Assembly (NCBI GenBank): GCA_017470245.1
Contig: JAFUEV010000003.1
Coordinates: forward strand, 1 to 64,000
Source: a bacterium
Lineage (GTDB): Bacteria; Cyanobacteriota; Vampirovibrionia; Gastranaerophilales; Gastranaerophilaceae
DNA: 64,000 nucleotides
Direction: 5' to 3'
In this document: positions 1 through 64,000 of the stretch, piece after piece
How the letters are laid out: each line of letters starts with the position of its first letter
Numbering within the stretch: the first letter of the stretch is position 1
The notes under the pieces: model-generated
What the model was told of the DNA's origin: nothing
What the model saw: the letters and a program-made list of their open reading frames with translations, nothing else
Databases searched by the model: none
Translations under genes and position numbers: made by a program

Positions 1-1
1 G

Positions 2-91
2 AGTGCATTCGGCTCTGACGGCGGTGATATCGTAACTGGTAACTTTGAACAACAACAAGAAGAAGATTTATTACTTGTTATGAATTATTAA
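2..91 (+). CDS. C-terminal end of a truncated upstream gene, unknown product
   Basis: The window opens inside a reading frame that runs 29 codons to a TAA at 89-91. The visible tail is glycine/aspartate-rich, then glutamine/glutamate-rich, ending in LLLVMNY. The frame is open from base 2 and the stop is followed directly by a group of stem-loops, as expected for a gene end. There is too little protein to name a family. Confidence 0.45.
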   Translation, partial: SAFGSDGGDIVTGNFEQQQEEDLLLVMNY

Positions 92-100
92 TAACTTTTT

Positions 101-225
101 ACAGGGGAGTGTTTTATGCGTAAAAAACCTTCTCCCCTGTTATATAAACAGAAGAGTTCTTATACTCTTCTGTTTTCTCTGAGAAGGAGTACTTTTTCAA
201 AACTTTAATACTTCTTCTCTTACTT
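101..225 (+). terminator. Three tandem stem-loops (terminator cluster)
   Basis: Three hairpins stand head to tail. The first pairs ACAGGGGAG (101-109) with CTCCCCTGT (132-140). The second pairs AACAGAAGAG (147-156) with CTCTTCTGTT (165-174) and is followed by a pyrimidine-rich stretch, a good intrinsic terminator. The third pairs GAGAAGGAGTA (181-191) with TACTTCTTCTC (209-219, one G-T) and is followed by a T-rich run. The cluster insulates the preceding gene from the island that starts at 352. The first hairpin has a 22-nt loop and no T-run, so it may be structural rather than terminating. Confidence 0.6.
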
Positions 226-351
226 TTTTATATGTTTTCAATAATAAGAAACATCAAAAGCCGCATGCAACATGTTAAATAATTAATTTTTTGTTTATTT
301 TTTCAAGGAATTAAAAAAAATAAAATATACTAATAAAAAATAAGTAAACAG

Positions 352-2910
352 ATGAATAGGGATATAAGAATGGTTGACTTTAGTAAACATATTGCAAAAA
401 AACAAATTATAAAAGACGATAATCCTATTGAAATATACAATAAATTAGATAGTGCAAGTGATATCAGTGAATTACGTCCTGCACAAAAAGAAATACTAAC
501 AAATTGGTATAATAATTATAAGGATAAGCACGATACTATAATAAAATTGCACACAGGAAAGGGGAAAACATTAATTGGGTTATTAATATTAAAATCCAAA
601 ATTAATTCAGGAGAAGGACCTTGTCTATATTTATGTCCCAATAGATATCTCGTTAACCAGACCTGCAAAGAAGCAGAAAGATTTGGTATTGAGGTATGCA
701 CAGATGAAACAGGAATACCAATTGAATTTGAAAATGGTGAAAAAATATTAGTTACAACGGCAAAAAAACTATTTAATGGACTCTCTGTATTTAAATTTGG
801 AGCAAATTCTATCCCCGTAAATACTATTGTTTTTGATGATTCTCATGCTTGTCTGGATGAAATTTGTGATTCTTTCACAATAAAAATCAAACGAAAAGAG
901 GATACTTCTCAACTATACAATAACTTAAAAAATCTTTTTTCTGATTCTTTAAAAAAGCAAGCATTAGGAACATATGCAGAAATAGAAAAAGGTGTAGGAA
1001 ATTCATATATAGTTATTCCATATTGGGATTGGCAATCCAAGATAGAAGAAGTTACATCAATTATATCTGTTTACTATGAATCAAAATATATTAAATATGC
1101 ATGGCCTCTTATAAAAAATGAATTAAAAAATTGTCAGTGCATTATATCAGCAAACAAAATAGAAATATCGCCATATTTAATTCCAATAGAAAAATTTGGT
1201 TCTTTTTATAATGCAAAAAATAGGATATATATGTCGGCAACAACAAACAATGATTCATTCTTTATTAAACAACTAAATGTATCAGACGAAGCAATTATGA
1301 AGCCGATAACATATGATGAAGAGTTATGGTTTGGTGAAAAGATGATATTAATACCATCTTTAATTGATGAAAAATTAGATAAAGATATATTTTTAGAGTA
1401 TTTTACAAAGACAATATTTGATAAAACACCAAAACTTAATTATGGAATATGCATTTTAACACCAAGTTCATATATGGCTAATCCATGGAAAAATAATGGA
1501 GCAGTAGAAGCAAAGGGTAATGATATTGAAAAAGCAATTAATTCATTAAAAGAAAAGAATTTTAGTAAACCAGTTGTATTTGCAAATAAATATGATGGCA
1601 TAGATTTGCCTGATTCAACTTGTCGATGTTTAATTTTTGATGGCATACCTTTTTCCGAAAGATATGCAGATAAATATTTTGAAGAATGTGTTCCTGATAC
1701 TGAAATTACAAATACCAAAATCGCTCAAAAAATTGAACAAGGATTAGGACGTAATATCAGAGGAAACAGGGATTATGGGGCAATAATATTATTAGGAAAA
1801 GATTTAATAAAATTTGTTCGTTCAAATAAATATAAAAAATACTTTTCACAACAAACTCAACAACAAATTGACATAGGCTTTGAAATCGCAAAATACTCAA
1901 AGGAAGATTCAACAAATGCTTTCGATGCATTTTTAGATGTTTATGAAAAATTACTTAATAGAGATGATGGATGGAAAGAATTTTATGCAAGTAAAATGAA
2001 TGAAATAACAAAGGAAAAAGAACATAAATTATTAAAAGTTATTAGAATGGAGCGAGAAGCAGAATATGCATATAAAAACGGAGAAATTCGAAAAGCAATA
2101 AATATAGTTCAAGACTATATTAATACGAATAATAATATTTCGGATTATGAAAAAGGGTGGTATTTAGAGCAAATAGCAAGGTATAAATATAACGAATCGC
2201 AATTGGAATCAATAAAAACTCAGACTTCAGCTCATAAATTGAACAATTACTTACTAAAACCGAGAGAAGGAATACAAATAAATAAAATTGATTCCAATAA
2301 GATTGTTCAAACTGAATTAATTAGTAAAAATTTTAAGGATTATTCCTGTTACAATGATTTTAAATTAGCCGCTGATGAAATTATAGAAAATTTGCAATTT
2401 GGTATTGATTCGGATAAATTTGAAAATGCAATAAAAGAACTTGGCATAATGTTAGGCTTTGCTTCTCAAAGACCAGATAAACAATGGAATGAAGGGCCAG
2501 ATAATTTATGGGCAGTTGCACCAAATGAATATTTTGTTATTGAATGCAAAAATATGGTAAAAGATGACCGTAGTTATATATCAAGAACTGAAACAGGGCA
2601 AATGAATAATTCTTACGGTTGGTTCTCAAAAAATTATCAGAATACTATTCCCACATATATAATGATAACACCAACCATAAACATAGAAAAAGGTGGTGCA
2701 TTTAATTGTGATGTTAATGTTATTCGTAAGAAAAACTTAAAAATTTTGAAGGATAATTTTTCTAATTTTATAAAAGAATTTACAAATTATAATTATGAAC
2801 ATATTACAAATGACGAAATATTTAAAAAACTAAAACATTATAATTTAGCTTACAATGATTTTTCTATTTATTTTGAAAAGCCTAAAGAAATTATAATACA
2901 GCAAAATTAA
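352..2910 (+). CDS. SF2 DEAD/DEAH-type helicase fused to a C-terminal PD-(D/E)XK nuclease
   Basis: An 852-residue protein. The N-terminal half is a superfamily 2 helicase: an LRPAQ element near residue 41, Walker A HTGKGKT at 67-73, a DDSH Walker B variant at 162-165, an SAT motif III near 294 and a QGLGRNIRG motif VI near 463. The C-terminus has a nuclease signature: a GPDNLW acidic turn near 715 and ECKN near 732, the D...ExK arrangement of PD-(D/E)XK enzymes. The middle (about 490-660) is lysine/glutamate-rich and unassigned. No strong ribosome binding site precedes ATG 352; ATG 370 is an alternative. The tcmP gene starts 18 bases downstream, so the two are probably cotranscribed. Role inferred: cutting or remodelling invading DNA. 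Confidence 0.8.
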   Translation: MNRDIRMVDFSKHIAKKQIIKDDNPIEIYNKLDSASDISELRPAQKEILTNWYNNYKDKHDTIIKLHTGKGKTLIGLLILKSKINSGEGPCLYLCPNRYLVNQTCKEAERFGIEVCTDETGIPIEFENGEKILVTTAKKLFNGLSVFKFGANSIPVNTIVFDDSHACLDEICDSFTIKIKRKEDTSQLYNNLKNLFSDSLKKQALGTYAEIEKGVGNSYIVIPYWDWQSKIEEVTSIISVYYESKYIKYAWPLIKNELKNCQCIISANKIEISPYLIPIEKFGSFYNAKNRIYMSATTNNDSFFIKQLNVSDEAIMKPITYDEELWFGEKMILIPSLIDEKLDKDIFLEYFTKTIFDKTPKLNYGICILTPSSYMANPWKNNGAVEAKGNDIEKAINSLKEKNFSKPVVFANKYDGIDLPDSTCRCLIFDGIPFSERYADKYFEECVPDTEITNTKIAQKIEQGLGRNIRGNRDYGAIILLGKDLIKFVRSNKYKKYFSQQTQQQIDIGFEIAKYSKEDSTNAFDAFLDVYEKLLNRDDGWKEFYASKMNEITKEKEHKLLKVIRMEREAEYAYKNGEIRKAINIVQDYINTNNNISDYEKGWYLEQIARYKYNESQLESIKTQTSAHKLNNYLLKPREGIQINKIDSNKIVQTELISKNFKDYSCYNDFKLAADEIIENLQFGIDSDKFENAIKELGIMLGFASQRPDKQWNEGPDNLWAVAPNEYFVIECKNMVKDDRSYISRTETGQMNNSYGWFSKNYQNTIPTYIMITPTINIEKGGAFNCDVNVIRKKNLKILKDNFSNFIKEFTNYNYEHITNDEIFKKLKHYNLAYNDFSIYFEKPKEIIIQQN

Positions 2911-2928
2911 TTAAACAGGATAACATAC

Positions 2929-4128
2929 GTGAACGATAAAAGAAATAAGCAACATTTTGGTGAACCCAAAAAAATAAATACACAAATTAAACATCATATT
3001 CTTTCAAATACATTAAATACTTCTTTAGCTATTGCAAATAACTTATGCAAAGTTTATAAAACTGATAAAGTATATACATATATTGATTTATTTGCAGGAA
3101 GAGGAGTTTTTGAAGACTATTCAAAAGGCTCACCATTAATTGCTATTGATTTGCTTTCTCAACATAATGAATCTGGAAAGAATAATTTTAATGACTTGCA
3201 AATAGTTTGTACCGAAAAAGATGATAAGAACTACTGTGATTTACAGCGATTATTAATAGAGTATCCTGATGAAAATATAACGTGCTACAGTGGTTCAGGA
3301 GAATGGGAATCATTTTCAGCTCAAATACAGTCTATCTTAAAAGATTCAGGTTGGGGATTTATATTTGCAGACCCATATTCAACTGAACTTGATATAGAAT
3401 CACTAAAAAATGCTTTGCAATCATATTCTAAATTAAAGGATATATTAGTTTTCTTTAATTTTAGGACTTTAGCTCGTCAAGATGGACGAAAATACATCCA
3501 AGATATAGACCGAATATGCAAAAATATAGGAATTAATGCTTCAGAGTTATTAGATGCGGATGAGAATTTCTCTGAAATCTTTGAATACAAAATTAAAGAA
3601 CATTTTAAAGATTTAAAGAAATTCGTAATTGGTGTCGGATTCCCTACAACTGTAAAAGGACAATTAATTAATTCTGATTACTTTTATTTAATATTTTCAA
3701 CAAATACCCCTGTTCTTGTTGATGCTTTTCTTGATTCATATGAAGAAATGCTTGAAAAATATACTAATTACAGTGTAAATCAACAAATGCCATTGTTTGG
3801 AAATCCCGATAAGAATTATATATTTGATGTACTTAAGACAGAATATTCAGGTGGTTGTACCCTGTACGATTTATATAAACATATTACAGATAAATTCTTA
3901 TCTTGGAAAGAACTGACAAAAACAATAAAGAAAGTACCTACTATAAAAAATGTTGTTTCTATTTTAAACGAATTCTACAATGAAGGTTCTATAAAATATA
4001 TTGCTAATAATGATGTATTTTATAAAAAAAATTCAAAACACGGATATGAAGGTAATTTAAGATATTCAGAGGCAGGAAAAAGTGCAGACAATATGAAAAA
4101 TATTAGAATTTGTTTAAATAGCAGGTAA
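2929..4128 (+). CDS. tcmP: Three-Cys-motif partner protein TcmP (methyltransferase-like)
   Basis: A 399-residue protein starting at GTG 2929 with an AGGA eight bases upstream. It has the family marks of three-Cys-motif partner proteins: YIDLFAGRG near residue 50 (Rossmann, methyltransferase-like glycine loop), CTEKD near 95 and FADPY near 144. The family is named because it occurs beside a DUF5131 protein with a three-cysteine motif; that partner lies here, convergent, overlapping the 3' end by 15 bases. The biochemical activity is unknown; the fold suggests nucleotide or SAM binding. The same-strand helicase-nuclease upstream suggests a joint defence or DNA-modification role, which is inference. 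Confidence 0.8.
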
Positions 4129-4824
4129 TTCTTTCCATAGTTTTCCGTCTAACTCACTACCATTTGCTTTTTTGTTTACGCCACCCCATTGTTTAAAGAA
4201 AAATGGGACTTTATTTTTTATACAATTATCTCTTATAGAAACAACCCATTCTTTTTTGATAGGTCTTGCTCCCGGTCCACTTTCGCCACCAACAATTACC
4301 CAATTAATACCTTTTAAAGATAAATTTTTAATGTCTGAAATCATAGGTTCTATTGATAAATATTTAATTTTTGCAGGAGTATTTATTAAATAAGGAATAC
4401 GGATTTTTTGTTTGTCTGATTCAACAGTAACACCTAACCATATATTTTTTGTCCATTTAAGTTTTGGTGCAATTTCTTCTAAACGGTCGGCACGCTTTGT
4501 TAATACCTGAAAAGTATGCCATTTCGCTTTATTCATAATATTAAATACTTTTATAATAAATTCATCGGGAACATCTTTATGGAACAAATCACTCATTGAA
4601 CATACAAATATAATTTGCGGTTTCTTCCAAGTTAACGGTTCTGATAAACATTCTTCATGCGTAGTAACATCAAAGCAGTTTTTATATTTTTTTTGTCCCA
4701 TTGCACATAAACGTCTTGCCATACGTTCAGCATAACAATTTAAACATCCTTCACTAATTTTTGTGCAACCTGTTACAGGATTCCATGTAGACTCAGTCCA
4801 TTCAATCTTTGACTTTTCTGCCAT
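4114..4824 (-). CDS. DUF5131 (phage Gp37/Gp68) family protein, three-Cys-motif partner of TcmP
   Basis: A 236-residue protein beginning [20 protein letters not shown]. The diagnostic cluster is C20-X6-C27-X2-C30 followed by YAERMARRL, typical of the phage Gp37/Gp68 family (PF07505). Further family blocks are [17 protein letters not shown] near 66, [10 protein letters not shown] near 104, WLGVTVES near 128 and a [12 protein letters not shown] stretch near 178. The three cysteines look like metal or Fe-S ligands and the overall pattern recalls radical-SAM-like barrels, but the reaction is not established. It is convergent with tcmP with a 15-base tail overlap, so the pair is kept together although transcribed from opposite sides. 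Confidence 0.85.
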
Positions 4825-4987
4825 TATGTATTTATCTCCTAATTATAAAATTATCATAAATTATCGATATTTTCATAATATATATAAATGACTTATATTA
4901 TAATAATTAAGAAATCATTTATTTAAACAATTTTTCAAAAACTAAATGTTATAATACACTAATAAAACAATAAGAAAGGGAAAGTGT

Positions 4988-5233
4988 ATGGATTATAACA
5001 TTTTAAATAATATTTCATCTGCTCGGCAAGCTGAAATTGTTTTTAGACAGCAGAAAGAAAAAGAACATATAGAAAAAAGTAATTATATGAACCTGCAACA
5101 ACTTGCTGAAATGGTTTATGAAAATCATAAATCATCAAAACGTCAGTTTATTGCAACGATAACTATTTCTGCAATCACACTTCTTTTTGCTGCATTTTCC
5201 TGTTATATTGCTTTTATTCGATTAAATGGTTAA
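4988..5233 (+). CDS. Small single-pass membrane protein upstream of HNH protein
   Basis: An 81-residue protein with a charged, glutamine-rich, helix-prone N-terminus (residues 1-52) and one hydrophobic segment at about 53-76, followed by FIRLNG. It would sit in the inner membrane with most of the protein on one side. A purine-rich AAGGGAAAGT lies just before ATG 4988 and a TATAAT-like box lies near 4951. The HNH gene follows after 27 bases, so it looks like the first gene of a three-gene unit. No family recognised; small membrane proteins beside effector nucleases are common in abortive-infection loci, so a sensor or anchor role is possible. Confidence 0.6.
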   Translation: MDYNILNNISSARQAEIVFRQQKEKEHIEKSNYMNLQQLAEMVYENHKSSKRQFIATITISAITLLFAAFSCYIAFIRLNG

Positions 5234-5260
5234 TAAAATGCGTAATAAAGGAGATTTAAA

Positions 5261-6109
5261 TTGAAAGAAGAACCCAAAAGATTTGAGCCTACCAAAGAAA
5301 CTATACGAGAACTATTTGCGAAATCAGGCAATATTTGTGCATTTAAAGGTTGCAATCATTTAATGATTGATGAAGATGGCACTTTTATTGGACAAATATG
5401 TCATATTGAAGGGGTAAAAGGTGAACGATATAATCCTAATATGTCCAATGAAGAAAGACGTGCTCCTGAAAATTTGATGTTAATGTGTTATGAACATCAT
5501 ATAAAAACAAATAATGAAAAGATATATACAGTAGAAGTTTTAAGAAAAATGAAAGAAGAACATGAAAAGAAATTTTCACATCCCGAAGATGCTATTCTTT
5601 TAACTTTTAGTGACCACACGGATGATCGAAATGTAGTCAGACCTAAAAATTTGAAACATTTTTTTAACGTTTTAAATTATTCTGAGGATGAACAAGAAGG
5701 AATTTTAGATACATTAAATATTGTAATTGATAAATTAGAAAGAATTCCCGAAAATGTACTCGTTGAATATGCAGCTATCACAGATAGAATATATAAAATG
5801 AAAGATAATAAAAAAGTAACAGAAATCGATATTAACTATATGTCAATATTAGAACATGATATAAAATCAGCTTTTAGAATGACAGAAAATGAAACTTTTG
5901 AAATGGGAAAAAGGTTTGAATCATATGATTTAGGATATGCCGAAAAAGGTGTTTTTAGAGGAAATGAATATGAACAAGTTTATTTTGTACTTAAAAATTT
6001 AGATTTTGAATGGAATTTTTTCTTACAATTATCCGAATTTTGTGCAAACAAAAGTATAAAATTAAAATCTATACTTAAAGACTTGGATTTTTCAATACTT
6101 GATGAATAA
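5261..6109 (+). CDS. HNH endonuclease domain protein
   Basis: A 282-residue protein with a TTG start at 5261 preceded by AAAGGAG at a good distance. Residues 21-85 form an HNH/zinc-finger nuclease: C26-X4-C31, then ICHIEG with H48, then NLMLMC with C76, then H79/H80, i.e. two cysteine knuckles plus the histidine of the beta-beta-alpha metal site. Residues 100-282 form a helical, acidic C-terminal part of unknown function. It sits between the small membrane protein and the ApeA-like gene. Cleavage of phage or host nucleic acid is the likely activity, from domain content and neighbourhood. Confidence 0.75.
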   Translation: MKEEPKRFEPTKETIRELFAKSGNICAFKGCNHLMIDEDGTFIGQICHIEGVKGERYNPNMSNEERRAPENLMLMCYEHHIKTNNEKIYTVEVLRKMKEEHEKKFSHPEDAILLTFSDHTDDRNVVRPKNLKHFFNVLNYSEDEQEGILDTLNIVIDKLERIPENVLVEYAAITDRIYKMKDNKKVTEIDINYMSILEHDIKSAFRMTENETFEMGKRFESYDLGYAEKGVFRGNEYEQVYFVLKNLDFEWNFFLQLSEFCANKSIKLKSILKDLDFSILDE

Positions 6110-6177
6110 TATATAATATTTACAATAACATATAGATAAAATTTAAAAATGTATATAATTATACACGAGGAGGGATA

Positions 6178-7587
6178 TTGGAATTAGAAGGAATTTGCTT
6201 TGATAAAAACAAAAGCTTTTCGGGTGCTTTTCAATTGCCAAATGGCAATACATATTTTGGAAAATTCTTTTATAAAAAAAATGAGCAATGCGAATTTTAT
6301 ATATATATGAATGGTCTCAGCATAGAAGAAAGAGAATTTAATGAAATAAAAGCTCAACTATCAGATGAAAATGAAAATATTTTCTGTGTAAATTTCTTCA
6401 ATTGTGAAATAGAACCCAAATCATTTTCTTCTGTTTGGGATGTCTTTTGTGGTTATTTTGATTATGCTCTTTTTTCAAGATATAGATATTTTGATTCCAA
6501 TACAGAGGATATTAATAAAAAAGTAAATATATTTATTAATACTTGGGCTGAATTTTGTTTCCCTCAAGGATATAAACATCATGCAGCCTTTGAACCTAAA
6601 TTATTTGAGTTTAAGTTAAAAAATAAGATGAAAATATCATTTAATCAAGGCATAAAAGGATATTTAATTGCAGAAAATCATATTTTTGATAATTTGTTTA
6701 TTAATAGAGGATTATCTAAAAAAGAGATAAATATTATAGAAAAACAACTAAATAATATTCTAATTCCATATAAGAATAACATAGGCATAAAAAATACAGA
6801 AAAGCACAAATGGTATATTCAAATAGAAAATATTCCGAAAAATATTGATATAGACATTATTGATTATTCACTAACCCTAATGCTAATTTGTTTTACCTAT
6901 GATTTCGGTTCAAAAATAGATAAAATAGAAATTGTTTCAAAAGATATCTTAAATAATGCCACATTACCTGCTATATTTGATTATCTATATTATATGAACA
7001 TAATTACTAAAGAACCGAAATATAAATACAAACAAAGTGCCTTCAATATAAACACATTTAGCAAACAAGAATGGCAAATTATTTTAAATAATTTATTTTC
7101 AAAAAGCAAAATTTTGATGCCTTTTTTTGATATCCTTTATCAAAATAATTATGAAAGGAATCTATCTGAATATCATTTGGAACGTTATATAGATTGCATT
7201 TCTGCAATAGGAATTAATAAAAACTATGGCAGAATGGATAAATATGAAAAGGTTTTACAAAATTTTGTCAATAATTTAGATAAAGATACTCAGAAAAAAT
7301 TATTAAATCAGTTTAGACGTTCTCTAAAAAACATAAAAGCAGGAAATCCTAAAAATAACAAAAAAAGAAATTGGGGATTAATTGGCAAAAAATTATCTGA
7401 ATTAAGAGCAATGACAACACATTTTAATGATTCAAGTAAACGTATTAATATGAGTAAATTTTTCTCAATTTATTTCATTATAGAGCTGATTGTTATTGAT
7501 TATATTTTTGAAATATTAGGAATAGATGAACAAAAAAGAATTGATTATAAAGAATTTTATCTAAAGAAAATTCCATATACAAGTTAA
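6178..7587 (+). CDS. ApeA-like protein with C-terminal HEPN ribonuclease motif
   Basis: A 469-residue protein with a TTG start at 6178 after GAGGAGGG. The N-terminus (1-100), with its repeated FSGAF/TYFGKF beta-strand pattern, resembles the ApeA N-terminal domain. Residues 380-469 look like a HEPN helical domain: the LSELRAMTTH segment gives R410-X4-H415, the RX4-6H ribonuclease signature, in a helix after a lysine-rich linker. ApeA proteins are known anti-phage abortive-infection effectors that act on RNA. It is the last gene of the run that starts at 4988, 68 bases after the HNH gene. The family match was made by eye; the HEPN motif is clear, the N-terminal match less so. Confidence 0.6.
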   Translation: MELEGICFDKNKSFSGAFQLPNGNTYFGKFFYKKNEQCEFYIYMNGLSIEEREFNEIKAQLSDENENIFCVNFFNCEIEPKSFSSVWDVFCGYFDYALFSRYRYFDSNTEDINKKVNIFINTWAEFCFPQGYKHHAAFEPKLFEFKLKNKMKISFNQGIKGYLIAENHIFDNLFINRGLSKKEINIIEKQLNNILIPYKNNIGIKNTEKHKWYIQIENIPKNIDIDIIDYSLTLMLICFTYDFGSKIDKIEIVSKDILNNATLPAIFDYLYYMNIITKEPKYKYKQSAFNINTFSKQEWQIILNNLFSKSKILMPFFDILYQNNYERNLSEYHLERYIDCISAIGINKNYGRMDKYEKVLQNFVNNLDKDTQKKLLNQFRRSLKNIKAGNPKNNKKRNWGLIGKKLSELRAMTTHFNDSSKRINMSKFFSIYFIIELIVIDYIFEILGIDEQKRIDYKEFYLKKIPYTS

Positions 7588-7712
7588 AACATATCTTCTT
7601 TATATACTCATCTTTACAAAAATGAAAAGTTGAAATTAGAAAGTTAGGATGCAAGTCACCAAAAATAATCAAACTGTCTGTTACAAAGACTCAAACTGAG
7701 TGTTACATTACA

Positions 7713-7786
7713 TAGGGTGCATAAAGCGTTAGCGTATGCACCAAATAATTCTTTAAAAGGTGCAAACGTTCCTTTTTGCACCCTAC
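7713..7786. repeat. Palindromic REP-like repeat, copy 1
   Basis: A 74-bp element with 9-bp terminal inverted repeats, TAGGGTGCA (7713-7721) and TGCACCCTA (7777-7785). Inside are two hairpins that share the GGTGCA/TGCACC stem: one at 7716-7742 with stem GGTGCATA/TATGCACC, one at 7759-7783. A second copy lies at 8456-8528 in the same orientation, on the other side of one gene. Intergenic palindromes of this type (GTAGGGTGC...) are widespread REP/MITE-like repeats. The rest of the 7588-7908 gap holds only weak inverted repeats. Confidence 0.8.
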
Positions 7787-7908
7787 CTCTGGTTTTATCA
7801 CTATTAAGGTAGTTTTTTAGTGTTTTGATAAAAATCAACATATATTCGAGGCAATTTTGCTGATTATTATTTTTTTATAATAATGTAAGCACTTTTTGAG
7901 GATTTTAT

Positions 7909-8439
7909 ATGGAAAGTATTCAAGGTAATTATCATGTTCCCAATACTGGTATAAAGAAAGCCGAAAATATACCTGTAAAACCGACAAACCAGTCAACAGT
8001 GCAAGAAGCACCCGAACCTAAAGCAAAAGCTTCTGCATCAAATGTAGCAGCTTATTATCAAAATATAAAAGTGCCGTCGCAGGATGAACTTATAGATATA
8101 CAAATGAAGAAAGGGGCAACATTACCTAACGGAGGTTATGTTTTCAGAAATGAGTTAGATGGCGGAAAAGCTATTGTTAAAAATAATCCGGACGGTTCAT
8201 ATCAGGTTATTTTAATAAGAGATTTAGCTGCGAAACCTGAAGCTGTAATAAATTTATCAAAAGAAGAATTTTTTATGAATCCTGATTTATGTTCGGGGTT
8301 TGTCGTTCCAAAAAGTGACGGAACATATGATGTAACTCTGTTAAATCCTTCAAATAAGGAAGAAATGAAATTATTCGGTACTAATAATATGAAAAAATCC
8401 GAGTTAATGAAACTAATGCAAGAAAGATATTTTAATTAG
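7909..8439 (+). CDS. Hypothetical protein bracketed by two repeat copies
   Basis: A 176-residue protein. Residues 1-45 are a low-complexity, proline/alanine/lysine-rich, probably disordered leader. Residues 50-176 form a compact beta-rich region with paired LPNGGYVFRNELDGGKAIVK and 'SDGTYDVTLLNP' strands, then a helical MKKSELMKLMQERYF tail. No signal peptide, membrane segment or catalytic motif is visible and I do not recognise the family. GAGG precedes ATG 7909. It stands alone, flanked by same-orientation palindromic repeats at 7713-7786 and 8456-8528, so it may have arrived or been isolated by repeat-linked rearrangement. Confidence 0.6.
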   Translation: MESIQGNYHVPNTGIKKAENIPVKPTNQSTVQEAPEPKAKASASNVAAYYQNIKVPSQDELIDIQMKKGATLPNGGYVFRNELDGGKAIVKNNPDGSYQVILIRDLAAKPEAVINLSKEEFFMNPDLCSGFVVPKSDGTYDVTLLNPSNKEEMKLFGTNNMKKSELMKLMQERYFN

Positions 8440-8455
8440 CTTATTGCCAAGTATT

Positions 8456-8528
8456 GTAGGGTACATAAAGTAAAACGTATGCGCCAAATTAATTATTTTA
8501 AGGTGCAAACGTTCTTTTTGCACCCTAC
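8456..8528. repeat. Palindromic REP-like repeat, copy 2
   Basis: A 73-bp element, GTAGGGTACATAAAG at the left and TTTTTGCACCCTAC at the right, closely matching copy 1 at 7713-7786 in both ends and in the central AAGGTGCAAACGTT segment. The left arm has drifted (GTACA for GTGCA, GCGCC for GCACC), so its internal hairpin is weaker than in copy 1. It begins 17 bases after the stop of the gene at 7909. Confidence 0.75.
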
Positions 8529-8579
8529 AAACTTATAAACACTGGAATGGCATCATTGTTTAATTGCTGACAGGACTAT

Positions 8580-8695
8580 CATTGCGAGAAAATCTTTGAT
8601 TTTCGTGGCAATCCATTTGTATTTTGTTATATATTTTTTAATTTTCCTTTTTCTTTGATTTTCTGGATTGCTTCGTCGCTTTGCTCCTCGCAATG
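8580..8695. repeat. 116-bp imperfect palindrome (CATTGCGAG element)
   Basis: Outer arms CATTGCGAG (8580-8588) and CTCGCAATG (8687-8695) are exact inverted repeats; inner arms GGCAATCCA (8607-8615) and TGGATTGC (8664-8671) also pair. Between the left arms is a small GAAAATC/GATTTTC hairpin. The sequence resembles the dispersed GCGAG/GGATTGCTTCGTC repeat seen in many bacterial genomes. A short frame starting inside it on the plus strand is not a gene. The rest of the 8440-9175 gap holds the second REP copy, a decayed gene and the upstream region of ycaO. Confidence 0.7.
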
Positions 8696-8700
8696 GCAAG

Positions 8701-8899
8701 AGTTGGTTTTATAGATTTTTGTTTCATCAATTGTTGATTCAAAAGTATCGTTTTGCAATTAGTATTTTACTAAATTGCCGTGATATTTTCACAACAAATC
8801 CGCTATTTCGTATTCTGAAATGTTATCTAAATCAACATCTTCGTAAATATCTTTATTATGGCAGTTTTCTTTTATAAATTCTATTGCTTCATCAAACAT
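8701..8899 (-). pseudogene. Decayed small gene cut by the palindromic element
   Basis: From ATG 8899 on the minus strand the frame reads an acidic protein-like sequence (MFDEAIEFIKENCHNKDIYE, then DVDLDNISEYEIADLL) up to TGA at 8789-8791. The same frame continues with KYHGNLVKY, a TAA at 8759-8761, and then more protein-like sequence until it enters the 116-bp palindrome. Two in-frame stops in otherwise coding-looking sequence and truncation at a repeat suggest a degraded gene. A genuine 36-codon protein ending at 8789 is the alternative. No family recognised. Confidence 0.35.
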
Positions 8900-9175
8900 A
8901 TTGATTTTAGATTAGATTAAGAACAAAAAATCTGCCGATCTTGTTTTTAAGATTTCGCCAGATAATTTTGAAAAATTTTGCTATAATATTTTATGTGGAA
9001 GCGAGAAAAATTTTGAACTAAACGGGACAAATTTCTCAAACTAGGTATCTATTTGCATTTTTCTTTGAAAAAAATAAAGCATTGGAAAAGAAAAATTGAA
9101 GCCATGTTTAATGCAAAAAATTCAAGACAGTCCGACCACAAAATAATAATGTTAAATTATAATAAATAATAAAAT

Positions 9176-10969
9176 ATGGATTATAGTATATATAAAGATA
9201 GTGATGTTATATCTACTGTTGATAGAATTAAAAAAATTCTATCGGGAGTTGGGATAGACTTGAAAGAATATATACAGGAATATTCTTCCGAAGAAAAATA
9301 TATACCGTATTCTATGCGTGTTACTCTTTTTGGAAAAGATAATTATGGTACTAACGGAAAAGGTACATGTTTAGAAAATTGCATAGCAAGTGCATATTCA
9401 GAGTTTATGGAACGACTGCAAAATTTTTATTTACGTGATAATTGTTTAAAATTAGTTTCTGATGATTTTATTTATACTCCTGATGAAAAAGAATATCTGC
9501 CGGAAAATAATCAAATCCTAAATAAATACTACGATGATGAAATTATTGAATATGCAAATAAAATTGTAGATTTTTTGAAGGACAATAAAAAACAAACAGA
9601 AGTTCCGTTTTATTCCGTAAAAGAAAATAAAGTGGTTTATTTACCTATAGACATAATAAAATTTTTTCAGGGCTCTAATGGTATGTCAGCAGGTAATACT
9701 GTTGAAGAAGCTTTGGTTCAGGGATTATCCGAAGTTTTTGAAAGAAATGCTATGCGACAAATCATTTTTAACGAGTTGTCAATGCCTGATATTCCGAAAA
9801 ATATTTATGAAAAATATAACAATCTTTCGGGAATAATAAAATATATATCAAAACAGGGTTGGACAATTACTGTAAAAGATGCATCTGTCGGAAAAAAGTT
9901 TCCTGTTGTTTGTACGATATTGGAAAATAAAGAAAAAAAATTATTAACCTTCAAATTTGGTGCTCATCCGTCTTTACCTATAGCAATAGAAAGAACATTG
10001 ACCGAATTTACTCAAGGGAATTTTTTAAATGAAAGCACTTATGATTTGTTAATGTTTAATAGTTATGGTGTTACGAATGATTTTCTTTATAAGAATTATC
10101 TGTTTATCCAATCATTTCGTTTTAGTCAATATCTGCCTGATACAAATAAATTATTTTCTAAAATATTAAACAGTGCAAAAAACTATGATTTCTCTTTAAA
10201 TAGTTGGATTGATGAAAATAAAAAATATTCAAATAAAGACTTATTAAAATTTTTATTTAATACTTTAAAAGTAAATTCAATAGAAGATGTATATATAAGA
10301 GATGTATCGTTTTTGAATTTTCCTTCGTTTTATATTTATATTCCGGCTCTTTCCGAAATTCATAATTACGATAAAAATACTATGGAAAGAGATTTTGATG
10401 AAGTATGTTGGGATAATTATAAAGCAGATAAAGTAGAAAATCATAAAGATATAGATAGTTTGTTATATGTTGTTGAACGTAAAATTTCTAATGTTAATCC
10501 TTTTTTGGAGCAAACGTTTATTACTCCGTATCCAAATGAATATATTGCTTTACTTTGTTATATCGTCAAAAAAAATATTGATAAAATTATAGATTATAGT
10601 AACTCTCTTATTAACAATAATTTTTATGCGTATTTGAAAAATAAAAATTTGATTTTATTTATTAACAGATATTTTTCACTTATCAAGCAAAATTTGGATG
10701 AAAATAAAATTAACAGTATGCTGGAAAATGAATTTAATGCAGATGATATAAAATATTGTAAAACATTTATATTATATTTGGATTTTGATAAAGTAAAAAG
10801 AATCATTAGTAATGTTAATAATAAAAAATCGTTAATAGAAAAACAACAAAATCCGTTTTCTGTTGAACAAAATAATGAGCTTGAAAATATAAGATTAAAA
10901 TTAACTGAAAAATATAAAAATAATACACCTAATCAAATAAATCTTTCAAAAGTGTTTGATTTTGTATAA
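9176..10969 (+). CDS. ycaO: YcaO-family protein, E. coli YcaO type
   Basis: A 597-residue protein, close to the roughly 590 residues of E. coli YcaO and with the same architecture: an N-terminal ATP-binding YcaO domain and a helical C-terminal extension. ATP-site motifs are visible: SAYSEFMER at 72-80 (SxxxExxER), SNGMSAGN from 167 followed by GLSEVFER, and ERTLTEFTQG from 272 with the ExxQ pair. The C-terminus lacks the PxPxP tail of peptide cyclodehydratases, and no precursor peptide, TfuA or dehydrogenase gene is nearby. E. coli YcaO is linked to methylthiolation of ribosomal protein S12; the same role here is inference. A flavodoxin gene follows after 15 bases. Confidence 0.85.
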   Translation: MDYSIYKDSDVISTVDRIKKILSGVGIDLKEYIQEYSSEEKYIPYSMRVTLFGKDNYGTNGKGTCLENCIASAYSEFMERLQNFYLRDNCLKLVSDDFIYTPDEKEYLPENNQILNKYYDDEIIEYANKIVDFLKDNKKQTEVPFYSVKENKVVYLPIDIIKFFQGSNGMSAGNTVEEALVQGLSEVFERNAMRQIIFNELSMPDIPKNIYEKYNNLSGIIKYISKQGWTITVKDASVGKKFPVVCTILENKEKKLLTFKFGAHPSLPIAIERTLTEFTQGNFLNESTYDLLMFNSYGVTNDFLYKNYLFIQSFRFSQYLPDTNKLFSKILNSAKNYDFSLNSWIDENKKYSNKDLLKFLFNTLKVNSIEDVYIRDVSFLNFPSFYIYIPALSEIHNYDKNTMERDFDEVCWDNYKADKVENHKDIDSLLYVVERKISNVNPFLEQTFITPYPNEYIALLCYIVKKNIDKIIDYSNSLINNNFYAYLKNKNLILFINRYFSLIKQNLDENKINSMLENEFNADDIKYCKTFILYLDFDKVKRIISNVNNKKSLIEKQQNPFSVEQNNELENIRLKLTEKYKNNTPNQINLSKVFDFV

Positions 10970-10984
10970 TTCAAAGGAGAGATA

Positions 10985-11605
10985 ATGAATATAAAAGTAA
11001 TTTTTATTATATGTTTAATACTGATAGGATGCAGCTTTTTATTTTTAAAACAAAACAAAGGAGGTATTTCTATGGCAGAAGCCGGTACAAATCATAAAGT
11101 TTTGGTAGCATATTTTTCAAGAACAGGGGAACAATACGGAGTAGGAAATATAAAAGAAGGAAATACAGCTATTGTTGCAAAAATTATTGCCGAAAAAACA
11201 AATGGTGATTTGTTTGAAATAAAAGTTGCACAGGATAATTATCCTAAAAGCTATAATGAGTTAACCGAATATGCAAAAAAAGAAATGCAGCAAAATGCAC
11301 GTCCGGAAATTGTTGGTAAGGTAGAAAATTTTTCTGATTACGATACAATTTTTATCGGTTATCCTGTTTGGTGGGGTGACAAACCTATGCCTGTTTATAC
11401 GTTTATAGATAATTATGATTTTAACGATAAAACTATTGTTCCTTTTGCAACGCATGAAGGCAGCGGTTTTTGCGGTACTCAGGGCATGGATAAACTCGGT
11501 GCTAAAATTCTTAAAGGGCTTGGAATGTACGGGCATGTTGCGCAAAAAGATAAACCTCAAGCAGATAAAATTGTTTCAGGTTGGTTAAAAGAAATAGGAT
11601 ATTAA
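10985..11605 (+). CDS. Flavodoxin-domain protein, lipoprotein form with internal start
   Basis: A 206-residue protein. Residues 1-20 look like a lipoprotein signal (FIICLILIGCS, lipobox LIGC with C16). From residue 38 a flavodoxin fold follows: VLVAYFSRTGEQ (phosphate loop), then FIGYPVWWGDKP near 121 and FATHEGSGF near 155, the FMN-contact loops of the flavodoxin_4 group. Two starts are well supported: AAAGGAG before ATG 10985, and AAAGGAGGT seven bases before the in-frame ATG 11072 (residue 30), which would give a soluble 177-residue flavodoxin. It probably shares a transcript with ycaO. Likely function: electron transfer in the cytoplasm and/or at the membrane. Confidence 0.8.
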   Translation: MNIKVIFIICLILIGCSFLFLKQNKGGISMAEAGTNHKVLVAYFSRTGEQYGVGNIKEGNTAIVAKIIAEKTNGDLFEIKVAQDNYPKSYNELTEYAKKEMQQNARPEIVGKVENFSDYDTIFIGYPVWWGDKPMPVYTFIDNYDFNDKTIVPFATHEGSGFCGTQGMDKLGAKILKGLGMYGHVAQKDKPQADKIVSGWLKEIGY

Positions 11606-11741
11606 AAAATTTTTTAATTACGTCCGTATGTGTCATTGATATAATTTAATATAAAATAAACAGGCGGGCGTTTCGCCTTAACCTTGGACGTATGGATAAT
11701 CCGGTGCATTTCTTCCTTCGGAAGAAATGATATATTTAAAC
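11606..11741 (+). other. Structured intergenic stretch, possible small RNA
   Basis: Between the flavodoxin stop and the terminator at 11742 lie several pairings: AGGCG...CGCCT around 11662-11678, a long-range ACGTCC (about 11620) with GGACGT (about 11685), and ATTTCTTCC-TTC-GGAAGAAAT at 11708-11728. A TATAAT sits at 11640-11645 without a convincing -35. It could be the folded 3' end of the ycaO transcript or a separate small RNA. No known riboswitch class was recognised. Confidence 0.3.
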
Positions 11742-11768
11742 AAATGCAGCTCTATGGGCTGCATTTTG
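11742..11768. terminator. Terminator between flavodoxin and folC
   Basis: AAATGCAGC (11742-11750) pairs perfectly with GCTGCATTT (11758-11766) around a 7-base loop, with T-rich sequence on the plus side. It overlaps the last codons and stop of folC on the minus strand, so it can serve both convergent transcripts. Confidence 0.65.
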
Positions 11769-12978
11769 TTTTGTATATTTCACCTATCATATATAGGCTT
11801 CCTGTTATTATTTTTAGCTTTTTACTTTGAATAATTTTATCAAAATCATTGATATCTAATTTTTTTATATTTTTTAACCACGAAACATTATTTTTATATT
11901 CTTCATATTTTACGGCATTTTTATGATTAAATTCGTAAAAGTATATTTCATCATCAGGTTTAAACAGTATTTTAGCAACTGTTTTATAGTCTTTTGTATT
12001 AATAGTCGAATATATATATAATTTGGGCTCATCATTAAAATAATAATCAAGACTTTTTTTTAGTTCTTGAGCTGCATCAGGATTATGAGCACCATCTATA
12101 AGAATATTTTTTTCGGGAATAAATTCAAGTCTTGCAGCCCATTTTACTGTTGAAAGTCCTTCTTTTATATTGATTTTGTATCCTTTTTTAATTAAAAAAT
12201 CAACAGCAGTCATTACAAGTGCCAGATTTTTTTTCTGATAAAGTCCTATTAGCGGGAAATCATATTCTTTTCCGTTTATAATTGCAATTCGTTGTTTTGT
12301 TATTTCAATATCTTTTTCTGTGATGAAAAGTGGGGAATTATTTGTTTTGGCAACATTTTCAATAACTTTAAATCCTTGATTGTCTTTAGCTATGACAACA
12401 GGGCAATTTTGTTTTATAATTCCTGCTTTTTCATAAGCAATTTTTTCTATTGTATTGCCTAATCTGTCTGTATGGTCTAAAGATATTGATGTTATTATTG
12501 ATAAAATCGGGTTTTTACATACGTTTGTTGCATCATACCTTCCGCCCATGCCTGTTTCCATAATAGCAAAATCAACATTATTATCCGAAAAATATTTATA
12601 TGCAATTGCAGTTAATATTTCAAATTCCGTTAATTCAATCCTGTTGTTATCTGCAAGATGACAAATTTTATTTAAATATTGTGTAAACTCATTTTTATCA
12701 ATATCTGTGTTGTTTATTTTAATTCTTTCCGTATATTCAACAAGATGCGGACTTGTATATAATCCTGTTTTATAACCTGAACATTTTAATATATTAGAAA
12801 GAGTTGCAGCAACAGAACCTTTTCCGTTTGTACCTGCTATATGTATGATTTTGATGTTATTTTGCGGATTTCCAAGCAAATTAAGTATGGCTTCAATTCT
12901 TTCCAAACCAAGATTAATATAAAATTTACTTTGAGAAGTAAGTAATTCTATTGACTTTTGATAATCTGACGTATTCAT
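11752..12978 (-). CDS. folC: Folylpolyglutamate synthase / dihydrofolate synthase
   Basis: A 408-residue Mur-ligase-family enzyme, near the usual FolC length. ATP loop HIAGTNGKGSVAATL near residue 45, the family ETGMGGRYDATN block near 141, SLDHTDRLG near 165 and the C-terminal-domain LIDGAHNPDA near 291. It adds glutamate to dihydropteroate and/or folates in the cytoplasm. It is the last gene of the minus-strand cell-wall run, six bases after murG. Whether it has both activities cannot be read from sequence. Confidence 0.92.
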   Translation of the reverse strand: MNTSDYQKSIELLTSQSKFYINLGLERIEAILNLLGNPQNNIKIIHIAGTNGKGSVAATLSNILKCSGYKTGLYTSPHLVEYTERIKINNTDIDKNEFTQYLNKICHLADNNRIELTEFEILTAIAYKYFSDNNVDFAIMETGMGGRYDATNVCKNPILSIITSISLDHTDRLGNTIEKIAYEKAGIIKQNCPVVIAKDNQGFKVIENVAKTNNSPLFITEKDIEITKQRIAIINGKEYDFPLIGLYQKKNLALVMTAVDFLIKKGYKINIKEGLSTVKWAARLEFIPEKNILIDGAHNPDAAQELKKSLDYYFNDEPKLYIYSTINTKDYKTVAKILFKPDDEIYFYEFNHKNAVKYEEYKNNVSWLKNIKKLDINDFDKIIQSKKLKIITGSLYMIGEIYKTKCSP

Positions 12979-12984
12979 ATAACC

Positions 12985-14100
12985 TTATTTGATAATACTT
13001 TTTAATTGATTAACAATGTCTTTAGTCGGATTGTTTTTTGCTAATTCTGCTGCTTTTTGAGTCATTTTGGTTAAAATATCATCATTATTTATTTCTTTTA
13101 TTTTATTTAAAAGCGTTTCATCCGTACATTCTGAATCTTCAAGATATAAGGCAACACCTTTGTCACACATTTCTTTTGCATTCTTTCTCTGATGGTCTTG
13201 TGCTGCATAAGGATATGGGATAAGTATTGAAGCCAGATGACATTGTATAATTTCTGTTAAACTTAGTGAACCTGCTCTTGCAATTACAATATCCGATGCC
13301 TTCAGAGGATATACCATTTCATCAAAATAAGGACGTATCATTAAATTCGGATTATTTTTAAACTCAGGATACATTGTTTCAAGGTCTATAATAACTTCAT
13401 CAAACTTCTTTTTGCCTGTTTGAAGAATAACGTACATTCCCATAGCTTCACTTAATGATTTAAGAAGTTTTATCATTGCGTTATTTATAGTTTTAGCTCC
13501 TTGTGAACCGCCCATTGCAAAAATAACTTTTTTATCCTGCGGAATATTCAGTTTCTCTCTTGCTTGTGATTTTGTAACAGTAAAAAATGCTTCACGGACA
13601 GGATTCCCGTTACAAATAATATTTTTAGATTTTAAAATATTTTTGGAGTTTTCAAATGCGACTGATACAATACTGGCTTTTGGGGCTGCTATTTTGGAAA
13701 CTAATCCCGGAACCGAATCACAATCGTGAATCATATAAGGTTTTTTCATAGAAATTGCAGCCGTAACTATAGGGGCAGATACATAACCACCTGTTGTAAA
13801 TATGGCATCAGGCTTGTATTTTTTTAAATAAGAACGTGCTTTTAAATATGCAAAAAAGAATTGTATTGCCCATTTTGGCATTGATAAGCTAAGTTTTCTC
13901 GGCATTCCAGAAACTTTTACCGGTAAAAAATCGACTTTAGGATAATTTTTTGCAATATCATATTCGAGATTATCAGGATTACCTACAAAATATATTTTTT
14001 CGGTATCTTCTTCTTTTAATAAACTCTCAACAACGGTAAATGCAGGATATATATGACCTCCGGTACCACCTCCGGATATAAAATAAACTTTATTGGACAT
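12985..14100 (-). CDS. murG: UDP-GlcNAc:lipid I N-acetylglucosaminyltransferase MurG
   Basis: A 371-residue GT-B glycosyltransferase that converts lipid I to lipid II at the inner face of the cytoplasmic membrane. Visible family blocks: the N-terminal GGGTGGHIYPA loop at 10-20, TGGYVSAPIV near 103, GGSQGAKTIN near 198 and RAGSLSLTE near 275 (donor-nucleotide site). Its start overlaps the ftsW end by 11 bases, indicating coupled translation. Confidence 0.95.
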   Translation of the reverse strand: MSNKVYFISGGGTGGHIYPAFTVVESLLKEEDTEKIYFVGNPDNLEYDIAKNYPKVDFLPVKVSGMPRKLSLSMPKWAIQFFFAYLKARSYLKKYKPDAIFTTGGYVSAPIVTAAISMKKPYMIHDCDSVPGLVSKIAAPKASIVSVAFENSKNILKSKNIICNGNPVREAFFTVTKSQAREKLNIPQDKKVIFAMGGSQGAKTINNAMIKLLKSLSEAMGMYVILQTGKKKFDEVIIDLETMYPEFKNNPNLMIRPYFDEMVYPLKASDIVIARAGSLSLTEIIQCHLASILIPYPYAAQDHQRKNAKEMCDKGVALYLEDSECTDETLLNKIKEINNDDILTKMTQKAAELAKNNPTKDIVNQLKSIIK

Positions 14101-15202
14101 TCGGGAACCTTCTTACTCTCTTTTTTGAAATATTTAATAATATACCTATCATACACATAGTAATAAATAAAGATGTTCCGCCGTAACTAATAAACGGCAT
14201 CGGTACACCTGTTGCAGGGAACATTGAACTTGCAACCGATATATTTATATATGCTTGAATACAAATAGAAACAGTTATACCTGCCGATAATAATTTCCCA
14301 AATACATCTTCACATTTTGCGGAGATTAATAATCCTCTTTGTAAAAATGCAAGGAATAAACCTATTATTAATAAACATCCAAGAAAACCAAATTCTTCAG
14401 CCCAAACAGCATAGATAAAATCCGTATGACCTTCTGGCAGCCAACCTCTTTTTTGTATGGAATTACCGTATCCTTCTCCGAAAAATCCGCCTGCAACAAA
14501 ACATATCATTGATTGTATAATATTATATCCTGCACCGTAAGGGTCAGATTCAGGGTTTAACCATATCATAACCCTTTGTTTTTGAAAGGAACGTATTGCA
14601 AAGCACAAACCAAAAAAGCCCATACCAATCATACTTGCAATTAGTTTTAAGCTTCCACCTGCGGCATAATACATATATAAAGATGATGCAGCTAAAATCA
14701 TACACATACTTAAATTCGGTTGTTTGAAGATTAGTCCGAGCATAAAAACAATAGGAATATAATACTTATACATTTTTTTGTTAGCGAGATTAATATCTTT
14801 GGAAAATGCACTTGCAAGAAGCATTATGACGGAAAGTTTTGCTGCTTCTGAAGGCTGAAACTGTATAGGACCTACAGTTAACCATCTTGTAGCACCATTT
14901 ACTGTTGTTCCCCACACATGAACACAAAACAAAAGGAATATAATTAGCCACGCAAAAGGTATTGATAGTTTATTTAATGCTTTATAGTTAAATTTACTAA
15001 ATCCGAACATAAAAATACATCCGAGAATAAACCAGATAAATTGTCTGGCAACAAAAAATGTTGAGTGAGCGCCTTGTATAATGCATTTGGGTGCACCTGC
15101 AGAAAAAATAGCCAAAAATCCTACAATAATAAGAAATAATACAATAAATACAAGTGTACTATCGTAAGATGAATAAAATATTTTTTGATTATCCTGTTCC
15201 AT
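14090..15202 (-). CDS. ftsW: Peptidoglycan glycosyltransferase FtsW (SEDS family)
   Basis: A multi-pass membrane protein (about ten hydrophobic segments) of the SEDS family that polymerises lipid II at the division site. Family blocks: GATRWLTVGPIQFQPSEAAK, GAGYNIIQSM, AVWAEEFGFLG, and MFPATGVPMPFISYGGTSLF near the C-terminus. I chose ATG 15202, one base after the murD stop; the longest frame starts at a GTG at 15280, 77 bases inside murD, and an ATG at 15223 is also possible. The chosen start gives 370 residues. It lies between murD and murG. RodA is the alternative name; the dcw context favours FtsW. Confidence 0.88.
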   Translation of the reverse strand: MEQDNQKIFYSSYDSTLVFIVLFLIIVGFLAIFSAGAPKCIIQGAHSTFFVARQFIWFILGCIFMFGFSKFNYKALNKLSIPFAWLIIFLLFCVHVWGTTVNGATRWLTVGPIQFQPSEAAKLSVIMLLASAFSKDINLANKKMYKYYIPIVFMLGLIFKQPNLSMCMILAASSLYMYYAAGGSLKLIASMIGMGFFGLCFAIRSFQKQRVMIWLNPESDPYGAGYNIIQSMICFVAGGFFGEGYGNSIQKRGWLPEGHTDFIYAVWAEEFGFLGCLLIIGLFLAFLQRGLLISAKCEDVFGKLLSAGITVSICIQAYINISVASSMFPATGVPMPFISYGGTSLFITMCMIGILLNISKKRVRRFPNVQ

Positions 15203-15203
15203 A

Positions 15204-16553
15204 TTATAGTTTGGATTTGACATATTCTTTAAACACTTCTCCTCTGTGTTCATAACTGTTAAACATATCGTAACTTGCACAAGCAGGTGATAACAGTACT
15301 ATTTCGTTATCTAACGTTAACGATGTATCAATTGCTTCCTGCAAAGAGTTTGATAATATTATATTTGTAAAACCGTTTTGTTCCATATTTTCTTTAAATC
15401 GTTGAGTAGCTTCTCCTATAAGAATAACGGTACTAACATATTTATTAATATAGTCTTTACAAAATTCGGTTAAGTCTGTATTTTTATCACGACCGCCTGC
15501 GATTAAAGTTAACTTTTTGCCTTCAAAGGCTTTTAATGCAACAAAAGATGCTTCGGGATTTGTTGCTTTTGAATCATTATAAAAAGTTTTCCCGTTTACC
15601 TGTGCAACATATTCTATACGGTGTTCAACAGGCTCAAATGTTTTTATTCTTTCTCTAATATTTTCATTTGAAATACCAATTAGCTTTGCAATAACAATTG
15701 CACACATTATATTTTGATAATTGTGTTCACCTACAAGACGTATATCTTCCAGTTTTATTATTTCTTCTTCTTTATTGCGTTTAAAATAAATAGCATTATT
15801 TTTTATGTAACAGCAATTGCTGTCTAGTTCTTTTGCGTATATAAATTTATCCCCGTTATAATGCTTTGAAAATTCATAAATTTTTTCATCAACACCGGAA
15901 AAAACAGCATACATAGGTTGTTTATAATCTTTGAAAAGACTTGCTTTTGCTTCAAAATAATTTTCTAAACCGCCATGCCAGTCTAAGTGGTCAGGAGTGA
16001 ATGTTAAAAAACAGGCAATCTGTGGTCTGAATGTAGGTGCAAGTGCCAATTGGAACGAACTGACTTCACATACAAAATAATCAGGATTTTCATCAATTAA
16101 AGAAGTCGGAGGAACTCCGATATTTCCGCATACCGGTGCTTTATATTCACTGTTTAATATGTGAGAGGTAAGCATTGTAGTAGTCGTTTTACCGTTTGTT
16201 CCTGTAATTGCTATAAATGGTGAATTGGCTTCTAAATATGCAAGTTCTACTTCTCCTATTACGGGAATATTTTTTTCTTTTAATCGTTCAAAAATTTCAC
16301 TTTTGGGAGGAATTCCCGGACTTGCAATTGCTATATAAGCTCCATCAATGTATTCATCAGTGTGATGACCTGTTTCTACGCTAATGCCTAAACTCAATAG
16401 CTCTTGTTGAAGTGTATAATTTTTATCGGTTAAAGGATTTTTTTCCGTAACATAACAATCAGCACCTTTTGATGAAAGGTATTTTGCTGCTGCTGCACCG
16501 CTTTTTGATAAACCTAATATTAAAACTTTTTTATCTGTCCATTTTCTTTTCAT
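15204..16553 (-). CDS. murD: UDP-N-acetylmuramoyl-L-alanine:D-glutamate ligase MurD
   Basis: A 449-residue cytoplasmic Mur ligase that adds D-glutamate to UDP-MurNAc-L-Ala. N-terminal Rossmann LILGLSKSGAAAAKYL near 10-25, ATP loop AITGTNGKTTTTML near 115, FTPDHLDWHGG near 186, FYNDSKATNPEA near 317 and LIAGGRDKNTD near 342. All the expected lysine, histidine and nucleotide-loop motifs are present. It follows mraY by nine bases on the minus strand. Confidence 0.95.
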   Translation of the reverse strand: MKRKWTDKKVLILGLSKSGAAAAKYLSSKGADCYVTEKNPLTDKNYTLQQELLSLGISVETGHHTDEYIDGAYIAIASPGIPPKSEIFERLKEKNIPVIGEVELAYLEANSPFIAITGTNGKTTTTMLTSHILNSEYKAPVCGNIGVPPTSLIDENPDYFVCEVSSFQLALAPTFRPQIACFLTFTPDHLDWHGGLENYFEAKASLFKDYKQPMYAVFSGVDEKIYEFSKHYNGDKFIYAKELDSNCCYIKNNAIYFKRNKEEEIIKLEDIRLVGEHNYQNIMCAIVIAKLIGISNENIRERIKTFEPVEHRIEYVAQVNGKTFYNDSKATNPEASFVALKAFEGKKLTLIAGGRDKNTDLTEFCKDYINKYVSTVILIGEATQRFKENMEQNGFTNIILSNSLQEAIDTSLTLDNEIVLLSPACASYDMFNSYEHRGEVFKEYVKSKL

Positions 16554-16562
16554 GACTGTTCC

Positions 16563-17537
16563 TTACCATAATATTTTAAATAATGTTACTGCTATTGTAC
16601 AGAAAATTAGTGTAACAAGAGAAAATACAATTACGATTTTATTTTCACTCCATCCGCATAACTCAAAATGATGGTGAATAGGGCTCATTTTGAATACTCT
16701 TTTTCCCGTAAGTTTAAAACTGGTAACTTGAATAATAACTGATAGTGTTTCAAGTGCAAATACTATAGCAATAAACATAAGCCATAATTCAAATTTGCCT
16801 GTTACTGCAATTACACCCAGTAATCCGCCCAATGCTAAAGAACCTGTATCACCCATAAATACTTTGGCTGGATGTCTGTTAAAGTATAAAAAAGCAACGA
16901 CAGAACCTACTGTTGCTGCTGATACTATAGCTAAATCCGTTTGTCCTGAAATTATACATATAATCGTACAAGCCAAAAATGCAACTGCACAATTAGCCGA
17001 AGCTAATCCGTCCAATCCATCAGTAAGATTTACCGCATTTGAAACTCCTGTCATAAGAAGTATAACGAAAACAGGGTATAAATAGTGTAAATCTATGCTA
17101 AATTGACCGACATTTAAATATGTTTGATGAGCTATCGTCATATATATAGCAGGTAATACGGAAATTGCCATTTGAAAAAACAGTTTATTTCTTGGTGTTA
17201 ATCCTGCTTTATTTTCTTTATGCTTTATTTTTCCTAAATCATCTGTAAGTCCTGCCAACATAAAAAATAAAAACGTCATTAGTATAATTAATGAAGTGTG
17301 AGTTAATGATTGATTCATTGTTAATACTGCAAATGATGCTGCAATAATAGGAAGAACGATAAATACTCCTCCTGTAGTCGGAGTGCCTGCTTTTTGAGCA
17401 TGATTTTCAGGAGCATCCTCTAAAATATATTGAGTATACATTTTTTTCTTTAAAAATTCAATGTATACAACACCGAATAACAGTGTTAATACAAATGATA
17501 CAAGCATTGATACTACTATTAATATGTTAAAATCCAT
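16563..17537 (-). CDS. mraY: Phospho-N-acetylmuramoyl-pentapeptide transferase MraY
   Basis: A 324-residue polytopic membrane enzyme that transfers phospho-MurNAc-pentapeptide to undecaprenyl phosphate, giving lipid I. Catalytic aspartate motifs LTDDLGK near 94, NLTDGLDGLA near 169 and MGDTGSLALGG near 228 are intact, as is PIHHHFELCGW near 285. About ten membrane helices. It lies three bases after murF. Confidence 0.96.
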   Translation of the reverse strand: MDFNILIVVSMLVSFVLTLLFGVVYIEFLKKKMYTQYILEDAPENHAQKAGTPTTGGVFIVLPIIAASFAVLTMNQSLTHTSLIILMTFLFFMLAGLTDDLGKIKHKENKAGLTPRNKLFFQMAISVLPAIYMTIAHQTYLNVGQFSIDLHYLYPVFVILLMTGVSNAVNLTDGLDGLASANCAVAFLACTIICIISGQTDLAIVSAATVGSVVAFLYFNRHPAKVFMGDTGSLALGGLLGVIAVTGKFELWLMFIAIVFALETLSVIIQVTSFKLTGKRVFKMSPIHHHFELCGWSENKIVIVFSLVTLIFCTIAVTLFKILW

Positions 17538-17540
17538 AAA

Positions 17541-18860
17541 TTATTTCTTTAACTCCTCAATAATTTCTTCAAATTTCATAAATCTTGATGCTTTAAACAA
17601 AATATTTGTACCTTTTTCAAAATTATTTTTTATATAATTTGCAAGCTCTATTTTGTTTTCAAAATGAATAGTTTTTATATTTTCGGGTTTTATATATTTG
17701 GCGAGTTCACCGATTGTTAATAAACAATCACAGTCAAATTTCTCTAAAAACTTGCCTGTTTGAGTATGGTATTCTTCTTCATTTAAGCCGAGTTCGCCCA
17801 TATCTCCAAGTACTACAGCTTTTGGTTTTGGAGTGTATGATAAAAATGTGTTCAAGGCTGCTTTTACTGATTCGGGGTTTGAATTATAACTGTCATTAAT
17901 TACTTTAAATCCGTTTATTTCCTGAATATCCCATCTTTTTTCAATAGGTGTAAATTCTTCCAAGCCTTTTTTGATTAATTCGGGAGTTAAGCCTGAATAT
18001 AAACCCGCTTCTATAACGCTCAGTGAATTTTGGATATTATGTTCGCCAGCTACATTTAATTTGTAGTCATTTCCTTTATATTCAAAAAAACAACTTTCGG
18101 AAGTCATTTCCTTTATATTTAAGTTTTTGTCTTCCAAACTGAAATATATGGTTTTATGCTTATTATCATTAATTTGTTTAATTAATTTGTTATCATGAGT
18201 GATTAAAATTCCATTGTCGGACAAATATTTTGTAATTTCAAATTTAGCCTTTGCAATATTTAAAAGGGAACCTAATCTGCCTATATGTGCGCTTCCTGCA
18301 TTTACTATTACTGCAATATCAGGTTGCGCATATTTAGAAAGCAATTCTATTTCTCCTAAACCACGCATTCCCATTTCTACAATTAAATATTTAGTATCGG
18401 ATTTCAGAGCAGAAAGAGTTTGACACAATCCGATTTCATTATTGTGGTTTAATTCAGACTTAACTGTTTTCCCTGCATTTTTAAATACACTGTACATCAT
18501 CTCTTTAACCGTTGTTTTTCCGCTACTTCCTGTTATTGCAATGGTAAACGGTTTTATTTTGTTTTTATAATAATTAGCTAGTTGAAGATATGCTTCTTTT
18601 GTATCTTTTACGTATAAAATAATTTGAGAATTGTCAAAAAATTTATTTTTATCAGAGGTGAAATAACCGGAAGCACCTGATTTAAGAGCAATTTCTATAA
18701 AATTTTCGCCGTCAAAACTTTCGCCTTTTAACGGAATGTATATTTCACCTTGTTTTATGCTTCTGGTATCTGTTGAAAATTCATAGTCGTTATTTTTTGT
18801 ATTGCTTTTTAATATTTCGGCTGATGTTGCTTTAATAATTTCATTCAAATTAAGTTTCAT
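17541..18860 (-). CDS. murF: UDP-N-acetylmuramoyl-tripeptide:D-Ala-D-Ala ligase MurF
   Basis: A Mur ligase that adds D-Ala-D-Ala to the UDP-muramoyl tripeptide. ATP loop AITGSSGKTTVKEMM, MGMRGLGEIELL, the SAHIGRLGS segment and NDSYNSNPESVKAAL are clear. I use ATG 18860 (439 residues, starting MKLNLNEI), preceded by GTGGGGA; a longer in-frame start at 18899 adds 13 residues that look unlike the family. It is the first gene of the minus-strand cell-wall cluster; MurE, MurC and MurB are not in this window. Confidence 0.93.
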   Translation of the reverse strand: MKLNLNEIIKATSAEILKSNTKNNDYEFSTDTRSIKQGEIYIPLKGESFDGENFIEIALKSGASGYFTSDKNKFFDNSQIILYVKDTKEAYLQLANYYKNKIKPFTIAITGSSGKTTVKEMMYSVFKNAGKTVKSELNHNNEIGLCQTLSALKSDTKYLIVEMGMRGLGEIELLSKYAQPDIAVIVNAGSAHIGRLGSLLNIAKAKFEITKYLSDNGILITHDNKLIKQINDNKHKTIYFSLEDKNLNIKEMTSESCFFEYKGNDYKLNVAGEHNIQNSLSVIEAGLYSGLTPELIKKGLEEFTPIEKRWDIQEINGFKVINDSYNSNPESVKAALNTFLSYTPKPKAVVLGDMGELGLNEEEYHTQTGKFLEKFDCDCLLTIGELAKYIKPENIKTIHFENKIELANYIKNNFEKGTNILFKASRFMKFEEIIEELKK

Positions 18861-18945
18861 ATTATCCCCACTCTTTAAAAATTTTATCATAAAACTCAAT
18901 TAAAAATTCAATTGTGAACAAACATTTAAAGGTAATATTTAAGGA

Positions 18946-18975
18946 TTGATTAGAAGGTTTTATTTGTATTACAAT
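18946..18975 (+). promoter_or_regulatory. Candidate promoter of der
   Basis: TTGATT at 18946-18951 and TACAAT at 18970-18975 are spaced by 18 bases, about 30 bases before the der start, in the divergent murF/der gap. Assigned by consensus likeness only. Confidence 0.4.
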
Positions 18976-19004
18976 AACAAATATAAGAATATGGAAAATA
19001 AATT

Positions 19005-20336
19005 ATGGCAAATAAACCTGTAGTAGCAATAGTAGGGCGTCCGAATGTCGGTAAATCAACATTTGTTAATCGTTTATTAGGCGAAAGGCATTCAATAGTT
19101 GATGATCAGGCAGGCGTAACTCGTGACAGAATTTATTTTGACGTTGAATGGATGGAAAAAGAATTTACCGTTATTGACACAGGTGGTATTATTCCGGGTG
19201 ACGAAGATGAAATAATGCTTAATATATTCACGCAGGCAAAAGTTGCTTGTGATGAAGCAGATAAAATTATTTTTATTGTTGACGGAAAAGATGGTTTAAA
19301 TCCTATAGATTACGATATCGCAAATGTTTTAAGAAAAAGCGGAAAAGAAGTCATACTTGCTGTTAATAAACTTGATTCCCCGGAAAAATTTATTAATGCA
19401 AGTGAGTTTTATGCACTATCTTTAGGTGAACCTATTGCAATATCTGCACTTCATGGTTCTGGTGGAGTAGGTGATTTGTTAGATATCGTAACAAAAGATT
19501 TTGGTTATGTAGAAAAAGAAGAAAAATCTGAAAATATTCGTATTGCAATTGTTGGAAAACCAAATGTAGGTAAATCTTCCATTGTAAATGCACTTTTAAA
19601 TAAAGAAAGAGTTATTGTTTCCAATGTTTCAGGTACGACTCGTGATGCAATAGACTCTAAAGTTAAATATGAAGGTGAAGAATTTATCCTTGTTGATACT
19701 GCAGGAATAAGGAAAAAATCAAAAGTTGATTGGGGTATCGAAAAATTTGCGGTTGATCGTTCTATTAGAGCAATTAGAAATTGTGATGTTGCTATTTTAG
19801 TTATAGATGCAACAGAAGGTATTACCGATCAGGATAAAAAAATAGCAGGAACAATTATAGATGCAGGTAAAGCTATTGTCCTTGCAGTTAATAAATGGGA
19901 TTTAATTGAGGATAAGCAATCTTCAACTATTAATAAATTTGAAAAAGAAATTGAACAGGAAATGCCGTTTTTAAGCTATGTTCCTAAGGTCTTTATAAGT
20001 GCAAAAACTAAACAAAGGCTGGTTAATCTTTATAAATTATCAAAAGAGGTGTATTCAGAGGCTACAAAACGAATTTCAACAAGTCTTTTAAATAAGGTTG
20101 TAATGGATGCTGTATCTATGACTCCGCCTGTAAGCATAAGAGGAAAACGTTTGAAATTATTTTATACAACACAGGTAAAAACGCAGCCCCCGACATTTGT
20201 TTTATTTATTAACAATGAGGATTTTCTCAAAGATAATTATACTAAATATTTGGAAAATAAACTTAGAGAGGCATTTGGTTTTAAAGGTACACCAATAAAA
20301 ATTCTTGCTAAAGAAAAGGGAGAAAAGAAACAATGA
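19005..20336 (+). CDS. der: Ribosome-assembly GTPase Der (EngA)
   Basis: A 443-residue protein with the unique double G-domain of Der. First GTPase: GRPNVGKSTFVNRL at 11-24, then DTGG and NKLD. Second GTPase: GKPNVGKSSIVNAL near 183, DTAGIRKKSK and NKWDL. A KH-like C-terminal domain follows from about 350. It matures the 50S subunit. The stop overlaps the plsY start by four bases (ATGA). Confidence 0.96.
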   Translation: MANKPVVAIVGRPNVGKSTFVNRLLGERHSIVDDQAGVTRDRIYFDVEWMEKEFTVIDTGGIIPGDEDEIMLNIFTQAKVACDEADKIIFIVDGKDGLNPIDYDIANVLRKSGKEVILAVNKLDSPEKFINASEFYALSLGEPIAISALHGSGGVGDLLDIVTKDFGYVEKEEKSENIRIAIVGKPNVGKSSIVNALLNKERVIVSNVSGTTRDAIDSKVKYEGEEFILVDTAGIRKKSKVDWGIEKFAVDRSIRAIRNCDVAILVIDATEGITDQDKKIAGTIIDAGKAIVLAVNKWDLIEDKQSSTINKFEKEIEQEMPFLSYVPKVFISAKTKQRLVNLYKLSKEVYSEATKRISTSLLNKVVMDAVSMTPPVSIRGKRLKLFYTTQVKTQPPTFVLFINNEDFLKDNYTKYLENKLREAFGFKGTPIKILAKEKGEKKQ

Positions 20337-20950
20337 TAAGCCCATCAATAATAATTACATTTGTTATCATATTTATAGTTGCCTATTTGATAGGTTCTAT
20401 ACCTACAGGTTATTTAATTGTAAAAAAGTTGAAAGGTATTGACATAAGAGAAACAGGCTCGGGTTCAACCGGAGCAACAAACGTTAAAAGGATATTGGGC
20501 ACGAAATGGTTTTTTATAGTAATGCTTTTAGATGGGATAAAAGGTATAATTCCTGTTGCATTGGCTGCTAATTTCTTTGACTTTTTTGATTTTGAAGGAA
20601 TAGCCCCTGTTATAGCTGCTCTTGCAGTAGTAATTGGTCATAGTAAATCTGTTTTCTTAGGCTTTACAGGTGGAAAGTCGGTTGCAACAGGTATTGGTAC
20701 TCTTATCGCTTTATGTTTACCTGTAGGGCTTATTGTTGCTGCAGTATGGGCAACAATAACATTTGCTACAAAATATGTTTCTTTAGGTTCTGTTATAGCA
20801 GTTACATTGGCGCCAATATTAATGAATGCGTTTAATCAAAATGTTTATTATATTTGTTTTGCTGCTTTATGTGCAGTATATGTAATTATTTTACATAAGG
20901 AAAATATTGTAAGATTAATTCAGGGAACGGAAAATAAAGTCAGAAAATAA
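20333..20950 (+). CDS. plsY: Glycerol-3-phosphate acyltransferase PlsY
   Basis: A 205-residue inner-membrane protein with about five helices. The three PlsY motifs are present: GSIPTGYLIVKKLKGIDIRE near 21, GSGSTGATNVKRILG near 42 and GHSKSVFLGFTGGKSVATG near 101. It acylates glycerol 3-phosphate from acyl phosphate, the first step of phospholipid synthesis. It overlaps der upstream and the malic enzyme gene by one base downstream. Confidence 0.95.
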   Translation: MISPSIIITFVIIFIVAYLIGSIPTGYLIVKKLKGIDIRETGSGSTGATNVKRILGTKWFFIVMLLDGIKGIIPVALAANFFDFFDFEGIAPVIAALAVVIGHSKSVFLGFTGGKSVATGIGTLIALCLPVGLIVAAVWATITFATKYVSLGSVIAVTLAPILMNAFNQNVYYICFAALCAVYVIILHKENIVRLIQGTENKVRK

Positions 20951-22449
20951 TGGCAAAGTACAACGGAATAAAAATAGTTTCAAAGGTAGAAGTCAAAGAT
21001 AAAAATGCACTTGCAATTGTTTATACGCCGGGTGTTGCTGCTTCTTGCTTGAAAATTAAAGATAATTCAGAAGATTCTTATAAATATACAAACAGAGAAA
21101 ATTCGGTTGCGGTTATATCTTTTGATTATCAAAATTCACTTGAGCGTGCAATATTTTTAAAGAGTGCACTTGGTATTGATGCATATCCCTTTGAAATTTC
21201 ATCAAAAGAGCCCGAAAAAATAAGACTCGTAGTTGAAAATATAGAACCGTCTTTTGGTGCCGTTGATTTAAGCCTTATCGAAGAAATTGTTAAAAATGTA
21301 GACTTTAATATTTCAATTCCTGTATTAAAAGGTGTTACCGAAAACCTCAAGGAATTTTTCTTATGTGTATCTAAAAATTTGTTTATGTTCAATTATGACA
21401 ATTTAAAAGGTTCTACAAATGAAAAATCACTGCAATTAAGAGAAATGGCAGGCGGTGTTGTTGAAATTGAACTTACGGAAGATAAACAGTTAAAACCTGT
21501 AGGAATAGTTTCTGATGGAAGTGCTGTTTTAGGTTTAGGTGATATAGGAGGACTTGCCGGACTTCCTGTTATGGAAGGTAAAGCTGTTTTATTTCAGGAG
21601 TTGGGAGATGTAAGTGCGCTTCCTTTATGCCTTAAAACTCAAAAGACTGATGAAATTGTAGAAATAGTTTTATTGCTGCAAAATTCATTTTCGGGTATAA
21701 ATTTAGAGGATATTAAAGCACCAAGATGTTTTGAAGTAGAAAATCAATTAATCGAAAAAGCACAAATACCAATATTTCATGATGACCAGCATGGTACTGC
21801 GATTGTTGTACTTGCTGCCTTGTTAAATGCATTGCATATTGCAAATAAAAAGGTTGAAGACATAAAAATAGTATTTTCAGGTGCAGGTGCTGCAGCTATT
21901 GCTGTTTGTAAATTAATTTTGGCGGTTGGCGCAAAAAATATTATAATGTTTGATATAGACGGAGCCATTTATAAAGGCAGGGAACAGAATAATTTTGCAC
22001 ATGAGGAAATATCTAAAAAAACTAATTTAAGTATGTTTAAAGGTACTTTAAAAGATGGGATAAAAGGTGCTGATGTATTTATAGGGTTATCTGCGCCGAA
22101 TCTTTTAAATGAAGAAATGATAAAGTCTATGAACAATAAAGCAATTGTCTTTGCACTTGCAAACCCGACACCTGAAATAATGCCTGATGTTGCTAAACAA
22201 TATGGTGCTTTTATAACCGCATCCGGAAGAAGTGATTTCCCTAATCAGATAAATAATTCACTTGTATTTCCGGGGTTGTTTAACGGTGTTCTTAAACATA
22301 ATATAAAGAAAATAACTGATGAAATAAAACTAAATTGTGCGTTTGCATTGGCATCAATGGTAAAAGATAATGAACTTTCGACCGAATATATTTTACCTGA
22401 CGCACTGGACAGACAAGTACCAAAAACAATTTCCGATAATGTAATATAA
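20950..22449 (+). CDS. NAD(P)-dependent malic enzyme with an internal duplication-like insert
   Basis: A 499-residue malic enzyme: malate to pyruvate plus CO2. Catalytic tyrosine in VYTPGVA (Y25), MEGKA lysine (K211), metal ligands in LEDI (253-254) and HDDQHGT (D278), and the GAGAAAIAVC nucleotide loop at 311. The common bacterial form is about 400 residues; here about 125 extra residues separate NSVAVISF (51-58) from VGIVSDGSAVLG (184-194). That insert (about 65-125) resembles residues 210-275 of the same protein: ERAIFLKSALGIDAYPFEIS against GKAVLFQELGDVSALPLCLK. It overlaps plsY by one base, so der-plsY-malic enzyme is one operon. Confidence 0.88.
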   Translation: MAKYNGIKIVSKVEVKDKNALAIVYTPGVAASCLKIKDNSEDSYKYTNRENSVAVISFDYQNSLERAIFLKSALGIDAYPFEISSKEPEKIRLVVENIEPSFGAVDLSLIEEIVKNVDFNISIPVLKGVTENLKEFFLCVSKNLFMFNYDNLKGSTNEKSLQLREMAGGVVEIELTEDKQLKPVGIVSDGSAVLGLGDIGGLAGLPVMEGKAVLFQELGDVSALPLCLKTQKTDEIVEIVLLLQNSFSGINLEDIKAPRCFEVENQLIEKAQIPIFHDDQHGTAIVVLAALLNALHIANKKVEDIKIVFSGAGAAAIAVCKLILAVGAKNIIMFDIDGAIYKGREQNNFAHEEISKKTNLSMFKGTLKDGIKGADVFIGLSAPNLLNEEMIKSMNNKAIVFALANPTPEIMPDVAKQYGAFITASGRSDFPNQINNSLVFPGLFNGVLKHNIKKITDEIKLNCAFALASMVKDNELSTEYILPDALDRQVPKTISDNVI

Positions 22450-22453
22450 AATC

Positions 22454-22483
22454 AGATAATAAAAAGGTTTATTTATATTATCT
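22454..22483. terminator. Convergent hairpin after malic enzyme
   Basis: AGATAATA (22454-22461) pairs with TATTATCT (22476-22483) between the malic enzyme stop and the end of the minus-strand nuclease gene. AT-rich and without a long T-run, so a moderate terminator candidate that overlaps the minus gene end. Confidence 0.4.
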
Positions 22484-23363
22484 TGTTTAATACTATATCT
22501 ATATTTTTTTCTGAAATGTCATTTGTATTCCAGTTTGTAAATAATAAGCTGGTTTGAATTTTATTTGTATATGTTTTTGATTTTAAATAGTATTCTTCAA
22601 AATCGATTTGTGATGTTGTTGTTAATTTTTGAATATCATTTAAAAAATCAATCATTGTTTCTTGTGAAAAATCAAGATATTTTATCTCAAATGAAATTTT
22701 ATTATCTAAATTTTCTTCAATAAATCTTAAATATTTGAAAAATTTTAGCCAATTATTTTTCCATAGCTTTAAGTATTTTTCATTTTTACTATGTTTGTTA
22801 CCGTTTGGTTGGCAACTGTATTTAAAATATTTTTGAGGAGCAAGTATTGTAAGTATGATTTTATTTTTGTCGTTTTTTCCTTCACCTTTTAAATACATAA
22901 AATAATTTTTTAATGCTTCAATTGCAGCATAAGAGGGAGGATTTGCCGCAGCTCTGTCCCATTGTTTTAGTTCAATAATATATGTTGTTTTTTTGTCTTT
23001 TAACAAAATATCTATATGACTCGGTTGATTTTTATCATGTATCGGATATTGATTTTCAATATTGAACATATCTTTATTAGTAAGAAAAATGAGTCTTTCA
23101 ATCATTTCTTCAAAGCGTTTTGTTGAAGAGTCAACTGTCATAATATTTTTATTGCCCTTTGTAGATTTTGGCGCTATTTTTGCTTTTTCTGTTTTTGATT
23201 TTACATTTTCTATTGTTATTTTTGCCAAAAATTCCAAAAAAGTGTTATCTAATTTATGAAAATTGTAGAAACCTGTCTTACAGTTTGTAAAACGTGTGTT
23301 ATCATTTATATTTTTTATAATATCAGTCAGACATTCAGTTGATTTTTTTTGTATGGTTGGCAT
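22473..23363 (-). CDS. PD-(D/E)XK nuclease-like protein
   Basis: A 296-residue protein. Residues 104-136 give the nuclease core: a QYP strand, D118 in HIDILL, and E131-L-K133 followed by QWD, which is the D...ExK arrangement. The ELKQWD form is like the nuclease domain that precedes DUF2075 helicases. The rest is lysine-rich with no membrane segment. It starts 21 bases after the stop of the large helicase gene upstream on the same strand, so the two probably work together. Nucleic-acid cleavage in defence is inferred from domain and neighbour. Confidence 0.65.
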   Translation of the reverse strand: MPTIQKKSTECLTDIIKNINDNTRFTNCKTGFYNFHKLDNTFLEFLAKITIENVKSKTEKAKIAPKSTKGNKNIMTVDSSTKRFEEMIERLIFLTNKDMFNIENQYPIHDKNQPSHIDILLKDKKTTYIIELKQWDRAAANPPSYAAIEALKNYFMYLKGEGKNDKNKIILTILAPQKYFKYSCQPNGNKHSKNEKYLKLWKNNWLKFFKYLRFIEENLDNKISFEIKYLDFSQETMIDFLNDIQKLTTTSQIDFEEYYLKSKTYTNKIQTSLLFTNWNTNDISEKNIDIVLNKII

Positions 23364-23384
23364 TTTAAAACTCCGTTTTAATTT

Positions 23385-26300
23385 TTATATCATTTCTGTA
23401 AATATAGTTTTAATTCTTTCAATGCAGCCTTGCTGACTTGTATACCATTCACGGAAAGACAATCTTTCTACGATAATACCGGTTCTTTCCATTAACGTTT
23501 GTTTTTTAATTTGAGTTTTATTAGTTCGTATATTATCTTCAACACCGTCGCATTCAACAATAATACTTCTGCCGGCAGGGTCTGTTACGATTAAATCCGA
23601 ACTTAAACCTGCAACTGTTTGACCCGCAATAACGCTAAAACCTTCATTTCTTAAAAATGCAGCAACTTCTTTTTCAAAACTGTTTTTATATATACTTTCA
23701 TCAATTCCAAGCTCATCATTTAATTTATTTCTGTCTATATATGCTTGAACATATTCTATATAATCTTTTAGAAGACCTTGTGGCAATGATTTGGGATTTT
23801 TAGAAAGAAATATTATCTGTTTCTTTTTAGCACGTGTTATAGCAACATTGAACAGATTTGGTATCTGTAAAAATGTTAAACTTTGATTGAAACTGTTATC
23901 TGCAACTGCCCAGGATAACATCATTATATCTCTTTCATCGCCTTGGAAGGTGTGAGCAGTACCTGCTTCTATCTTATGACGTCTTAAAACAGCCTCCGGA
24001 TATAATTGACCGAGAGCTTTCTTTATTAATTCAACCTGACCTCTAAACGGCGAAATAATTCCGACGGTTACAGGTTCATGATTTTCATCTTTTATTCTGT
24101 CATCTTCTTGCAATATTTCTTGGAGTCTTTGCATTATTGCTTCAACTTCTGGCATGTTTCTTGTCATTTCGGAATCGACTTTTCCGTCTTCAACACGAAT
24201 AAGCTCTAATACCTTTTTATCGTTACATTGTGACATAATTCTTATTCTGTCACCGTAAAATTCTTTGTTGCTGAAATCTATAATAGGTGCATAGCTTCTG
24301 AAATGTTCATCCAATAATACAGGCTTTGTTGAATAGTAGTTTGCCAAATCGAACATGGAATTTGTTCTGAATTTCCACATTAATTGATATTTATCGGGAA
24401 TTTCATACTGGCTTAAAAATGATTGTTCTTTTGATTTTTCAAGGAATGATAAATGCGGTAATTGTTTATCGTCACCAACGATAACAGCCTTTTTGCATCT
24501 GTATAGTATAGGTACACAACTTGCAATATCGCATTGAGATGCTTCATCTATAATTGCAACATCAAACATTCCAGGTTTTAAAGGTAAAGAATCAGATACC
24601 GCATAACTTGTTACGCACCAGCACGGGAATGCTTCCAGTAACGGTTTAAAATCTTCATCTTCAAGAAGTCTGTTTTGTAGGTTTTTCTTTCTTGTTGTTA
24701 ATGCTTTTGTATGAACGATTAATCTTTGGCGTTTAACCTGATCACGCAATAATCCTTTTAAAGAATTTCTTCTTTTACCTTTTAAAATTTCTATTGCAAG
24801 GGTTCTTTGTTTCTTTTTCAGAATTTTTATTTCTGTTAACAGGTTATGGATATTGCCTATTTTATATATTTGAGTTTCTGTATATCTGGCTTGTGTTGCA
24901 AGTCTTGCAGTTTCAAGCTCCATTTTTAAACGCTCAAGGTTTTCAAAATCAGGTTTGAAGTCTTTATTTTGTATTATTTTTTTTAATTGGTGATTTGCGT
25001 ATTTTGTTGATATATCAGCAAAAAATCCTTGTTTTTCGGTATTTTTTTCAAGGTTTTTTATTGCTCCTTCAATATCCTCAACTTCTTGCATAGTTAGTTT
25101 TCCTGTTAGAAATTGCATATTGCCGAGTTGTTTTTCTTTTTCATCATGTTCTTTTATTATTTTTTGCCAATCCTGTTCCAGTTTGATGATTTCTTCACAT
25201 TGATTTTCTTTTTCTTTGATGGTTGCAAGGAGTTTTCTCATATCATCAACATCAACAAGAATTGAATTTTCAAAATCAGTATCCAAATCAACTTTGTTGG
25301 AGATTAAATCTTGCAGGTCAAATGATAATTGTTTTTGATAATTTGCTCTTCCTGCCCTTAAAGCAAGATATGGGGCACCGAAATCATTCAATCTGTTTGC
25401 AACAACGTCTGTTGCTTTATCCATTCTTGATGCAACTAAAACCGTTTTGCCGTTTGAAATTAAGTGACATATCAAATTAACAATAGTTTGTGATTTACCT
25501 GTACCGGGCGGGCCGTATACTGATAAAATTGTATTGTCTTCAAGATTTCTTATAACATCCTCTTGCGAATCACTCAATGATAAAGGTGTAATAGCTGCAA
25601 AGTCTTTATTTGAGTTATCTTTTATTATTTTAGATGCAGATTTACCTTGAAGATATTCTTCATTTACAAGTGTTAATGCGGTTTCCCTTATTATACCCGA
25701 CGGTTTTTCGGCAATCTGCATTAATTCATAAAGTACACCTGCGGTTACTAAAGGTCGTTTTGTTAGAATTATTGCACTTTTATTAGTTAAAACTACTTTA
25801 TCTGCTTTTAATTTTGGTTTTGGTTTTTCGTTTTCCACAACTTCTATTGCTTCTTCCAAGTTCTCAAAATTGATTTTTTTATCTTCGTAAAATTCTGAAC
25901 CGTCATCTTGTACGTTATTTTCAAGATTTTCTTCTTCGTTTAATTCAAATTCCAAATCAGGAATTAATGATTTTAATGTTGTAAGGAATATATTTAATTC
26001 TTCTTCTTTCAAAGGTAACTTGGGAACAACATCTAATAAACCGTCTAACATATTATCTATTTCGTCTTCTTCTCCGGATAAGTTCATTAAACTTGTCAGA
26101 GCGGCTGTATTTAAAGATAATCCTTCTTCTTGAACGGAACATTCAATGTTCATTCCCACACGTTCTAATTTACATGTAGAATATAATAACGGGGTTAAAA
26201 ATTCATTTTTACGTTTTGTTTTTGCATTTTTACCCACTAAAAATAGGTAACCGTATATTAAATATTTGTCTTTTTGGCTATTTTCGCTTAAGAGCATTAA

Positions 26301-26570
26301 TTCTGTTAAATAAGAATCGGAACCATCTAATTTTAATGCTTGAGGATAGTTTGTGAATAGTTTTTCATTATCAGTGATAAGAGGTGTATCACTCTGTTTT
26401 TCGGTTTGAGATTCCAAAAAAATCCATTTATTATCTTTGTCTTGTTTTAAATTTCTAAAGGTAGAACTTTGTACTTCTTCTCTTACACAGTCGTGAAGAT
26501 ATAAACAAAGTCTTTTAATAAAACTGTTATTAAATGCCGAATTTAAAATTTTAGTAGCTTCCTGAAGCAT
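23385..26570 (-). CDS. Large SF1 (DNA2/UPF1-like) helicase with C-terminal REase-like domain
   Basis: A 1061-residue protein. The N-terminal third (to about 330) is an unassigned acidic region. Walker A GPPGTGKSQT near 352 follows SDSQEDVI, a Q-motif-like start. A long helical insertion (about 430-640) precedes motif II IIDEASQCD near 671 and GDDKQLPHL near 699. Later SF1 motifs are LDEHFRS, AGTAHTFQGDERD and FNVAITRAKKK. The C-terminus (about 970-1061) resembles the MTES_1575/Vsr-like nuclease domain: FEKEVAAFL, LIVTDPAGRSIIVECDG, MERTGI and LSFREWYTS. It leads a two-gene minus-strand unit with the PD-(D/E)XK protein. Helicases of this build are common in defence loci. Confidence 0.82.
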   Translation of the reverse strand: MLQEATKILNSAFNNSFIKRLCLYLHDCVREEVQSSTFRNLKQDKDNKWIFLESQTEKQSDTPLITDNEKLFTNYPQALKLDGSDSYLTELMLLSENSQKDKYLIYGYLFLVGKNAKTKRKNEFLTPLLYSTCKLERVGMNIECSVQEEGLSLNTAALTSLMNLSGEEDEIDNMLDGLLDVVPKLPLKEEELNIFLTTLKSLIPDLEFELNEEENLENNVQDDGSEFYEDKKINFENLEEAIEVVENEKPKPKLKADKVVLTNKSAIILTKRPLVTAGVLYELMQIAEKPSGIIRETALTLVNEEYLQGKSASKIIKDNSNKDFAAITPLSLSDSQEDVIRNLEDNTILSVYGPPGTGKSQTIVNLICHLISNGKTVLVASRMDKATDVVANRLNDFGAPYLALRAGRANYQKQLSFDLQDLISNKVDLDTDFENSILVDVDDMRKLLATIKEKENQCEEIIKLEQDWQKIIKEHDEKEKQLGNMQFLTGKLTMQEVEDIEGAIKNLEKNTEKQGFFADISTKYANHQLKKIIQNKDFKPDFENLERLKMELETARLATQARYTETQIYKIGNIHNLLTEIKILKKKQRTLAIEILKGKRRNSLKGLLRDQVKRQRLIVHTKALTTRKKNLQNRLLEDEDFKPLLEAFPCWCVTSYAVSDSLPLKPGMFDVAIIDEASQCDIASCVPILYRCKKAVIVGDDKQLPHLSFLEKSKEQSFLSQYEIPDKYQLMWKFRTNSMFDLANYYSTKPVLLDEHFRSYAPIIDFSNKEFYGDRIRIMSQCNDKKVLELIRVEDGKVDSEMTRNMPEVEAIMQRLQEILQEDDRIKDENHEPVTVGIISPFRGQVELIKKALGQLYPEAVLRRHKIEAGTAHTFQGDERDIMMLSWAVADNSFNQSLTFLQIPNLFNVAITRAKKKQIIFLSKNPKSLPQGLLKDYIEYVQAYIDRNKLNDELGIDESIYKNSFEKEVAAFLRNEGFSVIAGQTVAGLSSDLIVTDPAGRSIIVECDGVEDNIRTNKTQIKKQTLMERTGIIVERLSFREWYTSQQGCIERIKTIFTEMI

Positions 26571-26664
26571 AGTTTCCCCTATTTAACATAAATTAAGGTA
26601 ATTATAGCATTTTTATCGGACATGTTAAAGCAAATCAGCCTAAAATATTTAAAATTCATACAAA

Positions 26665-26699
26665 AACAGTATTTTAGTATATACGAATAATATACTGTT
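26665..26699 (-). terminator. Terminator of bioB (paralog 1)
   Basis: AACAGTAT (26665-26672) pairs with ATACTGTT (26692-26699), directly after the bioB stop on the minus strand, and the minus-strand sequence beyond the stem begins TTTTTG. Good position for the bioB transcript. Confidence 0.5.
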
Positions 26700-26700
26700 C

Positions 26701-27639
26701 TTATTTCATTATTAAATTTAATTCGTTAAGCATTTTTTTATCTTCATTTGAAGTTGAACCGGAGGTTGTTAAGTAATTCCCGACCAATAAAGAATTTATA
26801 CCCGCCTCGATTCCTTTTTTCTGATTTTGTTTACTTAACCTTGTTGTTCTTCCTCCTGCATATCTCAACATTGTATTTGGTAATATTATTCTAAAAATGC
26901 AGATGGTTTTTAATACTTCTTCTTCAGTAATTTTATTTTGATAGTTTTCAAGGGCAGTACCTTTAATAGGATTCAAAATGTTAACCGGAACGGTTTTCGG
27001 ATTGATTTTTTTTAGCTCTAAAGCCATATCTATTCTGTCTTCTCTTGATTCTCCCATCCCGATTATTACACCGCAGCATGCTTCAATACCGTGTTTTTTT
27101 ATGAGTCTGACGGTATTTACTCTGTCCTGATAATTGTGGGTTGTGCAAATATTTTTGTGATAATTTTCTGACGTATTAATATTGTGGTTATACCTTTCAA
27201 CACCGGCTTCTTTTATGCGTTTTATTTGTTTTTCCGATAATAATCCCAATGAAGCACAACAGTGTATTCCGTCAATTGATGCAACTGTTTTAATCATTTC
27301 TATGATTTTTTCAAAATCCTGATTATTCGGGACTCTGCCTGATGTTACAATACAAAAACGTGTTGCTCCATTTTTTTGGGCACTTATAGCCGCTTTTTTA
27401 ACTGTTTCAATATCCAGAAGCGGGTGACATTCTATTTCTGCGTGATTATGTTTGCTTTGAGAACAGTATTTACAGTTTTCGTTGCAAGCACCTGTTTTTG
27501 CACTAATTATACTGCAAGCTTCGACTTTGTTATCAAAATTACTTTTTGTTATTTCGTTTGAGATTTTAATAAGTTCATCCAGTGATTTATCATATAATTT
27601 TAAATAGTCATCTTTTGAATAATTATCGAATTTGTTCAT
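26701..27639 (-). CDS. bioB: Biotin synthase paralog 1 (radical SAM)
   Basis: A 312-residue radical SAM protein of the BioB family, which inserts sulfur into dethiobiotin. The SAM cluster motif is C52-X3-C56-X2-C59. Auxiliary-cluster positions, by alignment to E. coli BioB C97/C128/C188/R260, are C96 (RFCIVTSG), C127/C128 (IHCCASLG), C188/C189 (ACCGVIIGMGE) and R259 (LRYAGGR), all retained. GGAG lies upstream of ATG 27639, and a CGGTAT-N8-ATACCG palindrome covers the likely transcript start. No bioA/D/F/C genes are near; it is divergent from mnmA. A second, different paralog lies at 28862. Confidence 0.88.
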   Translation of the reverse strand: MNKFDNYSKDDYLKLYDKSLDELIKISNEITKSNFDNKVEACSIISAKTGACNENCKYCSQSKHNHAEIECHPLLDIETVKKAAISAQKNGATRFCIVTSGRVPNNQDFEKIIEMIKTVASIDGIHCCASLGLLSEKQIKRIKEAGVERYNHNINTSENYHKNICTTHNYQDRVNTVRLIKKHGIEACCGVIIGMGESREDRIDMALELKKINPKTVPVNILNPIKGTALENYQNKITEEEVLKTICIFRIILPNTMLRYAGGRTTRLSKQNQKKGIEAGINSLLVGNYLTTSGSTSNEDKKMLNELNLIMK

Positions 27640-27650
27640 TTGCTATGCTC

Positions 27651-27670
27651 CGGTATCTTATGGTATACCG
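27651..27670 (-). promoter_or_regulatory. Palindrome at the bioB promoter
   Basis: CGGTAT (27651-27656) and ATACCG (27665-27670) form a 20-bp palindrome 12 bases upstream of the bioB start. On the minus strand a TATATTATT -10-like box adjoins it, so a repressor bound here would block initiation. It does not match the E. coli BirA or the BioR operators I know. Confidence 0.35.
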
Positions 27671-27756
27671 AATAATATAATACAAACACAAAAACTCTTC
27701 AAACAGTGATATAAAATTATGTTTGAATTATAATGATTACAAATGGAGGCTATTAT

Positions 27757-28860
27757 ATGAGAGTACTTGTCGGAATGTCAGGAGGAGTTGATTCTTCGGT
27801 TGCTGCACTGCTTTTAAAAGAGCAGGGCTATGAAGTTATAGGTGCAACAATGTCACACTGGGGACAAAGCGAAACTTTTAAAAAACTGAACGAAAAAATA
27901 GCCTCAAATCAACAAAAAACAAGTACACATTGTGCTTGTCTTAGTCCTGATGAAGAAGAAGATATAGAACAGGCAAAAAAAATAGCCGATAAATTGGGAA
28001 TAGAACATCACGTTATAGAATGTGCAAAAGAATATGAGGAAATAGTTATTAATTACTTTAAGGAAGAATATATGCAAGGTCGTACGCCTAATCCTTGTAT
28101 TAAGTGCAACAGATATATAAAATTTGGTGTTTTCCCTGAACTTGCGAGAAAGTCTGGTATAGAATTTGATAAATTTGCAACAGGACACTATGCGAGAATA
28201 GAAGAAGAAAACGGACATTTTTATTTAAAAAAAGGAATTAATCCCAAAAAAGACCAATCATATTTTTTATATGGACTAAGTCAAGAGCAGCTTTCTAAGA
28301 TAGTATTACCGTTAGGACGATATACAAAACAAGAAATAAGAGAAATAGCAAGAAAACATGGTTTTGAAGTGGCAGATAAACCGGATAGTCAAGATTTTTA
28401 TAATGGTGATTATAATGATATTCTTGATGCAAAGCCTAAAAAAGGTAATATTGTAGATATAAACGGAAATGTTTTAGGCACGCACATGGGTTTTTGGAAT
28501 TATACGATAGGTCAGAGAAAAGGCTTGGGAATTGCAGCTGCAGCGCCTTTATATGTTAAGGAATTGAGAAAAGACACTAATGAAGTTGTTGTTGCATTTA
28601 AAGAAGACTCAATGAACGAAGGTTTAATTGCTGATAAAGTATCATTTAATACAGATATTAAGGTAAATGAGCCTTTAAAATGCCAAGCTAAAATACGTTC
28701 TGCCCAAATGCCTAAAGATGCTGTTATAAAACTTTTGGAAAACGGAAAAGTTGAAGTTATTTTTGAAGAATTACAAAATCCGATTGCAATAGGGCAATCG
28801 GCCGTATTCTATGACAATGATACGGTTCTTGGCGGCGGAATAATAGAAAGAGTTTTCTAA
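27757..28860 (+). CDS. mnmA: tRNA 2-thiouridine(34) synthase MnmA, variant
   Basis: A 367-residue protein from ATG 27757, chosen because GGAGG lies eight bases upstream (an in-frame ATG at 27733 has none). It thiolates U34 of Lys/Glu/Gln tRNAs. PP-loop MSGGVDSSVA at 7-16, TGHYARI near 142, KKDQSYFLYGL near 164, TIGQRKGLG, and a C-terminal beta-barrel. The first catalytic cysteine is in NPCIKCN (C114, C117). The usual second one (E. coli C199, in a D-I-C-F-I context) is replaced: DSQDFYNGDY has tyrosine at that place (Y215). bioB paralog 2 begins one base after the stop. Confidence 0.9.
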   Translation: MRVLVGMSGGVDSSVAALLLKEQGYEVIGATMSHWGQSETFKKLNEKIASNQQKTSTHCACLSPDEEEDIEQAKKIADKLGIEHHVIECAKEYEEIVINYFKEEYMQGRTPNPCIKCNRYIKFGVFPELARKSGIEFDKFATGHYARIEEENGHFYLKKGINPKKDQSYFLYGLSQEQLSKIVLPLGRYTKQEIREIARKHGFEVADKPDSQDFYNGDYNDILDAKPKKGNIVDINGNVLGTHMGFWNYTIGQRKGLGIAAAAPLYVKELRKDTNEVVVAFKEDSMNEGLIADKVSFNTDIKVNEPLKCQAKIRSAQMPKDAVIKLLENGKVEVIFEELQNPIAIGQSAVFYDNDTVLGGGIIERVF

Positions 28861-28861
28861 T

Positions 28862-29779
28862 ATGAATAAAGAAACATTATTAAAATTATATAATTTGGAA
28901 TTAAATGAATTATTAGATATATCTTCCAAATATATGACAAATAACATTGAATTTTGTTCGCTTGTAAATGCAAGAAACGGCAAATGTTCTCAAGATTGCA
29001 AATATTGTGCTCAAAGTTCACATTACAGAACAAAGATTGAAGATTATCCTTTAATTCCAAAAGAAGAAGTTGTTAAAGCGGCATTAGAGGCTAAAAGTAA
29101 CGGAGTTATCAGATTTGCTATTGTTACATCAGGCAAATCTCCTGATGAAGAAAATTTTGATAAAATTCTTGAATTTATTGATGAATTAAATAAAATAGAC
29201 GGAATAAAAAGTTGTGCTTCAATCGGGATTTTAAATGAAGAACAGGCAAAAGAACTTGCAAAACACGGTTTAAAAAGATTTCATCATAATATAAATACAT
29301 CAGAGTCTTATTATAAGGATATTTGTACGACTCATAGCTGGAAAGACCGTTTAAATACTTGTAAACTTGTAAAAAAATACGGTATGGAATTATGCTGCGG
29401 TGTTATTTTAGGTATGGGAGAAACAGTGGAACAAAGGATTGAAATGGCATTAGAACTTGCTGAAATAGAACCCGAATCTATCCCTATTAATATTTTAATG
29501 CCGATACCTCAAACGCCGTTTGAAAATTATCAAGATAAAATTGACGAAGAAAATGTTTTAAGAACCCTTGCTATATTTAAAATAGCAAATCCAAAATCTG
29601 TTTTAAGATTTTGCGGAGGAAGAATGAAATTATCGGATGAAAATCAGGAACTTGCTCTAAAGACTTGTGTTGAAGGTATAATGACGGGTAATTATTTAAC
29701 TACAACAGGTAAAAAACCTCAAGAAGATATTAAGACAGTTGAAAAATTAAATAAAACATTGATTAGTTTGTCCAAATAA
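28862..29779 (+). CDS. bioB: Biotin synthase paralog 2, altered auxiliary-cluster ligands
   Basis: A 305-residue BioB-family radical SAM protein. SAM cluster C42-X3-C46-X2-C49. At the auxiliary site the equivalent of E. coli C97 is alanine (A86, RFAIVTSG), C118 (KSCASIG), C178/C179 (LCCGVILGMGE) and R249 are kept, and C251 appears in FCGGR where paralog 1 has alanine. Biotin synthases of anaerobes are known to differ in auxiliary-cluster type and ligands, so this may be the anaerobe-type enzyme; a different substrate is the alternative. It starts one base after the mnmA stop, and larB follows after 52 bases with its own promoter. Confidence 0.82.
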   Translation: MNKETLLKLYNLELNELLDISSKYMTNNIEFCSLVNARNGKCSQDCKYCAQSSHYRTKIEDYPLIPKEEVVKAALEAKSNGVIRFAIVTSGKSPDEENFDKILEFIDELNKIDGIKSCASIGILNEEQAKELAKHGLKRFHHNINTSESYYKDICTTHSWKDRLNTCKLVKKYGMELCCGVILGMGETVEQRIEMALELAEIEPESIPINILMPIPQTPFENYQDKIDEENVLRTLAIFKIANPKSVLRFCGGRMKLSDENQELALKTCVEGIMTGNYLTTTGKKPQEDIKTVEKLNKTLISLSK

Positions 29780-29794
29780 AATAATATAAATTTA

Positions 29795-29823
29795 TTGACT
29801 GATAGTCGCTATCAGTATATAAA
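29795..29823 (+). promoter_or_regulatory. larB promoter with palindromic operator in the spacer
   Basis: TTGACT (29795-29800) and TATAAA (29818-29823) are 17 bases apart. The spacer is filled by an exact 19-bp palindrome ACTGATAG-TCG-CTATCAGT (29798-29816), the layout of an operator for a dimeric repressor. The larB ATG at 29832 is nine bases after the -10 box, so the mRNA would be leaderless or nearly so. TGATAG/CTATCA half-sites resemble TetR-type operators; the regulator is not in view. Confidence 0.6.
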
Positions 29824-29831
29824 ATATAATA

Positions 29832-30515
29832 ATGAACAATGAAAATAAATATACAGATTTAGGTTTTGCCAAACTTGATATGGAACGTACCAAACGCAGA
29901 GGATATTCCGAAGCGGTTTTTTGTGAATGCAAAACAAAAGAACAATTATCAGGAATATTTTTGTCATTTAAAGAAAACGGTTCAAATGTTATCGGTACAC
30001 GTGCAAATGCTGAACAGTTTGAATATATAAAGCAAACTGTGCCTGAAATCACTTTCAATAAAGAAGGCAGAATAATTCAACTTATACAAAATCCAATTAA
30101 TAAAATAGGAGAAGTTGCTGTTTGTACAGGTGGAACCGGTGATATTCCTGTTGCGGAGGAGGCTGCTGCAACTGCTGAATTTTTTGGTAGTAATGTAAAA
30201 AAATATTATGATATCGGAATAGCAGGTATTCACAGGCTTTTTGATAAAATAGACGAAATAAAAAAAGCAAATGTTATTATTGCGGTTGCAGGTATGGAAG
30301 GAGCATTAGGCGGAGTACTTGCAGGTATGGTTGATATTCCGGTTATTGCTGTACCAACATCTGTCGGGTATGGAAGTTCTTTTCACGGTCTATCGGCATT
30401 ATTAACAATGCTAAATTCTTGTGCGGAAGGTATGACTGTAGTAAATATAGATAACGGTTTTAATGCGGGATATAGTGCAAATCAAATTAACAGGCTAATA
30501 GCAGGGAAAAAATAA
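29832..30515 (+). CDS. larB: Nickel-pincer cofactor biosynthesis protein LarB
   Basis: A 227-residue PurE-like carboxylase/hydrolase that makes the pyridinium dicarboxylate precursor of the nickel-pincer nucleotide from NaAD. Family blocks: DxxRxxRRGYSEAVFCECKT near 15-35, VCTGGTGDIPVAEEAA near 97, a YDIGIAGIHRLF stretch near 125, AGMEGALGGVLAG near 151 and PTSVGYGSSFHGLSAL near 176. Its stop overlaps the larC start. No LarE (sulfur transferase) or LarA (lactate racemase) gene is in the window. Confidence 0.92.
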   Translation: MNNENKYTDLGFAKLDMERTKRRGYSEAVFCECKTKEQLSGIFLSFKENGSNVIGTRANAEQFEYIKQTVPEITFNKEGRIIQLIQNPINKIGEVAVCTGGTGDIPVAEEAAATAEFFGSNVKKYYDIGIAGIHRLFDKIDEIKKANVIIAVAGMEGALGGVLAGMVDIPVIAVPTSVGYGSSFHGLSALLTMLNSCAEGMTVVNIDNGFNAGYSANQINRLIAGKK

Positions 30516-31315
30516 TGGATTTATATTTTGAATGTAATTCCGGAATATCCGGAGATATGTCGGTTGCGGCATTATTGGATGCGGGTGCTTCTAAAGAAAA
30601 ATTAGAAAAAGCTCTAAATTCAATGAAATTACAAAATGAATTTTCTTATAATATTAAAAAAGTAAGTGTTAATGCTATTCAAGCAACAGATTTTGATGTG
30701 ATAATTCCTAACCTTGAAGAACATCATCATGAGCACCATTGCCATGAACATCATCACGAACCTCATCAAGAACACAACCACGAACACAATCATGAGCATC
30801 ATCATGAGCATAGGAATTTAGAAGATGTTAATAAAATTATTGAAATGGCAGAAATGACGGATAATGCAAAAAATCTTGCCAAGAAAATATTTAAAATAGT
30901 TGCACAGGCAGAGTCTATAGTACATGGTAAAGATATTTCGGAAGTACATTTTCATGAGGTTGGTGCTATAGATTCTATAGCTGATATAGTAAGCTTTTCG
31001 GTACTCTTTGATGATATATCTCCGGATAAGGTATATTTTTCAACATTAGCAGAAGGTCATGGTACAATTGAATGCCAGCATGGAACATTAAATATACCTG
31101 TACCTGCAGTTTGTGAAATAGTTTCTAAATATAATATTCCAATCAGAATTACTGAAAATGAAGGTGAGATGGTTACACCTACAGGGGCAGCTATAGTTGC
31201 AGCTTTATATTCCGGTGAAAAATTACCTGATGAAATCAAAATTAATAAAGTCGGTTATGGTGCAGGTAAAAGAAAATATAAAAATCCTGTATTAAGGGTT
31301 ATGTTAATAAACTAA
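30515..31315 (+). CDS. larC: Nickel-pincer cofactor nickel-insertion protein, LarC1 part only, His-rich
   Basis: A 266-residue protein that matches LarC1: NSGISGDMSVAALLDAG at 8-24, EVHFHEVGAIDSIADIV near 145, MVTPTGAAIVAAL near 220 and a GYGAGKRK stretch near 248. A histidine-rich tract at 70-99 has 18 histidines in 30 residues and should bind nickel. Full LarC is LarC1 plus LarC2, made in Lactiplantibacillus by a programmed frameshift. Here the frame ends at NPVLRVML and the next gene begins 16 bases later in an unrelated family, so LarC2 is missing from this locus. Confidence 0.88.
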   Translation: MDLYFECNSGISGDMSVAALLDAGASKEKLEKALNSMKLQNEFSYNIKKVSVNAIQATDFDVIIPNLEEHHHEHHCHEHHHEPHQEHNHEHNHEHHHEHRNLEDVNKIIEMAEMTDNAKNLAKKIFKIVAQAESIVHGKDISEVHFHEVGAIDSIADIVSFSVLFDDISPDKVYFSTLAEGHGTIECQHGTLNIPVPAVCEIVSKYNIPIRITENEGEMVTPTGAAIVAALYSGEKLPDEIKINKVGYGAGKRKYKNPVLRVMLIN

Positions 31316-31331
31316 AGGTTTTTATAAATAA

Positions 31332-31901
31332 ATGACAGATAAATTTAAAAATTTTGAGGCATTTTTGCAAAGTATTGATAGTGATTTAAAAAAAATATTT
31401 GAATATCAGCAAGAATATATATGCTGTAAAAACGGATGTTCATTTTGTTGTGAACAGGGAGATTATCCTTTATCCAAGTTGGAATTTGAATATCTTATGG
31501 AAGAATTTGCGAAACTGGATAATAAGATAAAAATTCAAATATATCAAAATATAATAGAAATAAAACAAGCAGATGAAGAATCTTATAAATGTCCGTTTTT
31601 GATAAATCATTCTTGTAGTGTGTATAGTCATAGACCCTTCGTGTGCAGAACTTTTGGTGTTTTAACAGAAGATTCAAAAGGTAATCCTGCCTTTCCGTCG
31701 TGTGCAACGAAGGGGCTAAACTTTTCACAAATATATGACGAAGAAAAGCAGCATTTATCTGTGGAACTTGTAGAAAAAAATCACTTTAAAATTTTTCCTA
31801 AAATCTTTAGGTTGAATAATAAAGTAATTATGAATTTACCTTTTGCAAAAGAATTGAATATAGATTTCGGAGAAGCTAAAAGACTGATTGATTTTCTTTA
31901 A
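31332..31901 (+). CDS. YkgJ-family cysteine cluster protein
   Basis: A 189-residue protein with the YkgJ (CxxCxxCC-type) pattern: [18 protein letters not shown] near 34-51, then [20 protein letters not shown] near 83-102. The eight or so cysteines are arranged to bind a metal ion or Fe-S cluster. Function is not established for the family. It is cotranscribed with larBC (16-base gap), so a link to metal-cofactor assembly is possible but inferred. Its end overlaps the convergent sigma-factor gene by four bases. Confidence 0.8.
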
Positions 31902-32827
31902 TCCAAAAATTCTTTTAAGTGAATTATATTGTCTTTAGTTCGTAATTTTTTTAGAGCCGTAGCTTCGATTTGTCTTATACGTTCTTTTGAAAAGCCCATG
32001 TCTTTGCCCAATTCTTCCAGCGTTTTGGGGTTATTTCCGTCTATGCCGAATCTTGCTATTATGATTTTTTTCTCTTTGGGATTTAATTCATTCAATACTT
32101 TTTCTATATGGTGTTTTAATAATTTATTTTGAACTTTTAAGTCAGGAGAGGTGTAATTATCGTCAGAAATATAATCTTCTAATGATAAATTATCTGCAAT
32201 TGGTGCATCAAGACTTATTGGTTCAAGGTTAATCGTTTTTATAACAAGTTCCACCTGCTTTTCTGACATTCGTATTCTGTCTGCTATTTCACCTATACTC
32301 GGTTCTTTACCGGTATTATATGATATATCGAATATTGCTTTTTTAACCAATCGTATTTTATCAATCATGTGAACAGGTATTCTTATAACCCTTGCATTAT
32401 TTGCGATTGAGCGGGCAATGGCTTGGCGTATCCACCATGTAGCATAAGTTGAAAATTTAAAACCTTTTGAATAATCAAATCTGTTAACTGCTTTGATTAG
32501 TCCAAGTGTGCCCTCCTGAACCAAATCCATAAATAATACACCCTGTCCTGTGTATTTTCGTGCAATACTTACAACCAGTCGTAAATTTGCTTGAATTAAT
32601 TTCTTTTTTGCCGATAAAGAAATTTGCTCATCCCCTTCTTGTATTTGTTTTCCAATCTCCAATTCTTCATTACGTTTTAACAGTTTTGTTTTACCTATAT
32701 CCTTCAAATACATTTGTAAAATGTCATCTTTATTGACAATACTGTTAAAAGAAGTTATTTCATTTTCTTCTTCCGAATTGCAATCATAAATATATTCTAA
32801 TTCCATACTCATTCCCCATTTATCCAT
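31898..32827 (-). CDS. RpoD-family sigma-70 factor
   Basis: A 309-residue sigma factor. Region 1.2 starts near 33 ([16 protein letters not shown]), region 2 includes [20 protein letters not shown] and the -10-recognition helix [18 protein letters not shown] near 144, region 3 follows, and region 4 ends with [20 protein letters not shown]. No region 1.1 is present, so this is either a compact primary sigma or a group 2 sigma as in cyanobacteria. In-frame ATGs 5 and 7 codons downstream leave the start uncertain. Confidence 0.9.
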
Positions 32828-33021
32828 TTAAAATTCCCATTCCCAAATTTTGTTTGCACCCTTAGCAGTCTCTTAAAAAATTTGTTTGGTCATATTTAAA
32901 ATCATTGACGATAATTTTTATTTATAGTTCCATTAAATTTAATATCGGAAAATATGTTAGATACAAATATTTAGAATGGAGTTAAACTAAATATAGAAAT
33001 AGTTATAAGTTTGGAGCTGAT

Positions 33022-33384
33022 ATGATTTTAGATAAACTTAACGAAAAAAATGTAAAATTTACTGTCAGAGATTCAAAAGATAAGAATGATGACACTTTTG
33101 TTGAGGTAATTATTAACACCGAAATATTAAGAGATTTTATCTTGTGTCTTACAATGCTTTCTGATATTCAAAAGGAACAAATGATTAAGCTTACTTCAAG
33201 AGAAAAAGAAGTATTAAAATATTTGACTGAAGGTAAAAGTAATTTTGAAATAGCCGGTTTGTTAAAAGTAAGTATACATACGGCAAAAGCACATATACAT
33301 AACCTTTATAACAAACTTGATGTTCAAGACAGAACTCAAGCTGTTGTAAAAGCTATAAAAAATAACCTTATTGAATTTAATTAA
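33022..33384 (+). CDS. Small LuxR/GerE-type regulator
   Basis: A 120-residue DNA-binding protein. Residues 57-115 are a GerE helix-turn-helix: LTSREKEVLKYLTEGKSNFE, then SIHTAKAHIHNLYNKL and DRTQAVVKA. The first 55 residues are charged and lack a receiver domain, so phosphorylation control is not evident. GGAG lies before ATG 33022. It is alone on the plus strand, divergent from the sigma factor; a 94-base gap separates it from the glycine-rich protein gene, which it might regulate. Confidence 0.82.
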   Translation: MILDKLNEKNVKFTVRDSKDKNDDTFVEVIINTEILRDFILCLTMLSDIQKEQMIKLTSREKEVLKYLTEGKSNFEIAGLLKVSIHTAKAHIHNLYNKLDVQDRTQAVVKAIKNNLIEFN

Positions 33385-33478
33385 AAATATGTAAACAAAT
33401 GTTAACATGCATGCAATTTTATCAGCTCAAAATACTTTATATACATGTAAGGTTATAGATTTTATTATTGGGTAGGTT

Positions 33479-34489
33479 ATGGTTAGTACAAAAAATATTG
33501 AAGTATCAAATAACAGATTAGTTTTAAGAGATTTTAATTCTTTTACCTCTAACAAAAATAATGATGTTGATGGTAGTATTTTTGGTCAAAATGCATCTGT
33601 ACAAAATGATAATGTAAATTTTGACGAAAATGAATTAGAACAATTATATGTAGAATTGCAAGAAGCAGAAGATAAACAAGGTATTTTATCTCAAGGTTTT
33701 AATGAACTTAAAGAATTTACAGGTATTGGTACTTCTTCAGATAAATGTAACGATATAATTGAACAATATAAAGCAGGTGATGTTACTTATGAAGAAGCAC
33801 TTGCAGAAATTGAAAAATATGAAAATAAACAAGATGGCGGTTTGAATTTAATTTCAAATATAGCAACAAGCTTTGCCGCAATAGGTGTAGCATCATTATC
33901 TGCAGCCGCAATAATAGCATCAGGCGGAACGGCAACTCCTTTAGTAATTGCAGCTATTGGAGCAGGTGCCGGTGCTGTAACAAAAGCAGGAATTAAAACT
34001 GTAGATAGAGCTACAAATAAAGTTGAAGGTGATGCTTTAGATTCAAAAGAAATTGCAAAAGATATGTTATCAGGTGCAGTAACAGGTGCAACAGCTGCTG
34101 CAACTATGGGAACAGGTTCAGCTCAACAATGTTTAGCAAAATCAGTTATTAACGGTGCAAAAAATTCTGCAAGAACAGGTGCTATAACAGGTGCAATTTC
34201 AGGTTCTGCTAATTATACTATCGACTGTGCCTTTGATGAAGATAAACAGTTTAACGTAAAAGATTTTGCAGGTGTGACTGCATCAAACGCTTTAGTTGGT
34301 GCGAGTGTTGGGGCTTTGGTCGGCAGTTCTAACGGTGCATTAAGATATAATAATGTAATTCAACATGGTGGTAAAGCTGTTATTAACGGTGAAATCGCTA
34401 ATGTTTCTTCAAGAGATATAATTGCTAATTCTCTTTGTTCAACCGAACATAAAATCTTAAATAAAGCAATAAAAGATATTGCTGCATAA
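33479..34489 (+). CDS. Glycine/alanine-rich hypothetical protein with membrane-active segments
   Basis: A 336-residue protein. The first 60 residues are polar and asparagine-rich; 55-120 are acidic and helical (NELEQLYVELQEAEDKQ). From about 125 to 175 lies a long alanine/glycine/isoleucine stretch (IGVASLSAAAIIASGG, LVIAAIGAGAGAVTKAG), and two more glycine-zipper-like segments follow at about 205-235 and 270-290. This is typical of proteins that insert in membranes, but no export signal is visible. No family recognised. AGG precedes ATG 33479, and a strong terminator follows at 34556. Confidence 0.65.
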   Translation: MVSTKNIEVSNNRLVLRDFNSFTSNKNNDVDGSIFGQNASVQNDNVNFDENELEQLYVELQEAEDKQGILSQGFNELKEFTGIGTSSDKCNDIIEQYKAGDVTYEEALAEIEKYENKQDGGLNLISNIATSFAAIGVASLSAAAIIASGGTATPLVIAAIGAGAGAVTKAGIKTVDRATNKVEGDALDSKEIAKDMLSGAVTGATAAATMGTGSAQQCLAKSVINGAKNSARTGAITGAISGSANYTIDCAFDEDKQFNVKDFAGVTASNALVGASVGALVGSSNGALRYNNVIQHGGKAVINGEIANVSSRDIIANSLCSTEHKILNKAIKDIAA

Positions 34490-34555
34490 TCTTACAATCA
34501 CATAAAATTACATGTATTATTCCCCAACAATCTAACCTATAGTCTAACCATCATA

Positions 34556-34582
34556 AAGCAATGTTTAAACATTGCTTTTTTG
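34556..34582 (+). terminator. Intrinsic terminator
   Basis: AAGCAATGTTT (34556-34566) pairs with AAACATTGCTT (34567-34577) and a T-run follows. It ends the transcript of the glycine-rich protein gene, 16 bases before rqcH. Confidence 0.75.
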
Positions 34583-34597
34583 TTTTAAAATAAATCT

Positions 34598-36229
34598 ATG
34601 ATAAATTTTGATGCGTTAACTTTAAAACTTTTTTATGAAGAAACAAAAGATTTCTTTTTTGGTGCAAAAATACAAAAAATTCAGCAGCCAACACGTTCCG
34701 AATTGATTTTTCATATTAGAAATATTGGTGAAACAAGAAAATTATATATAAATTTTAATCCTAATTTTTATCATATTTGTTTTATGTCTAAAGAAAATGA
34801 AAATAAGAGAAATTTAGTTTTACCAAAATCAGCATTAATGTTTTGTATGCTTTTAAGAAAATATATTCAAAATGCAAAAATAATAAAAGTTGAAGTTCCT
34901 AAATATGAGAGAATTTTTGAAATATATTTTGAGTATTATGATGAACTAAACGAAAAATCTCAATTATGTTTGGCTATTGAGTTAATGGGAAAATACAGTA
35001 ATGTTATATTGTATAATTATGATACAAATGTAATTATTGGTTGTGCACATAATGTCAGTGCCGAAAAAAGCAGAGAACGTGAATTATATGGAATGCTGCC
35101 TTATGTATATCCTTCAAAACAAAAAAAGAAAAATCTCTTAAAAACAGATTTTGCAACATTTAAGTCAACTATAGATGCGGAAAATATTGCAATTTCAATT
35201 GCTTCTAAGTATCATTATCTGACAACTTCTTTGGTACAAGATATTATTGACACTATTAAACCTTTTAACTTGCAAAAATTATTTGATAAATTGACTGAAA
35301 TATTGAAAAATAATGATTTTAATCCTTGTATTTCAAATGATTACTCAAAATATTATGTTATACGTTATGAAAATACATTTGATTGTGGGGATATAAATTC
35401 TATGATTGATGAATATTTTTCTTTTCATCAGGAAAAACAAATAATTCAGAATGTAAAAAATAAAATAGTAAAATATTCAAATGCTCAATTAAATAAGCTC
35501 TATGGTCTAAAAATAAAGCAAGAACAGCAAATTTCCAAATTGAATAAGGCATTGGAATATAAAAATAAAGCTGATATTATAATGTCAAATTTATATTGCA
35601 TAAAACAAGGGCAAAAAGATGCCGAATTGTTTGATTTTGAAGGCAATAAAATCAGTATAGAGCTTGATGAAAATAAAACACCTACTGAAAATGCCAATAA
35701 ATATTATGCTTTATATAAAAAGACAAAAACTGCTTTTGGGCATGCTTCTGAGATGGTAAAGGAAACTGATTCTCAAATTCTATATTTTGAAGAAATAAAA
35801 TATTTTACAGAAAGTACTGATAATGTTGAAGAATTAAATGATATTTATAATGAAATTAATGAAGAACAGGTTGAAATCAAAGAAAAACAACAAATTGTAG
35901 AATATATAGAATATTTAGGATACAAAATATATGTAGGAAAAAATAAAAAGCAGAATGATTATATTCTTTCCAAGTTGTCATCAGCTGAAGATATATGGTT
36001 CCATCCCTTAAATGCAGCAGGTGCACACGTTATTGTTAAACGAAACAATACTAAAGAAGAACCGGATGAAAAGGTTATTTTAAAAGCTGCACAATTAACT
36101 AAGGAATATTCTTCTCAAAAAAATAATTCAAAAACACCGATAATATATACAAAACGAAAATATGTTAAAAAAGCTAATAATAAACTGGCGTTTGTAACTT
36201 ATAAAAATGAATCTGAAATTGTTGTATAG
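34598..36229 (+). CDS. rqcH: Ribosome quality control protein RqcH (NFACT family)
   Basis: A 543-residue NFACT protein of the Rqc2/NEMF family, which binds stalled 50S subunits and adds C-terminal alanine tails. NFACT-N: INFDALTLKLFYEE at 2-15, LPKSALMFCMLLRKYI near 75-90, ELMGKYSNVILYN near 129. A coiled-coil middle runs about 270-430. NFACT-R: SAEDIWFHPLNAAGAHVIVK near 465-484. The tRNA-binding Asp-Arg pair of other RqcH proteins appears as E104-R105. The start lies just after a terminator, so it has its own promoter. Old names include fibronectin-binding protein FbpA. Confidence 0.88.
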   Translation: MINFDALTLKLFYEETKDFFFGAKIQKIQQPTRSELIFHIRNIGETRKLYINFNPNFYHICFMSKENENKRNLVLPKSALMFCMLLRKYIQNAKIIKVEVPKYERIFEIYFEYYDELNEKSQLCLAIELMGKYSNVILYNYDTNVIIGCAHNVSAEKSRERELYGMLPYVYPSKQKKKNLLKTDFATFKSTIDAENIAISIASKYHYLTTSLVQDIIDTIKPFNLQKLFDKLTEILKNNDFNPCISNDYSKYYVIRYENTFDCGDINSMIDEYFSFHQEKQIIQNVKNKIVKYSNAQLNKLYGLKIKQEQQISKLNKALEYKNKADIIMSNLYCIKQGQKDAELFDFEGNKISIELDENKTPTENANKYYALYKKTKTAFGHASEMVKETDSQILYFEEIKYFTESTDNVEELNDIYNEINEEQVEIKEKQQIVEYIEYLGYKIYVGKNKKQNDYILSKLSSAEDIWFHPLNAAGAHVIVKRNNTKEEPDEKVILKAAQLTKEYSSQKNNSKTPIIYTKRKYVKKANNKLAFVTYKNESEIVV

Positions 36230-36344
36230 TAAAACTGCTTGAAGTGTGTGAACAAATTATAGAGTATAATGAGAGCGCTATGACTTGCCATTATGAATAG
36301 GTGGCATAAGACTATATTAGATTAAATAGTTTATGTTAAGTTTC

Positions 36345-38255
36345 CTATTTAATAAACTGATTCATATCAGAGAAAATAGCATTTTCTTTATAATGTTTTT
36401 TTAAATATTCACTGTTTAATATTGTAGAATTGCTATTTTGATTATTTGCTGCTTTTAGTTCTTTTTCTTTATTAATACGTTTTTTCGTTGCACGTTCATT
36501 TATAGCCGGTAGTAAAAACCCTAAAAATACCGGAACCAATACTAAAACGGATAATGCAGTAAATCTTGCATTTAATGTTTTTGCCTTTTGTACCCAAGGA
36601 TTATTTTTGTCTTTGAATAAAGATATTAATCGTTGAACGGCTTCTGTATCTTTTGCTTCATCAAGAGCTGTTGTAATAATATTATTATCTGCTTTTGTGA
36701 TATCAGTTATCCCTTTAGCTTGTAATAATCCGCCAACGATATTTTGGGATTCTTCGGTAAGACTCATAACTTTTCCAAGGTGTCCGCCTTGTCCGGAAAC
36801 GAAATCACAAAATCCTTTTATACCACCGTTATAATCGCCTATATTTGTATATCTGGATATAATTTGGTCGGTAGTCATTACTTTTACACCGTTAATCGGT
36901 CTTAAATACTCAAAAATCTTCTTTGGAAGGCTTTTATCCTGAAAACCTTTGTCCTTTGATGCCAGAACTAAGCCGGATTTTGTTTCATTTAATTTTGAAA
37001 AACCTTTTCTCAATTCTTTTTCAGCAAAACACATAACTGCACATGTAACAAGGTCACGTCTTAAAATTTCTTCCCTGTCATATTTGTCTTTTGCTCTTAA
37101 TGTACGGGGAATTAAAATACCTCCCCCCATAATACCTAATAAAAGCGGGAAGGAAACGTTTGGACCTGAAAATTCAAATGCATTGGCAATTTTTCCAAAT
37201 CCTTTATCGGATGTTAATGTTTGTACAACTTTTTCTGCAGAACCAAATGACGGTTTAGATTTGTCGGTTTTATTGTTATTTGCATCAACATTAAAGGTTT
37301 CTTCTTTCATTAAACCTTTTAAACCTGCATTATCTTTGCCTTCTGCCTTATTGTATAGCTTAGGGATTATTTGTAAGAATGTTAACACTGATGCATACAT
37401 TGCAACATTCATAACATTTCTGCCGATAACTTTCTTATTTGCAGTGTTTTTAACGAAATCTGTTAATTTTGATGTATCTTGTTTTGCTGCTTTTTTAACA
37501 ACATCATTTGCGTATGCCATCATGTGGGATACTGTTTCCTTAAATGGAGCTGCTGTATTTGCCGAAACAGCTGCTTTTGTGAAATCTGTATGAACAACAT
37601 CTTGGGCATGGCTTTTTGATATTTCAACGAAGTCATCTGTGAGGGATGTTAATGTTTCTTTTGCTTCTTTTTTGCTTCCGCCTATATTCGAAACAAGTCT
37701 TTGAGCAAAATCTTTTGCTTTAGAAACTGTGTCAGCCGAAGGTTCGGTTTCATTTTTTGCATTTTTTATCATTTCAGAAAAGGCATTTTGATAAAATTCT
37801 TCTTGAGTAATTGCTTTACCTGCTTCATTTAAAGGTTGTTTTGCATGTATATCGCCAAATGATTTTATAAATTTCATCGGAACATTAATTGCTTCACCAA
37901 ATGCTCTTTTACCTATAGCTAACATTGTCATAGGTATTATAAACATACTCGGACCGGTTAAAAACTCTCTAACCATTTCCTTTGCAGCAAAGCTGAAGTT
38001 CTTTTCTCCGTTATTTTCTTTTTTGTTACGGCGTAAACCCATTATTGGTCTGGGTAAATTTGTACCCAGCATGTCCTGTAATGTAAAAGATACTGCAAGT
38101 CCGCCGTTTTCTATAGCGTTTGCAACTCCCAATGAAACTGTATCTATTACTCCTAATCCCTTAAAAGAAGTATTTTGTTTGTTATTAATGTTTTCCGATT
38201 TGTTTATTTTATTTATTTTATTAGGAACTGTTGTATTTACTTTACTTACCTGCAT
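36345..38255 (-). CDS. Large hypothetical membrane-associated protein with NTSFKG motif
   Basis: A 636-residue protein of unknown function. The polar N-terminus ends in NTSFKGLG (28-35), a short motif I associate with Gastranaerophilales proteins. Hydrophobic segments lie near 107-118 (MFIIPMTMLAIG), 285-300 (VAMYASVLTFLQIIP), 365-380 (PLLLGIMGGGILIP) and 585-605 (LSVLVLVPVFLGFLLPAI), separated by lysine- and alanine-rich helical stretches; the tail after 605 is basic and asparagine-rich. No catalytic motif. A 358-base gap lies upstream. An antisense frame of 214 codons inside it is a shadow. Confidence 0.7.
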   Translation of the reverse strand: MQVSKVNTTVPNKINKINKSENINNKQNTSFKGLGVIDTVSLGVANAIENGGLAVSFTLQDMLGTNLPRPIMGLRRNKKENNGEKNFSFAAKEMVREFLTGPSMFIIPMTMLAIGKRAFGEAINVPMKFIKSFGDIHAKQPLNEAGKAITQEEFYQNAFSEMIKNAKNETEPSADTVSKAKDFAQRLVSNIGGSKKEAKETLTSLTDDFVEISKSHAQDVVHTDFTKAAVSANTAAPFKETVSHMMAYANDVVKKAAKQDTSKLTDFVKNTANKKVIGRNVMNVAMYASVLTFLQIIPKLYNKAEGKDNAGLKGLMKEETFNVDANNNKTDKSKPSFGSAEKVVQTLTSDKGFGKIANAFEFSGPNVSFPLLLGIMGGGILIPRTLRAKDKYDREEILRRDLVTCAVMCFAEKELRKGFSKLNETKSGLVLASKDKGFQDKSLPKKIFEYLRPINGVKVMTTDQIISRYTNIGDYNGGIKGFCDFVSGQGGHLGKVMSLTEESQNIVGGLLQAKGITDITKADNNIITTALDEAKDTEAVQRLISLFKDKNNPWVQKAKTLNARFTALSVLVLVPVFLGFLLPAINERATKKRINKEKELKAANNQNSNSTILNSEYLKKHYKENAIFSDMNQFIK

Positions 38256-38516
38256 ATTATTCCTAGTTTTATCTTACCATGTCTTCTCTGATTTCACTTT
38301 CGTTTTAAAAAGGCTAAATTTATAAATTTGCGTATTTTTATCCCTTTTGTTAACTTTTTTTACAAAAAAGTTAATCGTGTATTCTTTTTTACACAAAACA
38401 ACCTTGTTAATTATTTATAAAAAATTAACAAGTGTACTTAGTATACTTAATATATAATTTTCATTCAAGTATGAACCCTTATAATTATTAAGTTTGGTTT
38501 ACATTTGATTGATATT

Positions 38517-38597
38517 ATGGAAATAAAAAATTACAAAGTCAATAATATTATTGATGTCTCTTTTACTAATTTTTCTTCCTTAAATAGTCAAATTTAA
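38517..38597 (+). CDS. Possible 26-residue small protein or leader on an orphan transcript
   Basis: ATG 38517 opens 26 codons (MEIKNYKVNNIIDVSFTNFS, then SLNSQI) ending at TAA 38597, inside the 3' arm of the terminator at 38575-38609. There is no ribosome binding site before it. It is the only plus-strand frame ahead of that terminator. A non-coding transcript is equally likely. The rest of the 38256-38614 gap holds two strong inverted repeats (TTAACTTTTTT at 38350 with its partner to 38374; CTTGTTAATT at 38403 with its partner to 38432). Confidence 0.25.
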   Translation: MEIKNYKVNNIIDVSFTNFSSLNSQI

Positions 38598-38609
38598 GGA
38601 AGTTTTTTT
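38575..38609 (+). terminator. Orphan plus-strand terminator
   Basis: CTTCCTTAAAT (38575-38585) pairs with ATTTAAGGAAG (38592-38602) around six bases, followed by seven Ts. The T-run is on the plus side only, yet the genes on both sides are on the minus strand, so it should end an unannotated plus-strand transcript. Confidence 0.65.
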
Positions 38610-38614
38610 ATATT

Positions 38615-39574
38615 TTATGGGTTTTTTATAATTATTTTTTGATTTATATCAGCAGGTGCATCCGGGGACTCTGGCATTTTTTTCCATAACTTTAAGTATA
38701 AAATAACAGGTTTATGTTCTTTTGGATGTTTAAAGCTTAATTTTGGTTGATATGGTGAACCGTTATTACAACCTCCTTCTACTTCACAAGAACCGCCAAG
38801 GTGTATATAATCCTGCAACTCAGTTATTGTGTTTGTTATATTTTCTTTTTCTACAAATTCAACAACATTAAAGGATTTATCTTTATCCAAATAAACATAT
38901 CTATAGCCAAAATCAAGAGCATTTAAACCTTTAAGATCATAAGGTACATTAAAACTTCTGGATAATAGTGATTTGTATTCTGTTACTATTTCTTTGTTTC
39001 TTCTATCATAATATGCCTTTTCCGGAAGTAATAAATCGGTACAATAGTCTGCCCCTGTTATTTCTTCAAGACTGTACGGAAAATCTATTCCAACTAATAT
39101 TGAAGGATTATTTATAAATCTTGCTTCTTCACTTGGTCCGTTAATTCTTGAAGGCTTAGGCGGTATATTACATTTATCAATAGAAATCCATGGTTTTCCA
39201 TCTTCTATTTGTCCAAATTGAGCATCTGAAGGTTCATAAGCATTGTATGCAAATATGGATTTTTTTACATAAAACTTTCGTATATCATAAATTTCTTTTT
39301 TTGTTTTAAAGCTTAATTCTATAGGTAGATTAATTTGTATATAAATAGCATCAGATGGCATGCCTTTGTATATATTGTCCAAAATATAATTAGAAGTTTG
39401 TTTAAATACCTGATCAGAATCATTATTATTTTGGTTGGGCTTTTTGTTCATTTCTATTTTCTTTGAAGGGTTAAATCTAAAATCATCGTTGTTCATTTCA
39501 GAAACTTTGCTATAAACAGTCAATAAACTGATAATTATAAATATACAAATTGCAAGCTCTATTATTTTATTCAT
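38615..39574 (-). CDS. Hypothetical exported or membrane-anchored protein
   Basis: A 319-residue protein with an N-terminal hydrophobic segment (residues 4-23, IIELAICIFIIISLLTVYSK) without a clear cleavage site, then an asparagine-rich linker and a large soluble domain outside the cytoplasmic membrane. Four or five cysteines (KCNIPP, DYCTDLL, GGSCEVEGGCNNG) could form disulfides. No family recognised. It stands alone, between an orphan plus-strand terminator and a MerR-type regulator gene transcribed divergently. Confidence 0.6.
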   Translation of the reverse strand: MNKIIELAICIFIIISLLTVYSKVSEMNNDDFRFNPSKKIEMNKKPNQNNNDSDQVFKQTSNYILDNIYKGMPSDAIYIQINLPIELSFKTKKEIYDIRKFYVKKSIFAYNAYEPSDAQFGQIEDGKPWISIDKCNIPPKPSRINGPSEEARFINNPSILVGIDFPYSLEEITGADYCTDLLLPEKAYYDRRNKEIVTEYKSLLSRSFNVPYDLKGLNALDFGYRYVYLDKDKSFNVVEFVEKENITNTITELQDYIHLGGSCEVEGGCNNGSPYQPKLSFKHPKEHKPVILYLKLWKKMPESPDAPADINQKIIIKNP

Positions 39575-39637
39575 ATATAAACATCCTTCTTATATTGATT
39601 ATAATTGAATTTCCTAAATTTGTGAAGATTTTATTTG

Positions 39638-39667
39638 AGAGTAACTCTAATGTGTTTATGGTATAAT
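39638..39667 (+). promoter_or_regulatory. MerR-type promoter with AGAGTAACTCT operator
   Basis: The palindrome AGAGT-A-ACTCT (39638-39648) lies between a TTGAGA -35-like element (39635-39640) and TATAAT (39662-39667). The spacer of 20-21 bases is longer than normal, as in promoters activated by MerR-family proteins, and the gene downstream encodes one. Confidence 0.5.
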
Positions 39668-39687
39668 CTTTTTGAAAGGGCTATAAA

Positions 39688-40083
39688 ATGTATACAGTTA
39701 AAGAAGTTGCAGAAAAAATGGATGTATCCGAACATACATTAAGATTTTGGGCAAAAAGCGGTTTTTTCCCGTTTGTAAAAAGGAATAAAAACAATATAAG
39801 ATTGTTTTCCGATAATGATTTGGATTGGGTTCGTATTGTTAAGTGTTTAAGAGCAGTCGGAACAGAAAATAAAGCAATAAAAAAATATATTGAACTTTGT
39901 ATTAAGGGGGATTCCACGATTAATGAGCGTTTTAACATCATAAAAGAAACAAAAGCGAATGCGCTTAAACAAATGGAAGAATTATCCAAACAAATTGAAT
40001 TGTTGAATTATAAGGAAGAATATTATCAAAATCTTATAAAAACTAATCAAAAAGATGTTTGGAATCCTATGAACAAATCATAA
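39688..40083 (+). CDS. MerR-family transcriptional regulator
   Basis: A 131-residue regulator. Winged helix-turn-helix at 1-70: YTVKEVAEKMDVSEHTLRFW, then FPFVKRN and RLFSDNDLDWVRIVKCLRAV. A dimerising coiled coil follows (residues 85-120). There is no cysteine-based metal site, which argues for a small-molecule sensor of the TipA/BmrR-like DNA-binding group. AAAGGG precedes ATG 39688. The palindrome at 39638 suggests autoregulation. Confidence 0.88.
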   Translation: MYTVKEVAEKMDVSEHTLRFWAKSGFFPFVKRNKNNIRLFSDNDLDWVRIVKCLRAVGTENKAIKKYIELCIKGDSTINERFNIIKETKANALKQMEELSKQIELLNYKEEYYQNLIKTNQKDVWNPMNKS

Positions 40084-40091
40084 TCAGATAA

Positions 40092-40550
40092 TTATTCAAA
40101 GGTAATTTCACCTGATTTTTGAACGGTTTGTTTGATTTTATTTAAAAATATTTCACAATTTTTTGCTTCTTTGCTTCCAATAGTGTTTTCTATTGTTTTT
40201 GCATATTCAGCTGCAATTTTAAAAGCAAAATTATATGCTTCCATTCCTTTGGGAGTAATAATTATTTTTTTTACAATACGTTTGCCTTTTGTATCAATAG
40301 GACGTTCTATAAATTTTTTTTCTTCCAATACTGCTAAAAATTTGCTTGTATGAGAAGTACCTTTTAATATTAATTTTGCTAAATCTCTCTGGCAAATTTC
40401 AGGATAACAGTAAACTGTTTCAAGAATAATAAATTCGTCAAACGATATTTTACCTTCTGCGTGTTTATCAAAATAATTTTCAACACCTGCTCTGCATATT
40501 CTTGCAGTTTGTTCGATATTATAAAAAAGACTTTGAATACAATGTTTCAT
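40092..40550 (-). CDS. MarR-family regulator of efflux locus 1
   Basis: A 152-residue winged-helix protein: DEFIILETVYCYPEICQRDL near 38-57, KGTSHTSKFLAVLEEKKFI recognition region near 64-82, and a wing DTKGKRIVKKIIITPKG near 86-102, with dimerisation helices at both ends. It follows the tolC-like gene by 20 bases on the same strand, so it is probably cotranscribed with the outer-membrane component that it should control. It is related to the MarR protein of locus 2 at 59135. Confidence 0.85.
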   Translation of the reverse strand: MKHCIQSLFYNIEQTARICRAGVENYFDKHAEGKISFDEFIILETVYCYPEICQRDLAKLILKGTSHTSKFLAVLEEKKFIERPIDTKGKRIVKKIIITPKGMEAYNFAFKIAAEYAKTIENTIGSKEAKNCEIFLNKIKQTVQKSGEITFE

Positions 40551-40570
40551 ACGATAAATATTACCATATT

Positions 40571-41938
40571 TTATAATTTGCTGCCAACTGCTTTATATAA
40601 TCCTATGTAATCTATATAGCAATCAATTTGCTGATTTACGGCAAGTTTATCTATTGTTAATAAATTTTCATCTGACTGCGCCAAATCTAATTTAGAAATA
40701 ATACCTTTTTCATATTTTTTTTGAAAATATTCATTATCTTTTGTTTCAAAATCTTTTTGTTTAAGCGTATTTATAAGTTTTTCGTTATCCTTTTTTACAA
40801 ATAAAAGTGCATCGTTAATTTCTTGTATTGCTGTCAAATTAGTTTGTTGATAATGTTCAAGTACTTTTTCGTAAGCTGCTTTTTTCATTTTTAAATTTGC
40901 AATTTTTGCTCCGCCTTGAAATAAATCTACATTTGCAAGTCCGCCTATTGCACTTAACATTTTGGTAGTATTAAACATTTTCCCAATATCAGAAGCATTA
41001 AATAAAGCTAAACCGCCGATATTAAAAGAAGGTAAAAATTCTTTTTTGGCGATACGAACATCTATTCCTGCTTTTTCAACATTATATACTGCTTTTAGGT
41101 AATCAGGACGTTGCTCTATTATTTCTGACTCTATAGTCTCCGGAATTGTTCCCGTAAAGTTAATGTCATCATAGCCTATTCTTTCAATATTGTCTGCATT
41201 TTCACTTGATTCACCCATAAGAACACAAAAAGAATTTAATAAAGAATCTCTTTGTTTTTCAAGTTCTGTCAATTCTGTAATGGCAGATACATAGGCTTTA
41301 TTTGCTCTTACCATATCTGCAGTGGATGTTATTCCCTGTGCGTTTCTTTTTGACATCAATTCAAATATTAATTTTCGTTCATCAACTATTTGTTTCTGCA
41401 ACTCAATATTTTTATCAAGTTTAATAATATTAAAATAAGTTGCACCGACAGCGCCTGCTACTGAAATATATGCGCTTCTTTCGTCTAATAGGGACATTTC
41501 ATATATTTTATATGCAGATTTTGTTTTATCCCTGTTTTTTAGGAATAAATCAATTTCATAATTTGCAAGAACGGGAAGTGCAAACTGGAAACCGGATGAA
41601 GTGGTATTAGGGAGTTTAACATAAGCAGGTGCAAATCCTGCATTTGCTGACGGTAGTTCGTTTGCAAATTGCATTTTAACCATTTGGTAATATTCTTTTG
41701 TTGATAAAGTGGCTATTTTAAGATTATGATTATATTCTATTGCCCTTTGTATATAATTAACCAAATACGGGTCATTAAATTTGTTCCACCAGTCCATATT
41801 TATATATTCATATTTATCTTTTGTTTCTTCTATTTTCTCAAGTTTTTTTGTTGAAACCTTATTGTTTTTTGCAAAGCATGGATTATAATACCCGTTTACA
41901 AATATTGCTATAACAAGTATCAATACTAACTTTTTCAT
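40571..41938 (-). CDS. TolC-like outer membrane efflux protein, locus 1
   Basis: A 455-residue protein from ATG 41938, chosen because a purine-rich GGAAGAGGGAAT precedes it and a signal peptide (MKKLVLILVIAIFVNGYYNP, then CFA) follows; a longer frame from 42001 adds 21 implausible residues. Two OEP repeats follow the usual TolC/NodT pattern: AIEYNHNLKIATL, ELPSANAGFAPAY, YEIDLFLKNRDKTKS, then RPDYLKAVYNVEKAG and QEINDALLFV. It forms the outer-membrane channel of a tripartite pump with the divergent EmrA/EmrB genes. No lipobox cysteine is obvious. Confidence 0.87.
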   Translation of the reverse strand: MKKLVLILVIAIFVNGYYNPCFAKNNKVSTKKLEKIEETKDKYEYINMDWWNKFNDPYLVNYIQRAIEYNHNLKIATLSTKEYYQMVKMQFANELPSANAGFAPAYVKLPNTTSSGFQFALPVLANYEIDLFLKNRDKTKSAYKIYEMSLLDERSAYISVAGAVGATYFNIIKLDKNIELQKQIVDERKLIFELMSKRNAQGITSTADMVRANKAYVSAITELTELEKQRDSLLNSFCVLMGESSENADNIERIGYDDINFTGTIPETIESEIIEQRPDYLKAVYNVEKAGIDVRIAKKEFLPSFNIGGLALFNASDIGKMFNTTKMLSAIGGLANVDLFQGGAKIANLKMKKAAYEKVLEHYQQTNLTAIQEINDALLFVKKDNEKLINTLKQKDFETKDNEYFQKKYEKGIISKLDLAQSDENLLTIDKLAVNQQIDCYIDYIGLYKAVGSKL

Positions 41939-42007
41939 TATTCCCTCTTCCCTGTTTCGGCTAAATTTTTTCTTGCAAAATACTTTTCTATACGTTACCA
42001 TATTTTA

Positions 42008-42039
42008 TATGGAAAAATCAACATATTTATTTTTCCATA
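42008..42039. promoter_or_regulatory. 32-bp palindrome in the tolC/emrA divergent promoter
   Basis: TATGGAAAAAT (42008-42018) and ATTTTTCCATA (42029-42039) are exact inverted repeats separated by 10 bases, centred between the two divergent efflux genes. This is where the locus-1 MarR protein would be expected to bind; it may also be two overlapping sites. Confidence 0.55.
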
Positions 42040-42065
42040 ATAAAAGAATAATTAAGGGGTAGAGA

Positions 42066-43064
42066 ATGGAAGATAATAAGCCGAAACAAAATGATATTGA
42101 AACTAAAAATCCAAAATCAAAGAAAAAAATGGTAGCCTTAATTGCAATAGTGATAATGATATGTGGCTTGGGGTATTTTTTATTTGAGCTTTATAATTTT
42201 GAAAGTACTGATGATGCTTATGTTGAAACAACGGTAGTTGATGTTGCACCAAAAGTTAACGGTGAAATAACCAATGTGTATGTGGAAGACAATCAACAAG
42301 TAAAAGAAGGTGATTTAATTGCCACTATTGAAACAAATGATTATGAAATAAAATTGGCACAGGCACAGGCAAGGTATGACAGAGCATTGTTGAATCAACA
42401 AAATGCAAAAGCAAATTATAATGCGGTTCAATCACAAATATCTCTTGCAAAAACGGATTTAGACAGATATAAAGCATTATATGAAGACGGAGCTGTATCA
42501 AAGCAAGAATTGGATAATGCACAAACCAATTATGACAGAGTTTCTGCAACACTTACAAATGCTGAGCAGGCAATAATGTCCGATTCAAATAAAAAGGTGG
42601 CAGATGCCGAAATTAATGAATTAAAAGCGTTAATGGAACAGGCAAAATTATATCTTTCATATACGAAGATATATGCACCTATTGACGGAACTGTTACGGG
42701 CAAAAGAGTTCAAAAGGGAATGTATGTTAACCCCGGTACGGGACTTTTTACAATTGTTCCAAACGAAACTTGGGTTATTGCTAATTTTAAAGAAAATCAA
42801 TTAAAACATATAAAAGAAGGACAAATAGTTGATATAAAACTCGATACGTATCCTAATCATAAATTCAAAGGAAAAGTAGATAGTATACAAATGGCATCCG
42901 GTGCTAAATCAAGTATGTTTCCTCCCGAAAATGCAGTTGGGTCATTTGTAAAAATTGTCCAAAGAATACCTGTTAAAATTATATTTACGGATGCTGAAGA
43001 AATAAAAGATTATAAAATAATTCCGGGAATGAGTGTTGTTCCTAAAGTTCATATAAGAGGTTAA
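42066..43064 (+). CDS. emrA: EmrA/HlyD-type membrane fusion protein, locus 1
   Basis: A 332-residue periplasmic adaptor. One membrane segment at about 22-42 (MVALIAIVIMICGLGYFLFE), then the biotinyl-lipoyl half YVETTVVDVAPKVNGEI, a long coiled coil (about 95-190), the second lipoyl half APIDGTVTGKRVQKGMYV near 205 and a beta-barrel domain. It links the inner-membrane pump downstream (next gene, one base away) with the TolC-like channel. The last 60 residues are nearly identical to those of the locus-2 adaptor at 59612. Confidence 0.9.
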   Translation: MEDNKPKQNDIETKNPKSKKKMVALIAIVIMICGLGYFLFELYNFESTDDAYVETTVVDVAPKVNGEITNVYVEDNQQVKEGDLIATIETNDYEIKLAQAQARYDRALLNQQNAKANYNAVQSQISLAKTDLDRYKALYEDGAVSKQELDNAQTNYDRVSATLTNAEQAIMSDSNKKVADAEINELKALMEQAKLYLSYTKIYAPIDGTVTGKRVQKGMYVNPGTGLFTIVPNETWVIANFKENQLKHIKEGQIVDIKLDTYPNHKFKGKVDSIQMASGAKSSMFPPENAVGSFVKIVQRIPVKIIFTDAEEIKDYKIIPGMSVVPKVHIRG

Positions 43065-43065
43065 T

Positions 43066-44628
43066 ATGTCCGAAGCAATAATACAAGAGGAAAGATGGCA
43101 TCCGTCAATCAATCCTTGGCTTATGATTGTGCCTGTTATACTTGCAGTTTTTATGTTCGCATTGGATGAAACTATTTCTAATGTTGCTTTAACATATATA
43201 GCGGGTTCTTTTTCGGTAAGTCAAAATGAGTCAATATGGATAGTTACAAGCTATTTGATTGCATCAGGAATAATAATTCCTTCCGTTGATTTTTTCTGTA
43301 AATTAATGGGCAGGAAAAAGTTTTTTATGCTTTGTCTTGTTGTTTTTACGGTTGCATCATTTATGTGCGGAATTTCACGTTCTATGGGGATGATAGTAAT
43401 TGCAAGATTTATACAAGGTTTAGGCGGAGGAAGTATATTGCCTTTATCTCAGGCTATAATACTTGAAAGTTTCCCTCCTGAGAAACGTTCTCAGTCAATG
43501 GCTTTATTTGGATTAACAATTATTCTTGCCCCGACAATCGGCCCTATTGTTGGTGGGTGGATAACTGAAAATTGGGCTTGGCCTTGGATATATATGATTA
43601 ATGTTCCTATTGGTATTCTTGCAGTCAGTATGACAAATAAGTTATTGGAAGATCCTCCTTATGCAAAAAAACAAGAGAATGTAACTTGCGATTATTGGGG
43701 TTTTGCGTTTCTTACAGGATGGCTTGTTCTTTTGCAGATAGTTTTGGATAAAGGTAATGATTTGGATTGGTTCGGGTCAAATATAATTTGTTGGATGACT
43801 TTTTTCTCTTGTTTATTTGGGATTTTGTTTTTTATTTCTCAATTCAGAGGAAAAAATCCGCTAATCAATTTGAAAATATTAAAAGATAAGAACTTTTTAT
43901 TTGGGACTATTGCTCAGGTAGTAATGATGGCTGTATTTTTAGCTTCTGCAGCATTATTGCCTTCAATGTTAATTGCTTTAATGGGTTATACTTCGTTTTT
44001 AAGCGGACTTTCAATGGGGTCAAGAGGGTTAGGAAGTATAACGGCAATGGTTTTGTATGGAATAATGTCTAAATATCTTAATATTGATAAAGTTGTTGCA
44101 ATGCTTGGAATAGGATTAATTGCTGCAGGCGGAATCTTTTTCGGTATGATAAATTTACAAATAAACCTTCAAACAATAGCATTCCCCAATGCGTTGTTTG
44201 GAGCAGGTATGTGTCTTGGAATGACAACCTTAATGACTTTATCATTTTCATCACTAAGAAATGAAGAGATGACAAATGCTTCAGGCTTGCAGAATCTTCT
44301 GAAAAATATAGGCGGTGCATTTGGAACTTCATTATCAACAACAATTATTGCAAGGAGTGCTCAAAAACATCAAATTATGATGGTAGGTAATTTAAGTGAT
44401 ATGAATAATTTGTTTGGCGAGAGAATAGGTGCTATGTCTGCTTTCTTTTCTCACTTTACGGCTGACGGAGGAAAAACCGTTATGATGGCAAAAGCCTCAT
44501 TATATAATCAGTTAATTGTTCAATCTCATTTATGGGCATATATTGATACATTCAGAATATTTGCGGTAGCTTGTTTAATTGTAATTCCGTTAATTTTATT
44601 TATAAAAATGCCTAAATACAACAGATAG
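43066..44628 (+). CDS. emrB: EmrB/QacA-type MFS drug exporter (DHA2 family)
   Basis: A 520-residue inner-membrane transporter with 14 predicted helices. Motifs of the DHA2 group: LDETISNVALTYIAGSF near 29 (motif D1-like), the GRKKFF loop near 85 (motif A), RFIQGLGGGSILPLSQA near 110 and a LAPTIGPIVGGWITENWAW stretch near 152 (motif C). It exports hydrophobic compounds by proton antiport, with the EmrA-type adaptor immediately upstream. It is the only pump gene in the two efflux loci of this window. Confidence 0.92.
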   Translation: MSEAIIQEERWHPSINPWLMIVPVILAVFMFALDETISNVALTYIAGSFSVSQNESIWIVTSYLIASGIIIPSVDFFCKLMGRKKFFMLCLVVFTVASFMCGISRSMGMIVIARFIQGLGGGSILPLSQAIILESFPPEKRSQSMALFGLTIILAPTIGPIVGGWITENWAWPWIYMINVPIGILAVSMTNKLLEDPPYAKKQENVTCDYWGFAFLTGWLVLLQIVLDKGNDLDWFGSNIICWMTFFSCLFGILFFISQFRGKNPLINLKILKDKNFLFGTIAQVVMMAVFLASAALLPSMLIALMGYTSFLSGLSMGSRGLGSITAMVLYGIMSKYLNIDKVVAMLGIGLIAAGGIFFGMINLQINLQTIAFPNALFGAGMCLGMTTLMTLSFSSLRNEEMTNASGLQNLLKNIGGAFGTSLSTTIIARSAQKHQIMMVGNLSDMNNLFGERIGAMSAFFSHFTADGGKTVMMAKASLYNQLIVQSHLWAYIDTFRIFAVACLIVIPLILFIKMPKYNR

Positions 44629-44630
44629 TA

Positions 44631-45239
44631 TTAACGAAAATCTTTATTGAATGCATATAAACAGATAATGCCTGCTAATGCCGAATACAACAATAATTCT
44701 GACATTTCTTCAAATACAAAATTATGAGTATGCTTATCTGCATAGATACTTAAAATTATACCTACAAATAAAAATATAAAATTTATAACCGGAAGTTTAA
44801 TTTTGGATATATATTGCCATAAAACCAAATACAGTTTATTAACAATGAAATAAATAAGCATTCCTGCCATATATAAACCTACAATAGGGTTTACAAGATA
44901 ACCGTATTTAATTTCTTTCCAACTATAGAACATATTTTCCTGTCCGGGAATAGGAAAAAATAATGTTCTTCCATAATTTACTTCACGTAATGCAAAAAGT
45001 AAGATTAACAGAGCAATAAAGATAAAGAACTTTTTATTGGCTTTTGCTTTTATTGAAAAAATAAAAGCAATAAGCAAAATAACCATTTGTATGTTTTCAA
45101 GTATACCGTTTTCATAACCGTATTGAGGCGGTAAACCAAAAGTACAAGGCACAACAAGTAATAAACATATAATTGCAGGTATAACCGCAAAATTAAAACC
45201 AAAATTAAAATGGTTTATAATAAATTCTTTTATATTCAT
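44631..45239 (-). CDS. Polytopic membrane protein, unknown function
   Basis: A 202-residue protein with about six hydrophobic segments (18-36, 48-63, 70-84, 117-136, 147-163, 183-197). Conserved-looking polar blocks lie between them: LREVNYGRTLFFPIPG near 87 and HTHNFVFEEMSELLLY near 167, the latter with acidic residues at a membrane boundary. No family recognised. It is convergent with emrB (two bases apart) and followed upstream by a GNAT gene on the same strand. Confidence 0.7.
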   Translation of the reverse strand: MNIKEFIINHFNFGFNFAVIPAIICLLLVVPCTFGLPPQYGYENGILENIQMVILLIAFIFSIKAKANKKFFIFIALLILLFALREVNYGRTLFFPIPGQENMFYSWKEIKYGYLVNPIVGLYMAGMLIYFIVNKLYLVLWQYISKIKLPVINFIFLFVGIILSIYADKHTHNFVFEEMSELLLYSALAGIICLYAFNKDFR

Positions 45240-45292
45240 ATTTTCCTTAATTCCAACAGTAATAACAAAATTAAAACTTAAAAAATATGTTT

Positions 45293-45790
45293 TTACAAGT
45301 TATATTCCATAATGTAATCATCCATAACAAAGCCTTTTCCTATATCGGTTACAACAGAATCAACAGTTTTAAATCCCCATTTGTTATAAGCACAAATAGT
45401 ATTTATATTGTTTTTATTTACCGTCAAATATATTGTTTTATAGTTATTTTCTTTTGCATAATTTTTTATAAAATTAAATGATTTTGTCCCAAGTCCTTTA
45501 TGTCTATATTCTTTTTTTATATACAGTTTAGATAAAAAGAGTTTTCCTTGTTTCTTGCTAATGCCGATATATCCTGCTTTTTTATTGTCATAAATTATAT
45601 AAAAATATATATAATTATCATTTTTTATTTGGTTTATTATTGCGTTTTCAGACTGGAATTTTTCAATCATGTAGTCAATTTGTTCTTGAGAAAGAATACA
45701 AGTCCAATATTCGTGCCAAATTTCAGATGCCAAAATAGCAAGTTCTTTAATATTTATTACTTCTTTGTATATTATATTTTCCATAACCAT
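45293..45790 (-). CDS. GNAT-family N-acetyltransferase
   Basis: A 165-residue acetyltransferase. The acetyl-CoA motif is LYIKKEYRHKGLGTKSFNFI near 91-110 (R/Q-x-x-G-x-G/A, here RHKGLG), preceded by the strand GYIGISKKQGKLFLSKL and followed by YLTVNKNNINTICAYNKWGF, the usual motif B region. The first 60 residues resemble spermidine/ribosomal-alanine type GNATs, but the substrate cannot be told. Confidence 0.83.
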   Translation of the reverse strand: MVMENIIYKEVINIKELAILASEIWHEYWTCILSQEQIDYMIEKFQSENAIINQIKNDNYIYFYIIYDNKKAGYIGISKKQGKLFLSKLYIKKEYRHKGLGTKSFNFIKNYAKENNYKTIYLTVNKNNINTICAYNKWGFKTVDSVVTDIGKGFVMDDYIMEYNL

Positions 45791-45837
45791 TAATGTTTTT
45801 TAATATTAGCATATACTTTTGAAGAAATAAACAAAAG

Positions 45838-45861
45838 AGGAGAGATAAAAGAATCTCTCCT
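45838..45861 (-). terminator. Terminator of the rhodanese gene
   Basis: AGGAGAGAT (45838-45846) pairs with ATCTCTCCT (45853-45861), and the minus-strand continuation is T-rich (CTTTTGTTTATTTC). It lies 12 bases after the rhodanese stop. Confidence 0.65.
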
Positions 45862-45873
45862 AAAATTTATATA

Positions 45874-46287
45874 TCAATCGTGTTCAGGATAATCTTGTGA
45901 GTTACTTTTTGTTGTATCCAAATCGGATTTTTTCCACATTTTATAACCGCCTCTTAATATTACAGAAGGATAGTGATGTTCTACAAGTTCAAGTGCGGTG
46001 TTGTACGCTCTCGGACACGAATCATTATATGTATAAACGACAGTAACTTTATTTTTATCAAGAATACCAAGATGTTCTTTTATTTCTTTGTATTGTATAT
46101 GCATTGCATAAGGTAAGTGTCCGTCTAAATAATCATTGTACTCTCTTACATCTATAATATTGATGGAATCTTGTTTTTGTTCGAGAATGTCGGAAAGAGT
46201 ATATGGACCAACCGTATAAGATACAATGTTTTCAAAAAACTTTTTTGCTCTTGATAAATCTTTTGTAATATCACAATGTGCAAACAT
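45874..46287 (-). CDS. Rhodanese-domain protein
   Basis: A 137-residue single rhodanese domain: INIIDVREYNDYLDGHLPYA near 44-63 (the DVR...GHI-like start), YTYNDSCPRAYNTALEL near 85 with the candidate active-site cysteine in SCPRA, and VILRGGYKMWKK near 109. The active-site loop is short and unlike the classic CxxGxRS, closer to the NPTCH-type loops. It could carry persulfide or be a signalling variant. It is transcribed away from the pyr operon. Confidence 0.8.
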   Translation of the reverse strand: MFAHCDITKDLSRAKKFFENIVSYTVGPYTLSDILEQKQDSINIIDVREYNDYLDGHLPYAMHIQYKEIKEHLGILDKNKVTVVYTYNDSCPRAYNTALELVEHHYPSVILRGGYKMWKKSDLDTTKSNSQDYPEHD

Positions 46288-46402
46288 AAAACCAATCCTT
46301 TCTTTTTTATTACTAATCTATTCTCAAGTAGCGGTTATAAAATCACCCTGTAAGGCAAATTGAGTTATTTATTTTTTATTGTAAAAAAGTGTATATTTTT
46401 AA

Positions 46403-46431
46403 TTGACTTGAAAATTACTTAGTTGCATAAT
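46403..46431 (+). promoter_or_regulatory. Candidate pyr operon promoter
   Basis: TTGACT (46403-46408) and CATAAT (46426-46431) with a 17-base spacer, about 165 bases before pyrK. A weaker pair (TTGAAT 46520, TATAAC 46541) lies after the leader terminator. Confidence 0.45.
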
Positions 46432-46452
46432 ATTGACAATAAGGAAAATGGA

Positions 46453-46488
46453 ATGAAACGTTATTTAAGTAAAATTGAATATATATAA
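46453..46488 (+). CDS. 11-codon leader peptide frame upstream of pyrK
   Basis: ATG 46453 opens MKRYLSKIEYI and stops at 46486-46488, one base before the 5' arm of the terminator at 46489. AAGGA lies seven bases upstream, a proper ribosome binding site. Position and size fit a translated leader that couples ribosome movement to an attenuator, as in E. coli pyrBI/pyrE-type control; this is inferred. The remainder of the 46288-46594 gap has no gene. Confidence 0.4.
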   Translation: MKRYLSKIEYI

Positions 46489-46521
46489 GAAAAAGAAAAG
46501 TCGTTGGCTTTTCTTTTTTTT
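46489..46521 (+). terminator. Attenuator-like terminator in the pyr leader
   Basis: AAAAGAAAAG (46491-46500) pairs with CTTTTCTTTT (46508-46517), followed by more Ts. It lies between the candidate promoter at 46403 and pyrK, so it would stop leader transcripts before the operon. Confidence 0.6.
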
Positions 46522-46594
46522 GAATTTTACGAAAAACTAGTATAACGTTTGAAACTTGAATAAATAAAAATCCGAAACACGATAAAGGGTAAAA

Positions 46595-47359
46595 ATGATA
46601 ACAGCAGAAAATAAAAAAATATATAAAGCGACTGTAGAAACAATACAAAAAGTTTCGGCATCCTCTTATTTTATAGAAATAAATTGCGGAATGCCAATTG
46701 AAGTTAAAGCAGGTCAATTTATATCAATATATTGTGAAGGATTGACCCTAAGACGTCCGTTTAGCGTTTATTCCAATCATAACGGTAAAATAGGAGTTTT
46801 ATTTAAAGAAAGAGGCAAGGGAACAAAGTATATAAAATCTCTTAAAGAAGGTGATTTTATAGATATTATGGGACCTGTCGGCAATTGCTTTAATATAAAG
46901 GATAAAAAATCATTATTAATAGGAGCAGGTATTGGTGTTGCTCCTATTTCTTTCTTAAAAACAAAACTTCTGAATGAAAATATTGAAAATTTATTTATAG
47001 CCGGATTTTTAAGTAAAAAAGAAATTCCTGAAGGGATAAATGTTGATAAAATATATACTGATGACGGTTCTTTGGGTGAAAAAGGAAGTATCATCAATTA
47101 TATTGACCAAATAATAAAAGAATATAAACCTGAAATAATATATTCTTGCGGTCCGATGATAGTATTAAAATCAGTTGCAGAAGCAGGGCAAAAATACAAT
47201 ATTGAAACTCAGGTTGCTATGGAAAAAGTTATGGCATGCGGAATAGGGGTTTGCAGAGGTTGTGTTATAGATGTAAAAAAGAACGGAAAAATTGTTAACG
47301 CAACTGTTTGTAAAGACGGGCCTGTTTTTAACGGAAATGAGGTAGTATGGCAGCATTAA
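46595..47359 (+). CDS. pyrK: Dihydroorotate dehydrogenase electron-transfer subunit PyrK
   Basis: A 254-residue ferredoxin-reductase-like subunit that passes electrons from PyrD to NAD+ through FAD and a 2Fe-2S cluster. FAD site LRRPFSVYS near 50, a LLIGAGIGVAPISFLKTK stretch near 107 and the C-terminal cluster CGIGVCRGC with a later cysteine (TVCKDG). AAAGGG precedes the ATG. First gene of the UMP operon; its end overlaps pyrD by 13 bases. Confidence 0.95.
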   Translation: MITAENKKIYKATVETIQKVSASSYFIEINCGMPIEVKAGQFISIYCEGLTLRRPFSVYSNHNGKIGVLFKERGKGTKYIKSLKEGDFIDIMGPVGNCFNIKDKKSLLIGAGIGVAPISFLKTKLLNENIENLFIAGFLSKKEIPEGINVDKIYTDDGSLGEKGSIINYIDQIIKEYKPEIIYSCGPMIVLKSVAEAGQKYNIETQVAMEKVMACGIGVCRGCVIDVKKNGKIVNATVCKDGPVFNGNEVVWQH

Positions 47360-48273
47360 TATCTGATTTGCAGGTTAATATTAACGGTTTTATGCTAAAA
47401 AATCCTATTATGACGGCATCCGGAACTTATGGATATGCTGATGAATACAATGAATTTATTAATGTAACAAATCTTGGTGCAATAGTTACAAAAGCAATTT
47501 CTCTTGAACCCAGGGAAGGTAATAAACATACCCGTATCACTGAAACAAAAGCAGGCATGATTAATTCTATAGGACTTGAAAATGTAGGAATACGAGTATT
47601 TCTGGAACAAAAACTCCCTGTACTTAAAAATAAAAATATCAATTTTGTGATGAATATAGCTGGGACTACCGTAGATGAATATATTCAGCTTGGGAAAATC
47701 TGTGAAGAAAATAATATAAAAGCTATAGAATTAAATGTATCTTGTCCGAACGTTAAAGCAGGTTGTCTTGAATTTGGCACAGATGAAAATGCCTTATATG
47801 AACTTGTGAAGTCGGTTCGTAACGTATATAACGGATGTTTAATCGTAAAACTTACTCCAAATGTAACATCAATAGAAAAATTAGGAACAGCTGCAGAAAA
47901 AGCAGGTGCAAGTGCAATCAGTGCAATTAATACATTAAAAGGAACATCAATAAGAATAACTAATGTACGAGGTAAATTTCAAAAAGAAATTGTATCCGGA
48001 GGGTATTCCGGTATCGGAATAAAGCCTGTTGCAATAAGTGCCGTATATAGATTATCAAAGGTTATAAATATTCCGGTTATAGGAATAGGTGGTATAGAAA
48101 CACTGGATGATATTTTAGAATTTTTTGCAGCAGGGGTTGAGGCAGTACAAATAGGTACAGCTAACTTTACTCATCCTGAAACTGCGGAAAAACTTGTTTC
48201 TGAACTTGAACAATACATAAAAAACAATAATTTTAAAAATTTAGAAGAATTAAAAAAAGAATTGAGGGCATAA
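47347..48273 (+). CDS. pyrD: Dihydroorotate dehydrogenase, class 1B catalytic subunit
   Basis: A 308-residue FMN barrel oxidising dihydroorotate to orotate. NPIMTASGTYGYADEY near 19-34, AIVTKAISLEPREGN near 50, ELNVSCPNVKAG near 134 with the class 1 catalytic cysteine (C140 region), AINTLKGTSIRI and GIGGIETLDDILEFFAAGVE near the C-terminus. Class 1B assignment follows from pairing with PyrK. Confidence 0.95.
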   Translation: MAALISDLQVNINGFMLKNPIMTASGTYGYADEYNEFINVTNLGAIVTKAISLEPREGNKHTRITETKAGMINSIGLENVGIRVFLEQKLPVLKNKNINFVMNIAGTTVDEYIQLGKICEENNIKAIELNVSCPNVKAGCLEFGTDENALYELVKSVRNVYNGCLIVKLTPNVTSIEKLGTAAEKAGASAISAINTLKGTSIRITNVRGKFQKEIVSGGYSGIGIKPVAISAVYRLSKVINIPVIGIGGIETLDDILEFFAAGVEAVQIGTANFTHPETAEKLVSELEQYIKNNNFKNLEELKKELRA

Positions 48274-48848
48274 TGACAAACGAAGTATTAAATTTATTGG
48301 AGCAGGCAGAAGGTGTATTACACGGTCATTTCTGTTTAACATCAGGTTTGCATTCCGATATATATTTTCAATGTGCAAAATTATATCAATATCCTGATAT
48401 TACAGAAAAATTAGGTAAAAAGCTGGCAGAAAAATTAGCGGATATTGAATTTGATACTATAGTAGCACCTGCAATAGGCGCGGTCATAATAGGATATGAA
48501 ACTGCAAAACAGGCTAAAAAACGTAATCTTTTTGTTGAAAGAAAAGACGGTGTGATGCAATTAAGAAGAGGCTACAGTCTAAAAAAGGGTGAAAAAGTTG
48601 TTATTATAGAAGATGTTATTACAACTGCAAGAACCATAAAAGAAACAATGGAAGCTATTAAAGAATTTGAGCCTGAAGTTGTTGCCGTTGGTTGTATCGT
48701 AGACAGAACAAAGGGAAAAACCGAGTATAATATCAAATCATTAATGCAGATTGACCCTGTTGTATATGAACCAAATGATTGTCCTTTATGTAAAGAAGGC
48801 ATACCGCTTATAAAACCAGGAAGCAGAGAAGAAAAGGCAAAAGCATAA
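48273..48848 (+). CDS. pyrE: Orotate phosphoribosyltransferase
   Basis: A 191-residue type I PRTase: FCLTSGLHSDIYFQCAKLYQ near 22-41, FVERKDGVMQLRRGYSLKKG near 88, and the PRPP loop VVIIEDVITTARTIKETM near 110. Joins orotate to PRPP. A CPLCKEGIPLIKPGSR tail suggests the longer archaeal/cyanobacterial form. One-base overlaps with pyrD and pyrB. Confidence 0.95.
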   Translation: MTNEVLNLLEQAEGVLHGHFCLTSGLHSDIYFQCAKLYQYPDITEKLGKKLAEKLADIEFDTIVAPAIGAVIIGYETAKQAKKRNLFVERKDGVMQLRRGYSLKKGEKVVIIEDVITTARTIKETMEAIKEFEPEVVAVGCIVDRTKGKTEYNIKSLMQIDPVVYEPNDCPLCKEGIPLIKPGSREEKAKA

Positions 48849-49765
48849 TGGAACATTTAATTGATATTGAAAATATTACAAAAGAAGATATTCAAAATAT
48901 CATAATGCTTGCACGTGAATTTAAGAACGGTAAAAAGAAATCCGATGTCGAAAAACAAACACTTGCATTAATGTTTTATGAAAATTCTACCAGAACAAAA
49001 TGCAGCTTTGAAATAGCAGGGCAGAAACTTGGTATGAATATAATCAATTTTGATGCAAATCATTCATCCTTGTTAAAAGGTGAAAGCCTCAAAGATACAA
49101 TAGAAAATCTTTATTTTCTTGGTGTAAATGCTGTTGTTATCAGGCATTCTTACTCAGGGATAATAAATAACGTAATGCGTCTTGTTAAATATCCTATTAA
49201 GTTTATAAATGGTGGTGACGGAACACACGCTCATCCCTCGCAGGCTTTATTGGATTATTATACAATGCTGGAAAAAATAGGTTCTATCGATAATAAAAAG
49301 ATTGCAATAGTCGGAGATGTTTCCCATAGCAGAGTTGCAAAGTCAAATATTAAATTGTTGTCAAAGTTTGGTGTCGATATTCATATTTGTGCACCTACAT
49401 ATTTACAATTTGAATATTTAAATGAATCAAATATTCATTATCATAGCAATGTAAAAGCAGCTATAGACGGGGCAAATGTTGTAATGGTACTAAGAGTTCA
49501 AAATGAACGACACGAAAAAGAAGGTTATCCGGATTCATCAGAATATAAAAGATTATATGAAATAGAGACAAATCTTTTAAAACAGTATGCAGCAAATGAT
49601 GTTATACTTATGCACCCGGGGCCTGCAAACAGAAATATAGAAGTCTCCTCGGAACTTTTGGATAATACGGTAGGTAAAACCATTCTGGAACAGGCACAAA
49701 ACGGTGTTTATGTTAGAATGGCAATACTAAATACTCTTTTAAAAGGAGGTTCAAATGCTTCTTAA
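48848..49765 (+). CDS. pyrB: Aspartate carbamoyltransferase catalytic subunit
   Basis: A 305-residue ATCase: carbamoyl-phosphate loop YENSTRTKCSFEIAG near 44-58, LLKGESLKDT near 76, a GDGTHAHPSQALLDYYTM stretch near 121, aspartate-domain VLRVQNERH near 212 and MHPGPANRNIEVS near 255. No pyrI regulatory subunit is present, so it should be an unregulated trimer or associate with PyrC. Confidence 0.95.
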   Translation: MEHLIDIENITKEDIQNIIMLAREFKNGKKKSDVEKQTLALMFYENSTRTKCSFEIAGQKLGMNIINFDANHSSLLKGESLKDTIENLYFLGVNAVVIRHSYSGIINNVMRLVKYPIKFINGGDGTHAHPSQALLDYYTMLEKIGSIDNKKIAIVGDVSHSRVAKSNIKLLSKFGVDIHICAPTYLQFEYLNESNIHYHSNVKAAIDGANVVMVLRVQNERHEKEGYPDSSEYKRLYEIETNLLKQYAANDVILMHPGPANRNIEVSSELLDNTVGKTILEQAQNGVYVRMAILNTLLKGGSNAS

Positions 49766-51029
49766 AAACGGAAAAATAATTAATCCTGCGAATAATTTTG
49801 AAGGGATTTCCGATATAAGGATAGAAAACGGGATTATTACCGAAATTTCAAAAAATATCATGCAAAATGAAAATGAAGAAATTGTTGATTTAACAGGCAT
49901 GATTGTTACACCGGGGTTAATAGATATGCATTGCCATCTGAGAGAACCGGGTTTTAATGCAAAAGAAACTATAAAGACAGGTATTGCGTCAGCAATAAAC
50001 GGAGGATATACTGCAATATGTCCGATGGCTAATACTAACCCTCAGGTGGATAACGCTGCAACACTTATGTATGTTATAAGTAAAGCAAAAGAAGCAGGTG
50101 ATATCGGATTTTATCCGATTTGTGCCGTAACAAAAGGTTTAAAAAGCGAAAAAATAGTTAATGTATCAGAACTTCTTGATAACGGAGCTATTGCCTTTTC
50201 AGATGACGGTAAACCTGTTGAAAATATGCACCTTCTAAGAGAAGCACTAAAATATATAAATTCGCATAATTCAATAATTATTTCTCATTCCGAGGATTTA
50301 TCACTCGCAAATAACGGTGTAATTAATGAAGGTAAAGTAAGTACCAGATTAGGTTTGAAAGGAATACCTTCAATAACTGAATCTTTGGCTATAGCAAGAG
50401 AGTTGGAAATAGTAAGAAGCGTAAAAGGAAAATATCATTTTGCTCATGTATCAACAAAACGTTCAGTTGAGCTTATAAGACAGGCTAAAAAAGAAGGTTT
50501 GAATGTTACAGCAGAAACAGCACCTCATTATTTTAGCTTAACAGAAGATGATATGATTGATTATGATGCAAAATATAAAGTTAATCCTCCATTACGAACA
50601 AAAGAAGACTTAAATGCAATTGTAGACGGTTTAAAAGATGGTACAATTGATGTAATAGCAACTGACCATGCTCCTCATACGGTACATGAAAAACAAATGC
50701 CTATACAAGACGCTCCTATGGGAATATCAGGATTTGAAACCGCACTTGGGATTACTTTAACGTATCTTTATCATACAAACAAAATGAACTTAAAAGATAT
50801 AATAAGAAAATTCACAATTGCACCTGCAAGTATACTAAATATAAGAAATCAAGGTACAATAGAAGAAGGAAAAGAAGCAAACCTTACAATTATTGATATA
50901 AATGAAGAGTGGGTTGCTGATGCTTCTAAGTTTAAATCTAAATGCAGAATATCACCTTTTGACGGAATGAACTTAAAAGGGAAGGCTAAAAAAATAATAA
51001 TAAAAGGTAAAATAACGGATATAGGATAA
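49755..51029 (+). CDS. pyrC: Dihydroorotase, class I
   Basis: A 424-residue amidohydrolase: GLIDMHCHLREPGFNAKETI near 54-73 (metal ligands DxHxH-type and substrate arginine), MANTNPQVDN near 94, HSEDLSLANNG near 178, the FAHVSTKRSVELI region near 230 and IATDHAPHTVHEK near 303. All zinc ligands appear present. It overlaps pyrB by 11 bases. Confidence 0.95.
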   Translation: MLLKNGKIINPANNFEGISDIRIENGIITEISKNIMQNENEEIVDLTGMIVTPGLIDMHCHLREPGFNAKETIKTGIASAINGGYTAICPMANTNPQVDNAATLMYVISKAKEAGDIGFYPICAVTKGLKSEKIVNVSELLDNGAIAFSDDGKPVENMHLLREALKYINSHNSIIISHSEDLSLANNGVINEGKVSTRLGLKGIPSITESLAIARELEIVRSVKGKYHFAHVSTKRSVELIRQAKKEGLNVTAETAPHYFSLTEDDMIDYDAKYKVNPPLRTKEDLNAIVDGLKDGTIDVIATDHAPHTVHEKQMPIQDAPMGISGFETALGITLTYLYHTNKMNLKDIIRKFTIAPASILNIRNQGTIEEGKEANLTIIDINEEWVADASKFKSKCRISPFDGMNLKGKAKKIIIKGKITDIG

Positions 51030-51034
51030 AAAGA

Positions 51035-52870
51035 ATGATAATAAGACCTGAAATTAAGGAAAAAATAGTTCTTGCTCTCGATGTCGATACACCGGAACAA
51101 GCAAAAGCATTAATAACAGAACTCAAAGACTATGTCGGAGTATTTAAAGTCGGTTTGCAAATGTATACCGGAAACGGTTATGAAATATTTAACTTTATGA
51201 AAGAGCAAAATATCAAGTTTTTCTTTGATATAAAATTGCATGATATCCCAAATACGGTTGCAAAAGCAGCAGAAAATGTTGTAAGACATGGTGCTTCCTT
51301 CTTTAATATGCATACAACAGGCGGTGAAACAATGATGAGAACCGCTCAAGAAGCTGCAAGAAAAACAGCTAAAGAATTGGGGCTTGAAAATCCAACTATA
51401 TTGGGAGTAACGGTTTTAACAAGCATAGGAGATGATACTTTACAACATGATTTAAAAGTGCCTTATAAACCTAATGAATATGCACTACATCTTGCATTAA
51501 TGGCTAAAAAAGCAGGATTAGACGGAGTTGTTGCGAGTGTATGGGAAGCAAAAAAAATAAAACAGGTTTGTGGTAAGGACTTTAAAGTATTATGCCCCGG
51601 AATACGACCTGAATGGTCGGATAAAAATGACCAGAAACGTCTTGCAACACCAAGCATTGCAATAAAAGAAGGTGCTGACTATCTTGTTATAGGAAGAGCA
51701 GTTACGAGTGCTGAAAACAGAATAAAAGCAATAAGAATGATATATGAAGAAATAGAAAATGCACTTTTAACTCAAAATAAGTCTTATGCTGTATCAAAAG
51801 GGAAATTAATCCTCGAAAACGGTATGATTTTTGAAGGTGAATCTGTAGGAGCTGACGGAACTTCATACGGAGAAATCGTATTTAATACATCAATGGTTGG
51901 ATATCAGGAAATATTAACCGATCCTTCTTATGCAGGTCAAACAATAGTTATGACTTATCCTGAAATTGGTAATTACGGGATTAACAGAGATGATTTTGAA
52001 AGCGGTAAGATACATGCTAAAGGTTTGATTGTCAAAAACTTTTGTAATCATGAATCTCACTATAAAAGCTGCATGAATTTGAGTGAATATCTAAAACAAA
52101 ATAATATTGTTGCATTAAAGGGAATCGATACAAGACATCTTACCCAAATAATAAGAAATAATGGTGCAATGAATTGTGCTATAACTACAGGGGATATTAC
52201 TCCGGAGATAAAAGAAAGAATGAAAGAGTACAGAATAAGCAAGGATATAACACTTGATGTTACTACATACAAAGTTGATCATTTCGCAGGCATCGGCGTT
52301 AAATTAGCAATTATAGATATGGGAATAAAGAAAAGTATATTTGAAAATTTTAAAGCTATGAATTGTGATATGACTGTATTTCCTGCAAATACAAAACCTG
52401 AAGAAATATTAAAAGGTAATTTTGATGCATTGCTTATTTCTAACGGTCCCGGAAATCCTGAAGATGCGGTTCAAGCCATTGAAACAGCAAAAGCGCTTTT
52501 AGGTAAACTTCCGTTGTATGGAATATGTTTGGGACATCAAATAATATCACTGGCGCTTGGTGCAAAAACATATAAACTAAAATATGGTCATAGAGGCGGA
52601 AATCATCCGGTTATGAATATGCAAACAAAAGAAATATTTATAACATCACAAAATCACAGTTATGCGGTTGATGAAATCTCGCTGCCGAATGGTGTTGAAG
52701 TAACATTCAAAAACTTGAATGATAATACGATTGAAGGTATCAATTGTGATAAATACCGCATTAAAACGGTTCAATTCCATCCTGAATTAACGGCAGGTCC
52801 TTATGATGCAAATAAAATAATAACGGGTTGGATAAAAGAGACAGAAATGAATAAAACAGTTAGCGTATAA
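51035..52870 (+). CDS. pyrF-carA: PyrF-CarA fusion: OMP decarboxylase and carbamoyl-phosphate synthase small subunit
   Basis: A 611-residue single frame. Residues 1-240 are OMP decarboxylase: VLALDVDTPEQAKAL, catalytic DIKLHDIPNT near 68, GIRPEWSDK and ADYLVIGRAVTSA. After a short linker (about 241-252, LLTQNKSYAVSK) a complete CarA follows: LILENGMIFEGESVGADGTS, SMVGYQEILTDPSYAGQ, the amidotransferase nucleophile in YGICLGHQ (C498) and FHPE (H582, E584). CarA normally starts at its own Met; here no ATG with a ribosome binding site exists at the junction, so the fusion looks genuine. carB follows 17 bases later. Confidence 0.92.
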   Translation: MIIRPEIKEKIVLALDVDTPEQAKALITELKDYVGVFKVGLQMYTGNGYEIFNFMKEQNIKFFFDIKLHDIPNTVAKAAENVVRHGASFFNMHTTGGETMMRTAQEAARKTAKELGLENPTILGVTVLTSIGDDTLQHDLKVPYKPNEYALHLALMAKKAGLDGVVASVWEAKKIKQVCGKDFKVLCPGIRPEWSDKNDQKRLATPSIAIKEGADYLVIGRAVTSAENRIKAIRMIYEEIENALLTQNKSYAVSKGKLILENGMIFEGESVGADGTSYGEIVFNTSMVGYQEILTDPSYAGQTIVMTYPEIGNYGINRDDFESGKIHAKGLIVKNFCNHESHYKSCMNLSEYLKQNNIVALKGIDTRHLTQIIRNNGAMNCAITTGDITPEIKERMKEYRISKDITLDVTTYKVDHFAGIGVKLAIIDMGIKKSIFENFKAMNCDMTVFPANTKPEEILKGNFDALLISNGPGNPEDAVQAIETAKALLGKLPLYGICLGHQIISLALGAKTYKLKYGHRGGNHPVMNMQTKEIFITSQNHSYAVDEISLPNGVEVTFKNLNDNTIEGINCDKYRIKTVQFHPELTAGPYDANKIITGWIKETEMNKTVSV

Positions 52871-52887
52871 AAAAGAAAGAGTATAAT

Positions 52888-55800
52888 ATGCCGATAAATA
52901 CAAATATAAAAAGAGTTCTAGTAATTGGTTCCGGTCCTATTGTAATAGGTCAGGCAGCGGAATTTGATTATGCGGGAGTACAGGCTTGCAGAGCATTAAA
53001 GGAAGAAAATATAGAAGTAGTCCTTGTAAATTCCAATCCTGCAACGATTATGACCGATGAAAATATTGCGGATAAAGTATATATAGAACCATTAACATTG
53101 GAAGCGCTTACTTATATTATAGATAAAGAAAGACCTGACGGAATAATCGCTACATTAGGCGGACAAACAGGTTTGAATTTAGCGGTTAAATTATACGAAA
53201 ATAAAGTTTTAGAAAAATATAACGTTGAACTTTTGGGTACAAAAATTGATTCTATCAAAAAAGCAGAGGATAGAGAATTATTTAAAAATCTAATGTTAGA
53301 AATAGGTGAACCAATTCCTGAAAGTGATATTGTTTCAAGTTATGAAGATGCTAAAAAATTTGCGCATAAAATAGGCTTCCCGATTATTGTAAGACCGGCA
53401 TATACATTAGGCGGTACAGGCGGAGGTATTGCAAATAACTATTCAGAATATGAAGAAATCGTATATACAGGTTTGTCTTTGAGCCCTATTTCGCAAGTTC
53501 TTGTTGAAAAAAGTATAGCCGGATACAAGGAAATTGAATATGAAGTTATACGTGATTCAAATAATACAAGTATAGCTATATGTAATATGGAAAATATTGA
53601 CCCGATAGGTATTCACACGGGTGACAGTTTTGTAGTTGCTCCTACTCAAACTTTAACGAACAAAGAATGCCAAATGTTAAGAAGTGCGGCATTGAAAATA
53701 ATAAGAGCATTAAAGATTGAAGGCGGATGTAATGTACAGTTTGCACTTGATACGGTGAGTAATCAATATTATGTAATTGAGGTTAATCCTCGTGTAAGTC
53801 GTTCATCAGCCCTTGCATCCAAAGCAACAGGTTATCCGATAGCTAAAATTACAACAAAAATAGCAATAGGATATAATTTACATGAAATTCCAAATTCTAT
53901 AACAAAGAAAACAGTTGCTGCATTTGAGCCGACAATAGACTATGTCGTAACTAAAATTCCTAAATGGCCTTTTGATAAATTCAAACACGGTGACAGAATT
54001 TTAGGTACAAAAATGAAAGCTACAGGCGAAGTTATGGCAATAGGCAGAACTTTTGAAAGTTCGTTTAAAAAAGCTATTACTTCTGTTGAATCAAAATATA
54101 CCGGTTTATTAAGAGGCAGACATCTTGAATGTAGTGAGGAAGAATTAAAAGCATTATTGCATGTTCAGGATGACAGAAGAATATTTAGAGTTGCAGAAGC
54201 TATAAACAGAGGTATAAGTGTTGATGAAATCAATAAAATTACTAAAATAGATAAGTGGTTTATTTATAAAATAAAGGGACTTGTTGATTTTGAAAACAAA
54301 TTGAAGAATGAAAATCTTACGGCAGGTTTATACCTTGAAGCAAAAGAAAAAGGTTTTTTGGATGAAGAAATAGCTAAATATACACAAAAAACGCTTGCAG
54401 AAATTGAAAAATTAAGAAAAGAAAATTCTATAAGTGCATCATTTAAGATTGTTGATACCTGTGCTGCTGAATTTAAAGCATATACACCATATTATTATTC
54501 AACATACAATGAATATGACGAAATAAATGCTACAAATGATAAAAAGATATTAATATTAGGTTCAGGACCTATAAGAATAGGTCAGGGTATTGAATTTGAC
54601 TATTGTTCGGTTCATGCAGCCTGGGAAGTAAGAAATAATAATTATAAGTCATTAATTGTAAATTCAAACCCCGAAACATTATCGACAGATTTTGACGTTG
54701 CGGATAAATTGTTCTTTGAACCAATGCATATTGAAAATATAATGAATATAATTGAAAAGGAAAACCCTGAAGGAGTAATGGTTCAATTTGGAGGGCAAAC
54801 CGCAATAAATCTTGCACCGAAATTATATGAACGAGGAGTAAAAATACTCGGAACTTCATTGAATTCAATAAATATAGCAGAAGATAGAAAACTGTTTGAA
54901 CAACTGCTTCGAGAATTAAAAATTCCTCAACCTAAAGGCGGTGCTATAAGAAAACCGTCAGAGGCGCTTGAAGTTGCAAGAGAACTCGGTTATCCGTTAT
55001 TGGTAAGACCTTCTTATGTAATAGGCGGCAGAGGAATGCAAGTTGTATATAATAAAGACGAACTTCTCTCTTATATAGAAGGAGCATTAAAATTTTCTGA
55101 TGAACATCCTATATTAATTGACCAATATATAGAAGGTACCGAGCTGGAACTTGATGCTATTTCTGACGGAGAAAATGTTTTAATCCCCGCAATAACCGAA
55201 CATGTTGAAAGAGCAGGTATTCACTCAGGTGATTCAATTGCACTTTATCCGACAAGGACAATTCCTAAAAATATTATAAATAATCTTGTTGAATATACCG
55301 AAAAAATAGCAAGAGCATTAAAAATAAAAGGCTTAATGAATATTCAATTTGTATTGAAGGATAACATTGCATATATAATAGAGGTTAATCCGAGAGCTTC
55401 AAGAACGGTACCGATATTGAGCAAAGTAACAGGTACTCCTATGGTTAAAATAGCTATTGATGCAATTTTAGGTAAATCAATTGTAGAACAAGGCTATAAA
55501 ACAGGTTTATTAGAAACCGGAAAACTTGTTTGTGCAAAAATACCGATATTCTCCTTCCAAAAATTAAACAGGATAGACCCGGCTCTTGCACCTGAAATGA
55601 AATCAACAGGAGAAGTATTAGGTATTGATACATCTTATGAAAGAGCTCTTGTAAAAGGATTTTTGGCAGCAGGCTATAAACTTTCAACTGAAAGAGGAAA
55701 TGTTTTAATTTCTATAAATGACCATTACAAAAAAGATTCTGTTGAAGTTGCAAAAACACTTGTAGATTTAGGATATAAACTTGTTGCTACAACAGGTACC

Positions 55801-56121
55801 CATAAGTATCTTAAATTGCATAACATTGAATCAAAAGAAATTGAGAAATTTGATATTCAAAAAATGCAAAGGAATATGAAAAATAAAGAATTATGCTTTA
55901 TTATCAATACTCCAACAACAAATAATAATTCTGTCAGATACGGTTCTGAAGATAGAGGCTTCTTGATAAGAACAATTGCCGAAATGTATTCAACACCTTG
56001 CTTTACCGCACTGGACACAGCCAAAGCATATTTAGAAGCATTAAAATACTATATGGAAAATAATAATTTAACTTATGATAGTATTGATATGTATAGAAAT
56101 AAAGATGTTGTTATGAGGTAA
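52888..56121 (+). CDS. carB: Carbamoyl-phosphate synthase large subunit
   Basis: A 1077-residue enzyme with the internal two-fold repeat of CarB. First ATP-grasp half: VLVIGSGPIVIGQAAEFDYA, ATLGGQTGLNLAVKL, RPAYTLGGTGGGIANNYSEY and EVNPRVSRSSALASKATGYP. Second half: LILGSGPIRIGQGIEFDYC, QFGGQTAINLAPKL, RPSYVIGGRGMQVVYNKDEL, EVNPRASRTVPILSKVTG. The C-terminal allosteric MGS-like domain starts near 940. It makes carbamoyl phosphate with the CarA half of the upstream fusion. Confidence 0.96.
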   Translation: MPINTNIKRVLVIGSGPIVIGQAAEFDYAGVQACRALKEENIEVVLVNSNPATIMTDENIADKVYIEPLTLEALTYIIDKERPDGIIATLGGQTGLNLAVKLYENKVLEKYNVELLGTKIDSIKKAEDRELFKNLMLEIGEPIPESDIVSSYEDAKKFAHKIGFPIIVRPAYTLGGTGGGIANNYSEYEEIVYTGLSLSPISQVLVEKSIAGYKEIEYEVIRDSNNTSIAICNMENIDPIGIHTGDSFVVAPTQTLTNKECQMLRSAALKIIRALKIEGGCNVQFALDTVSNQYYVIEVNPRVSRSSALASKATGYPIAKITTKIAIGYNLHEIPNSITKKTVAAFEPTIDYVVTKIPKWPFDKFKHGDRILGTKMKATGEVMAIGRTFESSFKKAITSVESKYTGLLRGRHLECSEEELKALLHVQDDRRIFRVAEAINRGISVDEINKITKIDKWFIYKIKGLVDFENKLKNENLTAGLYLEAKEKGFLDEEIAKYTQKTLAEIEKLRKENSISASFKIVDTCAAEFKAYTPYYYSTYNEYDEINATNDKKILILGSGPIRIGQGIEFDYCSVHAAWEVRNNNYKSLIVNSNPETLSTDFDVADKLFFEPMHIENIMNIIEKENPEGVMVQFGGQTAINLAPKLYERGVKILGTSLNSINIAEDRKLFEQLLRELKIPQPKGGAIRKPSEALEVARELGYPLLVRPSYVIGGRGMQVVYNKDELLSYIEGALKFSDEHPILIDQYIEGTELELDAISDGENVLIPAITEHVERAGIHSGDSIALYPTRTIPKNIINNLVEYTEKIARALKIKGLMNIQFVLKDNIAYIIEVNPRASRTVPILSKVTGTPMVKIAIDAILGKSIVEQGYKTGLLETGKLVCAKIPIFSFQKLNRIDPALAPEMKSTGEVLGIDTSYERALVKGFLAAGYKLSTERGNVLISINDHYKKDSVEVAKTLVDLGYKLVATTGTHKYLKLHNIESKEIEKFDIQKMQRNMKNKELCFIINTPTTNNNSVRYGSEDRGFLIRTIAEMYSTPCFTALDTAKAYLEALKYYMENNNLTYDSIDMYRNKDVVMR

Positions 56122-56123
56122 AA

Positions 56124-56267
56124 GTGGAAGATAAAAAGAAAAATCAGACAAAAAAGAAAAAATTTGTCTTGAACATAAAGAATATGGGTGTTGATATAGA
56201 TAAAAACGAATATAGGGAAATTGTTTTATCAAATTCTAATCATCCGGAAATATTTAAAGGTCAATAA
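56124..56267 (+). CDS. 47-residue basic small protein at the end of the pyr operon
   Basis: GTG 56124 opens 47 codons: a lysine-rich start (MEDKKKNQTKKKKFVLNIKN) and then an acidic MGVDIDKNEYREIVLSNSNH segment ending PEIFKGQ. GAGGT lies at 56115-56119 within the carB end, and the start is only two bases after the carB stop, the spacing expected of a coupled gene. No family recognised. The composition change from basic to acidic and the good start context argue that it is real. Confidence 0.5.
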   Translation: MEDKKKNQTKKKKFVLNIKNMGVDIDKNEYREIVLSNSNHPEIFKGQ

Positions 56268-56301
56268 AATTCTGTATATTTACGCAAAATTATAACCAAT
56301 T

Positions 56302-56339
56302 GCTAAGAGTATTACTAATTTATCAGTAATACTCTTGGC
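56302..56339 (+). terminator. Terminator of the pyr operon
   Basis: GCTAAGAGTATTACT (56302-56316) pairs with AGTAATACTCTTGGC (56325-56339), a 15-bp stem with one G-T and an 8-base loop. The T-run is short (GTATTTTATGG). The following 56340-56529 stretch has only a small ATGCG/CGCAT hairpin and the tyrA promoter region. Confidence 0.7.
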
Positions 56340-56529
56340 GTATTTTATGGTATTTCCCCTAAATTGGCAAAATAAAATGCGACCTAAGCCGCATAAGTCA
56401 AGAAAGGAATGGTTAGACTATTAATTTAATTGTATTATTACATATTTTTGTGTAGTACGCAAATTTATGAATATTTGTTAACATTTTTTAACATTTTATC
56501 TATTATGTTATCTTATATAAGAGGTGTAA

Positions 56530-57339
56530 ATGAATATTGGTATTATAAGTTTAGGTTTAATAGGCGGTTCCATACTGAAATCGCTTGCAGAATTTGATTT
56601 TAATATAATTGCTGTTACAAGAAATATAAAAACAATTGAACAGGCAAAGAAATATACCCAAAATGTTTCTGATGATTATAATACTCTTGCTGCATGTGAT
56701 GTGGTTTTTGTTGCATCACCTATAAATAAAACCTTGGAAGTATTAGATAAACTTGAAAATATTGTTAAAAAAGATTGTATAGTACTTGATTGTGCAAGTG
56801 TAAAAGAATTTGTTATGAAAAAATCAAGACCATATAAGTTTATCGGTTCTCATCCTATGGCAGGGACTGAAAATAGTGGTTTTGATGCTTCTTTTAAAGA
56901 ATTATTTAGTGGCGCAAAGTGGGTTTTAACTCCGACGGATAATATATCGCAAAATGATATAGATATAGTAAAAAATATTATAGAAAAAACACATGCTCAA
57001 ATTGTAATAACAAATGCAAAAGAGCATGATATGGCGGTAGCATTAATAAGTCACATGCCTTTATTGTTGGCACAAGCCTTATTTAATTGTGTATCGGATA
57101 ATGAACTGGCTTTGAAACTTGCTTCAAGCGGATTTCGTGACATGACCAGACTTGCCATGTCAAATCTTGAAATGGCATCCGATATGAGAGAATATAATGC
57201 TTCAAATATAGATATATCAATAGAAAAATTAATTTCTTCAATAAATTTTTTAAAAAGTACTAAAGATTTAAAAATTTATGCCGATATAAAAAATATAAGG
57301 AAAAACATGTACTCTAAAGAAGGAAAAAATATTCTGTAA
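56530..57339 (+). CDS. tyrA: Prephenate/arogenate dehydrogenase TyrA
   Basis: A 269-residue NAD(P)-dependent dehydrogenase of tyrosine synthesis. Rossmann IGIISLGLIGGSILKSL at 3-19, ASPINKTLEVL near 62, LDCASVKEF near 86, the catalytic GSHPMAGTENSGFDAS near 106, ISHMPLLLAQALF near 176 and ASSGFRDMTRLAMSNLEMA near 200. No chorismate mutase or ACT domain, as in short cyanobacterial-type TyrA. GAGG precedes ATG 56530. Confidence 0.92.
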   Translation: MNIGIISLGLIGGSILKSLAEFDFNIIAVTRNIKTIEQAKKYTQNVSDDYNTLAACDVVFVASPINKTLEVLDKLENIVKKDCIVLDCASVKEFVMKKSRPYKFIGSHPMAGTENSGFDASFKELFSGAKWVLTPTDNISQNDIDIVKNIIEKTHAQIVITNAKEHDMAVALISHMPLLLAQALFNCVSDNELALKLASSGFRDMTRLAMSNLEMASDMREYNASNIDISIEKLISSINFLKSTKDLKIYADIKNIRKNMYSKEGKNIL

Positions 57340-57508
57340 CAAGTATCATCATCAAGGCATAGTCCGCTTAGGAAACGGAATTATGTAAATTTATCTCCAG
57401 GGAAAGTAAGTATTACAAAAGGAACAAGAGAAAAGGAAAACTAAAAAAGAAATAAAATAATGTCTATCCGATAGGCAAATATAATCTCTTTTGATTTCTA
57501 CAAAAAAC
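57340..57508. other. Gap after tyrA with weak structure
   Basis: No convincing gene lies in 57340-57708. The first part has a small TCCG/CGGA hairpin near 57363-57379 and a CTATC/GATAG near 57464-57474. After the minus terminator at 57509-57540 comes a 13-base tandem repeat (TCAGAGAGAGGAA, TCAGAGAGAGAAA at 57556-57581), which would be in the 3' end of the tolC-like transcript on the minus strand. Confidence 0.3.
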
Positions 57509-57540
57509 ACAAAATAAAAAACCGATTTTTAAATCGGTTC
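57509..57540 (-). terminator. Terminator of the locus-2 tolC-like gene
   Basis: ACCGATTT (57521-57528) pairs with AAATCGGT (57531-57538), with a T-run on the minus side (complement of AAAATAAAAA at 57511). It is 170 bases after the tolC-like stop, leaving a long 3' end. Confidence 0.6.
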
Positions 57541-57708
57541 TAAGTTCACTATATATCAGAGAGAGGAATCAGAGAGAGAAAACACTTATTTAACACAACT
57601 TATATTTTTAACATCCTCATACTAATATAATTTCCACGTAACACAAATTTAATAACGTGTACTTTTTACACTTTTAACATTTCGTTACAAATGGATTATT
57701 ATGGCGTA

Positions 57709-59055
57709 TTATATTTTTCCTGCAGTTGCTTTGTATAGACCGATTTGGTCAATAAAGAAAGCTGTTTTATCAGAAGTAACGAGTTTTTCTGTTGTTAATA
57801 TGGCTTCTTTCTTTTGTAACAAGTCAAGATTAGAAATTACACCTTCTTTATATTTTAATTGTGTAAAATAAAAATCTTTTTGTTCTGCGTTGTAACTTTC
57901 AAGTGTTTTTTCGTATTTTTGATTGTCTAATTTTAAGTCACAGAGTGCATCATTTACTTCTTGAATGGCGGTTAAATTTGTTTTTTGGTAATTTTCTATA
58001 GCCTGTTTATATTTGTTTTTGTTTAGTTTGAAGTTTGCAATTTTGGATCCGCCTGTAAATAATGGAAGCATGGCATTTGCACCTAATAAAGCAACAGAGT
58101 TTTTCCAATTCATTTTTCTAAGAAAATCGGTTGAATTAAAGGAAATTAAACCTAATATATTAAATGTAGGCAAAAATTCTTTTTTTGCAGCCCTTACATC
58201 TAATCCTGTTTTAGCAAGCATTTTTTCTGCCGAAACGTAGTCGGGACGTGATGTTATTACATCAGTTTCGATATAATCCGGAATATTTTTATTTATATTT
58301 AAGTTATCAAAAGATATTCTTTCATAGTTAGTGCTATTTTCGGGACTGTCACCCGTAAGAACGGCAAGCATATTCAGCATACGCTCTCTTGCTTTTTTGA
58401 GCTCTATCATATCCGAATTTGATTTGATATATGCTTTTTGTGCACTAACTGTATCCGCAGTAGAAATAAGTCCTTCTTCATTACTTAATTTCATTAATTC
58501 ATATATTTTTTTTCTGTCTTGAATTATTTGTTCTTGTATTTCTATAAGTTTATCCAATTTAACTATGTTATAGTATGTTGTTCCGACAGCACTTACAACG
58601 GATATATATGCGCTTCTTTCATTTTCTCTGGTTATTTCTATTAATTTATCCATTGATTTTGTTTTATCACGGTTTTTTCCAAACAAATCCAATTCATAAT
58701 TAGCATATAAAGGTACGGAAATTAAGCCGTCCGAACTCGTTGAATTTGGCAATTTATATAATGCAGGTACTGCTCCTATGCCCAAAGACGGCATTTCATT
58801 TGCTCTCGTCAGATTTTTTTGTTCTGTCGTTTCTTCAACTTTTAATGTTGCTATTTTCAAGTCCTGATTATATTTTAGAGCTTTTGTGATGTATTCGGTT
58901 AAATAAGCATCATTTAAATTTTGCCACCAATCAATATTTACATAACCGCATATTGTTTGTTCGTCAGTTATTGGCTTTTTTGCTGCATACACTATAGTTG
59001 GTGTGATAGCTGTAATTATTGTTAATATTAATATATATGTAATAATTTTTTTCAT
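57709..59055 (-). CDS. TolC-like outer membrane efflux protein, locus 2
   Basis: A 448-residue protein with a signal peptide (MKKIITYILILTIITAITPT, then IVYAA) and the two-repeat OEP layout: ALKYNQDLKIATL, MPSLGIGAVPALYKLP, YELDLFGKNRDKTKS, RPDYVSAEKMLAKTG and QEVNDALCDL. It is a close paralog of the protein at 40571, aligning along its whole length. Divergent from the marR-emrA pair at 59135, with which it should form the outer part of an efflux complex. Confidence 0.88.
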   Translation of the reverse strand: MKKIITYILILTIITAITPTIVYAAKKPITDEQTICGYVNIDWWQNLNDAYLTEYITKALKYNQDLKIATLKVEETTEQKNLTRANEMPSLGIGAVPALYKLPNSTSSDGLISVPLYANYELDLFGKNRDKTKSMDKLIEITRENERSAYISVVSAVGTTYYNIVKLDKLIEIQEQIIQDRKKIYELMKLSNEEGLISTADTVSAQKAYIKSNSDMIELKKARERMLNMLAVLTGDSPENSTNYERISFDNLNINKNIPDYIETDVITSRPDYVSAEKMLAKTGLDVRAAKKEFLPTFNILGLISFNSTDFLRKMNWKNSVALLGANAMLPLFTGGSKIANFKLNKNKYKQAIENYQKTNLTAIQEVNDALCDLKLDNQKYEKTLESYNAEQKDFYFTQLKYKEGVISNLDLLQKKEAILTTEKLVTSDKTAFFIDQIGLYKATAGKI

Positions 59056-59094
59056 TTCAAACCTCTTGAAAATAGTATATCATTATATTAATAT

Positions 59095-59136
59095 ATTTAT
59101 GTGGTAAATGCAACATAGGGAAAAAACAACATAAAT
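59095..59136. promoter_or_regulatory. Candidate operator of the locus-2 MarR
   Basis: In the divergent tolC/marR gap, TATGT (59098-59102) and ACATA (59113-59117) form a palindrome with a 10-base centre, the same spacing as the locus-1 palindrome, and an outer ATTTATGT (59095) pairs with ACATAAAT (59129-59136), which overlaps the marR start. Confidence 0.35.
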
Positions 59137-59608
59137 GCAAAAATTAATAAAAAAAGAAACCCAATATACTGATAGTATGTTTTTTCAAATAAGATTGACA
59201 TCAAGATATCTTACATTAATGGGAAATCAAGCATTTGAAAAATTGAGTTTTCCTATATCGTTTGAGGAGTATATGATACTTGATACCATTGCTTATAATG
59301 AGGGAATTTGTCATAGAGATTTGGCGAAAATGCTGCTGCGTGACCGTTCTAATATAGGAAAGATTGCTGCAAGTCTTGAACAAAAAGAATTAATAGCAGT
59401 AATTCCGGATATAAGAAATAACAGAAGTATAAAAAAACTAAAGGTTACACCTTCCGGAATTGAGTTATGTAATAAAATGTACAAAAAATTAGAGCCTTAC
59501 ATTAATATTTTGAATAAAGAATTAAAAAAAGAAGAACAAGAGATGATATCAAAAAGCATGGAAAAATGCAGAAAAATTTTGGATGAAATTGTTGAAACCC
59601 AGATATAG
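59135..59608 (+). CDS. MarR-family regulator of efflux locus 2
   Basis: A 157-residue winged-helix regulator: EEYMILDTIAYNEGICHRDL near 44-63, LLRDRSNIGKIAASLEQKEL near 66-85, a wing PDIRNNRSIKKLKVTPSG near 89-106 and dimerisation helices. Together with the adaptor gene three bases downstream it forms a two-gene unit. Paralogous to the MarR protein at 40092, but placed on the other side of its locus. Confidence 0.85.
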   Translation: MQKLIKKETQYTDSMFFQIRLTSRYLTLMGNQAFEKLSFPISFEEYMILDTIAYNEGICHRDLAKMLLRDRSNIGKIAASLEQKELIAVIPDIRNNRSIKKLKVTPSGIELCNKMYKKLEPYINILNKELKKEEQEMISKSMEKCRKILDEIVETQI

Positions 59609-59611
59609 AGG

Positions 59612-60574
59612 ATGAACATGGACAAGAAGAAGTTAAAAAAAATCATACTTATAATATTTATAGTTGTATTAATAATTGCAGGTATTGCTTTTTATATTAA
59701 TTCTACGCATTATCAAAGTACTGATGATGCATATATAGAAAGTGACTTAATACAAATAGCGCCGAGAGTTTCAGGACAAATTGAAGAAATTTATATAAAA
59801 GACAATCAAAGAATTAAAGAAGGCGATTTGATTGCTAAAATAGATGATTCTGATTATAAAGTAAAATATGAGCAGGCGCAGGCTAATTATGAAAAGGCAC
59901 TATATTCTCAAAAAGTTGCAAAAGCTAGATTAGATGCCATTAATTCTGAAATTAAATCTGCCGAAAAAGATTTAAAAAGATATAAGAATTTGTATCAGGC
60001 AGGTGCTGTTTCTCAGCAGGTATTAGATAGTGCACAAACAAAATATGATAATACAAAAGCGAAATTACTCGCAGCTGAAGAAGATATATTGTCATCATCG
60101 AATAATAAGGTTGCTGATGCTAATTTGAAGGCGTTAAAGGCGTTGCGTGATCAGGCTGAATTATATCTAAAATATACGGAGATTGTTGCACCCAATGACG
60201 GAACTGTTACCAATAAAAATGTAGATAAAGGAAAATACGTTCAAGTAGGGCAGCCGTTATTTACTTTAGTAAGTGATAACATTTGGGTAGAAGCTAATTA
60301 TAAGGAAAATCAGGTTGGTGCAATGAAACCCGGTCAGCCTGTTGAAATAAAAATAGATGCTTATCCCAAGAAAAAATTCAAAGGGAAAATAGACAGTATT
60401 CAAAGAGCATCAGGTGCTAAATCAAGTCTGTTTCCTCCTGAAAATGCGGTAGGTTCATTTGTAAAAATTGTTCAAAGAATACCTGTTAAAATAATATTTA
60501 CTGAAGATATTGATACTGATGAATATAATATTGTTGCAGGTATGAGTGTTGAACCAAGAGTAAAAATTAAATAA
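59612..60574 (+). CDS. EmrA/HlyD-type membrane fusion protein, locus 2
   Basis: A 320-residue adaptor with one N-terminal membrane segment (about 10-28), lipoyl halves DDAYIESDLIQIAPRVSGQI near 36 and VAPNDGTVTNKNVDKGKYVQ near 195, and a coiled coil at about 85-185. It matches the locus-1 adaptor over its length, nearly identically in the ASGAKSS..FPPENAVGSFV region. No pump gene follows: the next features are a terminator and a gene on the other strand. It must use a pump encoded elsewhere, possibly the EmrB at 43066. Confidence 0.88.
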   Translation: MNMDKKKLKKIILIIFIVVLIIAGIAFYINSTHYQSTDDAYIESDLIQIAPRVSGQIEEIYIKDNQRIKEGDLIAKIDDSDYKVKYEQAQANYEKALYSQKVAKARLDAINSEIKSAEKDLKRYKNLYQAGAVSQQVLDSAQTKYDNTKAKLLAAEEDILSSSNNKVADANLKALKALRDQAELYLKYTEIVAPNDGTVTNKNVDKGKYVQVGQPLFTLVSDNIWVEANYKENQVGAMKPGQPVEIKIDAYPKKKFKGKIDSIQRASGAKSSLFPPENAVGSFVKIVQRIPVKIIFTEDIDTDEYNIVAGMSVEPRVKIK

Positions 60575-60650
60575 TACAAACAATAGGTTTTTAAATAATT
60601 AAACATTGCGTAAAACAACAACAAAATGATAATATAATATAGTTTTGCAT

Positions 60651-60685
60651 AAAAAAGAGAAAGTTACACTAACTTTCTCTTTTTT
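60651..60685. terminator. Bidirectional terminator
   Basis: AAAAAAGAGAAAGTT (60651-60665) pairs perfectly with AACTTTCTCTTTTTT (60671-60685) around ACACT. T-runs on both strands serve the adaptor gene on the plus strand and the hypothetical gene at 60700-61095 on the minus strand. Confidence 0.85.
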
Positions 60686-60699
60686 TATGTATATAGCTT

Positions 60700-61095
60700 T
60701 TATTTATTATCTTTAGATAAGATTAAGTCAGATATTGCTTTACCGACTAAAACACCTGCACTAACAGCAACAAAAGTTTGTCCTATAGCTTTTAAAGCTG
60801 TTTTAGAAGTTTCAACGATTGCAGGATACATAGCTTTTGCATTATCAATTGCTTCTTTTACGTTAATTTGAGCAGCCATTTCTTCCTTGCCTGCTTTTTT
60901 GAGAATTTCAATTTCCTTTATTGCTGCATTTTGTGTTCTTTTGATAAAAGAATCTTGACCAAGTATAGCGTTTTTGCAAGCTGATTTTATTTCTTTTGGC
61001 AAAATAGCTGCTTGTAATCCTGCAGATAATAAACCCGCAGAAACTGCAGTTTTAATATTGTTTTGGGGTTCCATTCCGATTTTATTAACAGACAT
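60700..61095 (-). CDS. Small hypothetical protein with C-terminal hydrophobic segment
   Basis: A 131-residue protein. Residues 15-35 are mildly hydrophobic (TAVSAGLLSAGLQAAILP), a lysine/alanine-rich helical middle follows, and the C-terminus (107-127, IGQTFVAVSAGVLVGKAISD) is a possible membrane segment. GGAGAAAGAG precedes ATG 61095. No family recognised; the alanine/lysine helices and terminal hydrophobic patch resemble other small envelope proteins of this organism. Confidence 0.6.
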   Translation of the reverse strand: MSVNKIGMEPQNNIKTAVSAGLLSAGLQAAILPKEIKSACKNAILGQDSFIKRTQNAAIKEIEILKKAGKEEMAAQINVKEAIDNAKAMYPAIVETSKTALKAIGQTFVAVSAGVLVGKAISDLILSKDNK

Positions 61096-61263
61096 GCTCT
61101 TTCTCCGATTTGTTAATAATATATGTTGATTATAAAACTTATTATAAAAATTTTTGTCAATAAAATAAAAAATATTACCGGTTATTTACAATATTTATAT
61201 TTTTTCTAAACATATTTCGTTTTTCATGACAGAATATAAATATACAGTTGAGGAATGAAGTTC

Positions 61264-62577
61264 ATGTTAAATAAAAAAGTTAAGTCAATAGTTCTTGCTG
61301 CCGGAAAAGGCACAAGGATGAAGTCTAACTTACCGAAGGTTCTCCATACGATATTTAATAAGCCTCTATTGGGTTATGTACTTGATGCGGTCAACGGTAT
61401 CGGGAATATAGATGATAATTATGTAATAGTCGGGCATGAAGCAGAACTTGTTGAGAAGTATGTAACTTCTAATTATGATAATGCAAAATGTATTCTTCAA
61501 GCTCCACAATTGGGAACAGGAGATGCGGTTAATAAAGCTGCTCCGTATATAAGCGGTTTTGACGGATATGTTATAGTTGTATGCGGTGATACTCCTTTAA
61601 TTACATCAGAAACATTAAAGAATTTTATAGAATTTCACGATAATAACAGTGCAGATTTAACTGTAATGTCTGCTATATTTGAAAATCCCAAAAATTATGG
61701 CAGAATAATTCGTGATAGGAATAAAAAATTTGTTGCTATAGTTGAAGAGAAAGATGCAACTCCTGAGCAAAAGGCTGTAAAAGAGATAAATGCAGGTATA
61801 TACTGTATAACTTGGAATAAAATATCAGAAGCATTAAAAAATCTAAAAAATAATAATGCACAAGGTGAATATTATTTGACAGATATTGTAAAATGGGCAG
61901 TTGCACAAAATTTAAATGTTCAATCGTATATTCTGGATAATAATGAAGAAATTTTTGGTATAAATTCCAAAGTACAATTGGCTGAAGCAACAAAAATTTT
62001 GAATAAAAAATCCGTAGTAAGATTAATGGAAAACGGAGTACAAATTGTTGATCCTGATTCAACATATATTTCTCCGGAAACAACAATAGGTGCAGATACA
62101 TTAATATTACCAAACGTATATATAACTGGTAAAAATCAAATTGGTTTAAATTGTAAAATAGGACCTTTTGCTCATATAAGAGATGGTGCAACCATAGGGA
62201 ATAATGTAAGGATAGGAAACTTTGTAGAGGTAAAGAAATCAGTAATTAAAGATAATACAAATGTTTCCCATTTGAGTTATATCGGTGATAGTGAGCTGGG
62301 TTCTCATGTAAATATAGGTGCAGGTACAATAACCGCAAATTATAATCCTATAACAAAAGTAAAAAGTAAAACAATAATAAAGGACGGAGCGAATACTGGT
62401 TCTAATTCCGTATTGGTAGCCCCCGTAACTGTAAATGAAATGGCATCTGTCGGTGCAGGAAGTGTTATAACTAAAAATGTAGAAGCATATTCTTTGGTAG
62501 TTACGAGAGCTCCGTTAAAGCAAATTACAAATTGGGTTAAAAACAAAATAGAACAACTTTCAGGAGGCAACAAATGA
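61264..62577 (+). CDS. glmU: Bifunctional GlmU (GlcNAc-1-P acetyltransferase / uridylyltransferase)
   Basis: A 437-residue enzyme from ATG 61264 (GAGG ten bases upstream); an in-frame ATG at 61255 is too close to that site. Uridylyltransferase domain: VLAAGKGTRMKSNLPKVLH, QLGTGDAVNKA, VVCGDTPLIT near 97. Left-handed beta-helix acetyltransferase: IGPFAHIRDGATIGNNVRIG, then LSYIGDSELGSHVNIGAGTI and NYNPI.K near 365. Gives UDP-GlcNAc for peptidoglycan and lipid A. Overlaps prs by four bases. Confidence 0.95.
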   Translation: MLNKKVKSIVLAAGKGTRMKSNLPKVLHTIFNKPLLGYVLDAVNGIGNIDDNYVIVGHEAELVEKYVTSNYDNAKCILQAPQLGTGDAVNKAAPYISGFDGYVIVVCGDTPLITSETLKNFIEFHDNNSADLTVMSAIFENPKNYGRIIRDRNKKFVAIVEEKDATPEQKAVKEINAGIYCITWNKISEALKNLKNNNAQGEYYLTDIVKWAVAQNLNVQSYILDNNEEIFGINSKVQLAEATKILNKKSVVRLMENGVQIVDPDSTYISPETTIGADTLILPNVYITGKNQIGLNCKIGPFAHIRDGATIGNNVRIGNFVEVKKSVIKDNTNVSHLSYIGDSELGSHVNIGAGTITANYNPITKVKSKTIIKDGANTGSNSVLVAPVTVNEMASVGAGSVITKNVEAYSLVVTRAPLKQITNWVKNKIEQLSGGNK

Positions 62578-63587
62578 TGGAATTGGAATTAGCATTTCCT
62601 CAAGGCGAAAAAACAATAAATCCAACGCATGATATAAAATTATTTGCAGGTCGTTCAAATATGAAATTAGCGGAAGAAATAGCCGAATATTTGGGTACAA
62701 CTGTAGGACCGATGATTGTGAAAAATTTTGCCGACGGCGAAATTTATGTTCAGGTTCAAGAAAGTATAAGAGGCGATGATGTATTTATTGTTCAACCTGT
62801 TTGTAATCCTGTAAACGAAAACCTTATGGAATTGTTAATAATAATAGATGCATTTAAACGTGCAAGTGCAAAATCAATAACGGCAGTTATTCCATATTAT
62901 GGATACGCAAGACAAGATAGAAAAACATCAGGCAGAGAAGCTATTACAGCAAAATTAGTTGCGGATTTGTTAACAACAGCAGGTGCAGACAGAATTTTAG
63001 CAATGGATTTACATACAGGACAAATTCAAGGCTTCTTTAACATCCTTGTTGATCATATATATGCAACTTCTGTAATAGTTGATTATGTAAAGACTTTAAA
63101 CATTCCTCAAGAAGATTTGGTTGTTGTAAGTCCTGATATGGGAGGTGTTTCCCGTTCAAGATATTTTGCAAGACACATGAACAGTCCTATGGCAATTATA
63201 GATAAGAGAAGAAACCGTCATAATGAAGCTATAGCTGTAGATATTATAGGTGATATAAAAAATAAAACATGTATAATGTTTGACGATATTATAGATACTG
63301 CAGGAACAATTTGTGGTGCGGCTCAATTATTAAAAGAAAAAGGTGCAAAAGATGTATATGTATGTGCTACACACCCGGTATTTTCGGGTCCCGCACTTGA
63401 AAGACTTGAGAAAGCGCCTATAAAAGAAGTTGTAGTAACAAATACAATTCCTTTGAATAAAGCCTTTTTACCTGAGAAAATAACACAATTGAGTGTTGCT
63501 CCGTTATTAGGTGAAGCAATTTCAAGAATACATGATGGTGAATCTGTAAGTTCTTTATTCGGATTTGAAAAAGAATATGACCAGTAA
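62574..63587 (+). CDS. prs: Ribose-phosphate pyrophosphokinase
   Basis: A 337-residue PRPP synthase supplying PRPP to PyrE and purine synthesis. ATP/ribose-5-P blocks: LFAGRSNMKLAEEIAEYLG near 23-41, FADGEIYVQVQESIRG near 53, YYGYARQDRK near 108, MDLHTGQIQGFF near 143, VVSPDMGGVSRSRYFARHM and the PRPP loop MFDDIIDTAGTI near 235. An extended N-terminus of about 15 residues precedes the usual start. ATGATG gives two possible starts. glmU-prs pairing is known from other bacteria. Confidence 0.95.
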   Translation: MMELELAFPQGEKTINPTHDIKLFAGRSNMKLAEEIAEYLGTTVGPMIVKNFADGEIYVQVQESIRGDDVFIVQPVCNPVNENLMELLIIIDAFKRASAKSITAVIPYYGYARQDRKTSGREAITAKLVADLLTTAGADRILAMDLHTGQIQGFFNILVDHIYATSVIVDYVKTLNIPQEDLVVVSPDMGGVSRSRYFARHMNSPMAIIDKRRNRHNEAIAVDIIGDIKNKTCIMFDDIIDTAGTICGAAQLLKEKGAKDVYVCATHPVFSGPALERLEKAPIKEVVVTNTIPLNKAFLPEKITQLSVAPLLGEAISRIHDGESVSSLFGFEKEYDQ

Positions 63588-63601
63588 AAGGTTTATCATT
63601 T

Positions 63602-63636
63602 AATAAGAGAACGGCTTAAAAAGCCGTTCTCTTATT
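63602..63636 (+). terminator. Terminator after prs
   Basis: AATAAGAGAACGGCTT (63602-63617) pairs perfectly with AAGCCGTTCTCTTATT (63621-63636), a 16-bp stem with a 3-base loop, 14 bases after the prs stop. Confidence 0.8.
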
Positions 63637-63719
63637 ATCGGGATATAACTAATTAAGATTTGTATAGAAATAGCCTGTTATATTTTTATTGTTAAAATAT
63701 TTATAAGGTTAGGTATATA

Positions 63720-64000
63720 ATGTCAAAGATTTTATTAGTTTCCGATAATAATAAAACAATTTCCGAAATAGAAAAAATAATTCTGCAGGAAGCCTATGAA
63801 CTCATTACTGTTAAAAATGACGATGAGGCTGAGATTAATGTTCAAAACGGTAATGCAGATATAATTTTATTTGATTGTGATGTTAAAAATATAGATATAA
63901 TAGCAGTAATTCGTAAATTAAAGTTAACACTTCAAACAAAAGATATTCGTTCGGTTATTCTTTTACCTGAAACTGAAGTAAATTATGATATTTTGAAATA
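63720..64000 (+). CDS. Response-regulator receiver-like protein, 3' end outside the window
   Basis: ATG 63720 opens a frame still open at base 64000 (93 codons). It begins MSKILLVSDNNKTISEIEKI and continues with a receiver-like fold: acidic DN pair at 9-10, an IILFDCDV strand near 48 in which D52 or D54 would be the phospho-acceptor, and RSVILLPETE near 78 in place of the usual T/S strand. The key pattern is partly divergent from classic CheY, so it may be a degenerate receiver heading an output domain (for example GGDEF) outside the window. Confidence 0.6.
   Translation, partial: MSKILLVSDNNKTISEIEKIILQEAYELITVKNDDEAEINVQNGNADIILFDCDVKNIDIIAVIRKLKLTLQTKDIRSVILLPETEVNYDILK

What the first reader, a model, noticed from the sequence alone, without database searches (positions are those of the whole stretch)
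22473..26570. Second helicase/nuclease pair, probable defence module
A 1061-residue SF1 helicase with a Vsr-like nuclease tail is followed by a 296-residue PD-(D/E)XK protein with an ELKQWD motif that, in other proteins, sits in front of DUF2075 helicases. Two nucleases and a helicase in a two-gene unit between housekeeping genes is typical of a small defence insertion.
Basis: partly seen in the sequence, partly recalled or inferred. Interest (0 to 1): 0.55.

Follow-up and report, generated by a model that had tools for sequence, protein, structure and literature searches.

The report
Core helicase beside a stray nuclease
The large helicase is an ordinary gene that nearly all relatives of this gut bacterium carry, and the small nuclease next to it is a rare newcomer whose relatives usually sit beside a different enzyme, so the two are probably neighbours by accident and not a joint anti-virus system.

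Summary
Both genes are real and lie where stated, but they are not a two-gene defence insertion.

The window comes from a Gastranaerophilales MAG. The 1061-aa gene is a Upf1/Sen1/Dna2-like SF1 helicase with a C-terminal MTES_1575 (Vsr-like) domain. It is in 188 of 191 genomes of the family, as common as the core GTPase Der, and diverges in step with Der (Mantel r 0.94). It is a vertically inherited core gene, although its neighbours change between species.

The 296-aa gene is AT-rich (24% GC against 32%) and rare: 5 of 191 genomes, 0 of 8 congeners. In the other four its homologue lies beside or one gene from a beta-CASP/RNase-J-like metallo-beta-lactamase (MBL) gene, and on a different contig from the helicase. 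This genome has such an MBL too, but on another contig. MBL relatives on plasmids and a viral contig often adjoin proteins with a D...ExK nuclease signature.

Best reading: a core helicase, and behind it an orphaned half of a candidate two-nuclease module. PADLOC 2.0 barely recognises the module, and my limited searches found no paper on it. Whether it defends against phage is untested.

The parts
23385..26570 (-). 1061-aa SF1 (Upf1/Sen1/IGHMBP2/Dna2-like) helicase with C-terminal Vsr-like domain; core gene of its family
23733..25610 (-). SF1 helicase core (residues 321-946), aligned with Sen1, Upf1, IGHMBP2 and Dna2 structures at Z 18-20
   Evidence: e.g. IGHMBP2 4b3f Z 19.2, rmsd 3.7, 328 aligned; Dna2 5ean Z 18.0, rmsd 3.8, 334 aligned; Pfam AAA_11/AAA_12
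25485..25514 (-). Walker A, GPPGTGKSQT (residues 353-362); nine of ten positions invariant in 28 aligned orthologues
24534..24554 (-). Walker B, IIDEASQ (residues 673-679); D675 and E676 invariant in 28 aligned orthologues
23409..23678 (-). MTES_1575 / Vsr-like REase domain (residues 965-1054); E1006, D1008, G1009, D1012 and K1023 invariant in 28 aligned orthologues
23371..23375 (-). CGGAG, ribosome-binding-site-like, 7 nt before the nuclease ATG in the 21-nt gap after the helicase
   Evidence: read directly
22473..23363 (-). 296-aa PD-(D/E)XK-signature protein; rare, AT-rich accessory gene; relative of the nuclease half of an MBL-associated module
22965..23012 (-). nuclease signature D118 ... 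E131-L-K133 (residues 118-133)

Best explanation
Two unrelated genes lie side by side. (1) The 1061-aa protein is a core SF1B-type helicase fused to a Vsr-like nuclease domain. It most likely works in routine DNA or RNA maintenance (Dna2/Upf1-like unwinding plus trimming). Its core status is shown; its substrate and role are inferred. (2) The 296-aa protein is the PD-(D/E)XK-signature half of a two-gene module whose other half is a beta-CASP/RNase-J-like MBL nuclease. In most complete copies the two genes abut, overlap or are fused. I infer that the PD-(D/E)XK protein recognises or nicks foreign nucleic acid and the MBL enzyme degrades it. In this genome the halves are apart: the nuclease gene has come to rest 21 nt behind the helicase and may be co-transcribed with it, while an MBL gene of this family sits alone on contig C35. 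The window nuclease is therefore an orphan, either working in trans with that MBL or a remnant. Shown: distribution, adjacency elsewhere, intact signature residues. Inferred: nuclease activity, defence role, trans action.
For: Helicase: 188 of 191 family genomes, all at E <= 8.5e-150. Der control: 191 of 191 with a match, five of them only at E 1.7e-22 to 3.4e-18. Mantel r 0.936, 0 of 5000 permutations as high (25 genomes). Nuclease: 5 of 191 genomes, 0 of 8 congeners; GC 0.241 vs helicase 0.318 and window 0.301. Nuclease homologue next to the MBL in G051, G100 and G150, one 140-aa ORF away in G160; in all four the helicase orthologue is on another contig. MBL: 10 of 191 hits, one of them (G165) RNase J by my reading; all 5 nuclease genomes are among the other nine (see the bias noted in the Against line). 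Other D...ExK partners adjacent or fused in G021, G026 and G087 and near 7 of 9 plasmid MBLs and viral contig L170, which were found through the MBL alone.
Against: The two window genes are 21 nt apart on one strand with an RBS-like site, and the scan reports no terminator-like site between them, so they may be co-expressed. The co-occurrence test (Fisher 6.3e-8; 1.3e-6 without this genome) is inflated: the MBL was chosen because it adjoins the nuclease in G051, G100 and G160, and G150's nuclease was found through its MBL; only this genome's MBL is an independent case (base rate 8 of 190). The lone MBL's closest relative (G087, 74% identical) is fused to a different partner type, so it may never have partnered the window nuclease. 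G000 has 8.25% contamination, and I found no second assembly of this junction. PD-(D/E)XK membership rests on motif and sub-threshold Pfam hits; six of the nine partner proteins scanned have no nuclease family match (the G087 fusion, with MBL matches only, makes a seventh). Two of nine plasmid MBL loci (H6, H12) have no D...ExK neighbour by my pattern, which was written after reading the others. A UvrD-like frame lies about 1.2 kb from the G051 nuclease, on the other strand.
Confidence: 0.7

Rival explanations
1. The helicase and nuclease are a genuine two-gene defence module: the helicase unwinds invading DNA and both nuclease domains cut it.
For: Same strand, 21-nt gap, RBS-like site, no terminator-like site reported between them. 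The helicase's distant relatives include anti-phage proteins (ProA, Hhe, MkoC, PDC-S37).
Against: Helicase in 188 of 191 genomes, nuclease in 5 of 191; in the other four nuclease genomes the two are on different contigs. ProA/Hhe/PLuB scores are far below their cut-offs (183 vs 1500, 115 vs 2000, 118 vs 999 bits).
Confidence: 0.07
2. The helicase is a core gene but has a constitutive immunity role, as RecBCD does: a housekeeping helicase-nuclease that also degrades phage DNA, which the accessory nuclease may augment.
For: Helicase plus MTES_1575 domain in 28 of 28 orthologues scanned. No AddA or RecB match above the curated cut-off in 60 family genomes.
Against: 58 of 60 genomes have sub-cut-off AddA and RecB matches, many in frames of 800-1,150 aa, so absence of AddAB/RecBCD is not shown; the cut-offs were passed in only 2 and 1 of 14 control genomes. 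Nothing here tests function.
Confidence: 0.15
3. The 296-aa gene is a relic without function, caught after its module broke up.
For: No MBL gene beside it; AT-rich; not found in 8 of 8 congeners.
Against: Full-length ORF with the signature residues D118, E131 and K133 intact and an RBS-like site.
Confidence: 0.3

Closest known systems
Upf1/Sen1/IGHMBP2/Dna2 group of SF1B helicases
   Same: Helicase core residues about 321-946 align at Z 18-20 with Sen1, IGHMBP2, Upf1 and Dna2; Pfam AAA_11/AAA_12.
   Different: Here a C-terminal MTES_1575 domain; residues 1-337 have no Pfam match at E<=0.01, and the fold search barely tested them.
Anti-phage helicase/nuclease proteins ProA and Hhe, and PADLOC PDC-S37 and MkoC
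   Same: Share the helicase core and, for Hhe, ProA and PDC-S37, the C-terminal stretch.
   Different: The PDC-S37, ProA and Hhe models are longer (1550-1911 positions). Scores are far below the NCBIfam cut-offs, and this gene is core, not patchy.
Type VII CRISPR Cas14 and RNase J/aCPSF1 beta-CASP nucleases (for the MBL partner only)
   Same: The G100 MBL matches RNase J family TIGR00649 (5.7e-17) and Cas14 (2.2e-11); PMC10910872 (passages seen) describes Cas14 as a beta-CASP effector.
   Different: All below curated cut-offs (61 vs 400 bits; 43 vs 800); the neighbour here is a D...ExK protein, whereas Cas14 works with Cas5/Cas7. CRISPR arrays were not searched for.
MBL-nuclease plus trypsin-like protease pairs of Hachiman/AVAST/Lamassu/DRT (PMC12799240, passages seen)
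   Same: A two-gene arrangement in which an MBL-fold nuclease is one half.
   Different: That MBL resembles ComEC and is activated by proteolysis; here the MBL is RNase-J-like and its neighbour carries a nuclease signature.

Membership tests
Core (housekeeping) gene of its family (helicase) | present in nearly all complete genomes | tested here: met
   188 of 191; 158 of 159 genomes at least 90% complete and at most 5% contaminated
Core (housekeeping) gene of its family (helicase) | vertical inheritance in step with another core gene | tested here: met
   Mantel r 0.936 with Der over 25 genomes, 0 of 5000 permutations
Core (housekeeping) gene of its family (helicase) | conserved gene neighbourhood | tested here: not met
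   neighbours vary even within the genus, although PlsY lies in the 1.5-kb flanks of Der in 24 of 29 loci
MTES_1575 (PF18741) Vsr-like domain | Pfam gathering score | tested here: met
   43.7 vs 38.2 bits for the window protein; 28 of 28 orthologues match at E<=0.001
Anti-phage ProA (NF058533) / Hhe (NF042953) / PLuB (NF040671) | curated NCBIfam cut-off | tested here: not met
   183/1500, 115/2000, 118/999 bits
PADLOC PDC-S37 / MkoC | full-length match | tested here: inconclusive
   E 1e-51 and 7e-50; best stretch about 420 of 1550 and 560 of 1136 positions; no curated cut-off given
PD-(D/E)XK superfamily (296-aa protein) | D ... ExK signature conserved in the family | tested here: met
   D118, E131, K133 invariant in 5 of 5
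PD-(D/E)XK superfamily (296-aa protein) | Pfam gathering score | tested here: not met
   PDDEXK_9 17/25.5, NERD 16.3/22.1 bits
PD-(D/E)XK superfamily (296-aa protein) | PD-(D/E)XK fold | tested here: inconclusive
   single-sequence model, mean pLDDT 44.7; not searched against structures
MBL + D...ExK module described here | MBL gene in the same genome | tested here: met
   G000:C35:75786-77009
MBL + D...ExK module described here | MBL gene next to the nuclease gene | tested here: not met
   window neighbours are the helicase and malic enzyme
Type VII CRISPR Cas14 (for the MBL partner) | curated cut-off of NF045584 | tested here: not met
   42.8 vs 800 bits for the G100 MBL
MBL-trypsin pair | trypsin-like protease partner | not tested
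   no search for that domain was made in the MBL loci

The most novel reading that the evidence does not exclude
A widespread, undescribed two-nuclease immune module: a conserved beta-CASP/RNase-J-like MBL enzyme with interchangeable D...ExK partners (at least two partner groups whose profiles do not match significantly), found in Gastranaerophilales genomes, on proteobacterial and clostridial plasmids and on a viral contig. The window shows it split, with one half captured in what may be the transcript of a core helicase.
Probability: 0.3. Interest if true: 0.65.

Novelty: new variant of a known kind. Interest (0 to 1): 0.4.

Why it matters
It removes a false 'helicase-nuclease defence pair' and shows that tight spacing on one strand is weak evidence of partnership in this group, where the order of gene blocks is shuffled between species. 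It also points to a testable partner: relatives of the small nuclease sit beside a beta-CASP-like MBL enzyme, a pairing that PADLOC 2.0 hardly recognises (no hit for 4 of 4 nucleases scanned and for 5 of 6 MBLs, one weak hit). What the near-universal helicase-nuclease of this family does is an open housekeeping question in itself.

Tried and rejected
Rejected: helicase as part of an insertion; a fixed position as proof of housekeeping (no fixed position exists); nuclease as a known phage or plasmid gene (no match in phages or plasmids at E 0.01; none confirmed in viral contigs, or genome contigs, whose first step needs short conserved peptides); helicase as stand-in for AddAB/RecBCD (inconclusive).

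Led nowhere or weak: single-sequence fold of the nuclease (pLDDT 44.7); solved-structure search with the nuclease profile (two chance-level hits); profile comparison of the two partner groups (hhalign probability 1.9%, E 0.026, though it does align D...ExK on D...ExK), so their common origin is not shown; promoter/terminator scan (counts near those of shuffles); literature searches: I saw no title or abstract start about an RNase-J-like MBL with a PD-(D/E)XK partner, but the terms were narrow, three searches returned nothing, and most subscription papers are not held. The Foldseek/VIA search of the helicase model (mean pLDDT 68.6) covered essentially its helicase core; the N-terminal and nuclease parts were barely tested.

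Dropped before counts: G165 from the MBL set (28% identity, RNase J by my reading, no search made); G177 (contig ends at the MBL) from neighbour counts only, still in the Fisher test; H10 (same length and coordinates as H9; not fetched), H15 (not fetched) and H16 (about 25% identity) from the plasmid neighbour count; viral hits L171-L174 (partial, 27%) were not read. L169's neighbour has E-V-E in place of ExK and is not counted as a signature.
Full report
What is there. On the minus strand, ORF 26570-23385 (1061 aa) is followed after 21 nt by ORF 23363-22473 (296 aa), with CGGAG 7 nt before the second ATG. The genes around them are Der, PlsY and malic enzyme on one side, BioB, MnmA and a second BioB on the other. 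The window is contig C14 of a 2.56-Mb assembly, 96% complete and 8.25% contaminated. The best-matching named loci are mostly titled Candidatus Gastranaerophilales MAGs; the top helicase match is 90% identical.

The helicase is a core gene. A match is found in 188 of 191 genomes drawn from the family (this one included), all at E 8.5e-150 or better, and in 158 of 159 of the cleaner ones; the 8 congeners have it at 70-86% identity. The control, the GTPase Der, matches in 191 of 191, but five genomes (G091, G105, G153, G160, G180) have only weak, paralogue-level matches (E 1.7e-22 to 3.4e-18). Across 25 genomes the protein distances of helicase and Der correlate at r 0.936, with 0 of 5000 permutations as high. 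In a phylum-wide draw of 292 genomes the close matches stop at the order; in the listed rows beyond it E is 5.6e-39 or weaker, and four of the five same-class genomes listed from family f3 have no match (77 further genomes without a match are not listed). This is the pattern of a vertically inherited gene, not of a defence island.

Its position is uninformative. None of the 78 named loci, as far as each extends, contains the nuclease, and the helicase's neighbours differ even within the genus. Gene order is shuffled between blocks but kept within them: PlsY is found in the 1.5-kb flanks of Der in 24 of 29 loci and malic enzyme in 20 of 29. All 8 congeners keep Der-PlsY-malic; in the seven whose contig continues, what follows differs from the window, and only G077 and G185 agree with each other. 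So 'between housekeeping genes' does not mark an insertion here.

What the helicase is. Pfam AAA_11, AAA_12 and MTES_1575 pass their gathering scores, and all three match in 28 of 28 sequences scanned. In the 28-row alignment the Walker B pair D675-E676 and E1006, D1008, G1009, D1012 and K1023 of the nuclease domain are invariant, so that domain is under selection. A model from these 28 sequences (mean pLDDT 68.6) aligns over residues about 321-946 with Sen1, IGHMBP2, Upf1 and Dna2 at Z 18-20 (for example 4b3f, Z 19.2, rmsd 3.7, 328 residues). It is related to, but far below the cut-offs for, the anti-phage families ProA, Hhe and PLuB. AddA and RecB models are not reached at cut-off in any of 60 family genomes, but 58 of 60 have sub-cut-off matches, many in frames of 800-1,150 aa, so I do not claim that AddAB/RecBCD is missing.

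The nuclease is a rare newcomer. One protein query finds it in 2 of 191 family genomes, a two-row profile in 3 of 386 phylum genomes, a five-row profile in 5 of 191 family genomes: this one, G051, G100, G150, G160. None of the 8 congeners has it. Its GC is 0.241, against 0.318 for the helicase and 0.301 for the window. The other members are 25-29% identical to the window protein, with 17 invariant columns including D118, E131 and K133. No relative was found in phages, plasmids, viral contigs or genome contigs by the searches made.

Its usual neighbour is an MBL-fold protein. In G051, G100 and G150 the next gene on the same strand is a ~400-aa MBL protein; in G160 one 140-aa ORF lies between, and the nuclease region there is fused behind a flavodoxin-like part (label from reading). 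In all four the helicase orthologue is on a different contig. G051's contig does hold a UvrD-like frame about 1.2 kb away on the other strand. The MBL query hits 10 of 191 family genomes; one, G165, is RNase J by my reading. All five nuclease genomes are among the remaining nine (Fisher 6.3e-8; 1.3e-6 leaving this genome out). These p values are inflated, because the MBL was picked as the neighbour of three of the five nucleases and the G150 nuclease was found beside its MBL. The independent case is this genome, at a base rate of 8 of 190.

G021 and G026 have other D...ExK-type proteins upstream of the MBL, and G087 has one fused to it in one 723-aa protein. Pfam hints are sub-threshold for the G021 and G026 proteins (HamA; HSDR_N_2 and PDDEXK_9), and no nuclease family matches the G100 and G150 nucleases, the three plasmid partners tried, or the L170 partner. 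Of eight MBL loci with visible flanks, seven have a signature-bearing partner and this genome's (C35) has none. The C35 MBL carries Lactamase_B_2 and RMMBL above gathering score; the G100 MBL resembles RNase J (5.7e-17) and Cas14 (2.2e-11), below their cut-offs.

The association reaches further, in loci found through the MBL alone. The MBL has 12 plasmid matches. Of nine distinct ones at 27-32% identity, seven (H5, H7, H8, H9, H11, H13, H14) have a D...ExK protein beside the MBL, H5 and H9 downstream and H5 with a small ORF between; H6 and H12 have none by my pattern. That pattern was written after reading the sequences. Viral contig L170 has one overlapping by 4 nt; L169 has an E-V-E variant. 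Eight partners (six from plasmids, L170 and the G087 fusion) share invariant R170, D172, E189 and K191. Their profile does not match the window nuclease's significantly (hhalign probability 1.9%), so the partners may be different proteins recruited to one MBL. Contexts include SspB-, SspC- and BrxP-like genes (G051), a reverse transcriptase (G100), REase-ARP genes (G021, G150) and a D5-type primase (G021), and, by reading only, WYL-type regulators (G051, G100, L169). PADLOC has no hit for the four nucleases scanned and for five of six MBLs; the sixth has one weak hit, PDC-S05 at E 0.0022.

In this genome the halves are apart. The MBL is at G000:C35:75786-77009 with a dehydrogenase on one side and a large repeat protein on the other (both labels from reading). 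The dehydrogenase is 79-89% identical in ten congeners and at most 79% in eight genomes of other families, so C35 is probably of the same genus; none of nine congener loci checked has the MBL within 1.5 kb. The MBL's sister in the tree is G087's, which is fused to the other partner type. Trans action between the window nuclease and this MBL is therefore possible but not favoured.

Verdict. Shown: a core helicase, a rare nuclease-signature protein, and adjacency of the latter's relatives to a beta-CASP-like MBL. Inferred: catalysis, defence, and the orphan status of the window copy. The claimed two-gene defence unit is not supported; the defence link of the small gene alone is plausible.

Noticed in passing
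window 352-7587: Candidate defence island: a helicase matching PADLOC PDC-S28 (E 4.5e-300), a TcmP protein (TIGR04474 94 bits, cut-off 53), a PDC-M41B/M30B protein (E 4e-117), a protein related to PDC-M68A and PADLOC 'Effector/Endonuclease' models, and a 469-aa unknown at 23% GC.
   Followed up: partly
window 26701-27639 (-) and 28862-29779 (+): Two biotin synthase (BioB) genes flank MnmA, both above the TIGR00433 cut-off (386.7 and 372.7 vs 225 bits).
   Followed up: no
window 9176-10969: A YcaO-domain protein (TIGR00702 137.5 bits, cut-off 75.65) followed by a flavodoxin-like ORF at 10985-11605 (label from reading the sequence).
   Followed up: no
L139:6627-8798: In genome G087 the D...ExK partner and the MBL are one 723-aa protein, in a neighbourhood that reads as phage-like (resolvase, methyltransferase; labels from reading).
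   Followed up: partly
L125:9290-10648: In G160 the nuclease homologue is the C-terminal part of a 452-aa ORF whose N-terminal part looks like an NADPH-dependent FMN reductase (label from reading the sequence).
   Followed up: no
L144:5558-5953, L145:7256-7630, L147:5516-5992, L152:5555-5998: Four proteobacterial plasmid MBL genes have a similar 124-158-aa neighbour with a GIFW motif; a possible third component.
   Followed up: no
helicase orthologues in G019, G087, G102, G109, G141, G158, G173, G190: Single in-frame stop codons in an otherwise core gene, in at least these eight of the listed rows; sequencing error or decay, not examined.
   Followed up: no
G077:C3, G074:C12, G183:C15: Paralogues about 36% identical over residues 642-1021, in 1018-1020-aa frames; candidates for truly accessory helicases.
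   Followed up: no
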